A DNA stretch of 64,000 nt, taken from Sulfurimonas marina (GTDB taxonomy: Bacteria; Campylobacterota; Campylobacteria; Campylobacterales; Sulfurimonadaceae). Below, in pieces: positions 1-64,000 of this stretch. The DNA lies in assembly GCF_014905095.1 (NCBI RefSeq), contig NZ_CP041165.1, forward strand, positions 434,001-498,000. Direction: 5' to 3'. Position numbers and translations under genes: made by a program. Within the stretch, counting starts at the first letter, position 1. The number at the start of each line of letters is the position of its first letter. The notes beneath the pieces are model-generated. The model did no database searches. It saw only the letters and a program-made list of their open reading frames with translations, and was not told the DNA's origin.

Positions 1-1
1 C

Positions 2-718
2 GGCGGTACACAATCTAACGCTATGCTTGCACTTGCTGCTTTGTGTCAACAAAAATCTTGGGAGTTTATCTACTATACTAAACCTTTAAGTGGTGTACAA
101 AAAGAAAATGAAGTAGGCAACTATTATGAAGCGCTAACTCTTGGGATGAAACATATCGAGATAGAACAGGAGTTGTATAAAGATTTTATAGCCTCTTTGA
201 GAATTAATATGGATGATAAAACCTCCATTGTTGATCAAGGAGGGGCTGACCAAGCGGCACAAAAAGGGTTGGAAGTTTTAGCACAGGAAGTAAGAGCGCA
301 AAAAGAGATTCTTGAAAAAAATAATATTACAAGTTTGGCAACTCCTTCAGGAACCGGGACAACAGCACTTTTTTTAGCTCTTTCGCTTCCTGAGTACACA
401 ATATATACAACCCCCAGCATAGGTGATAAAGAGTACTTGCAAACACAAATGCTCTCTCTTGTTAAAGAACTTCCAAAGAACTTGATAATCTTAGAGCCAA
501 AAAGAAAGTATCACTTTGCAAAACTTTATAAAGAGTTTTACGAACTCTATAACAAGTTAAAAGACTCAGGTATTGAGTTTGATCTGCTTTATGCACCTCA
601 AATGTGGCAGACATTGCTTGAGCAAACTACAGAATCTATCTTATATATCCACAGTGGAGGTGTGACTGGTAATGCTTCGATGCTCGCACGGTATGCAAAA
701 AAGTTCAATGCTACATAA
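2..718 (+). CDS. PLP-dependent ACC deaminase / D-cysteine desulfhydrase-like enzyme (5' partial)
   Basis: The frame is open from base 2, and the first visible residues read GGTQSNAMLALAAL, the substrate-binding QSN motif of the fold-type II PLP family that includes 1-aminocyclopropane-1-carboxylate deaminase and D-cysteine desulfhydrase. A glycine-rich phosphate-binding segment (PSGTGTTALFLA) follows near residue 117 of the visible part, and SGGVTGNASM lies near the C-terminus. The N-terminus, including the PLP lysine, lies upstream of the window. The first ATG (base 23) is internal, not the start. In this family the substrate cannot be told from sequence alone; D-cysteine breakdown to pyruvate, sulfide and ammonia is a common activity. 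No clear terminator separates it from clpB. Confidence 0.75.
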   Translation, partial: GGTQSNAMLALAALCQQKSWEFIYYTKPLSGVQKENEVGNYYEALTLGMKHIEIEQELYKDFIASLRINMDDKTSIVDQGGADQAAQKGLEVLAQEVRAQKEILEKNNITSLATPSGTGTTALFLALSLPEYTIYTTPSIGDKEYLQTQMLSLVKELPKNLIILEPKRKYHFAKLYKEFYELYNKLKDSGIEFDLLYAPQMWQTLLEQTTESILYIHSGGVTGNASMLARYAKKFNAT

Positions 719-811
719 GTTGCATTGCAGTTTCTAAAAATGTTGTACACTTGTATCCGTAATAAGATTTAATAAAAGGATAAACAGAGTAAATCTTTAT
801 CTGTTCCGGCT

Positions 812-828
812 AAACATTTTCTATGTTT
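812..828. promoter_or_regulatory. Short dyad upstream of clpB
   Basis: AAACAT-N5-ATGTTT forms a perfect 6-bp dyad about 40 bases before the clpB start, in a 148-base gap. It matches neither the CIRCE nor the HAIR heat-shock operator consensus. It may be a repressor site or chance in AT-rich DNA. Confidence 0.2.
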
Positions 829-866
829 GCTCATCACAGAGGTTTACACTGCGAGAGGATTTATAA

Positions 867-3446
867 ATGAGTAATAATATTTTTGAGAAACTAACACATA
901 ATATGACACAAGCAATTGAAAGTGCAGTATCTTTAGCACTTCACAATAATAATCAAGAAGTAGCACCTGAACATTTTTTATGGGCACTTTTAACGAATCA
1001 TGATTCTGTACTTAATCAAATGTTTAATAAGATGGGAATCGATAAGGTTGCTATGGAGTTAGATATTAAATCGATGGCAGAAAAACTTCCGAAATCTTCA
1101 TCTGTATCTAAAGAGAATATCAGACTTTCACAAAATTTTGTACGCACGTTAGAGAATGGTGTGGGTTTAATGACAAAAAATGGGGATAGCTATCTTGCGG
1201 TTGATACATATATCTTAGCAAACTTAAAAACTGAACCTTATGCTACGCTCTTCAAAAAGTATCTAGATGTTATGGCTCTTGAAAAAGAGTTAGAAGCTTC
1301 TCGCGGAGGTGCGAAGATCGACTCTCAAAGTGCAGATGAGAATTTAGAGTCTTTATCTAAATATGGAGTAGATTTAACAAAAGAAGCAGCAGAGGGAAAA
1401 CTCTCACCTGTAATCGGACGTGATGAAGAGATCACACGTATGATGCAGATCTTAATTCGTAAGACAAAAAACAATCCTATGCTTTTGGGTGAACCGGGTG
1501 TTGGTAAAACAGCATTAGTTGAAGGATTAGCGCAAAGAATTTATCATAATGAAGTGCCGACATCTCTGCAAAACAAACGTGTAATTGCGCTTGATATGAG
1601 TTCACTTGTAGCGGGTGCAAAATATCGCGGTGAGTTTGAAGACAGATTAAAAGCGGTAATTGATGAAGTAAAGAGTTCTGGAAACATCATCCTGTTTATT
1701 GATGAGATCCACACTATTGTCGGTGCAGGTGCATCTGAAGGTAGTATGGATGCGGCAAACATTTTAAAACCTGCCCTTGCTCGCGGTGAACTGCATACTA
1801 TTGGAGCAACAACGTTAAAAGAGTATAGAAAGTACTTTGAAAAAGATGCTGCACTGCAACGCCGTTTCTTACCGATTAATCTGGATGAGCCGACAGTAAA
1901 TCAATCACTTCAAATTCTTCGTGGAATTAAAGAGCGTCTTGAAGCACACCATAACGTCAATATTACTGACTCTGCATTAGTAGCGGCAGCACGTCTTAGT
2001 GACAGATATATTGCAGATAGATTTTTACCGGATAAAGCGATTGACCTTATCGATGAAGCGGCAGCAGAGCTTAAAATGCAGATCGAATCAGAGCCTCATG
2101 AACTAAGTGCTGCAAAGCGTAAAGTAAGCGAGTTGATGGTTGAAAAAGAAGCCCTTAAAATGGAGAAAACTCCGTCAAATGAAAAACGTCTTGGTGAGAT
2201 TGAAAAAGAGTTGGCAGATGTAAAAGAGGAGTTACGTAAGTTAGAATCTCAGTTTGAAAGTGAAAAACAGGTATTTGAGAGGGTCTCACAAATTAAAGGA
2301 GATATCGAAGCAAAACGCCGTGAAGCTGATCAGGCAAAAACACAAAGTGACTTTAACAGAGCGGCTGAGATTGAATACGGTGAGATTCCTAAGCTGCTAG
2401 AAGATGAAAAAGCTTTAAATGTACAATGGGAGCAGATGCAAGAGGTTGGAACGCTTCTTAAAAACTCTGTAGATGAAGAATCTATCGCTTCGGTTGTATC
2501 TCGCTGGACACATATCCCTGTAAATAAAATGTTACAGGCTGAACAGGAAAAGATCTTACATGTTGAGGATGAGTTAAATAAAGATGTAGTTGGACAGTCT
2601 AAAGCTACACACGCCGTAGCACGTGCTATTAAGAGAAATAAAGCGGGATTATCTTCTGCAAATTCTCCGATCGGAAGTTTCTTGTTCCTTGGACCTACAG
2701 GTGTCGGTAAGACGCAAACAGCTAAAACTTTAGCGAAGTTTCTGTTTGATTCTGAAGATGCAATGATCAGAATAGATATGAGTGAGTATATGGAGAAACA
2801 TGCAGTTTCACGTTTAGTTGGTGCAGCTCCTGGATATGTAGGGTATGAAGAGGGTGGACAGCTCACTGAAGCGGTTCGTCGCAAACCATACTCAGTAGTT
2901 CTGTTTGACGAGGTTGAAAAAGCGCATCCTGATGTATTTAATGTACTGCTTCAAGTACTTGATGACGGACGTTTAACAGACAATAAAGGGGTGACGGTTG
3001 ATTTTAGTAATACAATTATAATCCTGACGTCAAACATTGCTTCAGATAAGATTATAAATAATCCCGAATCACCTGAGTTAGAATCTATGGTAATGGGTGA
3101 GTTAAAACAGGCTTTTAAACCGGAATTTTTAAATAGACTTGATGATGTTGTAATCTTCAATGCCTTAGGTGCAGATCAAATTCGCGGTATCGTAGATCTG
3201 TTCTTTAAAGAGATTCAAAATAAAGTTAAAGATAGAGATATAGAATTAACTCTAAGCGATGATGCTAAAGCGTATATTGCAGAAGCTGGGTTTGATCCTG
3301 TTTACGGTGCTAGACCTCTTAAACGTGCTCTGTATGAGATAGTTGAAGACAGACTTGCTGACCTTATCCTAGAGGGTCGTGTGAAAGAGGGAAGTAAAGT
3401 TGAATTTATCGTTCGCGATCAAGCGATTGATGTAGTACTTAACTGA
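867..3446 (+). CDS. clpB: ATP-dependent disaggregase ClpB
   Basis: Cytoplasmic AAA+ hexameric disaggregase that works with DnaK to pull apart protein aggregates after heat stress. The 859 residues are normal for the family. Seen: an N-terminal Clp repeat domain (about 1-145), NBD1 with Walker A GEPGVGKT at 208-215, a long charged coiled-coil middle domain (about 400-530) that separates ClpB from ClpA/ClpC, and NBD2 with Walker A GPTGVGKT at 609-616 and the C-terminal small domain. A purine-rich site (GAGAGG) precedes the ATG. The 3' end overlaps the convergent GGDEF-EAL gene by 28 bases. Its partners grpE-dnaK are at the far end of the window. Confidence 0.97.
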
Positions 3447-5422
3447 TCCTCTATCGGCAGAGGCTTTCCAATATGGAAGCCCTGCACATAATCAACACCC
3501 AAAGATTTCACCATATCTAAAATATCTTCCGACGATACAAACTCTGCAATAGTTTCAACATTTAGTTTTTTTGCTAATACAACGATTGTTTCAACCATGA
3601 TCTGTGAACTAAGATCTCTGTCTATATTTGAGATAAGTGATGCGTCAATCTTAATATAGTCAACCGGTAAGTGGAGGATATGCGTAAAATTAGAGTATCC
3701 GCTTCCAAAATCATCAAGGGCTATTTTAATCCCGTATGTTCTGATTTTCATACAAAACGAATACACCTCTTCATAGTTGTCAAAATCTTCAGTTTCAAGA
3801 AGCTCTATTGTTAAAAGTTCAGTGAGATCAAATTCATCTAAAACGGAATAGAGATATTTTATAGTACGTTCATTTTTAATATCTGTTAATGAAAGGTTGA
3901 TTGAACAAGGTACTTTGTACTTTTGGATAGTGTTAAGTGTATTATGGATAACTTGTTTTGTAACCTTATAATAGACACGATTCTGTTTCGCAATATCTAA
4001 AAATTTAAAAGGTGGTATCACTTTCCCCTCTTCATCAATCAGACGTACTAACGATTCATATTTGACTGGGTGTGTAGTCTCTTTAACAGGAACGATAGGT
4101 TGAAAGTAAGATGTGAGCCCATTGTTTTCAAGTCCATAAAGCAGTTTCTTTTGAATTTCCATATCCTCTTGATGTGAACGCTCAAGTTTTTTATCATCTT
4201 CAAATACGGAAAATGGAATATTTTTCTTTTTTGCATCTTTGAGTGCCATATCTGCATAAGCAAGCATTTTATTCTCACCGCTAAAGGTGATACCGGAACT
4301 CATAATGAATTGGTAAGATTTATCTTCATATGTAAAAGATACATTTTTATACTCATTAAGAAGTTTTTGAATAAAGTCTATAAACTTTGTATTGTTGATA
4401 TATCTATCTATAGAGGTGATAACAAACTCATCTCCGCCTAAATGGTATAAAGAGTACTCTTGTGTGTCAACATGCTCTATAAGCCACTGTGCTGTTTGTT
4501 TGAGTGCAACATTTCCAACCTCTTCACCGTAAACATCATTGAAAGACTGAAATTTGTCAATATTGAGAATTGCCATTTTTGCAAAATCGTATTTATTTCC
4601 ATCTTCAAGAAGTTTATTTCTGTTTGGAAGGCCGCTTAGGAAGTTACTATATATCTTTTTGTGAAGTTCTTGGGTCTTTTTAGTGATCTCATTTTCCAGG
4701 TTTTCATTATATAAAAGCAGCTGTTTTTGTGCATTTTTCAAGCCGTTTTGTGCTTCCTCTTTAAGCAGGAGTTGTTTGGAGATCTTAACATTAGCCGAGT
4801 GAAATTTATATACAGAGATGATAATAAGAAAACTGGCAAAAATAAATGAAAAAATAAGAATTAAAGAGTTTTGCTGATTTGTTTCTTGAAGTATTGAAAT
4901 TTGTTGCGTTAGTGAAGTTTTTACCTCATTCATTAAGATTGAAATATCGTGAGAAAACTTACTTGTGATCATATCAAAACCTATCAATGCATCTTTAATA
5001 TCTTCCGTATCATGAGAGTTAACCGCTGTTATAAGAGATTGTTGAACCAAATTGTAACCTATTGCTCTTTTTTCAATTGTTAAGAGTGTTTTTTCAAGTT
5101 TTTTTGAAAAATTAGGCTTGAGTTGTGTCAGTTTTTTTAACTTTTTAATATCACTTTGGATCTTTTTTTGAGCCTCTTGCATATTTAGAAGGTCTAAATT
5201 ATTATGTAAAGAGAGGTATTGTAAAATATCTGATTGATTTTTTTTAACGGTATAGTTAAGATGATTCGCATAGTAGCTAAGGGTAACTTGTTCTGTTGAT
5301 AAATCTTTTAAAAGAGTACTGCTTCTATGTAAGTTTTTGTAACTGATAAGAAGTGAATACATCAGCAGACCAAAGCTGACCAACAGTGTGAAATATACCC
5401 ATTGCTGCGACTTTGATTTCAT
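3419..5422 (-). CDS. Membrane GGDEF-EAL protein (c-di-GMP turnover)
   Basis: Inner-membrane protein of 667 residues with a membrane helix near 12-28, a helical periplasmic sensor region, a second membrane helix near 188-208, then a GGDEF domain and an EAL domain. The cyclase motif is intact (G329-G330-D331-E332-F333). The phosphodiesterase motif reads E456-S-L, keeping the essential Glu, and [10 protein letters not shown] is present, so both activities are possible. It overlaps the stop of the upstream DUF3373 gene by one base (TAATG), which implies translational coupling, and it is last in a three-gene minus-strand operon. The signal sensed is unknown; the periplasmic part matches no domain I can name. 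Confidence 0.9.
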
Positions 5423-6867
5423 TAAAAGCGTGCCTCTAGACTAAGATAGTAAATATTTTGTGTTGCATCTTTTGTCGCAGGCTCACCGAAATGCCAACCG
5501 CTTCCTGTGTAGTTTTCTTTCATATAAAGATAACCGAGTTTTGCATTGAGGTTTTGATGAAAACTCCAAGAGCCGTATACTTCTGCAGCTTGACCTCTTA
5601 GTGCTAGTTTATTGAAAATATCTTCAGCACCTTGAGTCGCAGCAAACCAGTATTTACTTCCGTAGTTATACTCAGCTCCAAGTGCAAACTCTTTGTTTAG
5701 GTTATATTTTCCGCCGAGATAGAAAGAGTATCCCATTTTAGAGATCATTGTACCGCTTGCATAGTCTTCTACAGTAAAGCCAGGGTAGTTACCTGCCGTA
5801 AGCTCTGTTACTGGATTGATAATTTTATAATCATCTATATTTCCATTAGGATTAGGATTTGAAGCTGCAGCATGAACAAAAACTATGTTTTGAGTATCTA
5901 AAAAATTATTGATATCTAAACCAAGTCCATAAGTGAACATTGTTCCAAGTTCATGAGCATGTGAAGAATCAATATCGGGACCCAGATATGGATGAGCTTT
6001 AAGATCATCTAAAACATTTACACCAAAAGAGAGTAATGAATTACCTAAAAAGTTAAATGAGAGATCACTATAGAGTCCAAACACCGTTGCATTGTCAATA
6101 TTTTCACGATTACATTGATACGGGTAAAAATTTTCTCGAAGGGTATAAGCTTTAGCTACAATCGCTCTTACATACAAAGAGTCATAAAATTTTTTTGTAA
6201 GGATAGCTCCATATGTATTCATATCAAAAACAAGTGCGGGAAACATTGAAGAGCGTTGTTTATTCTGTGAAAAGTGTGAAGGTGTCCCCCCGGTAGTAGG
6301 CAGTATACCAAATGAAAAGGTAAGAGTGCCTCCATTGTATCTATTAGGTGTATAGTCTATATATGCACGATCAAGATCAAAAGCACTTCCGCCCGGAGCT
6401 GATTTAATGTCTCTAGAGAGTATACAAAGTCTTTCATGGGACTGAGAAGAGTTTGCATAGAGTAGACGGCTGTAAAATTTTACATCTCCAAAATCTCCAT
6501 TTACATTTAAACGCATTCTTATATATCCGGCAGGTTCAAAATCTTTAGAGTATCTATCCCTTCTATATGAAGAAGTAGGATCTGTTGGATCTATTAGTGT
6601 AGCATCACCATCACCTATTAAACCGCTTGTATAATCCATTTTATCCATACGTACTAAAAGTTCAGGAGAAATGTTGAGTTTATCTAAAATTGCATGCCTT
6701 TCATTCTGCTCTATAATCGGAAAGCGCTCATCCAGGTCTTCTTGGTGTGTTCTCATCTCCTCTTTAAGCTGTAAAAGTTGTGCTTCTAAGTTTTTAACTT
6801 TAAGCGAGAGGTCTTCAGAACCAACGAGAAAGATAGGTAAAGTGATAAGTGGTATTAGACGTTTCAT
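5422..6867 (-). CDS. DUF3373-family outer-membrane beta-barrel protein
   Basis: Seen: an N-terminal signal peptide (MKRLIPLITLPIFLVGS), a short coiled coil (about 20-45, typical of porins that carry a periplasmic trimerisation or peptidoglycan-contact helix), and long stretches of alternating, glycine- and aromatic-rich strands ending in a terminal Phe (LEARF), the usual outer-membrane barrel signature. The pattern matches the DUF3373 family of Campylobacterota, whose function is unknown; a porin-like role is inferred. Its start overlaps the stop of the upstream 92-residue gene by one base and its stop overlaps the start of the GGDEF-EAL gene by one base, so the three are translated as a coupled unit. 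Confidence 0.8.
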   Translation of the reverse strand: MKRLIPLITLPIFLVGSEDLSLKVKNLEAQLLQLKEEMRTHQEDLDERFPIIEQNERHAILDKLNISPELLVRMDKMDYTSGLIGDGDATLIDPTDPTSSYRRDRYSKDFEPAGYIRMRLNVNGDFGDVKFYSRLLYANSSQSHERLCILSRDIKSAPGGSAFDLDRAYIDYTPNRYNGGTLTFSFGILPTTGGTPSHFSQNKQRSSMFPALVFDMNTYGAILTKKFYDSLYVRAIVAKAYTLRENFYPYQCNRENIDNATVFGLYSDLSFNFLGNSLLSFGVNVLDDLKAHPYLGPDIDSSHAHELGTMFTYGLGLDINNFLDTQNIVFVHAAASNPNPNGNIDDYKIINPVTELTAGNYPGFTVEDYASGTMISKMGYSFYLGGKYNLNKEFALGAEYNYGSKYWFAATQGAEDIFNKLALRGQAAEVYGSWSFHQNLNAKLGYLYMKENYTGSGWHFGEPATKDATQNIYYLSLEARF

Positions 6868-7145
6868 TATAGTATTCCTGGTACGATTGGTTGTTCAGAG
6901 TCTGCAGCATGGTTGATAAGATACTCTTCAAGTTGATCTCTTGTATGTTGATCAAGATTTTCAAGTTTGTAGCGCTTAAGATGTCGCGGTGATGAGAATA
7001 CTCTTTTCCATTGAATAGACGCTTTTGAACCGGCATATAGATTTAGTTCTTTAGCTAAAAGTTCTATATTTGAGGGTTGTGAATCTGCATTTAAAAGAGT
7101 TACCAATGTAGTGGTAAGTATAACTGATGTGAAAAACTTTTTCAA
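6867..7145 (-). CDS. Small secreted protein of unknown function
   Basis: 92 residues with a clear signal peptide (MKKFFTSVILTTTLVTLLNA) and a polar mature part of about 72 residues. There is no CxxCH haem motif, no lipobox and no cysteine. The mature part looks helical and ends in NHAADSEQPIVPGIL. It is the first gene of the operon with the DUF3373 barrel and the GGDEF-EAL protein. A periplasmic accessory to the barrel or a ligand for the sensor domain are both possible, but nothing in the sequence decides. I do not recognise the family. Confidence 0.7.
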   Translation of the reverse strand: MKKFFTSVILTTTLVTLLNADSQPSNIELLAKELNLYAGSKASIQWKRVFSSPRHLKRYKLENLDQHTRDQLEEYLINHAADSEQPIVPGIL

Positions 7146-7190
7146 AATTATGGTAAACTCTCCTAGTAGATTTTAGTAGTTTAGTTAATG

Positions 7191-7205
7191 ATGATATTAT
7201 ATCAT
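7191..7205. promoter_or_regulatory. 15-bp palindrome between the porin operon and rpmH
   Basis: ATGATAT-T-ATATCAT is a perfect palindrome 46 bases before the 92-residue gene (minus strand), in a 179-base divergent intergenic region. Its position suits an operator for the DUF3373 operon. It loosely recalls AT-rich Fur-type boxes but does not match the 19-bp consensus well. Confidence 0.3.
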
Positions 7206-7324
7206 ATAATAAAAGTAAAAAGAACGACAGTTTGATTTGAAATTGCTTAAAAAGTAACCTTAAAGAGTGTTTAAGTAATATTTTTGTAAAATTTCGCTCT
7301 TAAATTAAATAAGGATATGTCCAC

Positions 7325-7459
7325 ATGAAAAGAACATACCAACCACATAATACACCTAGAAAAAGAACACACGGTTTTAGAGCTAGAATGGCTACTAAAA
7401 ATGGTCGTAATATCTTAAATCGCCGTCGTGCAAAAGGTCGTAAAAGATTGTCAGTTTAG
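7325..7459 (+). CDS. rpmH: 50S ribosomal protein bL34
   Basis: 44 residues, beginning [18 protein letters not shown] and ending GRKRLSV, the whole basic bL34 signature. It binds 23S rRNA in the large subunit. The ATG follows AAGGATATGTCCAC, with AAGGA as ribosome-binding site. It starts the conserved rpmH-rnpA-yidD-yidC-jag-mnmE block. In many bacteria this block lies by dnaA/oriC; here the upstream side holds the porin operon, with no DnaA-box cluster. Confidence 0.97.
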
Positions 7460-7785
7460 GCGGATTTAACACACTAAAACTCCATAAGGAGTTTCAGTAT
7501 GTTTATAAAAAAGGTAAAAATCAGCATACAGCTAGTGTAGTGCTATTTTATCTACCACAAGATGGAATTCGCAAAGTAGGCTTTACAGCAACCAAGAAAT
7601 TGGGTAATGCTGTTAAGCGCAACCGTGCAAAACGTAGAATGCGTGCATGCTTTTGTGAATTTTCTCCAGATCTTAAAGATGGTATCTATATTTTTGTTGC
7701 AAAAATAGCTCTCTTTGATACATCACATGAAAACTTCAAAAATGACTTCAAAAAAGTTCTCTATCGTGCGAAAACTATTGCTTAA
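7447..7785 (+). CDS. rnpA: Ribonuclease P protein component (probable ATT start)
   Basis: Protein subunit of RNase P, which trims the 5' leader of pre-tRNAs. The diagnostic basic motif [14 protein letters not shown] is present. The first standard in-frame start is a GTG at 7540, but that would remove the conserved N-terminal strand ([14 protein letters not shown]), which is open in frame upstream. An in-frame stop at 7441-7443 bounds the gene, and the only accepted initiator between is ATT at 7447, inside rpmH, with AAGG nine bases before it. That start gives 112 residues, the usual length, and a 13-base overlap with rpmH. The gene is secure; the start is inferred. Confidence 0.85.
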
Positions 7786-8089
7786 GCTTTTATGGCTTTA
7801 TCAGAAGTTTTTTACTCTTATCGGATACGGCTCGTGTCGATACTACCCAACTTGTAGCGAGTATGCACGGATAAATTTTGAAAATAATTCACTTTTAAGT
7901 GCTTTTTATAACTCTTTGACTAGAATACTACGTTGCAATCAACTTTTTGACGGTGGTATCGACTATCCGGTCCTGGATAAACTAGAGTTAAAACCTTCAA
8001 AAATAGAGCTTGATTCTATAAAATATTGGTTGGTTCCCAAGAAAAAGAACCGTTATCACATTATTAAAAATTTTTCATATAAAGGGTAA
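7742..8089 (+). CDS. yidD: Membrane protein insertion efficiency factor YidD
   Basis: Small membrane-associated protein that helps YidC-dependent insertion. The family motif CRYYPTCSEYA is seen, followed by RILRCNQLFDGGIDYP. The frame extends back to a TTG at 7715, with ATGs at 7727 and 7742 and a GTG at 7766; family members usually begin just before the [12 protein letters not shown] amphipathic helix, so 7742 or 7766 is most likely, overlapping rnpA by 44 or 20 bases. None has a strong ribosome-binding site, which suggests coupling to rnpA translation. The C-terminus carries a basic extension (PKKKNRYHIIKNF). Confidence 0.88.
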   Translation: MTSKKFSIVRKLLLKLLWLYQKFFTLIGYGSCRYYPTCSEYARINFENNSLLSAFYNSLTRILRCNQLFDGGIDYPVLDKLELKPSKIELDSIKYWLVPKKKNRYHIIKNFSYKG

Positions 8090-8092
8090 TTT

Positions 8093-9676
8093 GTGTTTGA
8101 GAAGATGACACCAAATCAAAGATTATTAGTAGCTGTACTAATCTCTATCATATTTTTCGTTGCGTATACAGCGATATTTCCACCAGAACAACCACAGCCG
8201 GTTCAAGAAAAACAAACTGTAGAAAAAACACAAAAAGTGTCTGTTGAAAATCTAAGCGGACATGAGATATCTGAAGCTGAAAAAGTGGATGAGAGTGCTT
8301 CAAGTGATATTGTTGTAATTAACAATGAGAAGTTTATTTTAAAAATTGATTCATTAGGGCGTATAGCTTCAAAAGAGTTACTAGAAGATAAGTTTAGAGA
8401 TGCAGAAGATCTTCATGCTCAGATCATTCCAAAAAATGGTACTAAACCGCTTTTTATCCGTTTTATCGATAAAAAGATTAACGATGAAGCGTTAAATACT
8501 CCATATACAGCTAGTATTTCAGCAGCTACTCTTACAAATGAGCAACCTGTTGCAGTAACTTTAACACAAAAACTTTCAACACTTACAGTAACTAAAAAAT
8601 TAACATTTTACAGTGATGGACATTATGATGTAGATATACAAACATCTTCACCTGTAAGATACTATGTATATGTAGGCGACAGACCACAGATTACTGAACA
8701 GCTTATGACTGTTGTGGGTTCTATGATCTATACAAGTGATGATGTGGCGCATATCACAGAAGATGGTGAGGCTGAAGGGCGTCAAGTATACCAAGGTGTT
8801 GAATTGGCATCTGCGTTTGATCAGTATACGGCAACTATTATGTACGGATTTAAGTCAGATACAAACGTGATTGTAGAGCGTGGTGTGAATAACAATCCTG
8901 CAGTTTATTTCGAAGCAGAGAACAATAACGTATTTCATGGATACATCGGTCCAAAAGAGTATAAAGTTTTAGAAACAATTAATCCAGTACTAGTTAATGC
9001 AATTGAGTACGGTTGGTTCACTTTTGCTGCTAAGCCGTTATTTGCATTACTTGCATGGTTACATGGAATCTTTGGAAACTGGGGATGGGCTATTATCGGT
9101 CTTACTTTCATCGTAAGAGCAGTACTTTATCCTTTAACTCATAAAGGTATGATAGGGATGCAAAAGATTAAAGAGCTTGCTCCTCAACTTAAAGAGATTA
9201 AAGAGAAGTACGGAAAAGATCCTCAACGTATGAATGCGGCAACGATGGAGATGTATAAGAAACACGGTGCAAATCCACTAGGTGGATGTTTACCGATGTT
9301 ATTACAAATTCCTGTATTCTTCGCAATATACCGTGTACTTTTAAATGCAGTTGAGCTGCAAGGTGCAGAGTGGATTTTATGGATCGATGACCTATCACGT
9401 ATGGATCCTTACTATATTTTACCGATCTTAATGGGTGCTTCAATGTTCTTACAACAACATATGACACCAAACAACTTTACAGATCCAATGCAAGAAAAAC
9501 TGTTTAAATACCTTCCGGTAATTTTTACATTCTTCTTTATTACGTTCCCGTCAGGACTTGTGCTATACTGGTTTGTAAATAACTTATTCTCTATTGCACA
9601 ACAGTTTGTTGTAAACCAACAATTTAAAAATGCGAAAGATGCAAAAGCGACTGTCGAGAAAAAAAGCGGGAAATAG
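8093..9676 (+). CDS. yidC: Membrane protein insertase YidC
   Basis: Inner-membrane insertase/foldase that works alone or with SecYEG. 527 residues, Gram-negative type: an N-terminal membrane anchor (about 8-25), a low-complexity linker, a large periplasmic beta-rich domain (about 75-295), then the conserved five-helix core from about residue 305 (FAAKPLFALLAWLHGIFGNWGWAII) with GCLPMLLQIPVFFAIYRVL. The start is GTG, three bases after the yidD stop, and jag follows two bases after its stop, so all three are co-transcribed. Confidence 0.97.
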   Translation: MFEKMTPNQRLLVAVLISIIFFVAYTAIFPPEQPQPVQEKQTVEKTQKVSVENLSGHEISEAEKVDESASSDIVVINNEKFILKIDSLGRIASKELLEDKFRDAEDLHAQIIPKNGTKPLFIRFIDKKINDEALNTPYTASISAATLTNEQPVAVTLTQKLSTLTVTKKLTFYSDGHYDVDIQTSSPVRYYVYVGDRPQITEQLMTVVGSMIYTSDDVAHITEDGEAEGRQVYQGVELASAFDQYTATIMYGFKSDTNVIVERGVNNNPAVYFEAENNNVFHGYIGPKEYKVLETINPVLVNAIEYGWFTFAAKPLFALLAWLHGIFGNWGWAIIGLTFIVRAVLYPLTHKGMIGMQKIKELAPQLKEIKEKYGKDPQRMNAATMEMYKKHGANPLGGCLPMLLQIPVFFAIYRVLLNAVELQGAEWILWIDDLSRMDPYYILPILMGASMFLQQHMTPNNFTDPMQEKLFKYLPVIFTFFFITFPSGLVLYWFVNNLFSIAQQFVVNQQFKNAKDAKATVEKKSGK

Positions 9677-9678
9677 AT

Positions 9679-10515
9679 ATGATCAAGATAGAATCTATAA
9701 GTTTAGAACAAGCATATAAAGAGGCTGCAGAGTCTCTTAATTGTTCAGTAACTGAATTGGTTGTTGAAGTTGTACAAGCACCAAGTAGTGGTTTTTTAGG
9801 TTTTTTTAAAAAGAAGGCAGTAATTGTAGCGACTGTAAAAAATATTTCTGAAGCTCCAAAAAAGAAAAAACAAGAAGTAAAAAAAGAAAAAACTGTGACA
9901 CCTACGGTTTTAAATGATACTATACTGCCTGAATCTTTTGTAAGTGATCAAGAAGAGGACCTGGATGAAGATTTAGGAAGCGGTCTTGATTATACTGCTG
10001 ATTATGATGATGCATATGATGAAGTAGACTACGAGGATGAACCTGTCCATACTAACATCTCCGAGATTGTTGCAGAGGTGAAACACGACATCAATCAGCT
10101 CTTTAAAACAATATGTTTTGATATTGAAGAGATTGAAGTAAGTGCATACGACGATACAACTTTACTTATAGAATTCAAGGGTGAAGATGCCGCTCTTCTT
10201 ATTGGAAAAGAGGGGTATAGATACAAAGCACTCTCATATATGTTATTTAACTGGATAAATGCAAAATATGATCTTCAACTCCGTTTAGAAATAGCAGAGT
10301 TTTTACAAAACCAAGAGGAAGCTGTTGCTAAATATCTTGAGGGTGTATATGAGATCGTTGAGAGAGACGGACGTGCTCAAACAAAGATTCTTGACGGCGT
10401 ACTTGTGCAGATTGCACTTAAAGAACTTCGTAATAGATACCCGGATAAATATGTGGTGATCCGCTCTACTAAAGAGGGATTAAAATATATCATCATTAAC
10501 GATTATCACGTATAA
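9679..10515 (+). CDS. jag: RNA-binding protein Jag / KhpB
   Basis: 278 residues. An N-terminal Jag-N domain (about 1-55, with SGFLGFFKKKAVIVA), a Lys-rich then strongly acidic linker (about 62-120, many Asp/Glu), a KH-like domain (about 130-205, with GKEGYRYKALSYM as the GxxG-type loop) and a C-terminal R3H region. In other bacteria Jag/KhpB pairs with KhpA as an RNA chaperone affecting cell division and envelope functions. It lies between yidC and mnmE with gaps of two bases each, as in many genomes. The acidic linker is longer than in textbook members. Confidence 0.92.
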   Translation: MIKIESISLEQAYKEAAESLNCSVTELVVEVVQAPSSGFLGFFKKKAVIVATVKNISEAPKKKKQEVKKEKTVTPTVLNDTILPESFVSDQEEDLDEDLGSGLDYTADYDDAYDEVDYEDEPVHTNISEIVAEVKHDINQLFKTICFDIEEIEVSAYDDTTLLIEFKGEDAALLIGKEGYRYKALSYMLFNWINAKYDLQLRLEIAEFLQNQEEAVAKYLEGVYEIVERDGRAQTKILDGVLVQIALKELRNRYPDKYVVIRSTKEGLKYIIINDYHV

Positions 10516-10517
10516 AA

Positions 10518-11849
10518 ATGGATAATGATACTATAGTAGCTATTGCCACGGCAAACGGCATAGGCTCAATTGCAATTATAAGACTCAGCGGTGAAAAAGC
10601 GCTGAGCATTGCCAAAACACTCTCAAAAAAAGATAACTTTTCTCCTAGATACGCAACACTTACCAACGTATATGACAAGAACAATGAACTTATAGATGAG
10701 ACGATCATTATCTATTTTAAAAACCCACACTCTTTTACAGGTGAAGATGTTGTCGAAATCCAATGTCATGGTGGATATATTGTTGCTCAATCTATTTTAC
10801 AAAGTTGTTTAGATGCAGGAGCACGTGTTGCAAATGCAGGTGAATTCTCTAAACGCGCATTCTTTAATGGAAGAATAGACCTCTCTGAAGCGGAAGCGAT
10901 CTCACAACTGATCGAAGCAAAAAGTGAAGATGCTGCAAAGATACTGGCAAAACAGGTAAAAGGCTCTCTAAAAGAGTTTATCGAAAGTGTTCGGGATGAG
11001 ATTATACATATACTTGCATATTCTGAAGTGAGTATTGACTATGCTGAAGAGGATCTACCTGAAGATCTGGTAGAGCAGATAAAAGCAAAACTGGAAGCTC
11101 TTAAAAAACAGCTAGAACGTACACTGCAGGCTTCAAAATCACGTGCAGGTCTTATGCAAGGATTTCGCGTAGCAATTGTAGGAAAACCAAATGTTGGGAA
11201 GAGTTCGCTTTTAAATGGTCTGTTAAATTACAACCGTGCCATAGTAAGTGATATTGCAGGGACTACCCGTGATACGATCGAAGAGCAGGTAAAAATAGGG
11301 ACACATTTGATCCGTATAGTTGATACTGCAGGGATCCGCGATGCAAGTGATGAGATCGAAAAGATAGGGATACAAAGAAGTTTAGAGGCGATTGAGCAAA
11401 GTGACATTGTTGTTTCTGTTTTTGACAACTCAAGAGAACTGGATGAGGAAGATAAACAGATTATCTCCCTTTTAGAAGAGACACAAAAGCAGCAGATTCG
11501 TATTAAAAATAAAATAGATTTAGAAACAAAACTAAATGTTGCATTTGATTTTGATATAGAGCTTAACTCTAAAGATGATGTTACTCCATTGATCAAAAAA
11601 CTAGAAGCAATTATGGATCGTTCAAACAGCAGTGAAGAGATAATGTTGATTTCGCAAAGACAGATATCGGCTGTAGAAGAAACGATGGAAAATATAGACG
11701 AAGCATTTTACCCATTAGAGGATCAAGAGTTGGAGATCTTCTCTTTTCATCTCAATGAAGCAGTAAAAGCGATGGCAAGTATTACCAGACCATTTGAAAA
11801 TGATGAGATGCTTGATAAAATGTTCGGCTCATTCTGTTTAGGAAAATAG
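10518..11849 (+). CDS. mnmE: tRNA uridine-5-carboxymethylaminomethyl modification GTPase MnmE
   Basis: GTPase that with MnmG modifies U34 of certain tRNAs. 443 residues: an N-terminal formyl-tetrahydrofolate-binding domain (DTIVAIATANGIGSIAIIRLSG), a helical domain, an inserted G domain with GKPNVGKSS and the G3 DTAG, and the C-terminal catalytic motif FCLGK ending in the conserved Cys. Starts at ATG two bases after jag; ruvX starts on the next base after its stop. Confidence 0.97.
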   Translation: MDNDTIVAIATANGIGSIAIIRLSGEKALSIAKTLSKKDNFSPRYATLTNVYDKNNELIDETIIIYFKNPHSFTGEDVVEIQCHGGYIVAQSILQSCLDAGARVANAGEFSKRAFFNGRIDLSEAEAISQLIEAKSEDAAKILAKQVKGSLKEFIESVRDEIIHILAYSEVSIDYAEEDLPEDLVEQIKAKLEALKKQLERTLQASKSRAGLMQGFRVAIVGKPNVGKSSLLNGLLNYNRAIVSDIAGTTRDTIEEQVKIGTHLIRIVDTAGIRDASDEIEKIGIQRSLEAIEQSDIVVSVFDNSRELDEEDKQIISLLEETQKQQIRIKNKIDLETKLNVAFDFDIELNSKDDVTPLIKKLEAIMDRSNSSEEIMLISQRQISAVEETMENIDEAFYPLEDQELEIFSFHLNEAVKAMASITRPFENDEMLDKMFGSFCLGK

Positions 11850-12239
11850 TTGAAATATATAGCAATAGACCTTGGTCTTAAAAGGATAGGTTTAGCCTAT
11901 TCAGCTCACAAAGATATTGTGACACCTCTCCCAGCGATCATCCGTAAAAATAGAAATCAAGCTGCAAACGAACTTAAAAATGTACTCAAAGAGTGGGAAG
12001 CTGAGGCACTTGTGGTAGGTATTCCACTTGGTGGGAGCAGTGAAGATGAGATGCGAAGACGAATAGAGCATTTTTTAAACCTTGTGGAGTTCTCAGGTGA
12101 AGTTTTCTATCAAGATGAGGCAAACAGTTCTTTAGAAGCTGAAGAGCTTATGAAAGGTGATATGCGTTACATTAGAGACGGCCGAGTTGACTCAATTTCT
12201 GCTATGATTATCTTGCAAAGATACCTCTTTTCAAAGTAG
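11850..12239 (+). CDS. ruvX: Holliday-junction resolvase-like protein YqgF/RuvX
   Basis: 129 residues with the RNase H-like fold signature at the start (KYIAIDLGLKRIGLA, catalytic Asp in DLG) and the second acidic site in YQDEANSSLEAEELM. In E. coli the homologue is tied to 16S rRNA 5'-end maturation; Holliday-junction cleavage has been proposed for others. The start is TTG immediately after the mnmE stop, so it is translationally coupled. Likely the last gene of the rpmH operon: a 70-base gap follows before the FIST gene. Confidence 0.93.
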   Translation: MKYIAIDLGLKRIGLAYSAHKDIVTPLPAIIRKNRNQAANELKNVLKEWEAEALVVGIPLGGSSEDEMRRRIEHFLNLVEFSGEVFYQDEANSSLEAEELMKGDMRYIRDGRVDSISAMIILQRYLFSK

Positions 12240-12309
12240 GAAAACTGATAAAACATAACATTTTTAAATAGAAAAGAATTATTAAGCTAAATGATACTAG
12301 AATGGTTAG

Positions 12310-14814
12310 ATGAAAAATATCAATTTACCTTTTAGTACTATTGAAGAATTAGAATCTTTTATTAATGATAACAGTATTAAAGATACGAAACAGTTGCTTA
12401 TACAATTGTTTTGTGGAGATACCGATTTACAATTTATTAAGAGTGTTCAAAAATATATACAAGAAAAATTACCCTCTTGTGTATTAATCGGTACTACTAC
12501 AGACGGTGTTATTGATTCAAGTAGAGTATATTATAAATCTAAAAGTGTCGCTTCATTTTCTATCTTCGAATCTACAAAACTACAAGCAAAACTTATTAAA
12601 TACAGTGAGTGTGAACATTGTGTCTATGAGGCGGGAAAACTTTTAGCTTCATCTGTCCAAGACAAAGATTTAAAAGCACTAATATGTTTCGCAGACGGAA
12701 TAAATACCAACGGTGAAGATTTCGTTAAAGGGATAGAAGAGGTAGTACCAAATGCAGTTTTAGCAGGCGGACTCTCTGGAGACAACGGTGAGTTAAAAAA
12801 GACATATGTTTTTGATAACTATGAAATCATAAACTCGGGAGCAGTAGGTGTTGGACTTATAAACCCCACTTTAAACGTGGCAACGAGTTATCTCTTTGAT
12901 TGGAAACCTATCGGTAAGAAAATGAGAGTGACAAAAGCTGTCAATAACAGAGTATATGAACTTGACGGTTTACCGATTGTCGATGTATATGCAAAATATA
13001 TGGGTCAGGAACTGGCAAATAAACTGCCTCAGATCGGTATAGAGTTTCCTCTTGTTTTTGAAAAAGAGGGGATGTCCTTGGGAAGAGCACCGTTAGCAAA
13101 ACATGATGACGGCTCTTTGACATTTGCAGGGAACATAGATGAATACGATATGGTCTCTTTTGGTGTCGGCGATATTGATGCGATACTTAACAACGGTACA
13201 TACGCTATCCACTCATTTGCAAATCAGAATCTGTGTCAATCTGAAGCTGTTTTTATCTACTCCTGCATGGCACGTAGAAGATTTTTAGAAAACTACATCA
13301 GACATGAACTAGAAACACTTTCTCAACTAGGAAACAGTTCAGGTTTTTTTACCTATGGAGAGTTCTTTCATTTTCAGGATAAAAATCAACTTTTAAATGA
13401 AACAATGACTTTTATTACCCTTTCTGAAACATGTCAGAAAATTGATCATCATGTTATCTTGAAAGATGAAAGTTTTAATAGATCGGAGATCATAACTACA
13501 CAACATGTTTTAGCAAACTTGGCAAATACTGTTTCTAATGAACTCGCAGATCTAAATGAGCATCTAGAACAGCGCGTGAGGGAAAATTCTGCATATATAT
13601 TCCAACAAGCCTACATAAATCAGCTCACAGGACTGCCAAACCGTATAAGTCTAATCAATGCACTAGAAAAGCATATTGGAAAAGTATTGTTATTGATTAA
13701 TGTAGATGACTTTACTACAATTAATGATTTCTACGGATATCAGGTCGGTGACGAAGTACTGAAAAAAATAGGTGAGGTGTTGCAACATTTTGCGCATGAA
13801 CATAACTCTAGAGCATATAAGCTGCCATCAGATGAATTCGCCATGATTTTGGATGTTAAAAATCATAAAACCATTATTGAAAAAAATATTAAACAGTTAA
13901 TATCTGAAATTGAAAGTAAAGAGTATTTTTTCAATGAACACCATATTCATATAGGTGTGACAATTGCCGGTGCTATTATAAATACAAACAAGACAGGTTT
14001 AGTCAATGCCGATATGACGCTCAAGCTTGCAAAGAATAAGGGCAAAAATTTTATGCTCTTTAATGAAGACCTAAAATTGGCACAGCAGTATGAATATAAT
14101 GTAAAAATGGCTAGTCTTATAAAAAATGCTTTGGCAGATGGCAATGTTATTCCATATTTTCAGCCTATTATAGATGTGCATACATTAGAGATTCGAAAAT
14201 ATGAAGCACTGGTACGCTTGAAAAAACCGGATGGAAGTATACTTTTACCGTGTCAATTTTTAGATATAAGTCGTAAGATACGTTTGTATGAAAAGATCAC
14301 TTTGACAATGATTGAACAGACATTTTCTTTTTTCAGTAAGAACGAGCTGAAATTTAGCATTAATCTTGATTTTAGTGACATTGCAAATGCAAAAATAAAA
14401 AAATTTCTTTTTGAAAAAATCAAAGAGTATGATATTGCCCAGCAACTCACCATCGAGATCCTTGAGACACAAGAGTTTCAAGATGTGCAAACGGTACTCG
14501 ATTTTGTAGATGAGGTATATGCACACAATGCGAAGATCGCAATAGATGATTTTGGTAGTGGCTATGCAAATTTTGAATATATAACAAATATCCGTTCAGA
14601 TTTTATGAAAATAGACGGTTCTCTTATTAAAAATATAGATAAAGACAGAAATGCCAGAATTATTACAGAGACTATTATAGGTTTTGCAAAAAAGTTAAAC
14701 AAAAAAATTGTGGCAGAATTTGTACACTCTAAAGAGGTGTTCGATGTGGTAAAAGAGTTGGGTGTTGATTATGTGCAGGGGTATTACCTAGGAGTTCCTA
14801 AAGAGTCAATATAA
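12310..14814 (+). CDS. FIST-GGDEF-EAL protein with degenerate GGDEF
   Basis: 834 residues, no membrane helix, so probably cytoplasmic. An N-terminal FIST N + FIST C sensory pair (about 20-370), proposed to bind small ligands such as amino acids, is followed by a short linker helix, a GGDEF-fold domain (about 425-560) and an EAL domain (about 580-834). The cyclase motif reads P506-S507-D508-E509-F510 instead of GGDEF, so cyclase activity is doubtful. The EAL motif is exact (E632-A-L) with D746-D747 in DDFGSGYANF, so a ligand-regulated c-di-GMP phosphodiesterase is the best reading. The ATG is 70 bases after ruvX. It converges on the next gene with a 3-base gap. Confidence 0.9.
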   Translation: MKNINLPFSTIEELESFINDNSIKDTKQLLIQLFCGDTDLQFIKSVQKYIQEKLPSCVLIGTTTDGVIDSSRVYYKSKSVASFSIFESTKLQAKLIKYSECEHCVYEAGKLLASSVQDKDLKALICFADGINTNGEDFVKGIEEVVPNAVLAGGLSGDNGELKKTYVFDNYEIINSGAVGVGLINPTLNVATSYLFDWKPIGKKMRVTKAVNNRVYELDGLPIVDVYAKYMGQELANKLPQIGIEFPLVFEKEGMSLGRAPLAKHDDGSLTFAGNIDEYDMVSFGVGDIDAILNNGTYAIHSFANQNLCQSEAVFIYSCMARRRFLENYIRHELETLSQLGNSSGFFTYGEFFHFQDKNQLLNETMTFITLSETCQKIDHHVILKDESFNRSEIITTQHVLANLANTVSNELADLNEHLEQRVRENSAYIFQQAYINQLTGLPNRISLINALEKHIGKVLLLINVDDFTTINDFYGYQVGDEVLKKIGEVLQHFAHEHNSRAYKLPSDEFAMILDVKNHKTIIEKNIKQLISEIESKEYFFNEHHIHIGVTIAGAIINTNKTGLVNADMTLKLAKNKGKNFMLFNEDLKLAQQYEYNVKMASLIKNALADGNVIPYFQPIIDVHTLEIRKYEALVRLKKPDGSILLPCQFLDISRKIRLYEKITLTMIEQTFSFFSKNELKFSINLDFSDIANAKIKKFLFEKIKEYDIAQQLTIEILETQEFQDVQTVLDFVDEVYAHNAKIAIDDFGSGYANFEYITNIRSDFMKIDGSLIKNIDKDRNARIITETIIGFAKKLNKKIVAEFVHSKEVFDVVKELGVDYVQGYYLGVPKESI

Positions 14815-14817
14815 GCT

Positions 14818-15543
14818 TTACTTTTTCATTATATAAAGGTTTGAATCCTTATCTGCAGCCTCTGAAAACCTCTCTTTTAACTCCCGATCAAATGTGAGTA
14901 GAAATATATTTGCATTTTTAATATTAAGCTCTTCATAGTTCTTTAGTAGAAGATCATCAGCTACATTTTTCCCATAATCACACTTAATAAAGTTAAATGA
15001 ATTGAGTGTTTTCCCATAGTCGTAAAGATTTGCTTCCCATTCAGCACGTTTTAGATAAAGCGAATCTGGATTGGCGGCAAGATAGATATTTTTATCATTG
15101 ATGTTATATGGCTCTATAATCTCTGAAAATATTGAGGAGATTGCCGAAAAGTTTTCAATATCCCAAAAAAGATAAGAACGCTTCATATTTTTTTTTCTCT
15201 CACCGCTGATAAGCTTAAGACGTTTAGTGATATTAAAATGAGAGTGTGCAAAGTCATTTGTAAGGAGAATGGAGTTCTTCAGTTTTTGGGCATCTGTTGT
15301 ATCAAATTCTAGGAGCTTGCCTAGTTCAATATAAAACTCTATATTTTCAAGCTCAGTTTTAGCACCACCTTTTTGGTAAGAGCTTAATTTTTTGAGTTTA
15401 TGTTTGTTAAAAAGCAGATGCACACCCATATTTTCATGGTTGGCATATGCCTGTTTTACCCTAAAAAAGAGCTCTTTAGCGTATCTGTTGTTTGGTAGTT
15501 CTATCTTACCGCGAAATTTATGTTCTATTTTTACAGGTATCAT
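14818..15543 (-). CDS. Uncharacterised protein with a NYN/PIN-like C-terminal domain
   Basis: 241 residues, soluble, basic. The first 120 residues match nothing I know. The C-terminal half reads like a Rossmann-type NYN/PIN nuclease: YLFWDIENFSAI (D128, E130, N131) at the first strand, GKNVADDLLL (D196, D197) and LLTFDRELKERF (T217, D219), which mimic the spaced acidic metal ligands of NYN domains. Cutting of RNA is therefore possible but unproven. It starts at the base where the next upstream minus gene stops (one-base overlap), so the pair is co-translated. Confidence 0.65.
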   Translation of the reverse strand: MIPVKIEHKFRGKIELPNNRYAKELFFRVKQAYANHENMGVHLLFNKHKLKKLSSYQKGGAKTELENIEFYIELGKLLEFDTTDAQKLKNSILLTNDFAHSHFNITKRLKLISGERKKNMKRSYLFWDIENFSAISSIFSEIIEPYNINDKNIYLAANPDSLYLKRAEWEANLYDYGKTLNSFNFIKCDYGKNVADDLLLKNYEELNIKNANIFLLTFDRELKERFSEAADKDSNLYIMKK

Positions 15544-16196
15544 TAAAGAGCTTTGAAAAACTGTGCAGCTTCCTCTTCGTCATCAGAAAGATTATCTTTT
15601 GCGTAGAGTTCATCTTCTGCGATCATCTTTTTAACTCTTTGTTGACAGTACTCGAAAACAATCTCTTGAGCTTGTTCGTCATCTTCTATAAAACCAAGAC
15701 CGCTAAATTGGTATTGAGGTTCTTCCTGCTCGATACAAAGTAATATACCTTCACATCTCTCTTCGATAAGTTCAACTAGTTCTCTATATGTGATGTTAAA
15801 CTCTGTAGCATGCCATCCCATAGTTTCAAGCTCTTTGTTTGAGAACTCTCCTACACCGTCCCCTGTAGTATCATCGTATGAAGCTCTAATCACATTTGCA
15901 GCAATTAGGTTTTGCCAGTTAGAGAATGCTTTAATAAGTACTCTCTCCTCATCTTCAACAATTTGATAGTTTTGCCCGAGAATTTCTGCAAGAGTTGTCG
16001 GTTTAGGCAGGCTCAGTGAACTTGCAGGTTTTGGAATATGCTGCCCTACATAGATAACAGCTGTTTTATCTGCAAGTGGAGTAAAAACTATTTCCCCTTT
16101 TGTAGTGATAGCAAACTCTTTTTGTGAGTTTACGGCACTAAGTAACTCTTGTTTATCTACTATAATGATCTCTTTAAAAAGGTTAAATTTTTTCAT
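15543..16196 (-). CDS. Conserved hypothetical acidic protein, partner of the NYN-like gene
   Basis: 217 residues from the ATG at 16196 (MKKFNLFKEIIIVDKQELL); a frame extension to 16229 exists, but the GGGG-containing site eight bases before 16196 favours the shorter form. No signal peptide or membrane helix; very acidic C-terminus (DDEEEAAQFFKAL). I recognise no domain. It is first in a two-gene minus operon with the NYN-like gene and is divergent from ilvC. Confidence 0.6.
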   Translation of the reverse strand: MKKFNLFKEIIIVDKQELLSAVNSQKEFAITTKGEIVFTPLADKTAVIYVGQHIPKPASSLSLPKPTTLAEILGQNYQIVEDEERVLIKAFSNWQNLIAANVIRASYDDTTGDGVGEFSNKELETMGWHATEFNITYRELVELIEERCEGILLCIEQEEPQYQFSGLGFIEDDEQAQEIVFEYCQQRVKKMIAEDELYAKDNLSDDEEEAAQFFKAL

Positions 16197-16302
16197 GTTG
16201 ACCCCATTAGTTTTTTTAGCATTATACAAGTTATGATATTAAAGTGATAGAGTTAAAAATAAATCTAAGTTTAGTCTAATAAAAGTTTTACCATATTTTG
16301 AG

Positions 16303-17378
<1,076 letters not shown>

Positions 17379-17390
17379 TTCTTTTTTCTT

Positions 17391-17439
17391 ACTGCACTTC
17401 ATCTGCGGATGATTTGTGCAGTCAGCTACTATATGTAGC
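17391..17439 (+). terminator. Two hairpins after ilvC, possible terminator
   Basis: ACTGCAC (17391-17397) pairs with GTGCAGT (17416-17422) around an inner ATC/GAT pair; a second stem GCTAC-TATAT-GTAGC (17425-17439) is followed by CTCCTTTTC. The U-tract is weak, so termination is likely but not certain. Confidence 0.45.
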
Positions 17440-17528
17440 CTCCTTTTCAAAAACATCCACATCTAAAGCACATTAACCAAAAACCTTTTAGTTTTTCAAA
17501 CTTTTAATCTTTTTATATCTTCTTTCGT

Positions 17529-17534
17529 TATAAT
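17529..17534 (+). promoter_or_regulatory. -10 element for bioD
   Basis: TATAAT 22 bases before the bioD TTG start, in CTTTCGTTATAATCC. It gives a short leader of about 15 bases. Confidence 0.45.
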
Positions 17535-17555
17535 CCTTTAAAAAATGGATCTATT

Positions 17556-18203
17556 TTGGCAAAAAGAATTTTTATAACAGCGACAAATACAGATATCGGT
17601 AAGACATATACGACTAAACTTTTGATGCAAGAGTTAGCTAGTCAGGGCTATAAGGTTGGTGTTATTAAACCAATAGAGACAGGTGTAAAAGATGGAGTGT
17701 ATCCGGATGGTGATGCACTGCTGACACTTTTAAAGCAAATAAATCCTCTTGCCTGGTCACTGGATGTTGAAAATATTGTTCCTATCTCTTACGAGCTTCC
17801 GGCTGCACCTGTGATCGCATCTCATTTTGGAACTATTGATTATAAAAAGATAGATGAAGCGATCAAAGAGCAAGAGGCTATGTGCGATATTTTACTAATC
17901 GAAGGAGCAGGCGGTTTATTTGTCCCTGTTGATGAGAAAATAATAATGATAGATCTTATTAAAGTACTTAATGCACAGGCAGTACTTGTGACACATTGTT
18001 CCCTTGGATGTATCAGCGATACCTTAGTTAACAAAAAAGCTTTAGATGATTCCGGGATAAAAAATGAAGTACTATTTAACTGTCGAGATGAAGAGAAACA
18101 AAGTTTTAAAGAGATCTCTTTGCCATATTTTCAAAAGAGAGATTTTGATGTTTTTACAACGGCAGAGATAGAAAAACTTGTTGCTAAAATAGTAGAGATT
18201 TAG
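17556..18203 (+). CDS. bioD: ATP-dependent dethiobiotin synthetase
   Basis: Closes the ureido ring of dethiobiotin from 7,8-diaminopelargonate, CO2 and ATP, the next-to-last biotin step. 215 residues. P-loop [16 protein letters not shown] at 7-22 and the [13 protein letters not shown] motif near 111. The start is TTG; a nearby ATG at 17545 is out of frame. No other biotin gene is in the window. Confidence 0.95.
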
Positions 18204-18204
18204 C

Positions 18205-18210
18205 TATAAT
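18205..18210 (+). promoter_or_regulatory. -10 element for pyrB
   Basis: TAGCTATAAT directly after the bioD stop codon, 35 bases before the pyrB start. Confidence 0.45.
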
Positions 18211-18244
18211 TACACCACTTAAAACGAGTGAAAAAAGGGAGAGA

Positions 18245-19120
18245 ATGAGCCACTTAATCCGTACAGATGACTTTAGTGTAGATGAGATAAAAGCACTTTT
18301 AGCAGACGCTAAAAAGTTTAGCGATGGAAGATTTGAGCGAATCTTGAAAGATAAGATTATAATCACTCTCTTTTTTGAAAACTCAACACGTACAAAAAGC
18401 TCGTTTGAGATCGCTGCAAAGCGTTTAGGTGCAGACGTTGTCCATCTTGATGTTGCAAAATCTTCAACAAAAAAAGGGGAGACGCTTGTAGATACTGCTA
18501 TGAATCTTGACTCGATGGGTCCACATGCAATCATCGTTCGTCATCAAAATGCAGGTGTACCGAAAATACTTTCAAACCATACAAAAGCATCTATTTTAAA
18601 TGCGGGTGACGGTGCACACGCTCATCCATCTCAAGCACTGCTTGATCTATACACTTTAACAGAGCATTTCGGTGATGTTAAAGGGAAAAAGATTGCAATT
18701 GTGGGTGATATTAAAAGTTCACGTGTTGCAAACTCAAATATAGAGCTCTTAACACGCTTTGGGATGGAAGTTATCTTAGTAGCTCCGCCGCAGTTTTTAC
18801 CTAAAACTAATTTACGTTCAACGCACCACCTCAAAGATATTATCGATGAAGTGGATGCTATTATGTCACTGCGAACTCAAACAGAGCGCCACTCTTCACA
18901 AAATTATGCGTCTTTAAAAGACTATGCAAGTGACTTCTGCATCACGGAAGAGTTAGTTGGCGATCGTGACATTATTCTTTTACACCCGGGACCGGTTCAC
19001 AGAAACATTGATATCTCAGATGCAATGCTTGATGATCCTAGATGTAAAGTACTCGAGCAGGTAAGTAACGGCGTAAATATCCGTATGGCGATACTCAAAA
19101 AATTGATTGCCGATAAATAA
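18245..19120 (+). CDS. pyrB: Aspartate carbamoyltransferase catalytic subunit
   Basis: First committed step of pyrimidine synthesis. 291 residues; the carbamoyl-phosphate motif [11 protein letters not shown] near 41 has Lys where the consensus has a second Arg, [10 protein letters not shown] lies near 123 and [11 protein letters not shown] near 239. No regulatory pyrI follows, so this is a class without the bacterial regulatory chain or a class using other partners. Good ribosome-binding site GGGAGAGA before ATG. pabB follows after six bases. Confidence 0.96.
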
Positions 19121-19126
19121 TCATAA

Positions 19127-20065
19127 ATGCCATTTAAAGAGTTAAATGCTTATGGAAAAAGGGCTGAACCCTTTTTATTTATAAGCGACTTCAAAGGGGA
19201 AAAGGTAGAGGTTTTCCCTTTGGATAAGTTACAAAAAAATAATATAGAGTTTTCGATCGAAGAGAACTATACTTACAAACAACATCCCCATTTTTTAAAA
19301 AAAACACCTATAGATTTTAGCAACTATAAACTAAAGTTTGATCAGGTTATTGAAAATATCAAGGCCGGAAACACTTATATACTGAACTTGACACAACCGA
19401 CACAGGTCTCGATAGATTTAACGCTGCAAGAGATCTATACACTTGCAAATGCTCATTATAAGCTGCGTTATAAAGATCAGTTTGTCTGTTTCTCTCCAGA
19501 GAAGTTTATACAGATAAAAAACAATAAAATAGCAACATTTCCTATGAAGGGGACTATTGATGCTTCTATTGAAGATGCTGAAGAGAAGATACTCTCCAAT
19601 GAAAAAGAGATGGCTGAGCATATTATGATAGTTGATCTGCTTCGAAATGATCTCTCTATTGTGGCTAAAGATGTAAGAGTAGAGAAGTTCCGCTATATAG
19701 ATGAGATAGAAGCAGGAGAGAAAAAGCTTTTACAAGTGAGTTCCCACATATCTGGAGAACTAGAGGAAAACTGGCAAGAGAGAATAGGGGATATTTTAGA
19801 AGCCTTGTTGCCGGCGGGAAGCATTAGCGGGACACCTAAGAAAAGCACACTGGAGCTGATTGAGAAGATAGAGGGGTATGAAAGGGGACATTTTAGCGGA
19901 GTTTTCGGTCTTTTTGACGGCAAAAGTTTTGACAGCGGTGTGATGATCCGCTTTATCGAAAAAACACCCAACGGATATCTCTATAAAAGCGGAGGTGGGA
20001 TAACTCTTGATAGTGATGCTCACTCAGAGTATCAAGAGATGTTAGATAAAATTTATCTTCCCTGA
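19127..20065 (+). CDS. pabB: Aminodeoxychorismate synthase component I
   Basis: Chorismate-binding enzyme of 312 residues that makes 4-amino-4-deoxychorismate for folate. Seen: KAGNTYILNLTQP, FSPEKFI, ATFPMKGTI, the PAGSISGTPKKSTLELI core and GGGIT near the end. It lacks the long N-terminal domain of TrpE and has no fused amidotransferase or lyase domain. Isochorismate synthase is less likely given the PAGSISGTPK form. Translationally close to pyrB. Confidence 0.85.
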   Translation: MPFKELNAYGKRAEPFLFISDFKGEKVEVFPLDKLQKNNIEFSIEENYTYKQHPHFLKKTPIDFSNYKLKFDQVIENIKAGNTYILNLTQPTQVSIDLTLQEIYTLANAHYKLRYKDQFVCFSPEKFIQIKNNKIATFPMKGTIDASIEDAEEKILSNEKEMAEHIMIVDLLRNDLSIVAKDVRVEKFRYIDEIEAGEKKLLQVSSHISGELEENWQERIGDILEALLPAGSISGTPKKSTLELIEKIEGYERGHFSGVFGLFDGKSFDSGVMIRFIEKTPNGYLYKSGGGITLDSDAHSEYQEMLDKIYLP

Positions 20066-20097
20066 GAATTTCTATAGGAGTTTTAGAATTATTGGGT

Positions 20098-20103
20098 TAT
20101 AAT
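20098..20103 (+). promoter_or_regulatory. -10 element for tal
   Basis: TATAAT in GGGTTATAATAGAG, 32 bases before the tal start. Confidence 0.45.
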
Positions 20104-20134
20104 AGAGTCAAAAAATATTAAAAGGGCTTTATAT

Positions 20135-21115
20135 ATGTACATAGAGGATTTGAAATTTTCACTTTGGGCAGATTTTATCGAAAGAGATTTTTTAGACAAT
20201 GAATTTCAAGAGTTGATCGATGCCAAGATCGTTAACGGAGCGACTTCAAATCCTGCGATATTTAAAAATGCCATTTTAAACTCACCTGCATACCTTACAC
20301 AACTACAAGAATTAGAAGATCTAGAACCAAAACAAAAATATGAAGCAGTAGCAATTTACGATATCCAAAAAGCTGCAGATATTATGAGACCGTTATTCGA
20401 TAAAGGGGATGACGGTTATGTGAGTATAGAGGTTGATCCACATTTATGTGATGATACAGAGGGAACAATAGAAGAGGGAAAAAGACTTTTTGCTGCAATT
20501 AATCGTCCAAATGTAATGATAAAAGTTCCCGCTACTGATGCAGGGTATGGCGCTATGGAAGCTCTTACAGCTGAAGGTATACCTGTAAATGCAACACTAA
20601 TCTTTAAGAAGTCTCAGGCTATTGAGTGTGCCGAGGCATTTAAAAAAGGTGGTGAAAAACACGGTTCAAAAGTAGATACGGTTATCAGTATATTTGTATC
20701 TCGTGTTGACAGAGCAATTGACAAGCATCTTAAAGAACACGGAATTGAAGTGGCTCTAAGCGGTATTTATAATTCGGCAGATATATATAATGAGATAGAA
20801 GCTATGCAGGTACCGGGATGCCGTACACTTTTTGCAAGTACAGGTGTAAAAGATGATTCTCTTCCTGCACATTATTATGTTGAACAGCTGCTTGCATATA
20901 ATAGTGTAAATACTGCGCCGATAGATACAATTAAAGCATTTCATGAAAACGGCTCGAAAAATAAAGTACTTCCTATTGAATCACAAACAATTCAAGCACA
21001 TTTTGATAAAATAGCTGATATCGGCTTAGATTTCGATGCTGTCTTGACACAGCAAATCGAGGATGGCTTAGAAGCATTTAAAGACGCATTTCAAGAAATA
21101 TTGGGGGCATTATGA
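20135..21115 (+). CDS. tal: Transaldolase
   Basis: Pentose-phosphate enzyme moving a dihydroxyacetone unit between sedoheptulose-7-phosphate and glyceraldehyde-3-phosphate. 326 residues; GATSNPAIFKNAI near 35 and the Schiff-base Lys in PNVMIKVPATDAG near 131. It resembles the long TalB-like form of Campylobacterota. Its last four bases (ATGA) carry the pilT start. Confidence 0.95.
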   Translation: MYIEDLKFSLWADFIERDFLDNEFQELIDAKIVNGATSNPAIFKNAILNSPAYLTQLQELEDLEPKQKYEAVAIYDIQKAADIMRPLFDKGDDGYVSIEVDPHLCDDTEGTIEEGKRLFAAINRPNVMIKVPATDAGYGAMEALTAEGIPVNATLIFKKSQAIECAEAFKKGGEKHGSKVDTVISIFVSRVDRAIDKHLKEHGIEVALSGIYNSADIYNEIEAMQVPGCRTLFASTGVKDDSLPAHYYVEQLLAYNSVNTAPIDTIKAFHENGSKNKVLPIESQTIQAHFDKIADIGLDFDAVLTQQIEDGLEAFKDAFQEILGAL

Positions 21116-22305
21116 ATAAGAATGAAGTAGATGTAAGCAAACTAACGTTTGAGCAGTTAAAAAAAATACGTGTTCATCTTAAAAAGATGATCGAAGTTGG
21201 GGGAAGTGACCTCCACATTAAAGCTAACTCCGTAATTCGTGCAAGAATTAACGGTGAGATTAAACAGTTCTCAGGTGGAATCTTATCTAAAGAGGATGCC
21301 CTTACATTCGCAAAAGAGTTACTCAAAGGAAGATTCGCAGAGTTTGTTGAGAAAAAAGAGCTTGACCTTGTATACCCTTTTGATGAAAACAACCGTTTCC
21401 GTGTAAATATTTTCTTTCAAATGGACGGGGTTTCGGCAGTCTTTCGTGTTATTCCTGTCCGTATTCCAAGTTTTGAAGAGTTGCATCTTCCTGAAATTGT
21501 TCGAAACTTTACAAAAAAAGAGCGTGGTCTTGTACTTGTAACGGGAGTTACCGGTTCTGGTAAATCAACAACTCTTGCAGCACTTATTAATGAGTTGAAT
21601 CTTAATAAGAAAAAGCACGTTATTACAATTGAAGATCCAATTGAGTTCGTTCACAAAGATAGAGGGTGTATTATTAATCAGCGTTCGGTTGGACAAGATA
21701 CGATCTCGTTTTCAAATGCACTTCGTGCCGCACTTCGTGAAGACCCCGATATTATTCTGGTCGGGGAGATGAGGGATAGAGAAACTATCAACTTGGCACT
21801 TCATGCTGCAGATACGGGGCACTTGGTTTTCTCAACACTGCACACACTTGATGCAAAAGAAACAATTAACCGTATTATTGCGCAGTTCCCGACAGATGAA
21901 CAAAACCGTGTTAGGATCTCTTTAGCTGGTGTTTTACAAGGGGTAATATCACAACGTCTAGTCCCTGCCAAAGATGGTGGAAGACGTGCAGCACTAGAGA
22001 TTCTTGTCCGTACACCGTTAATTGAAAAACTTATTATGGAAGATAGAGATGTTGAGATCCGTGATGCTATTGAAGCCGGTAAAGATCACTATAAATCGCA
22101 AAGTTTCGATCAGGGTATTTTAGACCTTTACAACGAAGGTGTAATTACAAAAGATGCTGCATTAGATTATGCAACAAGTGCATCTGACCTTGAACTTAAA
22201 ATTTCAGGTTTAATGAGTGGAAAAATATCAAGTAAGAATCATGATGCTATGGGTGAATCTCATGAGATCACTATGGATGATGATGTATTTGATCTAAAAT
22301 CTTAA
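21112..22305 (+). CDS. pilT: PilT-type twitching ATPase
   Basis: Hexameric secretion-ATPase-family motor of 397 residues. Seen: GGSDLHIKANS near 26 as in PilT, Walker A GVTGSGKSTTLAAL near 144, Asp box ITIEDPIEFVH, Walker B DPDIILVGEMRD and the His box HLVFSTLHT. PilT depolymerises type IV pili. It is joined to tal by an ATGA overlap, with no pilus genes nearby, so either pili are encoded elsewhere or this motor has another role. Confidence 0.9.
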   Translation: MNKNEVDVSKLTFEQLKKIRVHLKKMIEVGGSDLHIKANSVIRARINGEIKQFSGGILSKEDALTFAKELLKGRFAEFVEKKELDLVYPFDENNRFRVNIFFQMDGVSAVFRVIPVRIPSFEELHLPEIVRNFTKKERGLVLVTGVTGSGKSTTLAALINELNLNKKKHVITIEDPIEFVHKDRGCIINQRSVGQDTISFSNALRAALREDPDIILVGEMRDRETINLALHAADTGHLVFSTLHTLDAKETINRIIAQFPTDEQNRVRISLAGVLQGVISQRLVPAKDGGRRAALEILVRTPLIEKLIMEDRDVEIRDAIEAGKDHYKSQSFDQGILDLYNEGVITKDAALDYATSASDLELKISGLMSGKISSKNHDAMGESHEITMDDDVFDLKS

Positions 22306-22329
22306 AGTAAAATTTAATTCAATTTTAGG

Positions 22330-22335
22330 TATAAT
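22330..22335 (+). promoter_or_regulatory. -10 element for the rplY operon
   Basis: TATAAT in TTTTAGGTATAATTCC, 30 bases before the rplY start; probable head of the long operon that follows. Confidence 0.5.
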
Positions 22336-22364
22336 TCCGCCTATTTTAAAATTAAGGACTTCAT

Positions 22365-22901
22365 ATGTTAGAAGGTATAGTTAGAGAGAGTACTGGTAAG
22401 AAAAGTGTTAAAGCACTTCGCCGTGATGGTTATCTAATTGCAAATATTTACGGAAAAGGTTTTGAGAATATCAATGCTGCATTCAAAGAAAATGAATATA
22501 TCCGTGCTGTTCGCAACAAAGAATCTATTGCATTCCCAGTAAAAGTTGGTGGAAATGAGATGAATGTTGTTGTTCAATCATATGAGTCTCACGCAGTTAC
22601 AGGTAAACTATTACACGTTGATCTAATGGTAGCTCAACCAGGTGTTGAAACACACTACATGGTTCCAGTTGTAGCAGAAGGTGATGCTATCGGTCTTAAA
22701 AATAAAGGTATGGTTTTCATTTCTAAACCACGTCTTCGTGTAAAAGCTAAAATCGAAGATTTACCAAATGAAATCGTTGTTGACGTAACTCCTATGGATG
22801 TTGGTGATGCAAGACTTATTCGTGACCTTCCAGCAATCGAAAACGTAACTTTCACAGACGCTGACCGTGTAGCGGTTCTAAGTGTGATCAAAGCTAAATA
22901 A
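22365..22901 (+). CDS. rplY: 50S ribosomal protein bL25 (Ctc form)
   Basis: 178 residues: the 5S rRNA-binding L25 domain (1-90, with [25 protein letters not shown]) plus the C-terminal TL5/Ctc domain. Ctc forms are linked to stress survival in other bacteria. First gene of the run rplY-pth-lptG-lysA-HAD-pheA-hisC-fliFGH-dxs. ATG preceded by AAGGACTTCAT. Confidence 0.95.
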
Positions 22902-22914
22902 GGAATCCCTTATT

Positions 22915-23487
22915 ATGCTTATAGTCGGACTAGGAAACCCTGGATCCGACTATGAAAAAACACGCCATAATATCGGTTTTATGGTAATTGACGAGCTAAG
23001 AAAAAGACTTAGTGCTTCTAAACAATCCTCTTCAAATTTTAAGGGTGAACTCTTTAAATTTCAAAACCCTGTTTCTTTAGAAAATCATTTTTTATTAAAA
23101 CCACTTACATACATGAACCTTTCAGGGGAATCTGTTATAAAGGTAAAAAACTTTTACAAGATAGATAAAGTTGTTGTAATACATGATGATTTAGACCTCC
23201 CTTTTGGCACACTCCGTTTTAAATTCGGCGGTGGACACGGCGGACATAACGGCTTAAAGTCTATAGATGCTCATATCTCACGCGAATATGCACGAGTGAG
23301 AATGGGGATCGGCAAACCTGAACACAAAGGGGAGGTTGCTTCTTACGTTTTAAGCGATTTTTCACCTAAAGAACAAGAACACTTGGATGAGTGGATAGGA
23401 CATACTGCAGATGCGATAGAGTTTTTACTAAAAAACTCTTTAGAAGATACAAGCTCGCAGTATGCTAAGAAAGGCTCACCTTGTTAG
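22915..23487 (+). CDS. pth: Peptidyl-tRNA hydrolase
   Basis: Releases peptide from stalled peptidyl-tRNA. 190 residues: GLGNPGSDYEKTRHNIGF at the start (catalytic His in RHN), HDDLDLPFGTLRFKFGGG near 84, and GGHNGLKSID. 13 bases after rplY. Its end overlaps the next gene by seven bases. Confidence 0.96.
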   Translation: MLIVGLGNPGSDYEKTRHNIGFMVIDELRKRLSASKQSSSNFKGELFKFQNPVSLENHFLLKPLTYMNLSGESVIKVKNFYKIDKVVVIHDDLDLPFGTLRFKFGGGHGGHNGLKSIDAHISREYARVRMGIGKPEHKGEVASYVLSDFSPKEQEHLDEWIGHTADAIEFLLKNSLEDTSSQYAKKGSPC

Positions 23488-24551
23488 CCTATAAATATAT
23501 AGCACTTCATTATCTTAAATATTTTTCAGTAATACTACTTGCATTAGTACTTTTTATGGTCGGTTTTGACTATATGGGAAATGCCGATGCACTCTCAAAA
23601 TCAGCCAACCTTGTTCTGATTTACCTCGTGTATAAGACTTTCTTTGCGATCGATATGCTTTTGCCGATTTCACTTGTTTTTGGGATGATAGCAACTAAAA
23701 TCTATCTTATCCGCTCAAACGCTTTGGTCTCTTTTTATTCATTGGGATATTCACGAGTAGATGCACTTAAACCCTTTGTGGTTGTGGCCTCTTTAATCAT
23801 TTTTCTATTTATATCTTTACACGCATTTACGAAGTTTTCTCGGGCACAAGAGTATGCTTACAATATCCGTGTTCACGGCAAATATCTTAATCCAAGCCGT
23901 GACCTTTTCTTTATACATAAAGGGCAGTATATCTATTTTTCAAAACTTTTACCTATTCAGGAAAAAGCACTCGGTATTCGTGTTTTTGAGGTGAACAATG
24001 GTTCACTCAAGTCAATTTTGACTGCGAAAGAGGCACATTACGAAGATAATTTCTGGCGCATTAAAAGTGCAGATGTAATTACAAAACCGGATGATCTAAG
24101 CTTTGGATCGAGCGGAATAAGTGTTACAGAGGAAAAAGAGTTGAAAATTCTTGAAGACTTCAGACCTAAAATGCTTGATCAGGTTTATCTGGGGCAGGTT
24201 GATTTTACGATTTCCGATGCATATGAAGCGTACAAACTTTTGAGCTCCCAAGGTGTTGAAACAAGTAATATTCGTGGAGCACTTTACAGGATCTTTATCT
24301 ATCCGTTTTTTGCACCGATTTTGATCGTAATAATTTTCTTTTTAGTACCTATCAGTGTCCGTTTTTTAAATGTATCATTCTTCTCTTTTGGAGCTATTCT
24401 ATCGACACTCTTAGTATGGGGGATGTTATATATGCTGATAGAGCTTTCAAACCATAAAACAATATCGAGTGAACTGGGGCTTATCGGGCCTATTTTTATA
24501 CTCCTTTCAATAGCCTTGTGGCTGTGGAAAAAACATCGTTTATCAACTTAG
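23481..24551 (+). CDS. lptG: LptF/LptG-family lipopolysaccharide export permease
   Basis: 356-residue inner-membrane protein: three helices near 10-30, 50-75 and 92-112, a periplasmic jellyroll domain (about 115-260) and three more helices near 270-345. This is the YjgP/YjgQ architecture that with LptB and LptC lifts LPS from the inner membrane. The location after pth matches C. jejuni Cj0313. LptG rather than LptF is inferred from position and could be the reverse. The start is TTG inside pth (seven-base overlap). Confidence 0.85.
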   Translation: MLAYKYIALHYLKYFSVILLALVLFMVGFDYMGNADALSKSANLVLIYLVYKTFFAIDMLLPISLVFGMIATKIYLIRSNALVSFYSLGYSRVDALKPFVVVASLIIFLFISLHAFTKFSRAQEYAYNIRVHGKYLNPSRDLFFIHKGQYIYFSKLLPIQEKALGIRVFEVNNGSLKSILTAKEAHYEDNFWRIKSADVITKPDDLSFGSSGISVTEEKELKILEDFRPKMLDQVYLGQVDFTISDAYEAYKLLSSQGVETSNIRGALYRIFIYPFFAPILIVIIFFLVPISVRFLNVSFFSFGAILSTLLVWGMLYMLIELSNHKTISSELGLIGPIFILLSIALWLWKKHRLST

Positions 24552-24613
24552 GCACTTATAAGCACATTTTGGATAAAATCGTCAAAAATTTATAAAGAGA
24601 TTGGGACATTTTT

Positions 24614-25825
24614 ATGATCGATTTTAAATCTTTGGCGAATGAGTATCAAACGCCTCTTTATGTGTATGATTTTGACTACATGAAAGCACAGTTCGATGAA
24701 CTAAAAGAAGCTTTTCGTGGAAGAAAATCTATAATTGCATATGCTGTAAAAGCAAACTCAAATTTAAGTGTTGTAAAACATTTTGCAAAAATGGGCAGTG
24801 GAGCTGACTGTGTATCGATCGGTGAAGTACGTCGTGCATTATTAGCGGGAATTGCACCTTATAAAATTATCTTCTCAGGTGTCGGAAAAACTGACGATGA
24901 GATTCGTGAAGCAATTGAAAAAGATATCCTTTACATCAATCTTGAGAGTGAAGCGGAACTTGGACGTGTTGAACTTGTTGCTAAAGAGTTAGGTAAACAA
25001 GCACGTATCTCTATCCGTGTAAATCCAAACATTGACCCAAAAACACACCCGTATATCTCAACGGGACTTCATGACAACAAGTTTGGAGTAGATCTTAATT
25101 CTGCAAAAAGAATGTATATCAAAGCAAAAAATTCTGAGAATTTAGATCCTGTAGGTATTCACTTTCATATCGGTTCACAACTTACAGAACTTGATCCTAT
25201 CCGTGAATCGGCTGAGATCGTAGCTGACTTGGTACGTTCACTACAAGCACTTGATATTGAACTGAAATTTTTTGATATCGGTGGCGGTTTAGGTGTTAAG
25301 TATAAAGATGAAGAGACAATCAAACCGTACGATTATGCACAAGCTATTTTAGGAACACTTACTGCAATGGATATGACAATCCTTTGTGAACCGGGGCGTT
25401 TCTTAACTGCTAATGCGGGATATTTTCTAACAAAAGTACTCTATGAAAAACAAAACGGTGAGAAAAAATTTGTAGTAGTTGACGGTGCAATGAATGACCT
25501 TCTGCGTCCATCACTTTACAATGCATATCACGGAATCGAAGCAATTACGGACAATACTGAAGATGAAAGAGAAGTTGATATCGTAGGACCTGTATGTGAA
25601 AGTGGTGACTTCTTTGCAAAAGATTATAAATTACCGCCGTTAAATCATAACGATTTACTTGTTGTAAAATCAGCAGGAGCATACGGTTTTGGTATGGGAA
25701 GTAACTACAATACTCGCGGAAGAAGTGCGGAAGTTGCTATTGAAGATGGAAAAGCAAGACTTATTCGTCGCAGAGAGAGCTTTGAAGACCTTATCGCTCT
25801 TGAACAAGAGTTCTTAGAAAACTAA
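24614..25825 (+). CDS. lysA: Diaminopimelate decarboxylase
   Basis: Last step of lysine synthesis, PLP-dependent, fold type III. 403 residues: the PLP Lys in IIAYAVKANSNLS near 41-53, GADCVSIGE, HIGSQL, FDIGGGLG, CEPGR and the C-terminal PVCESGDFF. Good purine-rich site AAAGAGATTGGGA before ATG. Consistent with C. jejuni order (lysA after lptG). Confidence 0.97.
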   Translation: MIDFKSLANEYQTPLYVYDFDYMKAQFDELKEAFRGRKSIIAYAVKANSNLSVVKHFAKMGSGADCVSIGEVRRALLAGIAPYKIIFSGVGKTDDEIREAIEKDILYINLESEAELGRVELVAKELGKQARISIRVNPNIDPKTHPYISTGLHDNKFGVDLNSAKRMYIKAKNSENLDPVGIHFHIGSQLTELDPIRESAEIVADLVRSLQALDIELKFFDIGGGLGVKYKDEETIKPYDYAQAILGTLTAMDMTILCEPGRFLTANAGYFLTKVLYEKQNGEKKFVVVDGAMNDLLRPSLYNAYHGIEAITDNTEDEREVDIVGPVCESGDFFAKDYKLPPLNHNDLLVVKSAGAYGFGMGSNYNTRGRSAEVAIEDGKARLIRRRESFEDLIALEQEFLEN

Positions 25826-25837
25826 GGAAGAGAAAAA

Positions 25838-26629
25838 TTGTATTTTATAGATGTTCAAGGGACTTTGATTAGTGATAGTGATAAATCGCCTATAGAGGGC
25901 AGTAGAGAGTTTATCAACTATCTAAACACAAATCAAGTACCGTACATGGTTATCACGAACAATACAAAAAAAGCTTCTAAGGATTTTTATAACTATCTGC
26001 AATCAATCGGATTTGATTTTGGATTTGATAAGTATCTTGATCCGTTGATGATTTTAGAGGAAAAAGTTGAAAAAGAAGCTGTAGCTGCATATGGAGCGCA
26101 GGAGTTTTTAAATACTCTTGTATCTATGGGGTACAAACTTGATTATGAAAACCCTAAAACGGTTTTAGTTGCGATCAAAGAGGATTTCAGTGCTGATGAA
26201 TATGCACAGATGATAGAGTTTTTACTTCAAGGTGCAAAACTTGTCGGAATGCATGAGACATCTATCTATGCAAAAAACGGAAAAAGATATCCGGGTGTCG
26301 GGGCAGTGCTTAAGATGCTGGAGTTTGCTACAAGTACATCATATGAAGTTGTAGGAAAACCAAGTACCGCTTTTTACAATGAATCTTTACAAAGATTACA
26401 AAAACAAGAAAGTGATGCCGGTTTTGAAACTGTTGAGATTATCAGTGATGATGTAAAAGGTGATCTCGGAGGTGCAAAAGAACTTGGAATGAAGACACTC
26501 TTTGTTACAAGCGGAAAGTACCAAACAGCTGATGAGATAGTACCGTTTTTAGATGAGAATTTACGACCTGATTATATCTATAAAAATATGCAGGATATTT
26601 TAGATAAGCACAATTTGGAGAGAGAATGA
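25838..26629 (+). CDS. HAD-superfamily (IIA, NagD-like) hydrolase with altered motif I
   Basis: 263 residues. The motif I segment FIDVQGTLISD gives the nucleophile D5, but residue 7 is Gln where most HAD phosphatases have the general acid Asp. ITNNTKKAS (motif II), GKPSTAFYNESL (motif III Lys) and ISDDVKGDLGGAKELGM (motif IV acids) are intact. Phosphatase activity on a small phosphorylated metabolite would be the default, but the Gln makes it less certain. The start is TTG after GGAAGAGAAAA. It overlaps pheA by four bases (ATGA). Confidence 0.8.
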   Translation: MYFIDVQGTLISDSDKSPIEGSREFINYLNTNQVPYMVITNNTKKASKDFYNYLQSIGFDFGFDKYLDPLMILEEKVEKEAVAAYGAQEFLNTLVSMGYKLDYENPKTVLVAIKEDFSADEYAQMIEFLLQGAKLVGMHETSIYAKNGKRYPGVGAVLKMLEFATSTSYEVVGKPSTAFYNESLQRLQKQESDAGFETVEIISDDVKGDLGGAKELGMKTLFVTSGKYQTADEIVPFLDENLRPDYIYKNMQDILDKHNLERE

Positions 26630-27711
26630 AAACTTTAGATGATTGTAGAGTAGCGATAGATGCGATAGATACAGAGCTTTTAGAACTTTTAAACAAAAGA
26701 ATGAAAGTTGTTGAACGTGTAGGTGAGATCAAAGCGGACACTGGCGGTGCGATCTACAGACCTGAGCGTGAAAAAGCTATTATTGAGCGTTTAACTAAAT
26801 TAAGTCAAGAGGAAAATGGAATCTTAAATAGAGCGGCAATCGAAGCTATATTTTTAGAGATATTTGCAGTTTCTCGTAATCTTGAACTTCCTGAACGCAT
26901 TGCATATCTTGGACCTGAAGGGAGTTTTACCCATCAAGCGGCAGAGAGCCGTTTTGGTGCTATGAGTGAGTATCTTTCCCTTAACTCTATCGAATCAGTG
27001 TTTAAAACTATTGAAGCGGGTCGTGCAAAATTTGGAGTAGTACCTATTGAAAACTCCCGTGATGGTATTGTCGGGGAAACACTTGATCTGCTTTCAAAAT
27101 CATCTATGAAAATTGTTTCAGAACTGTATATGCCTATCCATGTTGCTTTTGCAACGAAGGCACATAAACTTGAAGATATTAAAAAAATCTACTCTAAAGA
27201 TAAGGGGTTCGGACAGTGTCGTGACTTTTTAAGCGAACATGGCTTTAATGACATTGAACATATCCCTGTTGAGTCAACTGCAAAAGCTGCAATACTTGCA
27301 GCAGAGGATGAAAGTGCAGCAGCAATATGTTCCCATATTGCTGCGAAGCTTTACGGTGTACCGGTTTTATTTGAAAATATTGAAGATGAATCGGAAAATA
27401 CAACACGTTTTATCATACTAAGTGACTTTAAAAACGGTATGAGTGATGATGATAAAACTTCGATTCTAGTACGTTTAAAAGATGCTGTAGAAGCCGGAGC
27501 TTTAGTACATTTTTTACAAGATTTTGATGAAGAGAAGATTAATCTCTCTAAGATCGAATCTCGCCCGTCAATAGATAAAGACGGTGGTTTTGGATATTGG
27601 TTCTATATAGACTTCTACGGTCATATAGATGAAGAACGTATTAAAAAAGTTATAGATAAGCATGCTAGCGAAGTAACATGGCTAGGATCATATGCAAAGG
27701 GTGAAAATTGA
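26626..27711 (+). CDS. pheA: Bifunctional chorismate mutase / prephenate dehydratase
   Basis: Turns chorismate to prephenate and then phenylpyruvate for phenylalanine. 361 residues: AroQ chorismate mutase (1-90, with [13 protein letters not shown]), prephenate dehydratase (about 92-270, with [17 protein letters not shown], the active-site ESTAKAA and TTRFIIL) and a C-terminal ACT-type regulatory domain (about 278-361; ESRPS at the usual Phe-binding position). Coupled to the HAD gene and to hisC by four-base overlaps. Confidence 0.97.
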
Positions 27712-28802
27712 AATTTAATAAACATCTTGAAAGTATAAAAACTTATGAAGCTGGAAAGCCGATAGAGTTAGTTGTTCGTGAGTTTGGTATTGAACCAAAA
27801 GATATTGTAAAACTTGCATCAAATGAGAATCCGCTTGGATGTTCACAAAAAGTACAAGATGCTGTAAGTGCGATCGTAAAAAATATGGCTTTATATCCGG
27901 ATGATTCTATGATCAAGTTAAAAGCAGGTCTTAGTAAAAGATTTGATGTAGAACAAAAGAATATCATCATCGGAAGCGGTAGTGATCAGGTGATTGAGTT
28001 TATTATCCATGCTAAAGCGGATGAAAATACGAAAGTTTTAGTAAACAGCGTAACATTCGCAATGTATGAGATCTATGCAAAACACGTTGGAGCACAAATA
28101 ATTAAAACAGCTTCACAAGAGCATAATCTTGATGAGTTTTACGATCTTTACAAAAAAGAGAATCCGTCAATTATCTTCTTATGTACACCGAACAATCCTA
28201 CCGGTGATGCTATTGATGCTGCAGATATGATGTCGTTTTTAGAAAAGATCGATGAAGATACTCTTGTAGTAGTTGACGGTGCATATATGGAATATGCAAA
28301 ATACGCTGATGATAAGAAAGCTGTTGAGCCTAAAGAACTTATTGAGAAGTTTAAAAATGTTATCTATTTAGGAACTTTTTCAAAAGCTTATGGATTAGGC
28401 GGTATGCGTACAGGATACGGTATTGCAGATGAGCTTATTATCAATGAACTTTATAAGTTACGTCCACCGTTTAATATTACTACACTATCTTTGGAAGCAG
28501 CTTCGGTTGCATTAGAAGATGAAGAGTTTGTTAACAAAAGTATCGCTTTAAATTTTGAGCAGATGAAACGTTATAAAGAGTTTGCAAATGAACAAAAACT
28601 AGATATAATTGAGAGTTATACAAATTTCGTTACTTTATGTCTGAATCAGAACCAAAATTCGACAAAACTAGCAGATGATCTACTTCGTCGTGGAATGATT
28701 GTAAGGGATCTTGCAGGTTATGGAATGAATGCTATACGTGTAACAGTTGGAACAAGTGAACAAAATGATAAATTTTTTGAACTTGCAAAGCAATATTTAT
28801 AG
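27708..28802 (+). CDS. hisC: Histidinol-phosphate aminotransferase
   Basis: PLP fold type I aminotransferase, 364 residues. Seen: [11 protein letters not shown] near 37, [11 protein letters not shown] near 162, VVDGAYMEY, and the PLP Lys in [17 protein letters not shown] near 226. It probably also serves aromatic amino-acid transamination given its place after pheA. The start is TTG in a TTGA overlap with pheA. fliF follows after 15 bases. Confidence 0.95.
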
Positions 28803-28817
28803 GTGATTTGATATTTA

Positions 28818-30527
28818 ATGGACTTTAAGGCACTTTTTTCACAGTTATCGGTTGTATATGCAAAATTGACAAAGCAGCAAAAAGCTATTATTGCTTTTGC
28901 GATTTTTGGAATTGTTGCATTCTTAGTCTTTCTTGTAACATATACTTCCAGAAGTTCAGGATTAAATTCTTATGAAGTTCTGTTCGACTCTTTAAGTTCG
29001 CAAGATGCCGCAAAAGTTATTGAACAGCTTGAACAAGACAAAATCCCTTATAAACTTGAAGATAACAACATCATAAAAGTGCCTCGTGATGTTGTTTATA
29101 AAGAGAGAATATCTATAGCCTCTTTGGGAATTCCTAAAGATAATGTAGTAGGATTCGAACTTTTTGATACGCAAGAGTTCGGTGCAACTCAGTTCGACCA
29201 AGATGTTAAATATCTTCGTGCTTTAGAGGGTGAACTCTCACGTACCATTGAAGCCCTTGCACCTATTAAAAATGCAAGTGTATCTTTAGCGCTTCCAAAA
29301 GAGACACTGTTTGTTTCTAAACAATCAAAGCCTACTGCATCTGTAATGGTTGAGTTTGAAACTGAACGTACACTTTCACATAAGCAGATAAGAGGTATTA
29401 AAAATCTTGTAGCTTCTGCTGTTCCTAAACTTGAATCATCGAACGTTATGGTTGTAAGCAGTAACGGTATTACCCTGGGTGATGATGACGAGATGGGGCA
29501 GATGGATGAACTCTCAGTGGTACAACAACGCTATAAAACTAAAGAGGAGGGGAAACTTCGCAATAAGATTGTTGAAGTTGTAGCTCCTTTTGTTGGTGGA
29601 AAAGATAAAGTTGTAGCACAGGTGACAATCGATTATGATTTCTCTATACAGAGCTCTACAAGTGAGAAATATGATCCTGAAAATGTAGTTAGAAGTGAAC
29701 AGGTAAGTGAAGAGAAGCGTGAGGGGATGTCACCTGACGTTGTAGGTGGAGTACCAGGAACTGTTAGTAATATCGGTCCTGTTGAGGGACTACAGTCAAA
29801 TAAAACTACTGAAAAATATAGTAAAAATACAGGGACTACCAACTATGAAGTTGGAAAAACCGTAAGTACTACAAAGGCTCAGTTTGCCCGTATTAAAAGA
29901 GTTACAGCTGCTGTTTTAGTAGATGGAAAATATAAGTACAAAGTGGATGAAAACGGTCAGTTTTCAGATGAAACTGAGTATACACCACTAGATGAAGCTG
30001 ATTTAAATGCACTGACTTCACTTGCGAGTCGTTCTATTGGTATCGATACCGATAGAGGTGATCAGATAAGTGTACAAAATTTACAGTTTGAAAGAGAAGC
30101 AAGAGACCCTTCTGCTACACAAGTATCGGAAGTTATCAAGTTCTCTCAAACTTACTTAGCACCGTTTGCTGATCTGTTTAAGTATATTTTTGTATTACTA
30201 CTTCTATTTATTGTTTACAAAAAAGCGATTGTACCGTTTGCAGATCGTATGTTAGAGGTTTCTAAAGAGGATGAAGAGCTTGAGAGACCGACACTCGATC
30301 TTGAAGAAGATGAAGATGATGATCTCGTTGAAAAAGTACAAAATATGCGTAAGAAAGTTGAAGATCAACTTGGTATTAGCGGTACACTCAACGAAGATGA
30401 ACTGAAACATGAAGTACTTCTTGAAAAAGTAAGAGTGATGGCTGAAGATGAACCTGAAAATGTTGCAGCACTTCTTCAGGCACTTTTATCGGAAGAGGCT
30501 GATCTTCCACACCGTAGACAAGGATAG
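28818..30527 (+). CDS. fliF: Flagellar M-ring protein FliF
   Basis: Forms the MS ring in the inner membrane at the base of the flagellum. 569 residues: a membrane helix at about 25-45, ring-building motifs (about 50-250, with AALGIP-like SIASLGIPKDNVVGFELFD), a variable periplasmic region, a second membrane helix near 451-473 and a cytoplasmic tail that binds FliG. Followed by fliG after six bases. Confidence 0.96.
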   Translation: MDFKALFSQLSVVYAKLTKQQKAIIAFAIFGIVAFLVFLVTYTSRSSGLNSYEVLFDSLSSQDAAKVIEQLEQDKIPYKLEDNNIIKVPRDVVYKERISIASLGIPKDNVVGFELFDTQEFGATQFDQDVKYLRALEGELSRTIEALAPIKNASVSLALPKETLFVSKQSKPTASVMVEFETERTLSHKQIRGIKNLVASAVPKLESSNVMVVSSNGITLGDDDEMGQMDELSVVQQRYKTKEEGKLRNKIVEVVAPFVGGKDKVVAQVTIDYDFSIQSSTSEKYDPENVVRSEQVSEEKREGMSPDVVGGVPGTVSNIGPVEGLQSNKTTEKYSKNTGTTNYEVGKTVSTTKAQFARIKRVTAAVLVDGKYKYKVDENGQFSDETEYTPLDEADLNALTSLASRSIGIDTDRGDQISVQNLQFEREARDPSATQVSEVIKFSQTYLAPFADLFKYIFVLLLLFIVYKKAIVPFADRMLEVSKEDEELERPTLDLEEDEDDDLVEKVQNMRKKVEDQLGISGTLNEDELKHEVLLEKVRVMAEDEPENVAALLQALLSEEADLPHRRQG

Positions 30528-30533
30528 GTTGAA

Positions 30534-31562
30534 ATGGCAAAATTGACACAACAACAACAAGCTGCATTTGATGAAATGGGGATGGCAGAAAAGATCGCTA
30601 TTTTACTTTTACAACTTGGAGAAGAGGTAACAGCGGCCATATTTTCAAATATGGAGGTAGATGCTATTACCGAGATCTCTAAGTTTATTGCGGTAAATAA
30701 GAGTATTGACAGAGCTTTGGCTACAACGGTTTTGGAAGAGTTTCATGCAATCTTTCAATCGGGTCAGTATCTTACTACCGGTGGTCTGGAATATGCGCGT
30801 GAACTGTTATATAGAACTCTTGGTCCTGAAGAGGCGAAAAAAGTTCTTGATAAACTTAGCAAGTCTATGCAAAATACACAAAACTTTGCATATCTTTCTA
30901 AAATTAAACCGCAACAGCTATCAGACTTTATTTTAAACGAGCATCCTCAGACGATTGCTCTGATACTTGCACATATGGATTCAACAGAAGCTGCCGATAC
31001 ATTGCAGTTCTTCCCTGATGATCTAAGAAGTGAAGTTGCTATGAGGATGGCAAAACTTGGAGATATCTCTCCATCGGTTATTAAACGTGTATCTGCCGTA
31101 CTAGAATCTAAACTTGAATCACTTGCTTCATACAAAGTCGAAGTTGGTGGTACGCGTGCAGTTGCAGATATCTTTAACCGTTTAGGTGCGAAAAGTTCTA
31201 AGTCAACACTTGCAACAATTGAGCAGGTTGATGAAGAGTTAGCGACACAAATTAAAGAGATGATGTTCACGTTTGAGGATATTGTTACTTTAGATAAAAA
31301 TGCAATTGCAGAGATCTTAAAAGCTATCGATAAAGCAGATCTTATGTTAGCACTCAAATCTGCTCCTGAAGAGTTAAAAGAGAAGTTCTTCTCTGCAATG
31401 AGTGAAAGAGCACAAGACGCATTTGATGAAGAGATGCAGTTTATGGGTGCTGTTAAAATGAAAGATGTTGAAGCAGCGCAGAGAAAAATTGTTGAGGCTG
31501 TTAACCAGCTTGCTGAAGCTGGTACTATCCAAATGGGTTCAACTGAAGAGATGGTTGAGTAA
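30534..31562 (+). CDS. fliG: Flagellar motor switch protein FliG
   Basis: C-ring protein that contacts the stator and sets rotation direction. 342 residues with an N-domain that binds FliF (KIAILLLQLGEE), the armadillo middle domain with the EHPQTIALILAHM motif near 135-147, and a C-terminal domain with MFTFEDIVTLD and charged residues for torque. fliH starts five bases after the stop. Confidence 0.97.
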   Translation: MAKLTQQQQAAFDEMGMAEKIAILLLQLGEEVTAAIFSNMEVDAITEISKFIAVNKSIDRALATTVLEEFHAIFQSGQYLTTGGLEYARELLYRTLGPEEAKKVLDKLSKSMQNTQNFAYLSKIKPQQLSDFILNEHPQTIALILAHMDSTEAADTLQFFPDDLRSEVAMRMAKLGDISPSVIKRVSAVLESKLESLASYKVEVGGTRAVADIFNRLGAKSSKSTLATIEQVDEELATQIKEMMFTFEDIVTLDKNAIAEILKAIDKADLMLALKSAPEELKEKFFSAMSERAQDAFDEEMQFMGAVKMKDVEAAQRKIVEAVNQLAEAGTIQMGSTEEMVE

Positions 31563-31567
31563 AAATT

Positions 31568-32341
31568 ATGGCAACGGTAATTTCAAACGAGTCTATTGAA
31601 AAACATAATGTTAACAAATACAACTTTAAGGTGATCGCTTTTGGTGCAAAAGATGAAGAGACAAAAGAGGAACCAAAAGTAAGTATTGAACCGCAGCTTA
31701 CAGATGAGAAAGTTGATTCGAGTGCATTAAGTGACAATACAAAAGATTCTCTGATCGAGTCTTTGATGAAAAAAACAGATGAGATGTCTTCAAACTTTAT
31801 CAAGTTACAGATGAAACTTGAGGCAAAAGAGGAGGAGTTTCAAGCTCAGCTTCAAAAAGCAAAAGAGGACTCATTTGCAGAGGGCCTTGAAACCGGTGCT
31901 AAACAAGCACAGGAACAATTGGCATCTGGTATGCAAAGTACTATAGAACTTTATTCTACATCAATCAAGAAGTTGGAAGAATCAGCTAATGAGTTTAGAA
32001 CATCAATCGAATCTTTGAAAAATGAGCTTGTATTGGCAGCACTTGATATCGCAAAAGAGGTTATCAAAGTAGAGGTTTCAGAGAATTCAAGTGAGATAGC
32101 AAAAACACTTTCAGATGAGCTTATAAAAGATTTACAGGGTGCTTCTAAAATCACCTTGAAAGTAAATCCTAAAGATCATAGTGTAATATCTCAACATCTA
32201 GGAAACATAGAAAATATAACAATATTATCAGATAATGCCATAAGTGAAGGTGGTGTTGTAGTATTAAGCGATGCCGGTAATATTGATGCACAAATACAAA
32301 AAAGATTTGAAAGAGTAAAAAAAGCAGCTTTAAGTGAGTAA
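31568..32341 (+). CDS. fliH: Flagellar assembly protein FliH
   Basis: Regulator of the FliI export ATPase. 257 residues: variable N-terminus, a coiled coil (about 55-155; EEEFQAQLQKAKEDSFAEG carries the glycine-spaced repeat region) and the C-terminal V-ATPase-E-like domain (LVLAALDIAKEVIKVE). FliI is not in the window. Its 3' end overlaps dxs by eight bases. Confidence 0.9.
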   Translation: MATVISNESIEKHNVNKYNFKVIAFGAKDEETKEEPKVSIEPQLTDEKVDSSALSDNTKDSLIESLMKKTDEMSSNFIKLQMKLEAKEEEFQAQLQKAKEDSFAEGLETGAKQAQEQLASGMQSTIELYSTSIKKLEESANEFRTSIESLKNELVLAALDIAKEVIKVEVSENSSEIAKTLSDELIKDLQGASKITLKVNPKDHSVISQHLGNIENITILSDNAISEGGVVVLSDAGNIDAQIQKRFERVKKAALSE

Positions 32342-34166
32342 AATGAACATTAAAGAAAAAAGCGTCGAAGAGCTGGAGGCTCTTTGTGGTGATATAAGAG
32401 AAGAGATATTAAGAGTTGTAAGTAAAAATGGGGGTCATTTAAGCTCAACACTTGGTGCAACTGAACTTATTATCGCTATGCATAAAGTATTTGACAGTAA
32501 AAAAGATCCATTTATTTTTGATGTATCGCATCAAGCGTATGCGCACAAACTAGTAACGGGAAGATGGGAAGCATTTGATTCTCTAAGAACTTTCGGCGGT
32601 CTTAGCGGCTATACAAAACCGAGTGAAAGTGATGATGATTACTTTGTAGCCGGACATAGTTCTACATCAATCTCTTTAGGTGTAGGTGCTGCAAAAGCGA
32701 TAGCACTTAAAAATGAGCAGGATGAGCGTGTCCCTGTAGTTATGATCGGTGACGGGTCGATGACTGCGGGAATGGTGTATGAAGCACTGAATGAACTCGG
32801 TGATCGCAAATACCCGATGGTGATTATATTAAACGACAATGAGATGTCTATTGCAAAACCAATTGGAGCTATGAGTAGAATGCTAAGTTCTGCGATGGCA
32901 AGCCCGTTTTATCAGAGATTTAAAAAGCATACAGAAAATTTTGTAGATAATTTCGGTGATGGTGCCCGCTATATCGCCAAACGTATGGAAGAGTCGTTAA
33001 AACTTGTAACTCCGGGAATTATGTTTGAAGAGATGGGAATAGATTATATCGGTCCGGTTGACGGGCATAACCTTTCTCAGCTTATAGATATTTTCCAAAC
33101 GGCAAAAAAACTGAAAAAACCTGTGATTATCCATGCACAAACTCTTAAAGGGAAGGGCTATGAAATAGCTGAAGGACAAGAGGAAAAATGGCATGGAGTA
33201 GGGCCATTTGATATAAGCAGCGGAAACAGTGCAAAGAAATCTTCTGCAAAATCAGCAACACAGATCTACACTGAAGCGTTAATGGATTTAGCCGATAAAG
33301 ATGAAAAGGTTGTAGGAGTTACTGCCGCTATGCCGAGTGGAACAGGTTTAACACCTTTAATGGAGAAATACCCTGAACGTTTTTGGGATGTTGCAATTGC
33401 TGAACAACATGCCGTAACATCAGCATCAGCTCTTGCAAAAGAGGGGTTTAAACCTTTTTGTACGATCTATTCAACATTCCTGCAGCGTGCATATGATCAG
33501 GTGATTCACGATACTTGTTTAATGGACCTCCCAGTTGTATTTACACTCGATCGTGCAGGGATTGTAGGTGAAGACGGCGAAACACACCAAGGTGCGTTTG
33601 ATATCTCTTATTTAAGAGCTATTCCAAATATGACCCTTTTAGCTCCAAGAGATGAAAAAAGTTTTCATCAGGCTATGGGATTTGCACATCAGTACCAGCA
33701 TCCATGTTCTATCCGTTATCCAAGAGGTGCGTTTATAGCCTCTGAAGAGTTACCGGAATCACAACCTTTCGAGTTGGCAAAATCTCAACTTTTACAAGCG
33801 AGTGAAGGGGATATTCTTTTTATCGGTTACGGTAACGGTGTGGGACGTGCGGCACAAACTGCTAAGCTTTTAGAAAAAAATGTAGCGCTTTTAGACCTTC
33901 GTTTCGTAAAACCTTTAGATGAGGTGATGTTAAAAAATCTGGCATCAAAACATAAAAAATGGTTTATCTTTTCAGACAGTGCAAAAATGGGTGGGGTTGG
34001 CAGTGCAATTTCGGAGTTTTTAACAAAAGAGTTTATTAGTGATGTGCAAGTTGTGAGCTTTGAGTATGAAGATAAGTTTATTACTCACGGAAATACAAAG
34101 CTTGTTGAAGAGTCTTTAGGCCTACTCCCTGAGCAACTTGTAAAAAAAGTGCAGGAGTTATCGTAA
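32334..34166 (+). CDS. dxs: 1-deoxy-D-xylulose-5-phosphate synthase
   Basis: First step of the MEP isoprenoid pathway: pyruvate + glyceraldehyde-3-phosphate, TPP-dependent. 610 residues: HLSSTLGATEL and HQAYAHKL at the start, TPP motif IGDGSMTAGMVYEALNELG with NDNEMSI, catalytic Glu region EQHAVTSASALA and RAGIVGEDGETHQGAFD. It starts inside fliH and ends overlapping the convergent pgeF gene by nine bases. The fliFGH-dxs order is shared with C. jejuni. Confidence 0.97.
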   Translation: MSKMNIKEKSVEELEALCGDIREEILRVVSKNGGHLSSTLGATELIIAMHKVFDSKKDPFIFDVSHQAYAHKLVTGRWEAFDSLRTFGGLSGYTKPSESDDDYFVAGHSSTSISLGVGAAKAIALKNEQDERVPVVMIGDGSMTAGMVYEALNELGDRKYPMVIILNDNEMSIAKPIGAMSRMLSSAMASPFYQRFKKHTENFVDNFGDGARYIAKRMEESLKLVTPGIMFEEMGIDYIGPVDGHNLSQLIDIFQTAKKLKKPVIIHAQTLKGKGYEIAEGQEEKWHGVGPFDISSGNSAKKSSAKSATQIYTEALMDLADKDEKVVGVTAAMPSGTGLTPLMEKYPERFWDVAIAEQHAVTSASALAKEGFKPFCTIYSTFLQRAYDQVIHDTCLMDLPVVFTLDRAGIVGEDGETHQGAFDISYLRAIPNMTLLAPRDEKSFHQAMGFAHQYQHPCSIRYPRGAFIASEELPESQPFELAKSQLLQASEGDILFIGYGNGVGRAAQTAKLLEKNVALLDLRFVKPLDEVMLKNLASKHKKWFIFSDSAKMGGVGSAISEFLTKEFISDVQVVSFEYEDKFITHGNTKLVEESLGLLPEQLVKKVQELS

Positions 34167-34853
34167 CTCTACCACTGCACTAAAACGTCCAGTTTGTCCT
34201 TCCCCTCTATAAGAGTAGTATTTATCTGTATTGCAACAGGTACACTTATCTGATATAGTATAGTTTTTAATCCCTAACTCTTCAAACTGTTTTTTCAAAA
34301 TAGCAGGGATATTAAGATAATAACTGCCGTTTTTTTCTTCGATCGCAAATGAAAGCCCAAGCCCTTGTGCCTCATCTGCAATCTCTTTGCCGACCTCATA
34401 ACAACAGACTCCTATAGCGGGGCCTACAATAACGTCGATATCATCAATTTTTGAGTTATATTTGTTCACAAAACTTTCAAGCACATTTTTTGTAATATTT
34501 TGGAATGTACCCTCCCTACCTGAATGGGCAACTGCGATCACATTTTTGTTTGGATCGTAAAAAACAATAGGGCTGCAATCTGCTACCATCACCATTAAAG
34601 GAGTATGCTTTTTATCTGTAATTAATGCATCACATGTGGGAGGGTTATTAAAATCATCTTCTTCTGTAATTACATGAACAATATCAGAATGGATCTGTTT
34701 CATATGGACAAGGTCTGTATGATTATAGTTATGTTTAGATGCCAAGGCTTTATGGTTGGCTATAACATTGTCTATTTTATCTCCGACATGAAATGCGATA
34801 TTGCCATCACACTTATCACTAAAGATTAATAAAGGCTTTTGATTTAATTTCAT
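34158..34853 (-). CDS. pgeF: PgeF / YfiH laccase-domain purine nucleoside enzyme
   Basis: 231 residues of the Cu/Zn-site laccase-domain family. Seen: VHMKQIHSDIVHV (His), DALITDKKHTPLMVMVADCSPIVF (Cys), AVAHSGREGTFQ (His; the common motif is HAGWRG, here HSGREG) and GPAIGVCCYEVG. Members act as purine nucleoside phosphorylase/adenosine deaminase or trim wrong cell-wall precursors (PgeF). A minus-strand TATAAT at 34860-34865 lies only seven bases before the ATG, so the mRNA may be almost leaderless. Divergent from ovoA. Confidence 0.88.
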   Translation of the reverse strand: MKLNQKPLLIFSDKCDGNIAFHVGDKIDNVIANHKALASKHNYNHTDLVHMKQIHSDIVHVITEEDDFNNPPTCDALITDKKHTPLMVMVADCSPIVFYDPNKNVIAVAHSGREGTFQNITKNVLESFVNKYNSKIDDIDVIVGPAIGVCCYEVGKEIADEAQGLGLSFAIEEKNGSYYLNIPAILKKQFEELGIKNYTISDKCTCCNTDKYYSYRGEGQTGRFSAVVELR

Positions 34854-34858
34854 ATAAT
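34853..34858 (+). promoter_or_regulatory. -10 element for ovoA
   Basis: TATAAT 33 bases before the ovoA GTG, overlapping the pgeF start codon. A second TATAAT faces pgeF at 34860-34865 on the minus strand, so the 37-base gap holds both promoters' -10 boxes. Confidence 0.4.
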
Positions 34859-34890
34859 GATTATAACAAAAAAAGGCGAAGGTAGTTTTT

Positions 34891-37002
34891 GTGAGTAAAC
34901 TTAGTTTATTTCCCCCGACTTTAGAGGGGAAGAGTGTAGAAGAAAAGCGGCAAGAGATAAAAAAATATTTTAATAACAGTTTTGACCTTTTTGAAAAACT
35001 GTTTGAACTTTTAAAAGATGATGATGTATTTTATAAAAAGTCAGAACCTACTCGTCATCCTATGATCTTTTATTTTGGACATACTGCTACTTTTTTTATT
35101 AATAAACTTCTATTGATGAAAATTATTACACAGCGGATAAATCCTGAATTTGAATCTCTGTTTGCGATAGGTGTAGATGAGATGAGTTGGGATGATATGG
35201 ACCAATCCAATTATAGCTGGCCTGAAGTTAAAGAGGTAAGGGAGTATCGTAATCAAGTTCGTACATTAGTGAACTCTTTGATCGATACCCTTGAATTTTC
35301 CCTTCCTATTACCCAAGAATCACCTATGTGGATTATCTTGATGGGGATTGAACATGAGCGGATTCATATAGAAACATCTTCGGTTTTACATCGTCAAATG
35401 CCTATAGAATTTATAAAAGAGGTTGAATCTTTTTCTTTATGTGAATATGCAGCCAAGAATATAAAAAATGAGATGATTACAATAGAGGCTAGTTATGTAG
35501 AGCTCGGTAAGTCAAAAACACATAACTTATACGGTTGGGATAATGAGTATGGCGGTTACAGTGAAGATATAAAAGAGTTTCAGGTTTCAAAGTATTTAGT
35601 AAGTAACGGTGAGTTTCTGGAGTTTGTTCAGAGCAATGGGTATGAGAAAGAGGAGTTTTGGAGTGATGAGGGCAAAGAGTTTTTAAAACGCAGCGGTGCA
35701 AAACATCCCCACTTTTGGATTCAAACAGAGAAAGGATTTAACTACAGAACCCTTAGTAGAGTTATCCCTTTACCACTAAATTGGCCAGTAGATGTAAATG
35801 CCTTAGCGGCTGAAGCATTTTGTAATTTCAAATCGCAACTAGAGGGGAAAAACTATACATTGCCGAGTGAAGCGGAATATATGGCAATCTACAATCAATC
35901 AAATCTCAAAGATGTTCCGGAGTTACATGAAAGCAGTGCAAATATTAACTTTTACCACTATGCTTCATCTTGTCCTGTCGATCAGTTTAGTTTTTCTCTT
36001 AAAAACGGCTCTGTAATTTACGATCTGATTGGGAATGTGTGGCAGTGGAGCCGTACACCGATTCGAGGTTTTGAAGGGTTTGAGCCTCACACAGCGTATG
36101 ATGATTTCTCGACACCCACTTTTGATGAAAAACACGCTTTAATACTCGGTTCCTCTTTCGCAAGTACAGGAAACTTAATAATGAAACATTCCCGTTATGC
36201 ATTTAGAAGACACTTTTTTCAGCATGCAGGTTTTCGTTATGTGATCTCTCAAAACAAAGAAGATGATGAAAATATTTATGAAACAGATGAACTGGTTTCT
36301 CAGTATTGTGAATTTCAATATGGAAAGAGTCACTTTGGAGTTGAAAATTTTGCGATCGCGTGTGCAAAAGTTGCTCAAAAATATGCAATAAACAAAGAAA
36401 AAGCACTTGATCTTGGCTGTGCAACAGGGCGTGCTACTTTTGAGCTTGCAAAGTATTTTAATGAAGTGGAGGGGATAGACTTCTCTGTTCGTTTTGTAGG
36501 TGTGGGTACGAAACTGCAAGAGGATGGGAAAATAAGCTTTCAAGTAAAACAAGAGGGTGAAATAGTTGAAGAGAAAACTCTAACTATTGAGGAGTTAGGC
36601 TATGAAACACTCAAAGAGAAAGTGAGTTTTTGGCAGGGTGATGCTTGTAATCTAAAACCTCGTTTTGAGGGATATGATTTAATCCTTGCAACAAATCTGA
36701 TAGATAGATTGTATAATCCTAAACTTTTTTTGGAAGATGTGCCAAAAAGATTGAACAAAGATGGGATACTGATCATTACATCTCCGTATACATGGCAGGA
36801 GGAATCGACTCAAAAAGAGCTTTGGCTTGGCGGATATTACGATGAACAAGGTAAGGAAGTAAGTACGTTAGAGAGTTTGAAACAGATTTTAAAAGATCAG
36901 TTTGAACTAGTAGGAGTAGAGGATTTGGAGTTTGTGATCCCTGAAACAAAGAGAAAATATCAACATACTATTTCAGAAGCAAGTATTTGGAGAAAAATTT
37001 GA
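34891..37002 (+). CDS. ovoA: OvoA: 5-histidylcysteine sulfoxide synthase with methyltransferase domain
   Basis: 703 residues, the normal length of OvoA, a non-haem iron enzyme that joins histidine and cysteine to give the precursor of ovothiol. Seen: a DinB-like N-domain with iron-ligand His in HPMIFYFGHTATF (about 58) and the HxxxHxE of MGIEHERIHIETS (about 150), an FGE-sulfatase domain (about 190-440, with GNVWQWSRTP and FRRHFFQHAGFRYV), and a SAM methyltransferase (about 455-703, ALDLGCATGRATFELA). The start is GTG. It overlaps the following PLP lyase gene by four bases. Ovothiol is an antioxidant thiol; production here is inferred. Confidence 0.93.
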   Translation: MSKLSLFPPTLEGKSVEEKRQEIKKYFNNSFDLFEKLFELLKDDDVFYKKSEPTRHPMIFYFGHTATFFINKLLLMKIITQRINPEFESLFAIGVDEMSWDDMDQSNYSWPEVKEVREYRNQVRTLVNSLIDTLEFSLPITQESPMWIILMGIEHERIHIETSSVLHRQMPIEFIKEVESFSLCEYAAKNIKNEMITIEASYVELGKSKTHNLYGWDNEYGGYSEDIKEFQVSKYLVSNGEFLEFVQSNGYEKEEFWSDEGKEFLKRSGAKHPHFWIQTEKGFNYRTLSRVIPLPLNWPVDVNALAAEAFCNFKSQLEGKNYTLPSEAEYMAIYNQSNLKDVPELHESSANINFYHYASSCPVDQFSFSLKNGSVIYDLIGNVWQWSRTPIRGFEGFEPHTAYDDFSTPTFDEKHALILGSSFASTGNLIMKHSRYAFRRHFFQHAGFRYVISQNKEDDENIYETDELVSQYCEFQYGKSHFGVENFAIACAKVAQKYAINKEKALDLGCATGRATFELAKYFNEVEGIDFSVRFVGVGTKLQEDGKISFQVKQEGEIVEEKTLTIEELGYETLKEKVSFWQGDACNLKPRFEGYDLILATNLIDRLYNPKLFLEDVPKRLNKDGILIITSPYTWQEESTQKELWLGGYYDEQGKEVSTLESLKQILKDQFELVGVEDLEFVIPETKRKYQHTISEASIWRKI

Positions 37003-38177
37003 GTTATGACTTTACAAGTTCCGCTGATCGAAGCGGGAGTAATGCAGAAAAATACAGTTTAAGAGAGGAACTCTTCGGTACAGAAGATGTACTTCCTGCA
37101 TGGGTGGCAGATATGGATATAGATACGCCCGATTTTGTTTTAGAGAGTGTAAAAAAAAGGCTGGTTCATCCTGTAATTGGATATGAAGAGTTTCCAAAAA
37201 GTGCTTTTAAAGCACAGATAAGATGGATGAAAAAACATCACGGTGTAGAGTATGATCTAGAGGAGATGTTTTATTCCCACTCTGTGGTCGCCTCTATGCA
37301 GGTTGTGATTGAAGCTTTTTCAAACAAGGGGGATGAGGTGATCGTCCAAACACCTATATATCCTCCCTTTTTTCATGCGCCGGCACATATGGAGAGAAAA
37401 GTAGTAAAGAACCCATTAATGCAACTAGAAGATGGAACTTATACTTTTGACTTGGAAGATCTAAAAGCAAAGATTACAGACAAAACAAAACTGCTTTTAC
37501 TCTCATCCCCCCATAATCCTGTTGGGCGTGTCTGGACAAAAGAGGAGCTTGAAGCACTTCTGGAAATATGTAGAGAAAACAATATTATTATATTTGCCGA
37601 TGAGGTACATTGTGATCTTGTATATGAACCAAACAAACATATCCCTCTGGCTTCGTTAGAGGGTGCTAAGGAGAGAGTAATAACAGCTATAGGTGTTGGA
37701 AAAACATTTAATATGGCCGGTTTTGCAGTAAGCAGCATTGTTGTTCCAAAAAATCTTCGAGATAAGTTTAAAAAAGCGTATGACAATGTTCATTTTGCAC
37801 AGGGTAGTGTTCTGAGCCACGTTGCGTTTGAGAGTGCTTACAATAACGGAGAAGAGTGGCTCAAAGAGTTGAAAATACATTTGTATAAAAACTATATGAT
37901 GCTCTCAGACTTGGCTGATAGATATAAAGAGTATATTGAATTAACACCGATTGAGGGAACTTATCTTGCCTGGTTGGATTGCAGAAAAATGGATCTGAAT
38001 AACAAAGTATTACGAGAATGGTTTGTAAAAGAGGCAAAACTTGGACTCAATGCAGGGCTTAGTTTTGGGAAAGAGGGGAGTGGTTTCATGCGCTTGAATT
38101 TTGCAGTTTCATCTGCTAAAATGGCGCAAATAATTACACAACTACAAAATGCTTTGCAAAGGATGAAAACAAGATGA
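36999..38177 (+). CDS. PLP-dependent C-S beta-lyase (PatB/MalY family), candidate OvoB
   Basis: 392 residues from TTG 36999. An earlier TTG at 36987 is in frame, but GGAG at 36989-36992 sits six bases before 36999, and the resulting TTGA overlap with the ovoA stop is the usual coupling seen in this window. MalY/PatB features: ADMDIDTPDFV, TPIYPPFFHA, LSSPHNPVGRVWTKEEL, FADEVHCDLVY and the Schiff-base Lys in GVGKTFNMAGFAVS. The family default is cystathionine or cysteine-S-conjugate beta-lyase. Adjacency to ovoA suggests it cleaves the 5-histidylcysteine sulfoxide, the OvoB step, an inference from context. Confidence 0.85.
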   Translation: MSYDFTSSADRSGSNAEKYSLREELFGTEDVLPAWVADMDIDTPDFVLESVKKRLVHPVIGYEEFPKSAFKAQIRWMKKHHGVEYDLEEMFYSHSVVASMQVVIEAFSNKGDEVIVQTPIYPPFFHAPAHMERKVVKNPLMQLEDGTYTFDLEDLKAKITDKTKLLLLSSPHNPVGRVWTKEELEALLEICRENNIIIFADEVHCDLVYEPNKHIPLASLEGAKERVITAIGVGKTFNMAGFAVSSIVVPKNLRDKFKKAYDNVHFAQGSVLSHVAFESAYNNGEEWLKELKIHLYKNYMMLSDLADRYKEYIELTPIEGTYLAWLDCRKMDLNNKVLREWFVKEAKLGLNAGLSFGKEGSGFMRLNFAVSSAKMAQIITQLQNALQRMKTR

Positions 38178-38392
38178 CAATTGACTGGGATGCATACAAG
38201 GATCATAAGCAATACAGCGTGAGAGATGATAATTTTGAAATAACTTTAGAGTTTTTAAAAAGTTATTACAATATGACAAATCCTTATGATATTTACGATG
38301 CTTTAAAAGAGGATGATATCGGTCAAATGATGTTAAAGAAGCGCAATATTACCGATGCGGCAACATTAGAAAAAATTCTATACACGATTTAA
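38174..38392 (+). CDS. Small hypothetical protein in the ovoA operon
   Basis: 72 residues, soluble, no motif I recognise (starts MTIDWDAYKDHKQY, ends TLEKILYTI). Coupled by an ATGA overlap to the lyase upstream, and its last base is the first base of the next gene. Position makes a real gene likely. Confidence 0.65.
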   Translation: MTIDWDAYKDHKQYSVRDDNFEITLEFLKSYYNMTNPYDIYDALKEDDIGQMMLKKRNITDAATLEKILYTI

Positions 38393-38805
38393 TGTCACAA
38401 GATTTAGAAAAGATAGAGGCGTTTATAGAGCAGCACCATGTCCTGACTCTCGCTACATGTGATCAAGAGTGTGTGAGTGCCTGCAGCCTATTTTATGCAT
38501 ACGACAAAGAAAAAAAAATTTTTGTCGTTGCAAGCAGCGATGATACCCTTCATATAGAACAGATCCAAAAAAACAATAGAATTGCCGGAAACATTTTACT
38601 TGAAACTAAAGAGATTGGAAAGATCCAGGGGTTACAGTTTCGCGGAATATTTAAACAAAACAATTCAAAAGAGTTTAGCCATTTATACTTTAAGCAATTC
38701 CCTTACGCTTTGGCTTTAAATCCTAAACTGTGGAATATTGAAGTTGATTTTTTCAAATTGACCGATAATCGTTTGGGGTTTGGTAAAAAGGTTATTTGGC
38801 CTTAG
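38392..38805 (+). CDS. YhbP/UPF0306-family flavin-type protein
   Basis: 137 residues of the split-barrel pyridoxamine-phosphate-oxidase-like superfamily. The C-terminus NRLGFGKKVIWP and the central GLQFRGIFK match what I remember of E. coli YhbP (UPF0306), a family of unknown function. FMN or PLP binding is plausible but not shown. It starts on the last base of the preceding gene, so it is the fourth cistron of the ovoA operon. Its end overlaps the 57-residue minus-strand gene by 14 bases. Confidence 0.78.
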   Translation: MSQDLEKIEAFIEQHHVLTLATCDQECVSACSLFYAYDKEKKIFVVASSDDTLHIEQIQKNNRIAGNILLETKEIGKIQGLQFRGIFKQNNSKEFSHLYFKQFPYALALNPKLWNIEVDFFKLTDNRLGFGKKVIWP

Positions 38806-38965
38806 GTTTTTCCTGAAATAATGAACAAGGGGTTCCGCTGCTGGAAAAAACAACTTGTGATGGGAGTTGCTTTGATTTAAAGCCGTATGCTTTACATCCA
38901 TGGGGTTGAGAAGCTTCCCACGTTACAAAATAATATTGACATCTTCTACAGTTAATTCTTTTCAT
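38792..38965 (-). CDS. Small four-cysteine protein, conserved-looking, unannotated size class
   Basis: 57 residues: MKRINCRRCQYYFVTWE, then PHGCKAYGFKSKQLPS, a Ser-rich stretch and TPCSLFQEKPKAK. Cys at 6, 9, 24 and 47 could bind zinc or iron. I recall this pattern from a family of tiny proteins in Campylobacterota and Vibrio sometimes mislabelled 'uracil-DNA glycosylase'; that is memory, not a search. It fills the 310-base gap between the YhbP gene and dut on the opposite strand. Upstream, AAAGAAAG may be the ribosome-binding site and TATAAG a -10. Confidence 0.7.
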   Translation of the reverse strand: MKRINCRRCQYYFVTWEASQPHGCKAYGFKSKQLPSQVVFSSSGTPCSLFQEKPKAK

Positions 38966-39011
38966 ACTTATACTTTCTTTTATGAACGCTATTGTACAAT
39001 AAAAGCCTGAG

Positions 39012-39093
39012 AACTTCTTATATTAGTTTAGATGAAATGCTGCACAGACCGTAGAGAGGATTTGTTATTGAATCTATACTAATATAAGAAGTT
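39012..39093 (+). repeat. 22-bp inverted repeat in the dut leader
   Basis: Arms 39012-39033 and 39072-39093 are reverse complements with one mismatch (left AACTTCTTATATTAGT, then T versus A), flanking a 38-base loop. A plus-strand TACAAT at 38995-39000 would start transcription just before the left arm, placing the whole hairpin in the 5' leader of dut. It could be a regulatory RNA structure, a small RNA, or a remnant of a mobile repeat. No U-tract follows the right arm, so it is not a plain terminator. Confidence 0.7.
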
Positions 39094-39115
39094 TAATAAG
39101 AAAGAAAGAGGGAAA

Positions 39116-39811
39116 ATGAATAGTAAAATTCTTTTAATGCTACAACTGCAAAATCAACTGAACGATGCTACAAATGGTGATGAATGGACAAAAGGGCTTA
39201 CAAAAAACGATAAAGTGATCAACTGGAGACGCTGCATATATATGGAATGTGCAGAGATGATCGATAGTTTTTCTTGGAAACATTGGAAAAATATTTATCA
39301 AGAGCCTGATTGGGATAACCTGCAAATTGAAGTTGTGGATGTATGGCATTTTATAATGTCTTTAGCAATCGAGAACTATCATCAAGAGATGAAAGGTGGT
39401 ATCGAGGATATCGCTATGATGATCTCAGATCTTGAAGCTCTTCATAGTATAGAAAATGAAGGTTCTGAAGAGTATGCATTAGACAATGCTGTAATGCAAA
39501 AAGTTGAAGAGATTATGAGTTTATCATTATCAAGAGACTCTTTAGAGTTAAATAGACTTTTAACTGATTTCTTTGAACTGGTAAGTATGAGCGGCTTAAA
39601 CTTAGATACATTGTATCGTCTGTACGTTGGAAAAAATATTCTAAATCAATTCCGTCAGGACAACGGTTATAAAGACGGCAGTTATGTAAAAGTTTGGGGG
39701 AGTGAAGAGGACAACGTTGTTATGAAACGTCTTTGGGAAGAAAACCCTGATCTTAAACCTGATGCCCTCTACAAAGAATTAACGAAAGCATATCACGCGT
39801 TTGTAAAGTGA
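39116..39811 (+). CDS. dut: Dimeric dUTP diphosphatase
   Basis: Hydrolyses dUTP to dUMP and PPi, keeping uracil out of DNA. 231 residues of the all-alpha, MazG-related dimeric type known from C. jejuni and trypanosomes, not the common trimeric beta type. Seen: LMLQLQNQLNDATNG, YMECAEMIDSFSWKHWK and EVVDVWHFIMS, whose acidic residues bind Mg2+, and GKNILNQFRQDNGYKDG near the end. Ribosome-binding site AAAGAGGGAAA. Its leader carries the inverted repeat above. Confidence 0.93.
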   Translation: MNSKILLMLQLQNQLNDATNGDEWTKGLTKNDKVINWRRCIYMECAEMIDSFSWKHWKNIYQEPDWDNLQIEVVDVWHFIMSLAIENYHQEMKGGIEDIAMMISDLEALHSIENEGSEEYALDNAVMQKVEEIMSLSLSRDSLELNRLLTDFFELVSMSGLNLDTLYRLYVGKNILNQFRQDNGYKDGSYVKVWGSEEDNVVMKRLWEENPDLKPDALYKELTKAYHAFVK

Positions 39812-39817
39812 TTTTAT

Positions 39818-40387
39818 TTGGATAAGATTTTAGAGATTCAAAATTTAGAGTTTGGATATAGTCGGGACAATATCTTATTTTCCGATCTCAACCTCTCTTT
39901 AAAAAAAGGGGAGTTCAAATCTATTACCGGTGCAAGCGGTGCGGGTAAAAGTACTGTATTTGAACTTATTCTCGGAAATCTAAAGCCGCTTCAAGGGAGC
40001 GTGAAAGCAAGTAAAATTTCTCAAGTATTTCAAGACCCTTACAGCTCATTTCACCCTAGTTATACTATAATCAACCAGATTAAAGATGTAGCGCCTCTTG
40101 ACGAACTGCAAGAGTATTTGGATATATTACAGCTTGAAGCTGAGCTTTTAGAACAGTTGCCCCATAAACTCTCAGGCGGTCAACTGCAACGTGCTTCAAT
40201 ACTTCGTGCAATGTTAATGAAGCCAGACCTTCTGCTTCTTGATGAACCTACATCAGCTCTTGACAATGTTATACAGTTGGATGTGATGCAGATGCTTATA
40301 AAACATCTCGATAAGATGGGGATGTTACTTATTACACACGATTTGGATTTAGCAAAATGGTGCAGTGATGAGATTATTAAGATTTAA
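39818..40387 (+). CDS. Short ABC transporter ATP-binding protein (peptide/nickel type)
   Basis: 189 residues: Walker A TGASGAGKSTVFEL, Q-loop SQVFQDPYSSFHPSYT as in DppF/NikE-type proteins, signature LSGGQLQRASI, Walker B LLLLDEPTSALD and the switch His in LITHD. It ends soon after the His loop, so it lacks the C-terminal oligopeptide-binding extension (usual length about 260). TTG start, seven bases after dut. No permease or binding protein adjoins it. Convergent with crcB, overlapping by 11 bases. Confidence 0.85.
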   Translation: MDKILEIQNLEFGYSRDNILFSDLNLSLKKGEFKSITGASGAGKSTVFELILGNLKPLQGSVKASKISQVFQDPYSSFHPSYTIINQIKDVAPLDELQEYLDILQLEAELLEQLPHKLSGGQLQRASILRAMLMKPDLLLLDEPTSALDNVIQLDVMQMLIKHLDKMGMLLITHDLDLAKWCSDEIIKI

Positions 40388-40766
40388 AAAAGTGGTTGAC
40401 TAAATAGTAGCCGCTTCCCGCCATTAAAATAGTACCAAATAGGTTTAGTGCCATATTTACAAATGCAAGTGCTAAACTTCCACCCTGAAGCAGTAAAAAA
40501 CTCTCCATTGCAAATGTTGAATAGGTTGTAAGTGCTCCAAGTATCCCTGTTGAGAGAAAAGATTTGAAAGCTACGGGAAGTGAGGAGTAAAGAAAATAAG
40601 CTACTAAACATCCCATTATAAAACTGCCTAAAAGGTTTACACCAAGAGTTCCAAAAGGGAGATCGTGAGGCAGTTTATGTGAAATTACACCGTTTAGATA
40701 GGCTCTAAGAACTGCTCCGATAAAACCGCCGCTACCTATTGCCAGTAGCGTTTGCCAACTCATCAT
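40377..40766 (-). CDS. crcB: Fluoride ion exporter CrcB (Fluc channel)
   Basis: 129 residues, four membrane helices, with GSGGFIGAVLRAYL at the start and GALTTYSTFAMES, the Fluc family signature with the pore Thr/Ser/Phe. It exports toxic fluoride as an inverted dimer. It starts inside plsC (35-base overlap, different frame), implying translational coupling. I saw no fluoride riboswitch upstream; it is the last gene of the ctp-pur-plsC-crcB operon. Confidence 0.93.
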   Translation of the reverse strand: MMSWQTLLAIGSGGFIGAVLRAYLNGVISHKLPHDLPFGTLGVNLLGSFIMGCLVAYFLYSSLPVAFKSFLSTGILGALTTYSTFAMESFLLLQGGSLALAFVNMALNLFGTILMAGSGYYLVNHFFKS

Positions 40767-41430
40767 CGTAAACCTTTTGCATAGTATCGTGGAGATTATT
40801 TAACCAATCTGGATCGCTTTTATCGGCAATAAAGGGCTCTAAAAAAACTACAGTAATGTTTCTTGGCATATAAAAAAATGTTTTTACATCGTAACAACCG
40901 GCTGTATCGATTAAAACAACAGGCTGTACTTTTAGTTTGTACTTATCTGCAATAACTTTTGCACCTGCTTTAAAAGGGAGCATTCTTCTAGTACGTGAGC
41001 GTGTGCCTTCAGGGAACATTGTAATAACCCTATTTTTTGAAAGTCTGTCTTTTGTCGCTTTTAAAAGCTTTACTAATGATGTTTTGCTCTCACGTTCTAT
41101 CTCAATATCTTCAGGCAATCTCATAGCAAGACCGAAAAAAGGAACATGAAACAGAGCTTTTTTTGCTACCCATGCAAGATCTTTTTTTGTTGTTGTCTCC
41201 ATTACACCGATATCTAGGTCACTTTGGTGGTTGACTAAAAACATCTGTACATCTTCAGCCTCTTCACCTTTAATTGTAGTGCGGAAAAAAGTAGTGACAC
41301 GAATAAACCAAGATGAGATTTTTCTAGGGTAAGGTCTAGGTAGAATAAAGTGCAGTAATATTGATAAGGCCAATGCAGTAAATATTATAACTGTTGCAAA
41401 AAACCAATTAATATGAGCAAGTATCTTCAT
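40732..41430 (-). CDS. plsC: 1-acyl-sn-glycerol-3-phosphate acyltransferase
   Basis: Makes phosphatidic acid. 232 residues: an N-terminal membrane helix (about 8-30), the NHQSDLD catalytic box (HX4D, near 68) and the FPEGTRSR substrate box near 141. Overlaps the SH3-protein gene by 23 bases and crcB by 35. Confidence 0.94.
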   Translation of the reverse strand: MKILAHINWFFATVIIFTALALSILLHFILPRPYPRKISSWFIRVTTFFRTTIKGEEAEDVQMFLVNHQSDLDIGVMETTTKKDLAWVAKKALFHVPFFGLAMRLPEDIEIERESKTSLVKLLKATKDRLSKNRVITMFPEGTRSRTRRMLPFKAGAKVIADKYKLKVQPVVLIDTAGCYDVKTFFYMPRNITVVFLEPFIADKSDPDWLNNLHDTMQKVYDDELANATGNR

Positions 41431-42457
41431 TTTTGACCCAACCTATTTTTTCATTTTCTAGTCGAACTTTAATATAGTTCTTAACACTTCCCTCTTTGAG
41501 AAGATATTTTTGATTTTCCGTAACTTCAAAAATTGTTCCGTTATCTACCGGAAGGAGATGGATAGAAGCATCTTTTTTTATACATACTTCTTGTTGCGGT
41601 GTCGCTATGAAATAGATATATCCTAGCGGGAAAACAACTAAAATTAAATAGATATATTTTTTTCTCCATACAATCAAAACTGCAAGCAGTACAGCGACTG
41701 CTATAGCTATGTACATTTTTATTTTTTCATGTGATTGGTTTTGAGGTTTGAGATCTGTTTGTGTCGCAACACTGTCATCATCTACAATAATAGGAATTTT
41801 TATATCTAAAAATTTATTTTCAAGGAGGTTAAAATATGAAAATGTAAATGTTTCATATTTTTTATCAATCACTACAAAGTAAGTAACCTTACCATTTTTA
41901 AGTGATTGCTTCAAAGACTCTTGCCCCTGTTTGTATACATTCTTAAAGTGCATAGCATTAAGCATGGAGTTTTCAGCCGTTGCACTAAACACTACAATAT
42001 TGTGTTTATTGTCATAGCTTGTAGTTTTGTAGTTTTTCAAAGAAAAGCTGTCTGCAATTACATGTGAGAAATCTCTTTGGGGATTGAGCGTAATAATATT
42101 TAAGTCACTACCCTTAATTGTAGTAGAATCATACTCCTGTGAGCTTACAAGATATGCTTCTATATCGGGGAGCTTTGCTCTGCTAGATGTAAGGTAAAGT
42201 TTAAAAGTATCGTAATAAAATTTACCCTTTTTTACTCTGTAGGGTACTTTATTTAAAACACGGATGCCTTTATGATCGCTAAATTTATATTTTATATCTT
42301 GAAAGTTTTTGACAGTAGAGAGAGTCTTTACTGTCACATCGAAGATTTGCCCTTTTATCACTCTTTGAGGTACTTCATCGTAACTAAAGTAGATCACTTT
42401 ATTTGCGAATAAAGCACTAGTAATGAGAGAGAGGATAAAAAGAGCTCTTACAATCAC
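41408..42457 (-). CDS. Periplasmic-anchored SH3-domain protein
   Basis: 349 residues: signal peptide (MIVRALFILSLITSALFA), a beta-rich periplasmic domain (about 18-235), two closely spaced membrane helices (about 247-265 and 270-288) and a C-terminal SH3-like domain (about 292-349, ending in KIGWVKNEDTC). I believe C. jejuni has its counterpart at the same place (Cj0515). It overlaps purQ by four bases. Function unknown; a cell-wall link is suggested only by the SH3 fold. Confidence 0.75.
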   Translation of the reverse strand: MIVRALFILSLITSALFANKVIYFSYDEVPQRVIKGQIFDVTVKTLSTVKNFQDIKYKFSDHKGIRVLNKVPYRVKKGKFYYDTFKLYLTSSRAKLPDIEAYLVSSQEYDSTTIKGSDLNIITLNPQRDFSHVIADSFSLKNYKTTSYDNKHNIVVFSATAENSMLNAMHFKNVYKQGQESLKQSLKNGKVTYFVVIDKKYETFTFSYFNLLENKFLDIKIPIIVDDDSVATQTDLKPQNQSHEKIKMYIAIAVAVLLAVLIVWRKKYIYLILVVFPLGYIYFIATPQQEVCIKKDASIHLLPVDNGTIFEVTENQKYLLKEGSVKNYIKVRLENEKIGWVKNEDTCSY

Positions 42458-43128
42458 GACTCTAAAAATCCTTCTAACATTTTTACACCGTCATCACTAC
42501 CAAGTACTGCTTCCATAGCACGTTCAGGGTGTGGCATAAGACCAAATACATTTTTCTCTTTATTACAAACACCTGCAATAGAAGCTACACTTCCGTTAGG
42601 GTTTTGGATATTACCCTCAGCATCTGTATATCTTAAAAGAATTTGGCCGTTTGCTTCAAGCTCTTTAAGTCCATCTTCATTAATGTAGTAGTTCCCGTCA
42701 TGGTGAGCAATAGGGATATTTACAACATCACCGTTATCAAGTTTTTTCAAAAATGTATTGTCATTATTCTCAACTTTTAAGTGGTGGTGCTTTGAGATAA
42801 AATGAAGATTTTCATTTCTTTTTAGTGCACCAGGAAGAAGACGAGATTCTGTTAAAACTTGAAAACCGTTACAGATACCTAAAACTTTCCCACCCTTAGA
42901 AGCATATTCTTTTACAGCTTGCATAACAGGTGAAAATTTTGCGATAGCACCACTTCTTAAGTAATCTCCGTAAGAGAATCCACCAGCAACAACTAATAGG
43001 TCTGTGTCTGCAGGAATAGATTCTGATTTATGCCAAACGATCTCTGTTTGTGCACCTAGTTTTTCAAATGCATACTGTGTATCATATTCACAGTTTGTAC
43101 CTGGAAATTGTAAAATTGAAACTTTCAT
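42454..43128 (-). CDS. purQ: Phosphoribosylformylglycinamidine synthase subunit PurQ
   Basis: Glutaminase subunit of FGAM synthase. 224 residues, class I amidotransferase: nucleophile Cys in VLGICNGFQVL near 86 and the His-Glu of LMPHPERAM near 198. It works with PurS (next gene) and a small-type PurL elsewhere. Starts on the last base of purS. Confidence 0.97.
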   Translation of the reverse strand: MKVSILQFPGTNCEYDTQYAFEKLGAQTEIVWHKSESIPADTDLLVVAGGFSYGDYLRSGAIAKFSPVMQAVKEYASKGGKVLGICNGFQVLTESRLLPGALKRNENLHFISKHHHLKVENNDNTFLKKLDNGDVVNIPIAHHDGNYYINEDGLKELEANGQILLRYTDAEGNIQNPNGSVASIAGVCNKEKNVFGLMPHPERAMEAVLGSDDGVKMLEGFLES

Positions 43129-43367
43129 TATACTAGCTCGATCTCGTAGTCTTCAATAACAGTATTTGCTAAAAGTTCTTCACACATTTTAGTAACTTCG
43201 CTCATAGCTTTTTCTTTATCACTCTCTTGAAGTTGTAATACTATTTGTTTTCCAACACGAACATCTTCTACACCATTGAAGTGTAATGAATCTAAAGCAT
43301 GATGTACAGCTTTTCCTTGAGAATCTAATACACCTTGTTTTAAAGATACGTTTACAATTGCTTTCAT
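43128..43367 (-). CDS. purS: Phosphoribosylformylglycinamidine synthase subunit PurS
   Basis: 79 residues, small subunit bridging PurQ and PurL. Typical VNVSLKQGVLDSQGKAVHHAL near the start and VEDVRVGKQI. One-base overlap with purQ; 20 bases after purC. Confidence 0.95.
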   Translation of the reverse strand: MKAIVNVSLKQGVLDSQGKAVHHALDSLHFNGVEDVRVGKQIVLQLQESDKEKAMSEVTKMCEELLANTVIEDYEIELV

Positions 43368-43387
43368 TCTTTCTCTTTTCCTTGAAT

Positions 43388-44101
43388 TTATTTGTTTAAA
43401 ATACGGTTTAGTACTTCTTCGTAAGCTACTTTAAGTCCACCTAAACCTTGACGGAATCTGTCTTTATCCATTTTCTCACCAGTTTCAGCATCCCAGAAAC
43501 GGCAGTTATCCGGAGAGATCTCATCGATTAAGATAATATTACCATCAGCATCTTTACCGAACTCAAGTTTGAAATCAACGAGGTTAAGACCTTTTGTCGC
43601 AAAATAAGGTTTAAGTACATCATTTACTTGTCTAGCCATTCTGCGAAGTTTGTCTAATTCATCTTGGTAATCTACAAGACCTAAGATAAGTGCATGTTGA
43701 TCGTTAAGTTTTGGATCACCTAAATCATCATTTTTATAGTCAAATTCAACTAAAGTAAATGGTAAAACTTTTCCGTCTTCAATTCCAAGGTTGCGTGAAA
43801 GTGAACCTGTGGCAATATTTCTTACAATTACTTCTATTAAGATAACATCAGCTTTTTTATGAAGCATATGGTTGTCATCTAACATTTCAACAAAGTGTGT
43901 AGGGATTTTATTATCCGCTAAAAGTTTGAATAACTCTGTAGAAATTTTATTATTTAAAGCACCTTTGCCGGCTTCACTAGATTTCTTCTCCCCATTAAAT
44001 GCTGTTAAATCATCTTTAAATTCAGATATTACTAGGTTCGCATCTTCAGTAGACCAGATTTTTTTTGCTTTACCTTCATAAAGAAGTTCTTTTTTTTCCA
44101 T
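43388..44101 (-). CDS. purC: SAICAR synthetase
   Basis: Joins CAIR and aspartate in purine synthesis. 237 residues: [11 protein letters not shown] near 5 (nucleotide-binding loop), [17 protein letters not shown] near 92 and [14 protein letters not shown] near 189. Clear GAAAGGATAATTTTT leader before the ATG. Eight bases downstream of ctp. Confidence 0.97.
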
Positions 44102-44109
44102 GTTAAAAA

Positions 44110-45420
44110 TTATCCTTTCGTAATTATAAGAGCTCTTAAAATATCAACTCCGGTTTTGAGTTGATTATCTTTGTTTAACATTTCTGGCGTAATTATATCT
44201 TTTTTATCTTTTTCTTTAGCTTTGTCGGCAGATTTTTTTCCATCAACTTTTTGTAGCTCTTGTTCAAGGTGCTTTTTGAGATCTGCTTCTTTGATCGCAA
44301 ACTCATTTTTATGCGTTTTTAATTCACCCGGTAAGGCAGTAATATCAGGCGTTACACCAACTGCTTGAATAGTTCTTCCACTCGGCAGGTAATATCTTGC
44401 AATTGTTAATTTAATCGCCTCTTCATCTGTAATTGGAAGTACAACTTGTACACTCCCTTTTCCAAAAGTGTTTTCACCAACTAAAACGGCACGTTTATGA
44501 TCTTGCAGGGCACCACTTACGATCTCACTTGCACTTGCACTTCCACCGTTAATAAGTACAACCATAGGAACTTTAGTTAAAGTTGAAGAGCGAGAAGCTT
44601 TATATACTTTATCCTCTCTTTTATCTCTCCCTTTTTGAGATACGATTTTCCCTTCATCTACAAAAATATCAACTAAACCTACAGCTTGATCTAAAAGTCC
44701 TCCCGGATCATTTCTAAGATCTAGCACGATCCCTTTTGTTGAGCCTTTTTTTGATTTGATTGCTTTTGTAACATCTTCGACTACTTTTTTATCAAAACTA
44801 GAAACTCTGATATATAAAATATCATCACCGACAGTTTTTGAATGAACTGAATCTATAGTGATTTTTCCTCTAACGATATGAACAGGGATTGGTTCAAGCT
44901 CCCCTTTTCTAACGATCGTAATATCGATTGGGTCTCCAACTTTTCCACGCATTAAAGATACTGCTTCATCAATTGTCATACCAAGCGTTGATTGTTCGTT
45001 AATCTTTAAAATAATATCACCAGCTTTGAGACCAGCTTTATCTGCCGGAGTATCGTCAATAGGTGCTATAACCGTTAATGCACCGTCTTTCATCCCTACC
45101 GTAATACCTAATCCTCCAAATTCACCGTCAGTCTGTACTTTTAAGCGTTTATAGTCTTTTTGTGTCAAGTAATTTGAATGTGCATCCAGGTTTTTCATCA
45201 TCCCGTCAAGCGATTTATCGATTAACTCTTCGATTGTTACATCATCAACGTTATATTGCTCTACTATTGAGATAACTTTTGTAAATTTAGCGAGTGCTTC
45301 GAGTCGCGATGTTTCAGCATCTTTTTTTGTAGCTTCTGCAAAAAGTGAGCTTGAGAGCAAAAGCGATAATGAAATAGCTACAGAGCTAAATCCGAGGGTA
45401 AAAAGTTTTTTGTTTTTCAT
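44110..45420 (-). CDS. ctpA: Carboxyl-terminal processing protease (S41 family)
   Basis: Periplasmic serine protease of 436 residues. Signal peptide or anchor ([22 protein letters not shown]), a PDZ domain (about 90-180, with GGLGITVGM), the S41 core with [15 protein letters not shown], the catalytic Ser in [13 protein letters not shown] and the Lys in [13 protein letters not shown]. It tends to trim periplasmic proteins and peptidoglycan hydrolases. First gene of the minus operon with purCSQ; a -10 TATAAT lies at 45463-45468. Confidence 0.95.
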
Positions 45421-45462
45421 GATGATTGCCTAATCTTTATATACTTGATTTTGAAAGTGGAT

Positions 45463-45468
45463 ATTATA
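45463..45468 (-). promoter_or_regulatory. -10 element for the ctp-pur operon
   Basis: Minus-strand TATAAT in TTGGTATAATATCC, 43 bases before the ctpA ATG. Confidence 0.5.
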
Positions 45469-45505
45469 CCAACTCTTATTAAATGGTAGTTTAAAAAAAA
45501 TTATA

Positions 45506-45511
45506 TATAAT
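45506..45511 (+). promoter_or_regulatory. -10 element for aroK
   Basis: TATAAT in TTATATATAATGTCG, 48 bases before the aroK ATG, in the divergent region with ctpA. Confidence 0.4.
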
Positions 45512-45558
45512 GTCGAAAGAAAATAGCTGTAGCTGTATTAAAGGTGAATTTTACAAGA

Positions 45559-46071
45559 ATGAAAAATATTGTACTTATTGGTTTTATGGGAGTGGGTAAA
45601 GGGAGCGTAGCTCGTGAAGTTATTAAACACTCTGACTATATAGCTATGGATACTGATGATCTTATCGAGAGTATGGAAAACAGAAAAATTAAAACAATTT
45701 TTGAAATCGAGGGTGAAGAGTATTTTAGAAAAATAGAAAAAAAAGTTGCTAAATGGTTAGAGGAGAGTGTAAAAAATACACTTATCTCTACAGGCGGCGG
45801 GTTTTATAAACAAAAAAACATCAAAAAAATAGGTACAATTGTTTTATTGGATTCCCCTTTTGATGAAATTATAAAGCGAATAAAAGAACATCCAAAAGCA
45901 GAGAAAAAATTTAAAAAAAGACCTTTACTGCAAGATCTTGAAAAAGCTAAAGAGCTGTACGATTTACGTCGTCCAGAGTATTTAAAAGTAGCTGACGTAG
46001 TTGTAGATGTTACAAATAAATCGGCACATGATTGTGCAAAAGAGTTATTGAAAAAGGTGAAAAAGTTATGA
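45559..46071 (+). CDS. aroK: Shikimate kinase
   Basis: Phosphorylates shikimate in aromatic synthesis. 170 residues from ATG 45559, which has AAGGTG 12 bases upstream; an in-frame GTG at 45544 would add five residues. P-loop GFMGVGKGSVA has Gly after the Lys, where AroK usually has Ser/Thr, resembling the GKGT loop of adenylate kinases. MDTDDLIE (substrate Asp), IFEIEGEEYFRKIE, TGGGF and the lid RPLLQD are standard. It shares ATGA with the next gene. Confidence 0.93.
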   Translation: MKNIVLIGFMGVGKGSVAREVIKHSDYIAMDTDDLIESMENRKIKTIFEIEGEEYFRKIEKKVAKWLEESVKNTLISTGGGFYKQKNIKKIGTIVLLDSPFDEIIKRIKEHPKAEKKFKKRPLLQDLEKAKELYDLRRPEYLKVADVVVDVTNKSAHDCAKELLKKVKKL

Positions 46072-46478
46072 AAAAGTTATTAATTATTATGATGCTTTTA
46101 AGCGGATCTCTTTTTGCAAATGAGATTCACTGGGCAAAAGATTTTACAAGCGGTATAAAAACAGCAAAAAAAGAGAATAAACCGGTTTTATTTGTTTTTT
46201 CAAGACACTCATGTAAATATTGTGTAATTCTAGAGAAAACAACTTTCTCTAATAACCAGGTGATTGATACTTTAAATAAAGATTTTGTTTCTATTATTGC
46301 ATATAGTGATGAAGGGGACAGATTCCCTCAAGAGTTATGGAGACCGGGTACTCCGACACTATGGTTCTTAGATGAAAATGGACAACCAATGTATCAACCT
46401 TTAATGGGTGCAGTTGGTGAAGAGTACTTTATAGAAGCATTAAAAGTTGTAAAAAAAGCATTTGACACAAAAAAATAA
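46068..46478 (+). CDS. Secreted thioredoxin-fold protein
   Basis: 136 residues from ATG 46068 (ATGA overlap with aroK). An upstream in-frame start at 46032 would put 12 charged residues before the signal peptide MKKLLIIMMLLSGSLFA, so it is rejected. Mature protein: thioredoxin-like with SRHSCKYCVILEKTTF (CxxC) and a cis-Pro in RPGTPTLWFLDENG. Likely a periplasmic disulfide oxidoreductase; partner unknown. Confidence 0.85.
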   Translation: MKKLLIIMMLLSGSLFANEIHWAKDFTSGIKTAKKENKPVLFVFSRHSCKYCVILEKTTFSNNQVIDTLNKDFVSIIAYSDEGDRFPQELWRPGTPTLWFLDENGQPMYQPLMGAVGEEYFIEALKVVKKAFDTKK

Positions 46479-46489
46479 GGCAAAATAAA

Positions 46490-47779
46490 ATGATGTTTAT
46501 AAATTCAAAAGATGGTAATTTTGAGGCTAATTTCCAAGAGCTTTTAGGGCGTGGAAAAATGGATATTGCGACAGTTAGCAATATAGTAATGAATATAATC
46601 AATGAGATCAGAACAGATAAAAACAAAGCTTTAAAAGAACATATTAGCAAGTTTGACAAATGGACACCCAACAGTGATGAAGATTTACAAATCTCTACAG
46701 AGTCTATGGCTAAAGCGTATGAAAATTTAGATAAAAAATTAAAAGATGCGCTCCATTTGGCATATGACAGAATTAAAGCTTATCACCAGAAACAAAAACC
46801 AAAATCTTGGTTTGACGATGAAGCAAACGGTACGATCCTTGGTCAAAAAGTAACGCCTGTTGATAGTGCAGGACTTTATATCCCAGGTGGTAAAGCTGCT
46901 TACCCTTCTTCATTACTTATGAACGTAATTCCTGCTCAGGTTGCGGGTGTTGAAGAGATAATCGTATGTACACCGACACCAGATAATGAACCAAATGAAC
47001 TGCTTTTAGCTGCATGTCATTTATGTGGTGTAACAAAAGTGTTTAAAGTTGGAGGGGCGAGTGCAATTGCAGCTATGGCTTACGGTACTGAAAATATCCC
47101 TAAGGTTGATGTTATTACGGGACCAGGTAATATCTTTGTAGCAACTGCTAAAAAGATGGTTTTCGGAGATGTACACATCGATATGATCGCAGGACCGAGT
47201 GAGATCGGAATTCTTGCAGATGAGAGTGCAAATCCTAACCATATGGCAATTGACCTTTTATCTCAAGCAGAACATGATGAGATGGCAAGCTCGATTTTAA
47301 TTACTCCGTCTCAAAAATTAGCTGATGAAGTAAAAGTTGAAATTGAAAACTGGTTACAAAAACTTCCTCGTCAAGAGATCGCAAGAAAATCTATTGAAGA
47401 GCGTGGAGCGATTATAGTAACATCTGATATGGATGAAGCGATAGAGCTTATGAACCAAATAGCACCTGAACACTTAGAAGTTGCAACGACATCACCATTT
47501 GAACTGTTACCATTTATTAAACATGCAGGGGCAATTTTCTTAGGACACAATACTCCTGAAGCTATCGGAGATTATGTTGCGGGACCTAATCATACCTTAC
47601 CGACAGGTGGAACAGCGAAATTTTACTCGCCGCTTGGTGTAGAAAATTTTATGAAAAAATCTTCTATTATCTCATTTAGTTCAAAAGCTATCAATGAGAT
47701 TGGAGAAGAGTGTGCATTGATCGCAAACACTGAAGGGTTAACTGCGCATGAACAATCAGTAAGAGTTAGATTAAAATAG
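46490..47779 (+). CDS. hisD: Histidinol dehydrogenase
   Basis: Last two oxidations to histidine, Zn2+- and NAD-dependent. 429 residues: GLYIPGGKAAYPSS near 128, GPGNIFVATAKKMV, GPSEIGILADESANP, SQAEHDEMASS (Zn His), and APEHLEV with HNTPEAIGDYVAGPNHTLPT. 11 bases after the thioredoxin gene; start ATG in AAAATGATG. Confidence 0.97.
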   Translation: MMFINSKDGNFEANFQELLGRGKMDIATVSNIVMNIINEIRTDKNKALKEHISKFDKWTPNSDEDLQISTESMAKAYENLDKKLKDALHLAYDRIKAYHQKQKPKSWFDDEANGTILGQKVTPVDSAGLYIPGGKAAYPSSLLMNVIPAQVAGVEEIIVCTPTPDNEPNELLLAACHLCGVTKVFKVGGASAIAAMAYGTENIPKVDVITGPGNIFVATAKKMVFGDVHIDMIAGPSEIGILADESANPNHMAIDLLSQAEHDEMASSILITPSQKLADEVKVEIENWLQKLPRQEIARKSIEERGAIIVTSDMDEAIELMNQIAPEHLEVATTSPFELLPFIKHAGAIFLGHNTPEAIGDYVAGPNHTLPTGGTAKFYSPLGVENFMKKSSIISFSSKAINEIGEECALIANTEGLTAHEQSVRVRLK

Positions 47780-47789
47780 GAAAAGAGAT

Positions 47790-49028
47790 TTGCCAAAATT
47801 TACATCATTATCATTAAGTCAAGCCCAAGAAAAGGTTATAGAGGTAATTACACCTAAAACAGAATCGTTATTTATTCCAACTATGGAATCTGAACAATCG
47901 ATCTTGGCTGATGATATATATGTAAAGAAAAATCTTCCCTCTTTTGATAATTCTGCAATGGATGGATTCGCATTTATGCATTCAGATAAGGGAAAAAAAC
48001 TCAAAATAGTATCTACTGTTTTTGCCGGAGAGGCACATGAGTGTAAAATAAAAGAGGGGGAGTGCTGTAAGATTATGACGGGAGCTAAAGTTCCCGAAGG
48101 GATTGATACAATAGCTCCCATTGAAAACTGCAGTGCTGTTACGGAAGAGAGTGTTATAGTTCCTGAAAATATTAACTTAGGTGATAACTTAAGAAAAAAA
48201 GGGGAAGAACTCGAAGCTGGAGAGATTTTATTTAATAAGGGTGAAATCGTAACAGCTGCACATATAGCTCTATTAGCCTCTCAAGGGATAACGACTATAG
48301 AAGTTGTAGCCCCTTTAAACATTGCAATCGTATCAACGGGTGATGAACTCAAGGAACCTTGGGAGAGTGCAAGTGAAGATGAGATCTATAATGCGAACGC
48401 TTTTGGTATTAAATCTCTTTTACAGCAGTTTGGATTTGAAGCCTCTTATATTGGTTCTATTCCTGATGATTTAGAGAAAACTATCGACTTCCTATCTACA
48501 CTAAAGTCTTACGATGTTGTGATCACAACAGGTGGAATCAGTATGGGGGATGCAGACTTTTTATATCAGGCATATGTAGCTAACGGGTTAGAGTCTATCT
48601 TTCATGGTGTAAATGTAAAACCTGGTCGTCCAACTATGATGGGTAAAATGGGAACAACTTTAGTGATGGCTATGCCTGGAAATCCTTTAACAACTATGTT
48701 AAATGTATTTACACTTTCAATTCCGGCACTTTTTAAAAAGCAGGGTGCTACTAATTGTTACCATACTCCACTCTATGCTAAGAGTGCTAAGGACCTAAAA
48801 CTTAGAAGCGGTAGGGATAACATGGTCCTTGGATCTTTAGAAAACGGTGTTTTCACGCCTACAAGAGATAATAAAATAGGTTCTGGAATGTTGTCACCTT
48901 TAGTAGAAAGTAATGCAATAGCATATTTTGCTGATAATGTTGAAGAATTGAAACAAGATCAATTTATCAAGGTCGTTTTATTAGAAGATATAACTCGAGC
49001 TTATAAAATAAATTCTATAAACTTTTAA
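47790..49028 (+). CDS. moeA: Molybdopterin molybdenumtransferase
   Basis: Inserts molybdate into adenylated molybdopterin. 412 residues: PSFDNSAMDGFAF near 50, IMTGAKVPEGIDTIAP, the MoCF domain with VSTGDEL and TTGGISMGDADF, and the GRPTMMGKMGTTLVMAMPGNPLT stretch spans the usual GKP-PGNP region. TTG start, 10 bases after hisD. It is followed by an intrinsic terminator and then by a molybdoenzyme operon that would use its product. Confidence 0.95.
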   Translation: MPKFTSLSLSQAQEKVIEVITPKTESLFIPTMESEQSILADDIYVKKNLPSFDNSAMDGFAFMHSDKGKKLKIVSTVFAGEAHECKIKEGECCKIMTGAKVPEGIDTIAPIENCSAVTEESVIVPENINLGDNLRKKGEELEAGEILFNKGEIVTAAHIALLASQGITTIEVVAPLNIAIVSTGDELKEPWESASEDEIYNANAFGIKSLLQQFGFEASYIGSIPDDLEKTIDFLSTLKSYDVVITTGGISMGDADFLYQAYVANGLESIFHGVNVKPGRPTMMGKMGTTLVMAMPGNPLTTMLNVFTLSIPALFKKQGATNCYHTPLYAKSAKDLKLRSGRDNMVLGSLENGVFTPTRDNKIGSGMLSPLVESNAIAYFADNVEELKQDQFIKVVLLEDITRAYKINSINF

Positions 49029-49149
49029 TAGTTTTATTTAGAAAAATTATTTAAGTTTAAAATTACCCACTTCCAAATATATCTCAAAAAAATCACATAA
49101 ATTTATTTTTTATTTAAGGTTACTTAGTTACTATATTTACAGTAAAAAG

Positions 49150-49183
49150 AGCCCCTATACCCGTATATAAGGGCTTCTTTTAA
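49150..49183 (+). terminator. Intrinsic terminator after moeA
   Basis: AGCCCCTATA (49150-49159) pairs with TATAAGGGCT (49166-49175) with one mismatch and a six-base loop, followed by TCTTTTAATC. The flanking A- and T-runs allow some bidirectional activity. Confidence 0.85.
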
Positions 49184-49241
49184 TCTTAATTAGTCTTGGT
49201 TATAAATATTAAACTAGCCGTATTTGGTCAAAGGAGAATAT

Positions 49242-49880
49242 ATGCAATTAGGTTTCCTAGTTGATTTGCATCTATGTATGGGATGTAAAGGTTGTGAGAT
49301 CGCATGTAAAGTGGAAAATGAGGTTCCACTAAGTACATGGAGATTACGTGTTAAATACGTAGACGTGGGGACTTTCCCAGAAACTAAAAGAACATTTACA
49401 CCTCTAAGATGTAATCACTGTGAAAATGCTCCATGTGAGAGAATTTGTCCAGTAAGCGCATTACATTATTTAGAAAACGGAATTGTTAACATCGATAAAG
49501 AAAGATGTATCGGTTGTGCTGGTTGTGTTATGGCTTGTCCATATGGTGCGATCTATATCGATCCACAAACTCAAACAGCTGATAAGTGTACTTATTGTGC
49601 GCACCGTATTGCTTCATCTATGATGCCAGCGTGTGTTGTTGCATGTCCAGTTCAAGCAAATATTTTTGGTGATTTAGATGATCCTACATCAAATATCTCT
49701 AAATATATTCAAACTCACCAAGGTGATGTACAAGTTCGTAAACCTGAAAAAGGTACTAACCCTCATCATTACTATACTGGTGGTGGAAACGTTACTCTTA
49801 ACCCACTTGCTTCAAGAAGAGAAGAGGGACATAACTTATTTAACGATATTACTAAACTTCCACTAGGAGGGCATCACTAA
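49242..49880 (+). CDS. Four-cluster ferredoxin subunit of a molybdopterin oxidoreductase
   Basis: 212 residues from ATG 49242, with AAAGGAG eight bases upstream; an in-frame TTG 18 bases earlier covers the ribosome-binding site and is rejected. Four cysteine groups for [4Fe-4S] clusters: CMGCKGCEIAC, CNHCENAPCERIC, CIGCAGCVMAC, and CTYC with ACVVAC. No signal sequence, so it would be exported with the TAT-bearing catalytic subunit. PsrB/PhsB/DmsB/TtrB type; specificity is not decided by this subunit. Its stop overlaps the next start by one base. Confidence 0.93.
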   Translation: MQLGFLVDLHLCMGCKGCEIACKVENEVPLSTWRLRVKYVDVGTFPETKRTFTPLRCNHCENAPCERICPVSALHYLENGIVNIDKERCIGCAGCVMACPYGAIYIDPQTQTADKCTYCAHRIASSMMPACVVACPVQANIFGDLDDPTSNISKYIQTHQGDVQVRKPEKGTNPHHYYTGGGNVTLNPLASRREEGHNLFNDITKLPLGGHH

Positions 49881-50782
49881 TGGTACATGAAACATTAGCA
49901 GCTACAAATGCTGTAGTAACTTTGGACGTAGCTTTACCGGATATCTTTTGGGGTTGGTATGTTACTATGAATATGTGGGCGAAAAGTATTGGTACTGGTT
50001 TAATCTTTATGCTTTTCCTATTAATGAAGAAAAATGCAAGTGAGATGGAAGGTTTAAGAACTTCTACACTTATCGTATCGTTCGTATTTATGAACATCTT
50101 CTTACTGTTTACTTGGTTAGACCTTCACCAAATGTGGAGAATGTGGCATATTTTCTTTTATCCACACTGGACTTCTGCAATTACAGTTGGTGCATGGATG
50201 GCTACACTATTTGTTGGTTTAGAGTTCTTAATGATCGTTGTTATGTTACTAAGAAACAATACTGCAGCATTTGATAAATTATTATTCTGGGTAACTTTAC
50301 TTGCTATCCCTGTTACACTTTATACTGCGGGTATTATGGCAGAAGCTACTGCTCGTGAACTATGGCAAATGCCGACGGAATCTGCACAAATGATTTTAGC
50401 AGCTACACTATCTGGTTCTGCAGCTATGATCTTAATCGGTGGTTCTAAATTAAGTGATGAAACAAGAACATTCTTTGGTTCAGTACTTGGTTTAAGTGCA
50501 TTAATGGCATTTATCATCTATATGTCAGAGTATATCTTCGGTGCAATGAAAGCTGAAGAGGTTGCTGCGATCTTAGAATATGTAAAAGGTCACGGTGAAT
50601 ATGCAACTATGTTCTGGATTGGACAATGGGTAGCATATATCTTACCAATGTTACTTGTAGCATTAAGTAGAGTGAAAAACTCAACTGCTATGTTAAATTT
50701 AGCAGCAATTTTAGCAATCGCTGGTTTATGGGTTGTTAAACACGTTTGGTTAGTAATACCACAATTATTACCGTTAAGTTAG
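49880..50782 (+). CDS. NrfD/PsrC-type quinone-interacting membrane subunit
   Basis: 300 residues with eight or so membrane helices, beginning with FWGWYVTMNMWAKSIGTG. NrfD-family subunits anchor the enzyme in the inner membrane and pass electrons to or from quinone. Second gene of the operon; the catalytic subunit follows after 14 bases with an AGAAAGAGG site. Confidence 0.92.
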   Translation: MVHETLAATNAVVTLDVALPDIFWGWYVTMNMWAKSIGTGLIFMLFLLMKKNASEMEGLRTSTLIVSFVFMNIFLLFTWLDLHQMWRMWHIFFYPHWTSAITVGAWMATLFVGLEFLMIVVMLLRNNTAAFDKLLFWVTLLAIPVTLYTAGIMAEATARELWQMPTESAQMILAATLSGSAAMILIGGSKLSDETRTFFGSVLGLSALMAFIIYMSEYIFGAMKAEEVAAILEYVKGHGEYATMFWIGQWVAYILPMLLVALSRVKNSTAMLNLAAILAIAGLWVVKHVWLVIPQLLPLS

Positions 50783-50796
50783 AAAGAGGATTATAA

Positions 50797-53700
50797 ATGT
50801 ATTTAGAAAGTAGAAGAACATTTTTAAAAGGTGCTGCATTTACAGTTGCTGGTGCTGCTATTGCAAAGGGTGTTTTTACAACTGATGCTATCGCTGAATC
50901 TGTTGAAGAGAGCAAATTTACTAATACTCCAGATTCATTATCATTCTATCCTCCAATGGAAGAGTGGTCTGATTTTAAAGAGTTAGATGGTGACGACTGG
51001 AAACGTGGTGGTATTGACCGTCACGGTGTAAGAAGTGAATCAAACCCGGACGGTATTGAAGTTAATGATTATACAATCGTACCAACTGCATGTTCAAACT
51101 GTGAGGCTTCTTGTGGTTTAACTGCATGGATCGATAAAAAATCATTCACAGTTAAAAAATATATGGGTAACCCATTACACCCAGGTTCTCGTGGTAGAAA
51201 CTGTGCAAAAGGTTACGCTACACAATCTCAAATGTACGATCCGGATCGTATAGCATTCCCATTAAAGCGTGCTCCAGGTTCTGCTCGTGGTGAAGGTAAA
51301 TGGATCCGTACTACATGGGATGAAGCTATGACTACTATCGGTAAGAAGATGGGAGATACATTAGCTAAAGGTGACGAATTATCTAAAAAATCTGTAATGT
51401 TCCACGTTGGTCGTCCAAATGAGAACGGATTTACTGGTAAAGTATGGCATACACTTGGTTGTGATGCATTTAACTCACATACAAACATCTGTTCATCAGG
51501 TGGACGTACACCAACAATTCAATGGGCAAATGACGATAGAACATCTCCGGATTGGGCTAACGCTAAGTTAATTTTCCTTAACTCTTCTCACGCTGCTGAT
51601 GCTGGTCACTATTTCCAACAGTCAGCTTCATTTATTGCTGATGCAAGAGCTAAAGGTGCAAAACTTGTAGTTATGGATCCACGTATGTCTAACTCTGCTG
51701 GTATGGCAGATCTTTGGATTGCTGCATGGCCTGGTACTGAGCCTTTAATCTATCTATACTTAACGCAGAGAATCCTTAACGAAGGTAAAGTAAACCGTGA
51801 ATTCGTTAAAAAATGGATGAACTGGGAAGTATTCCTAGATAACAAAAAATACTTAGAGTATATGGTAGAAAAAGGGTATATCTCTAAAGTACCTACGAAA
51901 AATGATTTCGATGCATTCTTAGATACTATTAAAGAGCTTTATACACCATATACATTAGAGCACGTTTCAAAAGAAACTCACGTTCCTGCATATAAACTAG
52001 AAAAACTATATGAGATGTTTATCTGGGCTGGTACTTCAATCTCTTCTTACTTCTGGCGTGCAACTGCTGCTGGTAACCGTGGTGGTTGGATGAGTGGTAG
52101 AACAGGTTATTTACCAATCGCTCTTCGTGGTGCTATCGGTCCTGAGGGTGGTACATTCTTCCACCACTGGCACGTTATTTCTGTTGCTGGTAAAGGTGGA
52201 GCTGCTACAGTTGGTCAAGGTAAACGTGGTGCTAACGTACCTAAAGTTGATGTTTATAACGAACTGACTTGGCCGCCGGAATGGCCATTATCAACTTACG
52301 AGTTATCATTCTTACTACCACACCTCCTAACGGATACAGAGTGGCAAAAGAAATGGCAAGCTAAAGGACTTAATGTTCCAACTAAGCTTTCTGTATGGAT
52401 CCCTCGTATGTATAACCCGGTATGGATTAACCCGGATGGTTTCAGATGGTTAGAAGTTCTTAAAGATGAAAAGAAAATGGAGCTTACTTTCAACCTTTCA
52501 CCAACTTGGTCTGAGACAAACTGGCATGTTGACTACATCTTACCAGTTGGTTTAGCTGGTGAGCGTCACGATCAACACTCTGAAGCTACAATGCCTGCGC
52601 GTTGGACTTCATTCCGTCAGCCGGTTATGAGAGTTGCATTAGAAAAAGCTGGTTGGAAACCTAACAACCCTAACCGTGCTACACTTGAAGCACACATTAA
52701 AGCTGGTCTTGGTGAAGTTTGGGAAGAGAATGAATTCTGGTTCGATATGTGTGTTAACTACATCGATCCAACTGGTAAACTTGGTATCAAGAAAATGTGG
52801 GAATCTAAAAAGAACCCTGGTAAACCAGTTACAATTGCTGAGTGGTATGATGCAGCATTTGGTGATAACTTACCAAATCTTAAAGCAACAGCTACATCTG
52901 ATGCAAGATACAAAGATGCTGAATACCCAGTTTATGAGTATATGAGAGATCACGGTGCTTGGATGGAAGAGAGTAAAATCTACTCTGCACAAGAGCGTGA
53001 GATCAAAGAAGAGGGTAACAACTATATCGCTCACGGTAAAAAATATAACAAACATCACGTACACACTGATAAACGTACAGGTGTTATGTCTGTTGAGCAT
53101 GATGGTAAAAAACACTCTATCGGTATCGAAATTGACGGTAAGAAAATGGAAGGTTTCGCAACAATGGATAAGAAACTTGACTTCTTCTGTGAGTGGTTAG
53201 CTGACGATTGGAAATGGCCGGAATATGCGATTCCATTCTATCCGAGAACACCGGAAGAGAAAAAAAGAATGGAACACATCGTATCTCATGTAGACCATAC
53301 TTATATGACTGAAGAGAACTCGTATGCGTTAAATACTGTATTCCGTTTACCGTATAACATCCATACACGTTCTGCGAATTCTAAACACTTAATGGAGATC
53401 TCGCAAAACCACGATCCAATTTGGATCTCAACTAAAGATGCTAAGCGTCAAGGTTTCAAACGTGGTGATGCTATTCGTGTTAGAATCGTGGATTCTGTAA
53501 CTGGTTTAGAGTCTGGTCACTTTGTAGCTATGGCAGTTCCAACTGAAGGTGTATTACCAGGTACTTTAGCTTGTTCACACCACGGTGGTAGATGGAAGCT
53601 TGTTAACTCTGTAAGTATCCCTAACGGTGTTACTGATGGTAAAGTAGCGTCTCAACCGGTAGCACGTAATATGAACGATCCTCAGTTCATGGCTGCTAAA

Positions 53701-54189
53701 GTTGAAAATGCAGGTTCTGAAGCTGGTCAAATTAAGATCGAAGATTATGATGGTACAAGTGGTATGAACAGCTTTGGTGTTCCAACTGCTGAACTTGTAA
53801 TGGATGGAAAAATCGGTAAGTTAAAATATACTCAAGGTATTGTTCCATTCCATACAGAGCGTTTTGCTGATTATAACCGTGATAGCGGAAATATCTGGTG
53901 GGATGGTCTAAGTGGTTCTTGGCAAAATGCTGTAGCTGCTGCGCATCCGGATCCAATTTCTGGTATGCATTGTTGGCACCAAAAAGTTATTTTAGAACCT
54001 GCACAAGCTGGTGACAAAATAGGTGACATCTATGTTAACTATGAAAATAACTTCAAAATTTACCAAGGATGGAGAGACCAACTTACTCGTCCACTAAATG
54101 AAGATGACAAGTTACGTCGTCCACAACACATTAAGCGTCCATGGGTTCCACTATCGGATAAAGCTTATAAAGTAGAGATAAAAGCGTAA
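50797..54189 (+). CDS. TAT-exported molybdopterin oxidoreductase, catalytic subunit (DMSO reductase family)
   Basis: 1130 residues, longer than classic PsrA/PhsA (about 750). Twin-arginine signal SRRTFLKGAAFTVAGAA (R6, R7), so it acts in the periplasm. A [4Fe-4S] motif is formed by C99, C102, C106 and C136. C232, in SHTNICSSGG, lies where DMSO-reductase-family enzymes carry the Mo ligand, suggesting a Cys ligand as in polysulfide, thiosulfate, tetrathionate and arsenate enzymes. A C-terminal molybdopterin-dinucleotide-binding domain includes MEISQNHDPIWIS and TLACSHHGGRWKL. The long insert near 700-860 is unassigned. Substrate unknown; a sulfur compound is an inference. Gene order is B-C-A. 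Confidence 0.92.
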   Translation: MYLESRRTFLKGAAFTVAGAAIAKGVFTTDAIAESVEESKFTNTPDSLSFYPPMEEWSDFKELDGDDWKRGGIDRHGVRSESNPDGIEVNDYTIVPTACSNCEASCGLTAWIDKKSFTVKKYMGNPLHPGSRGRNCAKGYATQSQMYDPDRIAFPLKRAPGSARGEGKWIRTTWDEAMTTIGKKMGDTLAKGDELSKKSVMFHVGRPNENGFTGKVWHTLGCDAFNSHTNICSSGGRTPTIQWANDDRTSPDWANAKLIFLNSSHAADAGHYFQQSASFIADARAKGAKLVVMDPRMSNSAGMADLWIAAWPGTEPLIYLYLTQRILNEGKVNREFVKKWMNWEVFLDNKKYLEYMVEKGYISKVPTKNDFDAFLDTIKELYTPYTLEHVSKETHVPAYKLEKLYEMFIWAGTSISSYFWRATAAGNRGGWMSGRTGYLPIALRGAIGPEGGTFFHHWHVISVAGKGGAATVGQGKRGANVPKVDVYNELTWPPEWPLSTYELSFLLPHLLTDTEWQKKWQAKGLNVPTKLSVWIPRMYNPVWINPDGFRWLEVLKDEKKMELTFNLSPTWSETNWHVDYILPVGLAGERHDQHSEATMPARWTSFRQPVMRVALEKAGWKPNNPNRATLEAHIKAGLGEVWEENEFWFDMCVNYIDPTGKLGIKKMWESKKNPGKPVTIAEWYDAAFGDNLPNLKATATSDARYKDAEYPVYEYMRDHGAWMEESKIYSAQEREIKEEGNNYIAHGKKYNKHHVHTDKRTGVMSVEHDGKKHSIGIEIDGKKMEGFATMDKKLDFFCEWLADDWKWPEYAIPFYPRTPEEKKRMEHIVSHVDHTYMTEENSYALNTVFRLPYNIHTRSANSKHLMEISQNHDPIWISTKDAKRQGFKRGDAIRVRIVDSVTGLESGHFVAMAVPTEGVLPGTLACSHHGGRWKLVNSVSIPNGVTDGKVASQPVARNMNDPQFMAAKVENAGSEAGQIKIEDYDGTSGMNSFGVPTAELVMDGKIGKLKYTQGIVPFHTERFADYNRDSGNIWWDGLSGSWQNAVAAAHPDPISGMHCWHQKVILEPAQAGDKIGDIYVNYENNFKIYQGWRDQLTRPLNEDDKLRRPQHIKRPWVPLSDKAYKVEIKA

Positions 54190-54198
54190 GGCTTTTAT
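54178..54198. terminator. Hairpin at the end of the molybdoenzyme gene
   Basis: ATAAAAGC-GTAAG-GCTTTTAT, a perfect 8-bp stem that spans the stop codon and lies between convergent genes. The stem's own T-run could end transcription in both directions, but no extra U-tract follows. Confidence 0.5.
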
Positions 54199-54211
54199 CC
54201 TACAATCTTTC

Positions 54212-54718
54212 TTACTTTAAAAAATCTACCCACCACATTCTTAAAAACAATCCAAATGTACTTGTATAACCAACTTCGCTAAAAACTAGGTTTTGATTTT
54301 TATCATAGATAAAAGTTGTCGGATAAGCTTGAATTTTAAATATTTTAGAAAGCTCTGAGTTTGTATCGTTAACTACTTCAAAATCTAAATCTCTCTCTTT
54401 AAGATAGGAATGAATTTCATAGTCACTTCCCGAATTTACTGCAATAGTAACAACATTATAGTATTTAGATAGTAGCTCAATATTTGAAGCTTCAAGTTTA
54501 CATGTAGGACACCAGGTAGCCCAAAAGTGGATTATAAAAGGTTTTGAACTATCAATATTATAGTTTGAATTATCTATTAGTTTAAAACTCTTTATTTGCA
54601 GAGGTTCTTGATTTAATTCCTGACTTTTATACAAGCTTAGTATATTTGCAATGATACTCATAAACAAAATGACAAACAGGAACTCTTTTGCGTAGTGGAA
54701 AATTTTCTTTTTGAACAT
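54212..54718 (-). CDS. TlpA-like membrane-anchored thioredoxin
   Basis: 168 residues: one membrane helix (about 12-28), then a thioredoxin fold with FWATWCPTCKLEA (CxxC near 70-73) and cis-Pro in AYPTTFIY. Likely a periplasmic reductant for cytochrome or cofactor assembly. Divergent from nosL (89 bases to its ATG) and convergent with the molybdoenzyme gene. Confidence 0.88.
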   Translation of the reverse strand: MFKKKIFHYAKEFLFVILFMSIIANILSLYKSQELNQEPLQIKSFKLIDNSNYNIDSSKPFIIHFWATWCPTCKLEASNIELLSKYYNVVTIAVNSGSDYEIHSYLKERDLDFEVVNDTNSELSKIFKIQAYPTTFIYDKNQNLVFSEVGYTSTFGLFLRMWWVDFLK

Positions 54719-54742
54719 ATATTCTCTTTTTAATTAATTTAA

Positions 54743-54748
54743 TATAAT
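54743..54748 (+). promoter_or_regulatory. -10 element for nosL
   Basis: TATAAT in AATATAATTG, 60 bases before the nosL ATG, inside the divergent region with the TlpA-like gene. Confidence 0.4.
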
Positions 54749-54807
54749 TGTAATGATAAAAAGTTACAATTTTATTGAAATTAAGATTAGATAGAAGGAA
54801 AATTGAT

Positions 54808-55314
54808 ATGTTGAAAAATATAATTTTAGCTGTATTTTTAATAGGATTTGTAGGTTGTAGTCAAAAATCTGAAATGCCGCATCACACTCATGCAAAACCA
54901 AAGGTAATGTTTCAAACAGTAAGTGAAAAAGATGCGATCCTTGTACAAGAGGGAAAAGAGAAATACCATTGTCATTTATGTGGAATGAACCTTGTTAAGT
55001 TTTATAAAACAGGTTACATTGCAGAGGATGAAAGCCGTAAATACCAATATTGTTCAATCCACTGTTTAGCTGACCATTTAAATCAAGGTGTAGAGTTAAA
55101 AAATCCAAAAGTTATTAATGTAACTACTCTAAAACCTATCCCAGTTCTTGAAGCTTACTATGTTGTAGGGAGTAAAGTAAGAGGGACTATGAGTCGTGTA
55201 AGTAAATATGGTTTTGGAACTTTAGAAGCGGCAAAACAATTTCAGAAAAAACATGGTGGAGATATCATGGACTTTAACGGTGCTTTAAAAGAGGCACAAA
55301 AAGATTTTCAATAA
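54808..55314 (+). CDS. nosL: NosL-family copper/metal lipoprotein
   Basis: 168 residues from ATG 54808 (AGAAGGAA site nine bases upstream). A longer frame back to a TTG at 54775 would precede the lipoprotein signal with basic residues and is rejected. Lipobox GFVGCSQ with Cys16. NosL marks: HCHLCGMNLVKFYKTGYIAE (Cys-Cys-Gly-Met Cu site), QYCSIHCLADHL and the C-terminal GFGTLEAAKQFQKKHGG. Well-studied NosL delivers Cu(I) to nitrous-oxide reductase; no nosZ is in the window, so it may serve another partner here. A DUF4395 gene follows after ten bases. Confidence 0.85.
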   Translation: MLKNIILAVFLIGFVGCSQKSEMPHHTHAKPKVMFQTVSEKDAILVQEGKEKYHCHLCGMNLVKFYKTGYIAEDESRKYQYCSIHCLADHLNQGVELKNPKVINVTTLKPIPVLEAYYVVGSKVRGTMSRVSKYGFGTLEAAKQFQKKHGGDIMDFNGALKEAQKDFQ

Positions 55315-55324
55315 AAGGTTTTAG

Positions 55325-56044
55325 ATGGGTTTTTTACCAGAATATGGAGAAAAAGTTCCAGGGTATGATGTAAGAGTACTTAATGAACGTGAAGCAAGAG
55401 CTGCTGCAGCGATCTTATTTGTAGGCGCATTTATTGGGCTTACAAATGGTGTAATGTTACAAACTGCAGTATTTTCAAAGTATTTCATCTCTTTTTTTAC
55501 TTTAGATTTTTTAATTAGGATATTAAACCCTAGATATGCACCAAGTTTAATACTTGGTCGTTTTTTTGTACAAAATCAAACACCTGAATATGTAGGTGCC
55601 ATGCAAAAAAGATTTGCTTGGGGGCTTGGATTTATCATTGCTGTTCCAATGTTTTACTATCTGGTAATCAGTTTTGAACCTAATCCTTTAAAGGTACTAG
55701 TGTGTTTAATCTGTATGTTCCTGCTTTTTTTTGAATCAGCTTTTTCGATCTGTATAGGGTGTAAAATGTTTAATCTGTTTATGAAAGAGAAAGCTACACA
55801 CTGTCCGGGCGGTGTATGTGAGATAAGAGTAAAAGATGATGTACAAAAGTTTAACCCTCTACAAAAGATTATTCTAATTTTTACTACTATTGCAGTTATT
55901 TGGGGTACATACGCATATTTTACTGAATTAAAAGATCGTACTATTTTTGTAAAAAAGATGAAAGAGCTTTTTATGTCGGATGAAGCATTAGAGCAGATGC
56001 AATATGAACAAGATATGGCAGAGTTCGAAGAGGAAGAATTTTAA
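55325..56044 (+). CDS. DUF4395 membrane protein with C-terminal cysteine motif
   Basis: 239 residues, four or five membrane helices, with CIGCKMFNLFMKEKATHCPGGVCE carrying four Cys near 148-168, probably a metal- or disulfide-active site. DUF4395 proteins often sit near thioredoxin or sulfur genes. The acidic tail (MAEFEEEEF) is cytoplasmic. Co-directional with nosL after ten bases. Function is unknown; linkage to the molybdoenzyme is by position. Confidence 0.8.
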   Translation: MGFLPEYGEKVPGYDVRVLNEREARAAAAILFVGAFIGLTNGVMLQTAVFSKYFISFFTLDFLIRILNPRYAPSLILGRFFVQNQTPEYVGAMQKRFAWGLGFIIAVPMFYYLVISFEPNPLKVLVCLICMFLLFFESAFSICIGCKMFNLFMKEKATHCPGGVCEIRVKDDVQKFNPLQKIILIFTTIAVIWGTYAYFTELKDRTIFVKKMKELFMSDEALEQMQYEQDMAEFEEEEF

Positions 56045-56053
56045 AAAGACCAC

Positions 56054-56072
56054 CACTCCCTTTTAGGGAGTG
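56054..56072 (-). terminator. Terminator hairpin for the minus-strand 39-residue gene
   Basis: CACTCCC-TTTTA-GGGAGTG, a perfect 7-bp stem. Read on the minus strand it is followed by GTGGTCTTTTTAAA, a usable U-tract; on the plus strand no U-tract follows, though it may stop DUF4395 mRNA partly. Confidence 0.6.
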
Positions 56073-56103
56073 ATAACTACTAATTGATACCAATATGATT
56101 GGA

Positions 56104-56223
56104 TCAACCCCCTTTATCATCAAGTCGTAAATTAACTTTCACCATTTTTAAAAATTCTATGTTTGGGTTCACCTTAGGATTATGGGCACTAAATAGAGCA
56201 ACTTCAGCATAAACATGGTTCAT
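56104..56223 (-). CDS. Candidate 39-residue protein
   Basis: MNHVYAEVALFSAHNPKV and a tail ending LRLDDKGG, in a 255-base gap between DUF4395 and the SprA-like gene. A ribosome-binding AAGGA lies 7 bases before the ATG, a perfect minus-strand TATAAT at 56266-56271, and a terminator at 56054-56072, so the expression signals of a gene are all present. I recognise no family. Confidence 0.5.
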   Translation of the reverse strand: MNHVYAEVALFSAHNPKVNPNIEFLKMVKVNLRLDDKGG

Positions 56224-56265
56224 GACAGATCCTTAGTATTGATTTTTACAAAAGTAAAACAATAT

Positions 56266-56271
56266 ATTATA
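56266..56271 (-). promoter_or_regulatory. -10 element for the 39-residue gene
   Basis: TATAAT in TTGCTTATAATATATTG on the minus strand, 43 bases before the candidate ATG. Confidence 0.4.
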
Positions 56272-56299
56272 AGCAAAATGTGTTCACAAAATTGCTTAT

Positions 56300-56857
56300 T
56301 TATATAGCAATATCTAAATTTGAAGTATTTTCTTGTTCTTGAGGGGATCTGTTTTCGCCGTAACTCTCTTTGGCATTTAGTTTATCTTGCATCTCTTTAA
56401 TAAGTTCTTGTTGTGCTTGCATCTCAACCATTCGTGCAGAAGATGCTACAGAGTAGTCTTGAGGACTTGGATTTGCAGGTGCCATTGCAGCTGCTACCAC
56501 TTGTCTGGCATTTGTAATCGTTTCTTGCGGAGTAGACCCCTCTTTAAAAGAGATTGGAACTTCACCACCTATAGCATACATTTTGCCATCAGGTCCTTTT
56601 TGATATGAAAAGGATGCTGAACCTGCAAGTCCACCGCCGGCAGCTTTATGTGCAGATTCATGTGCACGTACTTCAGTATCTCTTGCTTGGAGCTTGTTAA
56701 CTTGTTGTTGCTCTGAAGGTTCTAGCTTCTGTTGTGTGTTTGATGATTGTGAGTCTTTTTGCGTAGATGATTCTTTATTTTCCTCTTTATTTGTACCTTG
56801 AGGTTGCTGATAAACATTTGTACCAATTGAATAAGAGTTATTTGAACCTATCTGCAT
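56300..56857 (-). CDS. SprA-like putative metalloprotease, CJM1_0395 family
   Basis: 185 residues. A Gln/Ser/Glu-rich, disordered N-terminus (about 1-50), then RAHESAHKAAGGGLAG with the HExxH zinc motif, SYQKGPDGKMYAIGGEVPI and a helical stretch ending ELIKEMQDKLN. No signal peptide. Belongs to the SprA-related family of proteobacteria; peptidase activity is proposed from HExxH only. Confidence 0.82.
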   Translation of the reverse strand: MQIGSNNSYSIGTNVYQQPQGTNKEENKESSTQKDSQSSNTQQKLEPSEQQQVNKLQARDTEVRAHESAHKAAGGGLAGSASFSYQKGPDGKMYAIGGEVPISFKEGSTPQETITNARQVVAAAMAPANPSPQDYSVASSARMVEMQAQQELIKEMQDKLNAKESYGENRSPQEQENTSNLDIAI

Positions 56858-56933
56858 AATAAAAATTGTAACACGCTCTCTTTTAAAATAGACTTTGATA
56901 TTATATTAGTATATTTTATCAAAGGGGTTTCCT

Positions 56934-57143
56934 ATCTGTTTTGTATTCTCAATTATAGCTATAGTACTCACACTTGTATTTATTTCAGAAGAACTTATTG
57001 TACAAGCAGTATTTAGTGGAATTGTCGCATCTGTACTTTTTAGTATATTTTTGACTCGGGTTTATAAAAATAGGAAGTGTATATTTGGAGATAAAAACGA
57101 TTGCCATAAAGACAATCGTTTTAAAATTAAAAAGAAAGATTAA
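56934..57143 (+). CDS. Candidate small membrane protein with non-standard start
   Basis: The frame is open from 56910 and encodes a hydrophobic helix pair (FSIIAIVLTLVFI, then AVFSGIVASVLFSIFL) and a basic Cys tail (TRVYKNRKCIFGDKNDC), 69 residues from ATC 56934. No ATG, GTG or TTG exists in frame upstream of the helices; AAGGGG stands six bases before ATC. The dnaK terminator hairpin lies within the tail, which argues against a simple gene. Divergent from the SprA-like gene. It could also be a decayed gene. Confidence 0.35.
   Translation: MCFVFSIIAIVLTLVFISEELIVQAVFSGIVASVLFSIFLTRVYKNRKCIFGDKNDCHKDNRFKIKKKD
57094..57122 (-). terminator. Terminator of the grpE-dnaK unit
   Basis: AAAACGATTG (57094-57103) and CAATCGTTTT (57113-57122) form a perfect 10-bp stem with a nine-base loop, 24 bases after the dnaK stop on the minus strand; a T-rich tail follows there. 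Confidence 0.75.
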
Positions 57144-57145
57144 TA

Positions 57146-59032
57146 TTATTCGATCTCAGCATCGATAACATCGTCATCGTCTTTTTTCTTAGAAGCATCA
57201 GCACCACCTTGTGCACCTTCTTGCTCTTGTTTATACATTTGCTCAGCCATTTTATGAGAAGCTTCTGCAAGTGCTTTAACTTTCTCTTCGATTTGCTCTT
57301 TAGTAGCGCTTTCATCTTTTAGAGTCTCTTTAAGAGCATCGATAGCAGCTACGATTTTAGCTTTTTCATCAGCTTCAAGTTTGTCACCCATCTCTTCCAT
57401 AGTTTTTTCAGTTTGAGCGATTAAAGCGTCAGCTTGGTTTTTAGTGTCTACTAACTCTTTTCTTTTTGAGTCTTCAGCTTTGTGAGCTTCAGCATCTTGA
57501 ACCATTTTTTCGATCTCTTCTTCACTTAATCCAGATGAACCAGAGATTGTGATTGATTGAGATTTACCAGTACCTTTATCAGTTGAACTAACAGTTAAGA
57601 TACCATTTGCATCGATATCGAATGTTACTTCAATTTGTGGTACACCACGAGGTGCTGCCGGGATATCACCAAGTTCGAATAAACCTAAAGATTTATTGTC
57701 TTTAGCGAACTCACGCTCACCTTGAACTACATTAATAGATACTGCCGGTTGGTTGTCCTCTGCAGTTGAGAAAACTTGAGATTTCTTAACTGGAATAGTT
57801 GTACCTTTTTCAATAACTTTAGTAGCAACACCACCAAGCGTTTCAATACCAAGAGATAATGGAGTAACGTCTAGTAAAAGAACATCTTTAACGTCTCCTC
57901 TTAAAACACCACCTTGGATAGCAGCACCAGCAGCAACAACTTCATCTGGGTTTACACCTTTGTTAAGGTCTTTACCACCGAAGTATTCACTTACTTTTTG
58001 TTGTGCTAAAGGTACACGAGTAGAACCACCAACCATGATGATCTCTTTGATCTCACCTTTATCTAAATCAGCATCTTTCATAGCTGTTGTGATGTGATCC
58101 ATTGTCTCTTTAACAAGAACGTCAATCATACCTTCAAATTTAGCACGAGTCAGTTTTACAACTAAGTGTTGTGGACCAGCTTCAGTCATAGTGATGAATG
58201 GTAAGTTGATCTCAGTCTCAGTAGCTGAAGATAACTCTTTTTTAGCATTTTCAGCAGCATCTTTTAGACGTTGTAATGCCATTTTATCATTTTTAAGATC
58301 GATACCGTGAGAGTTTTTGAACTCATCGTTTAAGAAGTCAACGATCTTGTTATCGAAGTCATCACCACCAAGGAATGCATTACCGTCAGTTGAAAGAACT
58401 TCGAAAGTACCATCAGAGATTTCAAGTGTTGTAACGTCGAATGTACCACCACCAAGGTCGTAAACTAAAACGTTCTCATCGTTTTTGCTGTCAAGCCCGT
58501 ATGCAAGTGCAGAAGCTGTCGGCTCATTGATGATACGTAAAACGTTAAGACCAGCAATAGTACCAGCATCTTTAGTAGCTTTTCTTTGTGCATCATTGAA
58601 GTAAGCTGGAACTGTAATAACAGCATCTGTAACTTTTTCACCTAAGTAAGCTTCAGCATCCTCTTTTAGTTTAGTAAGGATTTTAGCTGAGATCTCTTGA
58701 GGAGTATAAACTTTTCCAGCAACATCAACAGCAGCCATACCATCTTTGTCTACGATTTTATAAGTAACTTTGTCATGCGCTTTTTTAGCATTTTCTTCGT
58801 TCATCATAAGACCCATAATTCTCTTAACAGAAGAGATAGTTTTTTCAGGGTTTGTAATCGCTTGACGTTTTGCAGGATCACCTACTAATACTTCACCTTT
58901 ATCTGTGAATGCTACAACTGAAGGAGTTGTGTTTTTCCCTTCTGCATTTGGGATAACTTTTGCTTCACCACCTTCGTAAACTGCAACACAAGAGTTTGTT
59001 GTACCTAAATCTATACCAATAACTTTACTCAT
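57146..59032 (-). CDS. dnaK: Chaperone protein DnaK (Hsp70)
   Basis: ATP-dependent chaperone; 628 residues. [18 protein letters not shown] at the start, [15 protein letters not shown] near 138, [15 protein letters not shown] near 190, the substrate-binding domain after [17 protein letters not shown], and a Gln/Asp-rich tail ending [10 protein letters not shown]. Lies 113 bases after grpE. dnaJ is not adjacent. Confidence 0.98.
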
Positions 59033-59120
59033 TTTTTTTCCTTTTTATTTATTTTCTTAATTTATTAAAACTATTTATTTTTTAACCGTTGTAATTGTAC
59101 GATCTTTAAAAAATATGTTT

Positions 59121-59136
59121 TGCAACTTTTGTTGCA
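59121..59136 (-). terminator. Hairpin between grpE and dnaK
   Basis: TGCAAC-TTTT-GTTGCA, 10 bases after the grpE stop on the minus strand; there it is followed by AAAACATATTTTTT. Probably a partial terminator or an RNA processing site that adjusts the grpE:dnaK ratio. Confidence 0.5.
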
Positions 59137-59145
59137 TAAGTGAAA

Positions 59146-59697
59146 TTAATTCGCCACTACCACCATTGCTTCACGTAATGGACGCTCTTTATATTTGTAA
59201 CCTGTTTGGAAAGTTTGAACAATTTGTCCACTTTCAACTTCATCGCTATCTGTACTTTGGATAGCATTGTGAATATTCGGATCAAACGGTTCATCATGAG
59301 ATACCATTGTTACACCGTGCTTTTCTAGGGATGTTAAAAATTGCTTGTGTGTTAATTCAATTCCCTCTTTTAGTTTATCAAAAAGTTCTGCCTTATCACC
59401 ATCAGTAGCAACTGATTTTAAAGCACCCTCTAATGAGTCTATAACAGGAATGATATCTTTTGCAAATTTTTCGTTTGCATATTCTACAGCTGTATATTTT
59501 TCACGTTCAAGTCTTTTTTTGATATTCTCAAAATCTGCATGAACACGTGCATATTTATCTTTTAATGTTGTTAATTCATTTTGTAAAAGATCTAGTTCAT
59601 TATCAACAGCTTGGGCATCAGCCTCTGCTTCTTCGTTTAATTCTTCTAGAGTCTCTTCTAGTTCTTCATTTTGTGTATCTTTTTTTTCTTCAGACAT
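59146..59697 (-). CDS. grpE: Nucleotide exchange factor GrpE
   Basis: Releases ADP from DnaK. 183 residues: an acidic N-terminus (TQNEELEETLEELNEEAEAD), a long coiled coil (about 30-90, with YARVHADFENIKKRLERE) and a C-terminal beta domain (HKQFLTSLEKHGVTMV, YKERPLREAMVVV). hrcA, which heads this operon in Campylobacter, is not upstream. AAGGAG is 13 bases before the ATG, longer than usual. Confidence 0.96.
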   Translation of the reverse strand: MSEEKKDTQNEELEETLEELNEEAEADAQAVDNELDLLQNELTTLKDKYARVHADFENIKKRLEREKYTAVEYANEKFAKDIIPVIDSLEGALKSVATDGDKAELFDKLKEGIELTHKQFLTSLEKHGVTMVSHDEPFDPNIHNAIQSTDSDEVESGQIVQTFQTGYKYKERPLREAMVVVAN

Positions 59698-59725
59698 AGT
59701 TGTTTATATTCTCCTTTACTAAAGA

Positions 59726-59768
59726 TGACATTATTATACATATTGAGTGTAATAATGTCAAGTGCTAA
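59726..59768 (-). promoter_or_regulatory. Consensus sigma-70 promoter of grpE-dnaK with overlapping dyad
   Basis: On the minus strand TTGACA (59756-59761), 17 bases, then TATAAT (59733-59738): a full consensus. Overlaid is a perfect 11-bp inverted repeat TGACATTATTA (59726-59736) / TAATAATGTCA (59750-59760) around 13 bases, and a HAIR-like CTTGACA-N7-ACTCAAT (59742-59762; the HspR consensus is CTTGAGT-N7-ACTCAAG). A TTAGCACTT resembling one CIRCE half-site overlaps at the -35 side; its second half is absent. A heat-shock repressor site is likely; which repressor is not decided. Confidence 0.7.
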
Positions 59769-59876
59769 TTTAGGAAAATTATATAAATAAAGTTTAGTCT
59801 AGTTGTATCAAGTTTGTTGTTTGCTCTATTATATCTATTAATGTATTATTGTATATATGAAAAATTTGGAGTTATT

Positions 59877-61877
59877 ATGAAGTATTTAAAGTGGATTATT
59901 GGAATATTCATACTCATTTTGGCAAGTGTTTATACACTTGTGTTTACTAGTTTTGGAAACTCTATAGTTAAGCCTATACTTGAAGAGCAAATTAATAAAG
60001 AGGCTAAGCTAAATGCTAAAGTTGAAACCTTTAAATTAAGTATGAGCGAGATCGAGGTAGTGATATGGCTTCCTCAAAACAATATTCTATCTGTAAAAGG
60101 GGAGTATTCACTTTTTTCTCAATCATTTAACTTGAACTATATGGTTGATCTAAAAGATTTAGCAAGTTTGAAACATTTAACACAAACGGAGCTAAACGGT
60201 TCGTTTTTTACAGACGGAACTATAGTAGGTGACAAGAAACTTCTTGAGATCAAGGGAAAAAGTGATCTGGGAAAAAGCGATACTACATATTATGTAAAGC
60301 TCAATGAGTTTAACCCAAGTGCAATTATTGCCAAAGTTGAAAAAGCAGATCTCAAAACACTCTTACATATGGTAAATAAACCTGCTTATGCAAGTGCAGT
60401 GATCAATCTGGACCTTAACTTTAAAAACATAACACCCCATCAGCTTGACGGAGATATAAAACTTACTACACTCAACGGGACACTAAACTCTGAAGTAATG
60501 AGAAAAGATTTTAATATCAAAATCCCAAAAACAGATTTTAAAATGAAACTGGATGCAAAACTCCAGGGTGATGATATAGATTACAACTATCTACTAAATT
60601 CAAATCTGGCAAAAATATCTTCAGAGGGTAAAGTGGTTCCAGAGCCGTTAGCAGTTGATCTAAAGTATGCGCTTGATGTTCAAGAACTTGCAGTATTAAA
60701 GCCGATTACAAATGCCGATATAAGAGGAAATTTAAAACTTAATGGTGATGTAAAAGGTTCAAAAGAGCAGATGAAGATAAAAGGTAAAACTGATATAGCA
60801 GGATCAAATACAACTTTTCAAGCAGTGCTCAAAGAGTTTGAACCAAAAACACTTCAAGCTTCTATCAAACATCTTAAGCTGCAAAAACTTTTATATATGG
60901 TAAAACAACCTCATTATGCAGACGCTACATTTGATCTTAGTGCATCTTTGAGCAGTTTAGATATGAACAACTTAAAAGGTAATATAAAAACAGCTATCAG
61001 TGAGGGTGTACTTGATTCTAAATATCTCAGTAAAACGTATGAGTTTAAGACACTTATACCACGCACTACTTTTAATGCTACAACTTTTACAACACTAGAT
61101 GGAAATTTAGTTGATACTAAACTGGATCTAAATTCAAATTTGGCAAACTTAGATATTAAACGTGCCCGCTTTAATCTTAAAGATAGTTCACTGCAGAGTG
61201 ATTATAAAGTAAATGTAGATAACTTAGATAAGTTTTATTTTGTAACAGAGAGACATTTGAAAGGTTCTATCCTGGCTAACGGTGAGCTCAAGAAAGATAA
61301 AGATTTAGATTTTACGGCCCTTAGTAATATTGCGGGAGGAAAGCTGGATGCAAAACTTCATAATGATGATTTTGTAGCAAATATTTCAAATATGGATACT
61401 TTAAAAATATTAGATATCCTGATTTACCCGAAACTCTTTAAATCAGACGTAGATGCAAAAGTGAAGTATAACTTGGCAACTGCCAGCGGTACGTGTGATG
61501 CAAAACTCAAAGATGGGTTGTTTATGAGTAACCAAGCTCTGGATTTAACAAAAAAATATGCAAAGATTGATCTGTATAAACAAAAGTTTTTCGGTGATCT
61601 TAACGCAAAAATTAAAAAAGAGAATATTGTAGCTTCGCTTGATCTCAAATCAAACACATCTTCGATAAAAACTACAGGCACGAAGTTAAATTCGAAAACT
61701 AAACAGATAGATTCAAAAGTAGCTATTGTTGCAAACAATAATCCTGCAATTTATGTAAAACTGACAGGGGATGCAAATGCCCCAAAAGTACAAGTGGATG
61801 CGAGTGCACTTATAAAAGACGAGGCAAAAAAAGTGATCAACAAAGAGGTGAACAAACTCTTTAAAAAACTTTTTTAA
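59877..61877 (+). CDS. AsmA/TamB-like repeat protein
   Basis: 666 residues from ATG 59877 (GGAG in ATTTGGAGTTATTATG); an in-frame start at 59814 precedes the ribosome-binding site and is less likely. An N-terminal membrane anchor (WIIGIFILILASVYTLVF) is followed by three tandem units of about 177 residues, starting near 90, 266 and 445, with alternating beta strands: repeat 1 has KGKSDLGKSDTTYYVKLNEF and repeat 2 KGKTDIAGSNTTFQAVLKEF. Such beta-groove proteins span the periplasm and move phospholipids or aid outer-membrane assembly. The lipid role is inferred. Convergent with the RND gene, four-base overlap. Confidence 0.75.
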   Translation: MKYLKWIIGIFILILASVYTLVFTSFGNSIVKPILEEQINKEAKLNAKVETFKLSMSEIEVVIWLPQNNILSVKGEYSLFSQSFNLNYMVDLKDLASLKHLTQTELNGSFFTDGTIVGDKKLLEIKGKSDLGKSDTTYYVKLNEFNPSAIIAKVEKADLKTLLHMVNKPAYASAVINLDLNFKNITPHQLDGDIKLTTLNGTLNSEVMRKDFNIKIPKTDFKMKLDAKLQGDDIDYNYLLNSNLAKISSEGKVVPEPLAVDLKYALDVQELAVLKPITNADIRGNLKLNGDVKGSKEQMKIKGKTDIAGSNTTFQAVLKEFEPKTLQASIKHLKLQKLLYMVKQPHYADATFDLSASLSSLDMNNLKGNIKTAISEGVLDSKYLSKTYEFKTLIPRTTFNATTFTTLDGNLVDTKLDLNSNLANLDIKRARFNLKDSSLQSDYKVNVDNLDKFYFVTERHLKGSILANGELKKDKDLDFTALSNIAGGKLDAKLHNDDFVANISNMDTLKILDILIYPKLFKSDVDAKVKYNLATASGTCDAKLKDGLFMSNQALDLTKKYAKIDLYKQKFFGDLNAKIKKENIVASLDLKSNTSSIKTTGTKLNSKTKQIDSKVAIVANNNPAIYVKLTGDANAPKVQVDASALIKDEAKKVINKEVNKLFKKLF

Positions 61878-63955
61878 CGCTGGGTTTTAAATCTGTCTAC
61901 AAACAGTAACATGACAGGCAATACGAAAAGGTCTGTCAGTAAAGAGAGTAAAATTAACATCGCACTATACATTCCGATAAGCTGCAGTGAATGGATCTGT
62001 GAGAAGTATAAAGATGCAAACACTAAAATAAGTACAAAAGAGCCTATAATAACAGGTATCCCTGCATAGAAAAAAACTTTTTCAAGTGTATGTTTTTGAG
62101 AGCGTCCAAAATATCTCAAACGGAAGTATTTAAAGGCAAAGTGAATTGTTGCATCTGAAGCAAGCCCCAAAGATATAGTCATGGCTATAAGCATCTCTAA
62201 ACTTAGAGGAATGCTTAGGAGTGAGATAATAATTCCAAACCATAGTATTGGGATAACATTTATAGTAAAACCGACAAAGACCATCCCAATTGATCTAAAA
62301 ATCCATCCTGTTATAAGTCCTATAATAACAAGGGCTGAAAAAAGCGATGTAGCAAGTAACAATGTTTGGCTGTATTTAGAGATACCAAGCAGTGTTTTAT
62401 TGTCTATAAAATAGAGTTCTATCCCTTTATAGTTGACAAGCCACTCCAGAAGTTCAAGTTTATTGATATCAAAAAGATTGATCTCGATGTTTATGGCACT
62501 CTCATCAAAATATTTATCGCTTAGATTATAAAGATCCATATAAAAAAGAGCTTGTAGCAGTGCCTCTTGGTCAAGTTCATCAGTTTGGGTATTTGCATTG
62601 TTCAGGTTCTCTATGGCAGTTGCAAGAGAGTTGATATCTCCGAGTTCATCCTCAAACCTCTCTTGGAGATCGTTACTGAATTTTTCTACAGAGTGGATGA
62701 GGTTTAGATCAAGCTGTTTGTAGGGTACTTTAAGTTCAATCTGCTCATTTTTGACAGGGAGTTTAAAGAGGTTATTGCTTTTTGAGTAGATCAGATACCC
62801 GCCGCTGATAAGAAGCAGATAGGTAACAGTTAAAAAACTATAAAGGTATTTTTTTGAATAGTGCAATTCATTTGATGCAAGAAGGTAGCCTAGTTTTGCA
62901 TAAGGAACATGGGTGTGTTTGAGTTCAAAGTGACTCACATATGCAGGTAAAAATGTTAAGTTTAACAGATACCCTATGATCGAAGAGATGATTACACTTA
63001 AACTCAGAAGTCTAATAATATCAGAATCAATAAACACTAAACTACCAAGTCCTAGTGCCGTTAAAACAGAGGTCCACATTGCCGGAACCATACTGCGGTT
63101 TAACATTTTTCTCAGGGCATTCATTTTATTCGTTTTGTACTGAGAGACATGCCATCTGTAGTAGAAGTATAAAAAATCAACTAAAGCGATACTAATGGTG
63201 ATAAATGGCATGGTTACATGTATCGTATAGATGTTTGTTACCATTATGATTGTTGTAAATGTCAAGATCGTTGATAGTCCGACAAGTATCATCCCACCGA
63301 TAGCAGCAAGATAGTTGCGAAACAGCAAGCGAAAAACAATCAATGTAACAAACATAAAAATAAATGCATAGAAAAACATTACTTGCCAGTTAATTTCGTG
63401 ATTTACATCTACATATTCATATTCCCCGGGAATATTTAAACTGCTTAGATCTATTGTTTGTTGGCTACGGATAAAAAAGTAAAATGTTTGAAACTCTTCA
63501 TCTACTACATTACAGTAATCATTATGCACCTCTTTTACAAGTTTTTTAAGACGTAAAGTATCTAAGTCTGTAGAGTTTACAACTACAACCATCTCTGAAC
63601 CATCTTCTTTTTTAGTCTCTATAAAGTCATTGCTAAAAAGGGAAGATACTTTTGTAACCCCTTGAAGTGTCAAAAGTTGTTTGTGAAGATTTTTTAACTT
63701 TTCAAGCGAATTCTCATCAAAATTTTTTATATGGACTATTAGTTTGGAAAGATCATATGTATCAAACTGTTGAGCGTTTGTTTTTTTAAGTTCTTGGGAA
63801 TCTTTTAACCAAAACAGCTCATCTGAAGAGAGAAATTTCGGTTGATATAAAAATGCGAGTAGTGCTGCAAGTAAAAAATAGAAAACTATAATAGTTTTAC
63901 GATATTTTACAACTTGATCAACATATCTATTTATATTTGGTGTATGGTAGTACAT
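61874..63955 (-). CDS. RND-superfamily (MMPL-type) exporter
   Basis: 693 residues with two halves: a membrane helix, a periplasmic domain and five helices in each (12 in total; first helix near 20-40, helices near 195-330, second half from about 370). Second periplasmic domain about 385-520; helix bundle ends LFVDRFKTQR. No signal for a tripartite pump partner nearby. Such proteins often export lipids or hopanoid-type molecules; substrate unknown. Opposite AsmA-like gene may act in the same envelope process. Confidence 0.85.
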   Translation of the reverse strand: MYYHTPNINRYVDQVVKYRKTIIVFYFLLAALLAFLYQPKFLSSDELFWLKDSQELKKTNAQQFDTYDLSKLIVHIKNFDENSLEKLKNLHKQLLTLQGVTKVSSLFSNDFIETKKEDGSEMVVVVNSTDLDTLRLKKLVKEVHNDYCNVVDEEFQTFYFFIRSQQTIDLSSLNIPGEYEYVDVNHEINWQVMFFYAFIFMFVTLIVFRLLFRNYLAAIGGMILVGLSTILTFTTIIMVTNIYTIHVTMPFITISIALVDFLYFYYRWHVSQYKTNKMNALRKMLNRSMVPAMWTSVLTALGLGSLVFIDSDIIRLLSLSVIISSIIGYLLNLTFLPAYVSHFELKHTHVPYAKLGYLLASNELHYSKKYLYSFLTVTYLLLISGGYLIYSKSNNLFKLPVKNEQIELKVPYKQLDLNLIHSVEKFSNDLQERFEDELGDINSLATAIENLNNANTQTDELDQEALLQALFYMDLYNLSDKYFDESAINIEINLFDINKLELLEWLVNYKGIELYFIDNKTLLGISKYSQTLLLATSLFSALVIIGLITGWIFRSIGMVFVGFTINVIPILWFGIIISLLSIPLSLEMLIAMTISLGLASDATIHFAFKYFRLRYFGRSQKHTLEKVFFYAGIPVIIGSFVLILVFASLYFSQIHSLQLIGMYSAMLILLSLLTDLFVLPVMLLFVDRFKTQR

Positions 63956-64000
63956 TTAAGAACTCACTTTTGAATAATTAAAAAGGGACGTTTATTAACA
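63956..64000 (-). other. Edge of window: possible end of an upstream minus-strand gene
   Basis: On the minus strand one frame reads VNKRPFLIIQK then TGA at 63964-63966, so another gene may end just upstream of the RND exporter start. Too short to name. Confidence 0.25.

Follow-up and report, generated by a model that had tools for sequence, protein, structure and literature searches.

The locus at positions 49242 to 56044 of the window raises the question of which of its six genes make up one enzyme system and on what that system acts. The window is the whole stretch of 64,000 nucleotides that was analysed and corresponds to positions 434001-498000 of a 2.26-Mb single-contig genome; among named genomes, those of Sulfurimonas are nearest to it. 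A check of its open reading frames found all six genes that the sequence-only reading had described, and Pfam confirmed the family of each: Fe-S protein, NrfD, molybdopterin oxidoreductase, AhpC-TSA/Redoxin, NosL and DUF4395. The first three, here called BCA, lie on the plus strand and encode a four-[4Fe-4S] ferredoxin-type electron-transfer protein of 212 aa (B, 49242-49880, Pfam Fer4_11), an NrfD-type membrane anchor of 300 aa (C, 49880-50782) and a molybdopterin catalytic subunit of 1130 aa (A, 50797-54189, Pfam Molybdopterin, Fe4S4 and Molydop_binding). They are followed by genes for a TlpA-like thioredoxin (54212-54718), a NosL-type lipoprotein (about 54808-55314, plus strand) and a DUF4395 membrane protein (55325-56044, plus strand). 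The described succession of genes stands, except that TlpA is on the minus strand and convergent with A. Upstream, moeA (47790-49028, plus strand), encoding a molybdopterin molybdotransferase, is an insertion that separates hisD from B and is seen only in the window genome and two sister genomes, while hisD is followed directly by B in the other loci compared; moeA is possibly a functional neighbour of BCA. A thioredoxin-like protein with a DsbD-type match (46032-46478) lies between aroK and hisD, a position kept in most Sulfurimonadaceae loci.

The BCA operon was found in 85 of 397 sampled Campylobacterota genomes, every sampled Sulfurimonas included, with its order kept in 95 of the 96 loci checked and with B proteins 76-98% identical across Campylobacterota loci. 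One genome carries a tandem duplication upstream of BCA (L052, 13637-19806) in which the second B gene is truncated and its start fused to another coding sequence, possibly an assembly artefact. The features of an exported complex iron-sulfur molybdoenzyme (CISM) are present in the one operon: a TAT motif and a [4Fe-4S] motif in A, a four-cluster B and an NrfD-type anchor. The genome also holds a TorD-family chaperone, encoded by one TorD gene at 671.3 kb beside a co-occurring ferredoxin. The N-terminus of A reads MYLESRRTFLKG and contains the twin-arginine motif ESRRTFLKG, conserved in the relatives of A, from which export of A via TAT is predicted. The [4Fe-4S] motif is N-terminal (Cys99/102/106/136), and B has 16 Cys in four clusters. 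Cys232 of A is invariant in 22 Campylobacterota homologs as well as in the Thermomicrobium, Rhodococcus, haloarchaeal and Azoarcus enzymes, and aligns with the corresponding Cys of Wolinella PsrA in a profile-profile alignment; it is the predicted molybdenum ligand, as in characterised members. An AlphaFold model of A built with 26 close homologs was poor (mean pLDDT 50, pTM 0.52), and a PDB fold search with it returned the superfamily only, at low TM-score. A is indeed longer than PsrA/PhsA (1130 against about 760 aa), as had been noticed. Its segment 700-860, previously taken for an unassigned insert, is also present in enzymes 35-38% identical to A over about 95% of the length, and is therefore a feature common to the whole clade; a stray insert is ruled out.

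C and A do not share one history. Compared with S. autotrophica-type operons (type I) the window C is 84-86% identical and the window A 61-63%, and compared with S. denitrificans-type Sulfurimonas operons (type II) C is about 60-73% and A 80-94% identical. At the C/A junction (50750-50800) the closer DNA match changes from type I to type II. Likewise, the C tree places the window with the type I loci L041, L043, L045 and L046 (UFBoot 100), in conflict with the A tree, which places it with type II (UFBoot 100). The same hybrid is carried by two sister genomes, which rules out misassembly as the source of the mosaic. The operon is a recombinant of a type I C gene and a type II A gene. The sole lineage-specific insertion in A, about 40 residues near 944-985, is found in type II proteins and not in type I.

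The placement of A among known molybdoenzymes was examined with NCBIfam models and a maximum-likelihood tree. A scored 128 bits against the PhsA model (cut-off 694), with the match limited to residues 93-341, 51 bits against TtrA (cut-off 1750) and 62 bits against ArrA (cut-off 1600), and the best-scoring model for B was TtrB with 204 bits, below the cut-off of 416. Canonical campylobacterial PhsA/PsrA proteins exceed 1000 bits in the PhsA model, and no canonical PhsA/PsrA reaching even E = 1e-80 was found in the window genome. In the tree of 51 proteins, which held no SoeA, SreA, ArrA, ArxA, SrdA or PadB and one TtrA reference (Proteus), the Campylobacterota enzymes form a group with their counterparts from Thermomicrobium, Rhodococcus jostii RHA1 and haloarchaea (UFBoot 100). 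The next branches outward are Azoarcus KH32C (UFBoot 100) and then Proteus TtrA (99), and A branches apart from Wolinella PsrA and enterobacterial PhsA. The phylogeny that had been proposed as a check is thus answered in part, for PsrA/PhsA and for TtrA. A is ruled out as a PsrA/PhsA by the HMM cut-off and its separate branch, and as a TtrA by the HMM cut-off, its clade being only sister to one TtrA.

Phyla other than Campylobacterota were sampled through plasmids only, and the plasmid-borne relatives are 35-38% identical to A over about 95% of the protein. Those in which B and C are fused lack the TAT motif and in at least one genome adjoin genes for TusA, DsrE, Mrp, rhodanese, MBL-fold and TauE/SafE proteins, a setting that argues for sulfur chemistry. 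Such neighbours of a TAT-less sister clade in aerobes and haloarchaea would also suit an exported relative of SoeABC that oxidises periplasmic sulfite or another sulfur intermediate and passes the electrons to the quinone pool. Consistent with this, SoeA-like proteins of Sulfobacillus are also without signal peptides (PMC4378227) and S. denitrificans has no SorAB (PMC4584964, table 2). Known SoeA is, however, cytoplasmic (PMC10100899), whereas A bears a TAT motif and is partnered by TorD; the tree holds no SoeA or SreA sequence; and haloarchaea are prominent among the relatives of A, whereas the bSreA/SoeA group of Wells et al. has only 5 archaeal members. An exported sulfite-oxidising enzyme of this SoeABC-like kind is on this evidence unlikely.

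The relation of the enzyme to the published polysulfide reductases (PSR) could be followed in the genomes G327, G332, G129 and G167, which we take to be those of S. denitrificans, S. gotlandica, S. autotrophica and W. succinogenes. Of the molybdopterin proteins found in S. denitrificans and S. gotlandica, only A qualifies as a PSR-type candidate, the others being read from sequence as Nap, Nas, Fdh and NuoG types, and the 'PSR homologs' published for these species must therefore be the BCA enzyme. As annotated, psrABC would be a polysulfide or sulfur reductase carrying H2 electrons via menaquinol to periplasmic polysulfide. PSR homologs are reported for all sequenced Sulfurimonas by Han and Perner (2015, PMC4584964), and psrABC transcription in Black Sea Sulfurimonas was interpreted as S0 reduction (PMC9122950). 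The enzyme is Cys-ligated and NrfD-anchored like Psr, and reduction is further favoured by TtrA, a reductase, being the nearest characterised enzyme in the tree. A reductase of this kind is nevertheless rather doubtful, given the place of A outside PsrA/PhsA (128 against 694 bits, and the tree) and given that W. succinogenes, the model polysulfide respirer, has a canonical PsrA and lacks this enzyme. It is also at odds with the retention of BCA in a genome without NapA or NosZ, NapA being absent among the four molybdopterin proteins of the window genome, and with S. pluma, which lost nitrate reductase but keeps psrA, a gene tracked in transcript data from the plume (PMC10066037). Black Sea psrABC transcripts peak at the upper sulfidic boundary, and their normalised expression did not track sqr and soxCD (PMC9122950). 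In the literature searched, as far as its text was accessible, no polysulfide reductase activity of a Sulfurimonas PSR homolog is reported, and no mention of Suden_0498-0500 was found. Phs, Psr and Sre types are not yet distinguishable by sequence, and psr-like enzymes of sulfur oxidisers may run in reverse (PMC8359478). On the published work on PSR homologs, this caveat and the lack of NapA here, a sulfur-compound:quinone oxidoreductase is the favoured reading, and oxidation is slightly preferred as its direction.

The six genes had been proposed to form a single redox system in which NosL and DUF4395, with TlpA, would mature the molybdoenzyme. The genes are close together in the window, and in 38 of 70 loci of the named-genome collection no more than 1 kb separates TlpA from A. 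But the two genes converge in the window, their ends about 22 bp apart, so that TlpA cannot be on the A transcript. Among the 89 loci with at least 1.5 kb past A, the gene next to A downstream was TorD in 45 and TlpA in 38, never both and in six neither, so that TorD and TlpA are mutually exclusive behind A. TlpA and NosL form a separate divergent pair, adjoining in 30 of 30 loci where both were found. In S. autotrophica-type genomes this pair lies 5-7 kb from A with other genes between, the order being BCA, TorD, ferredoxin (in two of three), p160, p150, cytochrome and bat-type genes, and then TlpA and NosL. Only 3 of 85 carriers have DUF4395 within 5 kb of A, namely the window genome, which has four DUF4395 genes, and its two sister genomes, all of one lineage. 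Counted by genome, the DUF4395 family occurs in 62/85 A carriers and 13/312 others, a co-occurrence without linkage that arises because both are common in Sulfurimonadaceae. NosL proteins are a copper protein family, whereas A is not a copper enzyme. No NosZ was matched in the window genome or in either of its sisters (G282, G143), while the same search was positive in four other Sulfurimonas. A second NosL gene (L141, 8950-9615; about 1467.9 kb in the genome) stands beside ABC-transporter ATPase and permease genes in this genome without NosZ. Both NapA and NosZ are missing from the window genome, though common in the genus.

Strand, synteny and linkage counts together with the NosZ search led to the rejection of TlpA, NosL and DUF4395 as maturation factors; that all six genes are one system is accordingly very improbable. 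The three are very probably chance neighbours of A, which synteny, linkage counts and the absence of NosZ indicate came to lie there by deletion or translocation. Since TlpA adjoins A in much of Sulfurimonas (38 loci), a weak functional link between these two is possible.

A real and conserved partner set of BCA was found elsewhere in the genome, at 671.3-674.3 kb (L138, 9314-12310). This cassette encodes TorD, a 366-residue double ferredoxin, a 251-residue protein (p250) with a borderline shikimate-dehydrogenase N-domain match and a 168-residue protein (p168) for which the domain search gave no family match. The cassette is 187 kb from BCA in the window genome, with no molybdoenzyme beside it. 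It adjoins A in most relatives, and in six complete type II genomes it lies 169 kb to 1.07 Mb away. The ferredoxin occurs in 84/85 A carriers against 3/312 non-carriers, counts that are not corrected for phylogeny, and the four genomes that break the pattern are all drafts in 130 or more contigs. The pattern holds in several families and despite the physical separation, and in Azoarcus KH32C, too, the BCA genes are followed by TorD and a homologous ferredoxin. From this we infer that the cassette is a maturation or electron-transfer unit acting in trans. One Sulfurimonas genome shows another mixed state, in which a type I A gene is followed by TorD and p150 (L041, 12275-13455) and a ferredoxin of the window type, with 76% identity, lies elsewhere (G037 contig C5, 19547-20638).

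The explanation that is on the whole probable combines a TAT-exported CISM of sulfur type, a TorD cassette acting in trans, bystander neighbours and a hybrid operon. B, C and A would assemble into one TAT-exported complex, with A as the periplasmic catalytic subunit holding Mo-bisPGD with a cysteine ligand and one [4Fe-4S] cluster, B as the four-cluster electron carrier and C as the NrfD-type anchor that would trade electrons with the quinone pool. An inorganic sulfur compound (sulfane sulfur or polysulfide, thiosulfate or sulfite) is the most likely substrate, and its oxidation, with electrons passing into quinone, appears slightly favoured. A is probably matured by the TorD-type chaperone and the dedicated ferredoxin cassette, in trans from 187 kb. 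TlpA, NosL and DUF4395 would have come to adjoin A once this place had lost the cassette and the bat-type genes, and the operon may be regarded as a natural hybrid of type I anchor and type II catalytic subunit. The earlier idea of a periplasmic redox system on sulfur compounds therefore survives for the quinone-linked molybdoenzyme complex, with a probable sulfur substrate, and falls for TlpA, NosL and DUF4395, which have no part in it. The reductase and the SoeABC-like reading overlap with this explanation, and the probabilities given to them are not exclusive shares. It can be suggested only tentatively that the Sulfurimonas 'polysulfide reductase' is a distinct exported family that oxidises sulfite or sulfane sulfur into quinone, uses an unlinked TorD-ferredoxin cassette and has subunits exchangeable between lineages. 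Sulfurimonas and its relatives are dominant in sulfidic redoxclines and vents, where their 'psrABC' transcripts are interpreted as sulfur reduction, and if the enzyme is not a polysulfide reductase these readings may carry the wrong sign. With the TorD-ferredoxin cassette named as partner and NosL, DUF4395 and TlpA cleared, the function becomes testable in S. denitrificans, a suitable host because no other PSR candidate is there to mask a deletion.

Compared with known systems, the BCA enzyme resembles Wolinella PsrABC and enterobacterial PhsABC in its Mo-bisPGD A subunit with Cys in the ligand position, its four-cluster B and its TAT motif, and shares the NrfD-type anchor with Psr. It differs from PsrA/PhsA in length, in an identity of 23% (profile alignment) and in its separate branch, so that the name psrABC used in Sulfurimonas implies a polysulfide reductase for a sequence outside PsrA/PhsA. 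The two PsrA groups reported in PMC4584964, non-vent species with Sulfuricurvum and S. autotrophica, match types II and I here. TtrABC is the nearest characterised branch (UFBoot 99) and B scores best with the TtrB model, but A and B remain far from the TtrA and TtrB cut-offs (51 against 1750 and 204 against 416 bits). SoeABC and bacterial SreABC are likewise Cys-ligated, NrfD-anchored sulfur enzymes (PMC10100899, PMC8076601); they are described as cytoplasmic and without signal peptide, whereas A begins with a TAT motif. The BCA enzyme also resembles the uncharacterised fused-BC enzymes of Thermomicrobium, R. jostii RHA1 and haloarchaea, which match A over nearly its whole length, 700-860 included. 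RHA1 has the same FeS and NrfD modules, but within one protein, and unlike BCA the fused enzymes have no TAT motif and no adjacent TorD, with Mrp/NBP35 and sulfur-transfer genes beside them instead.
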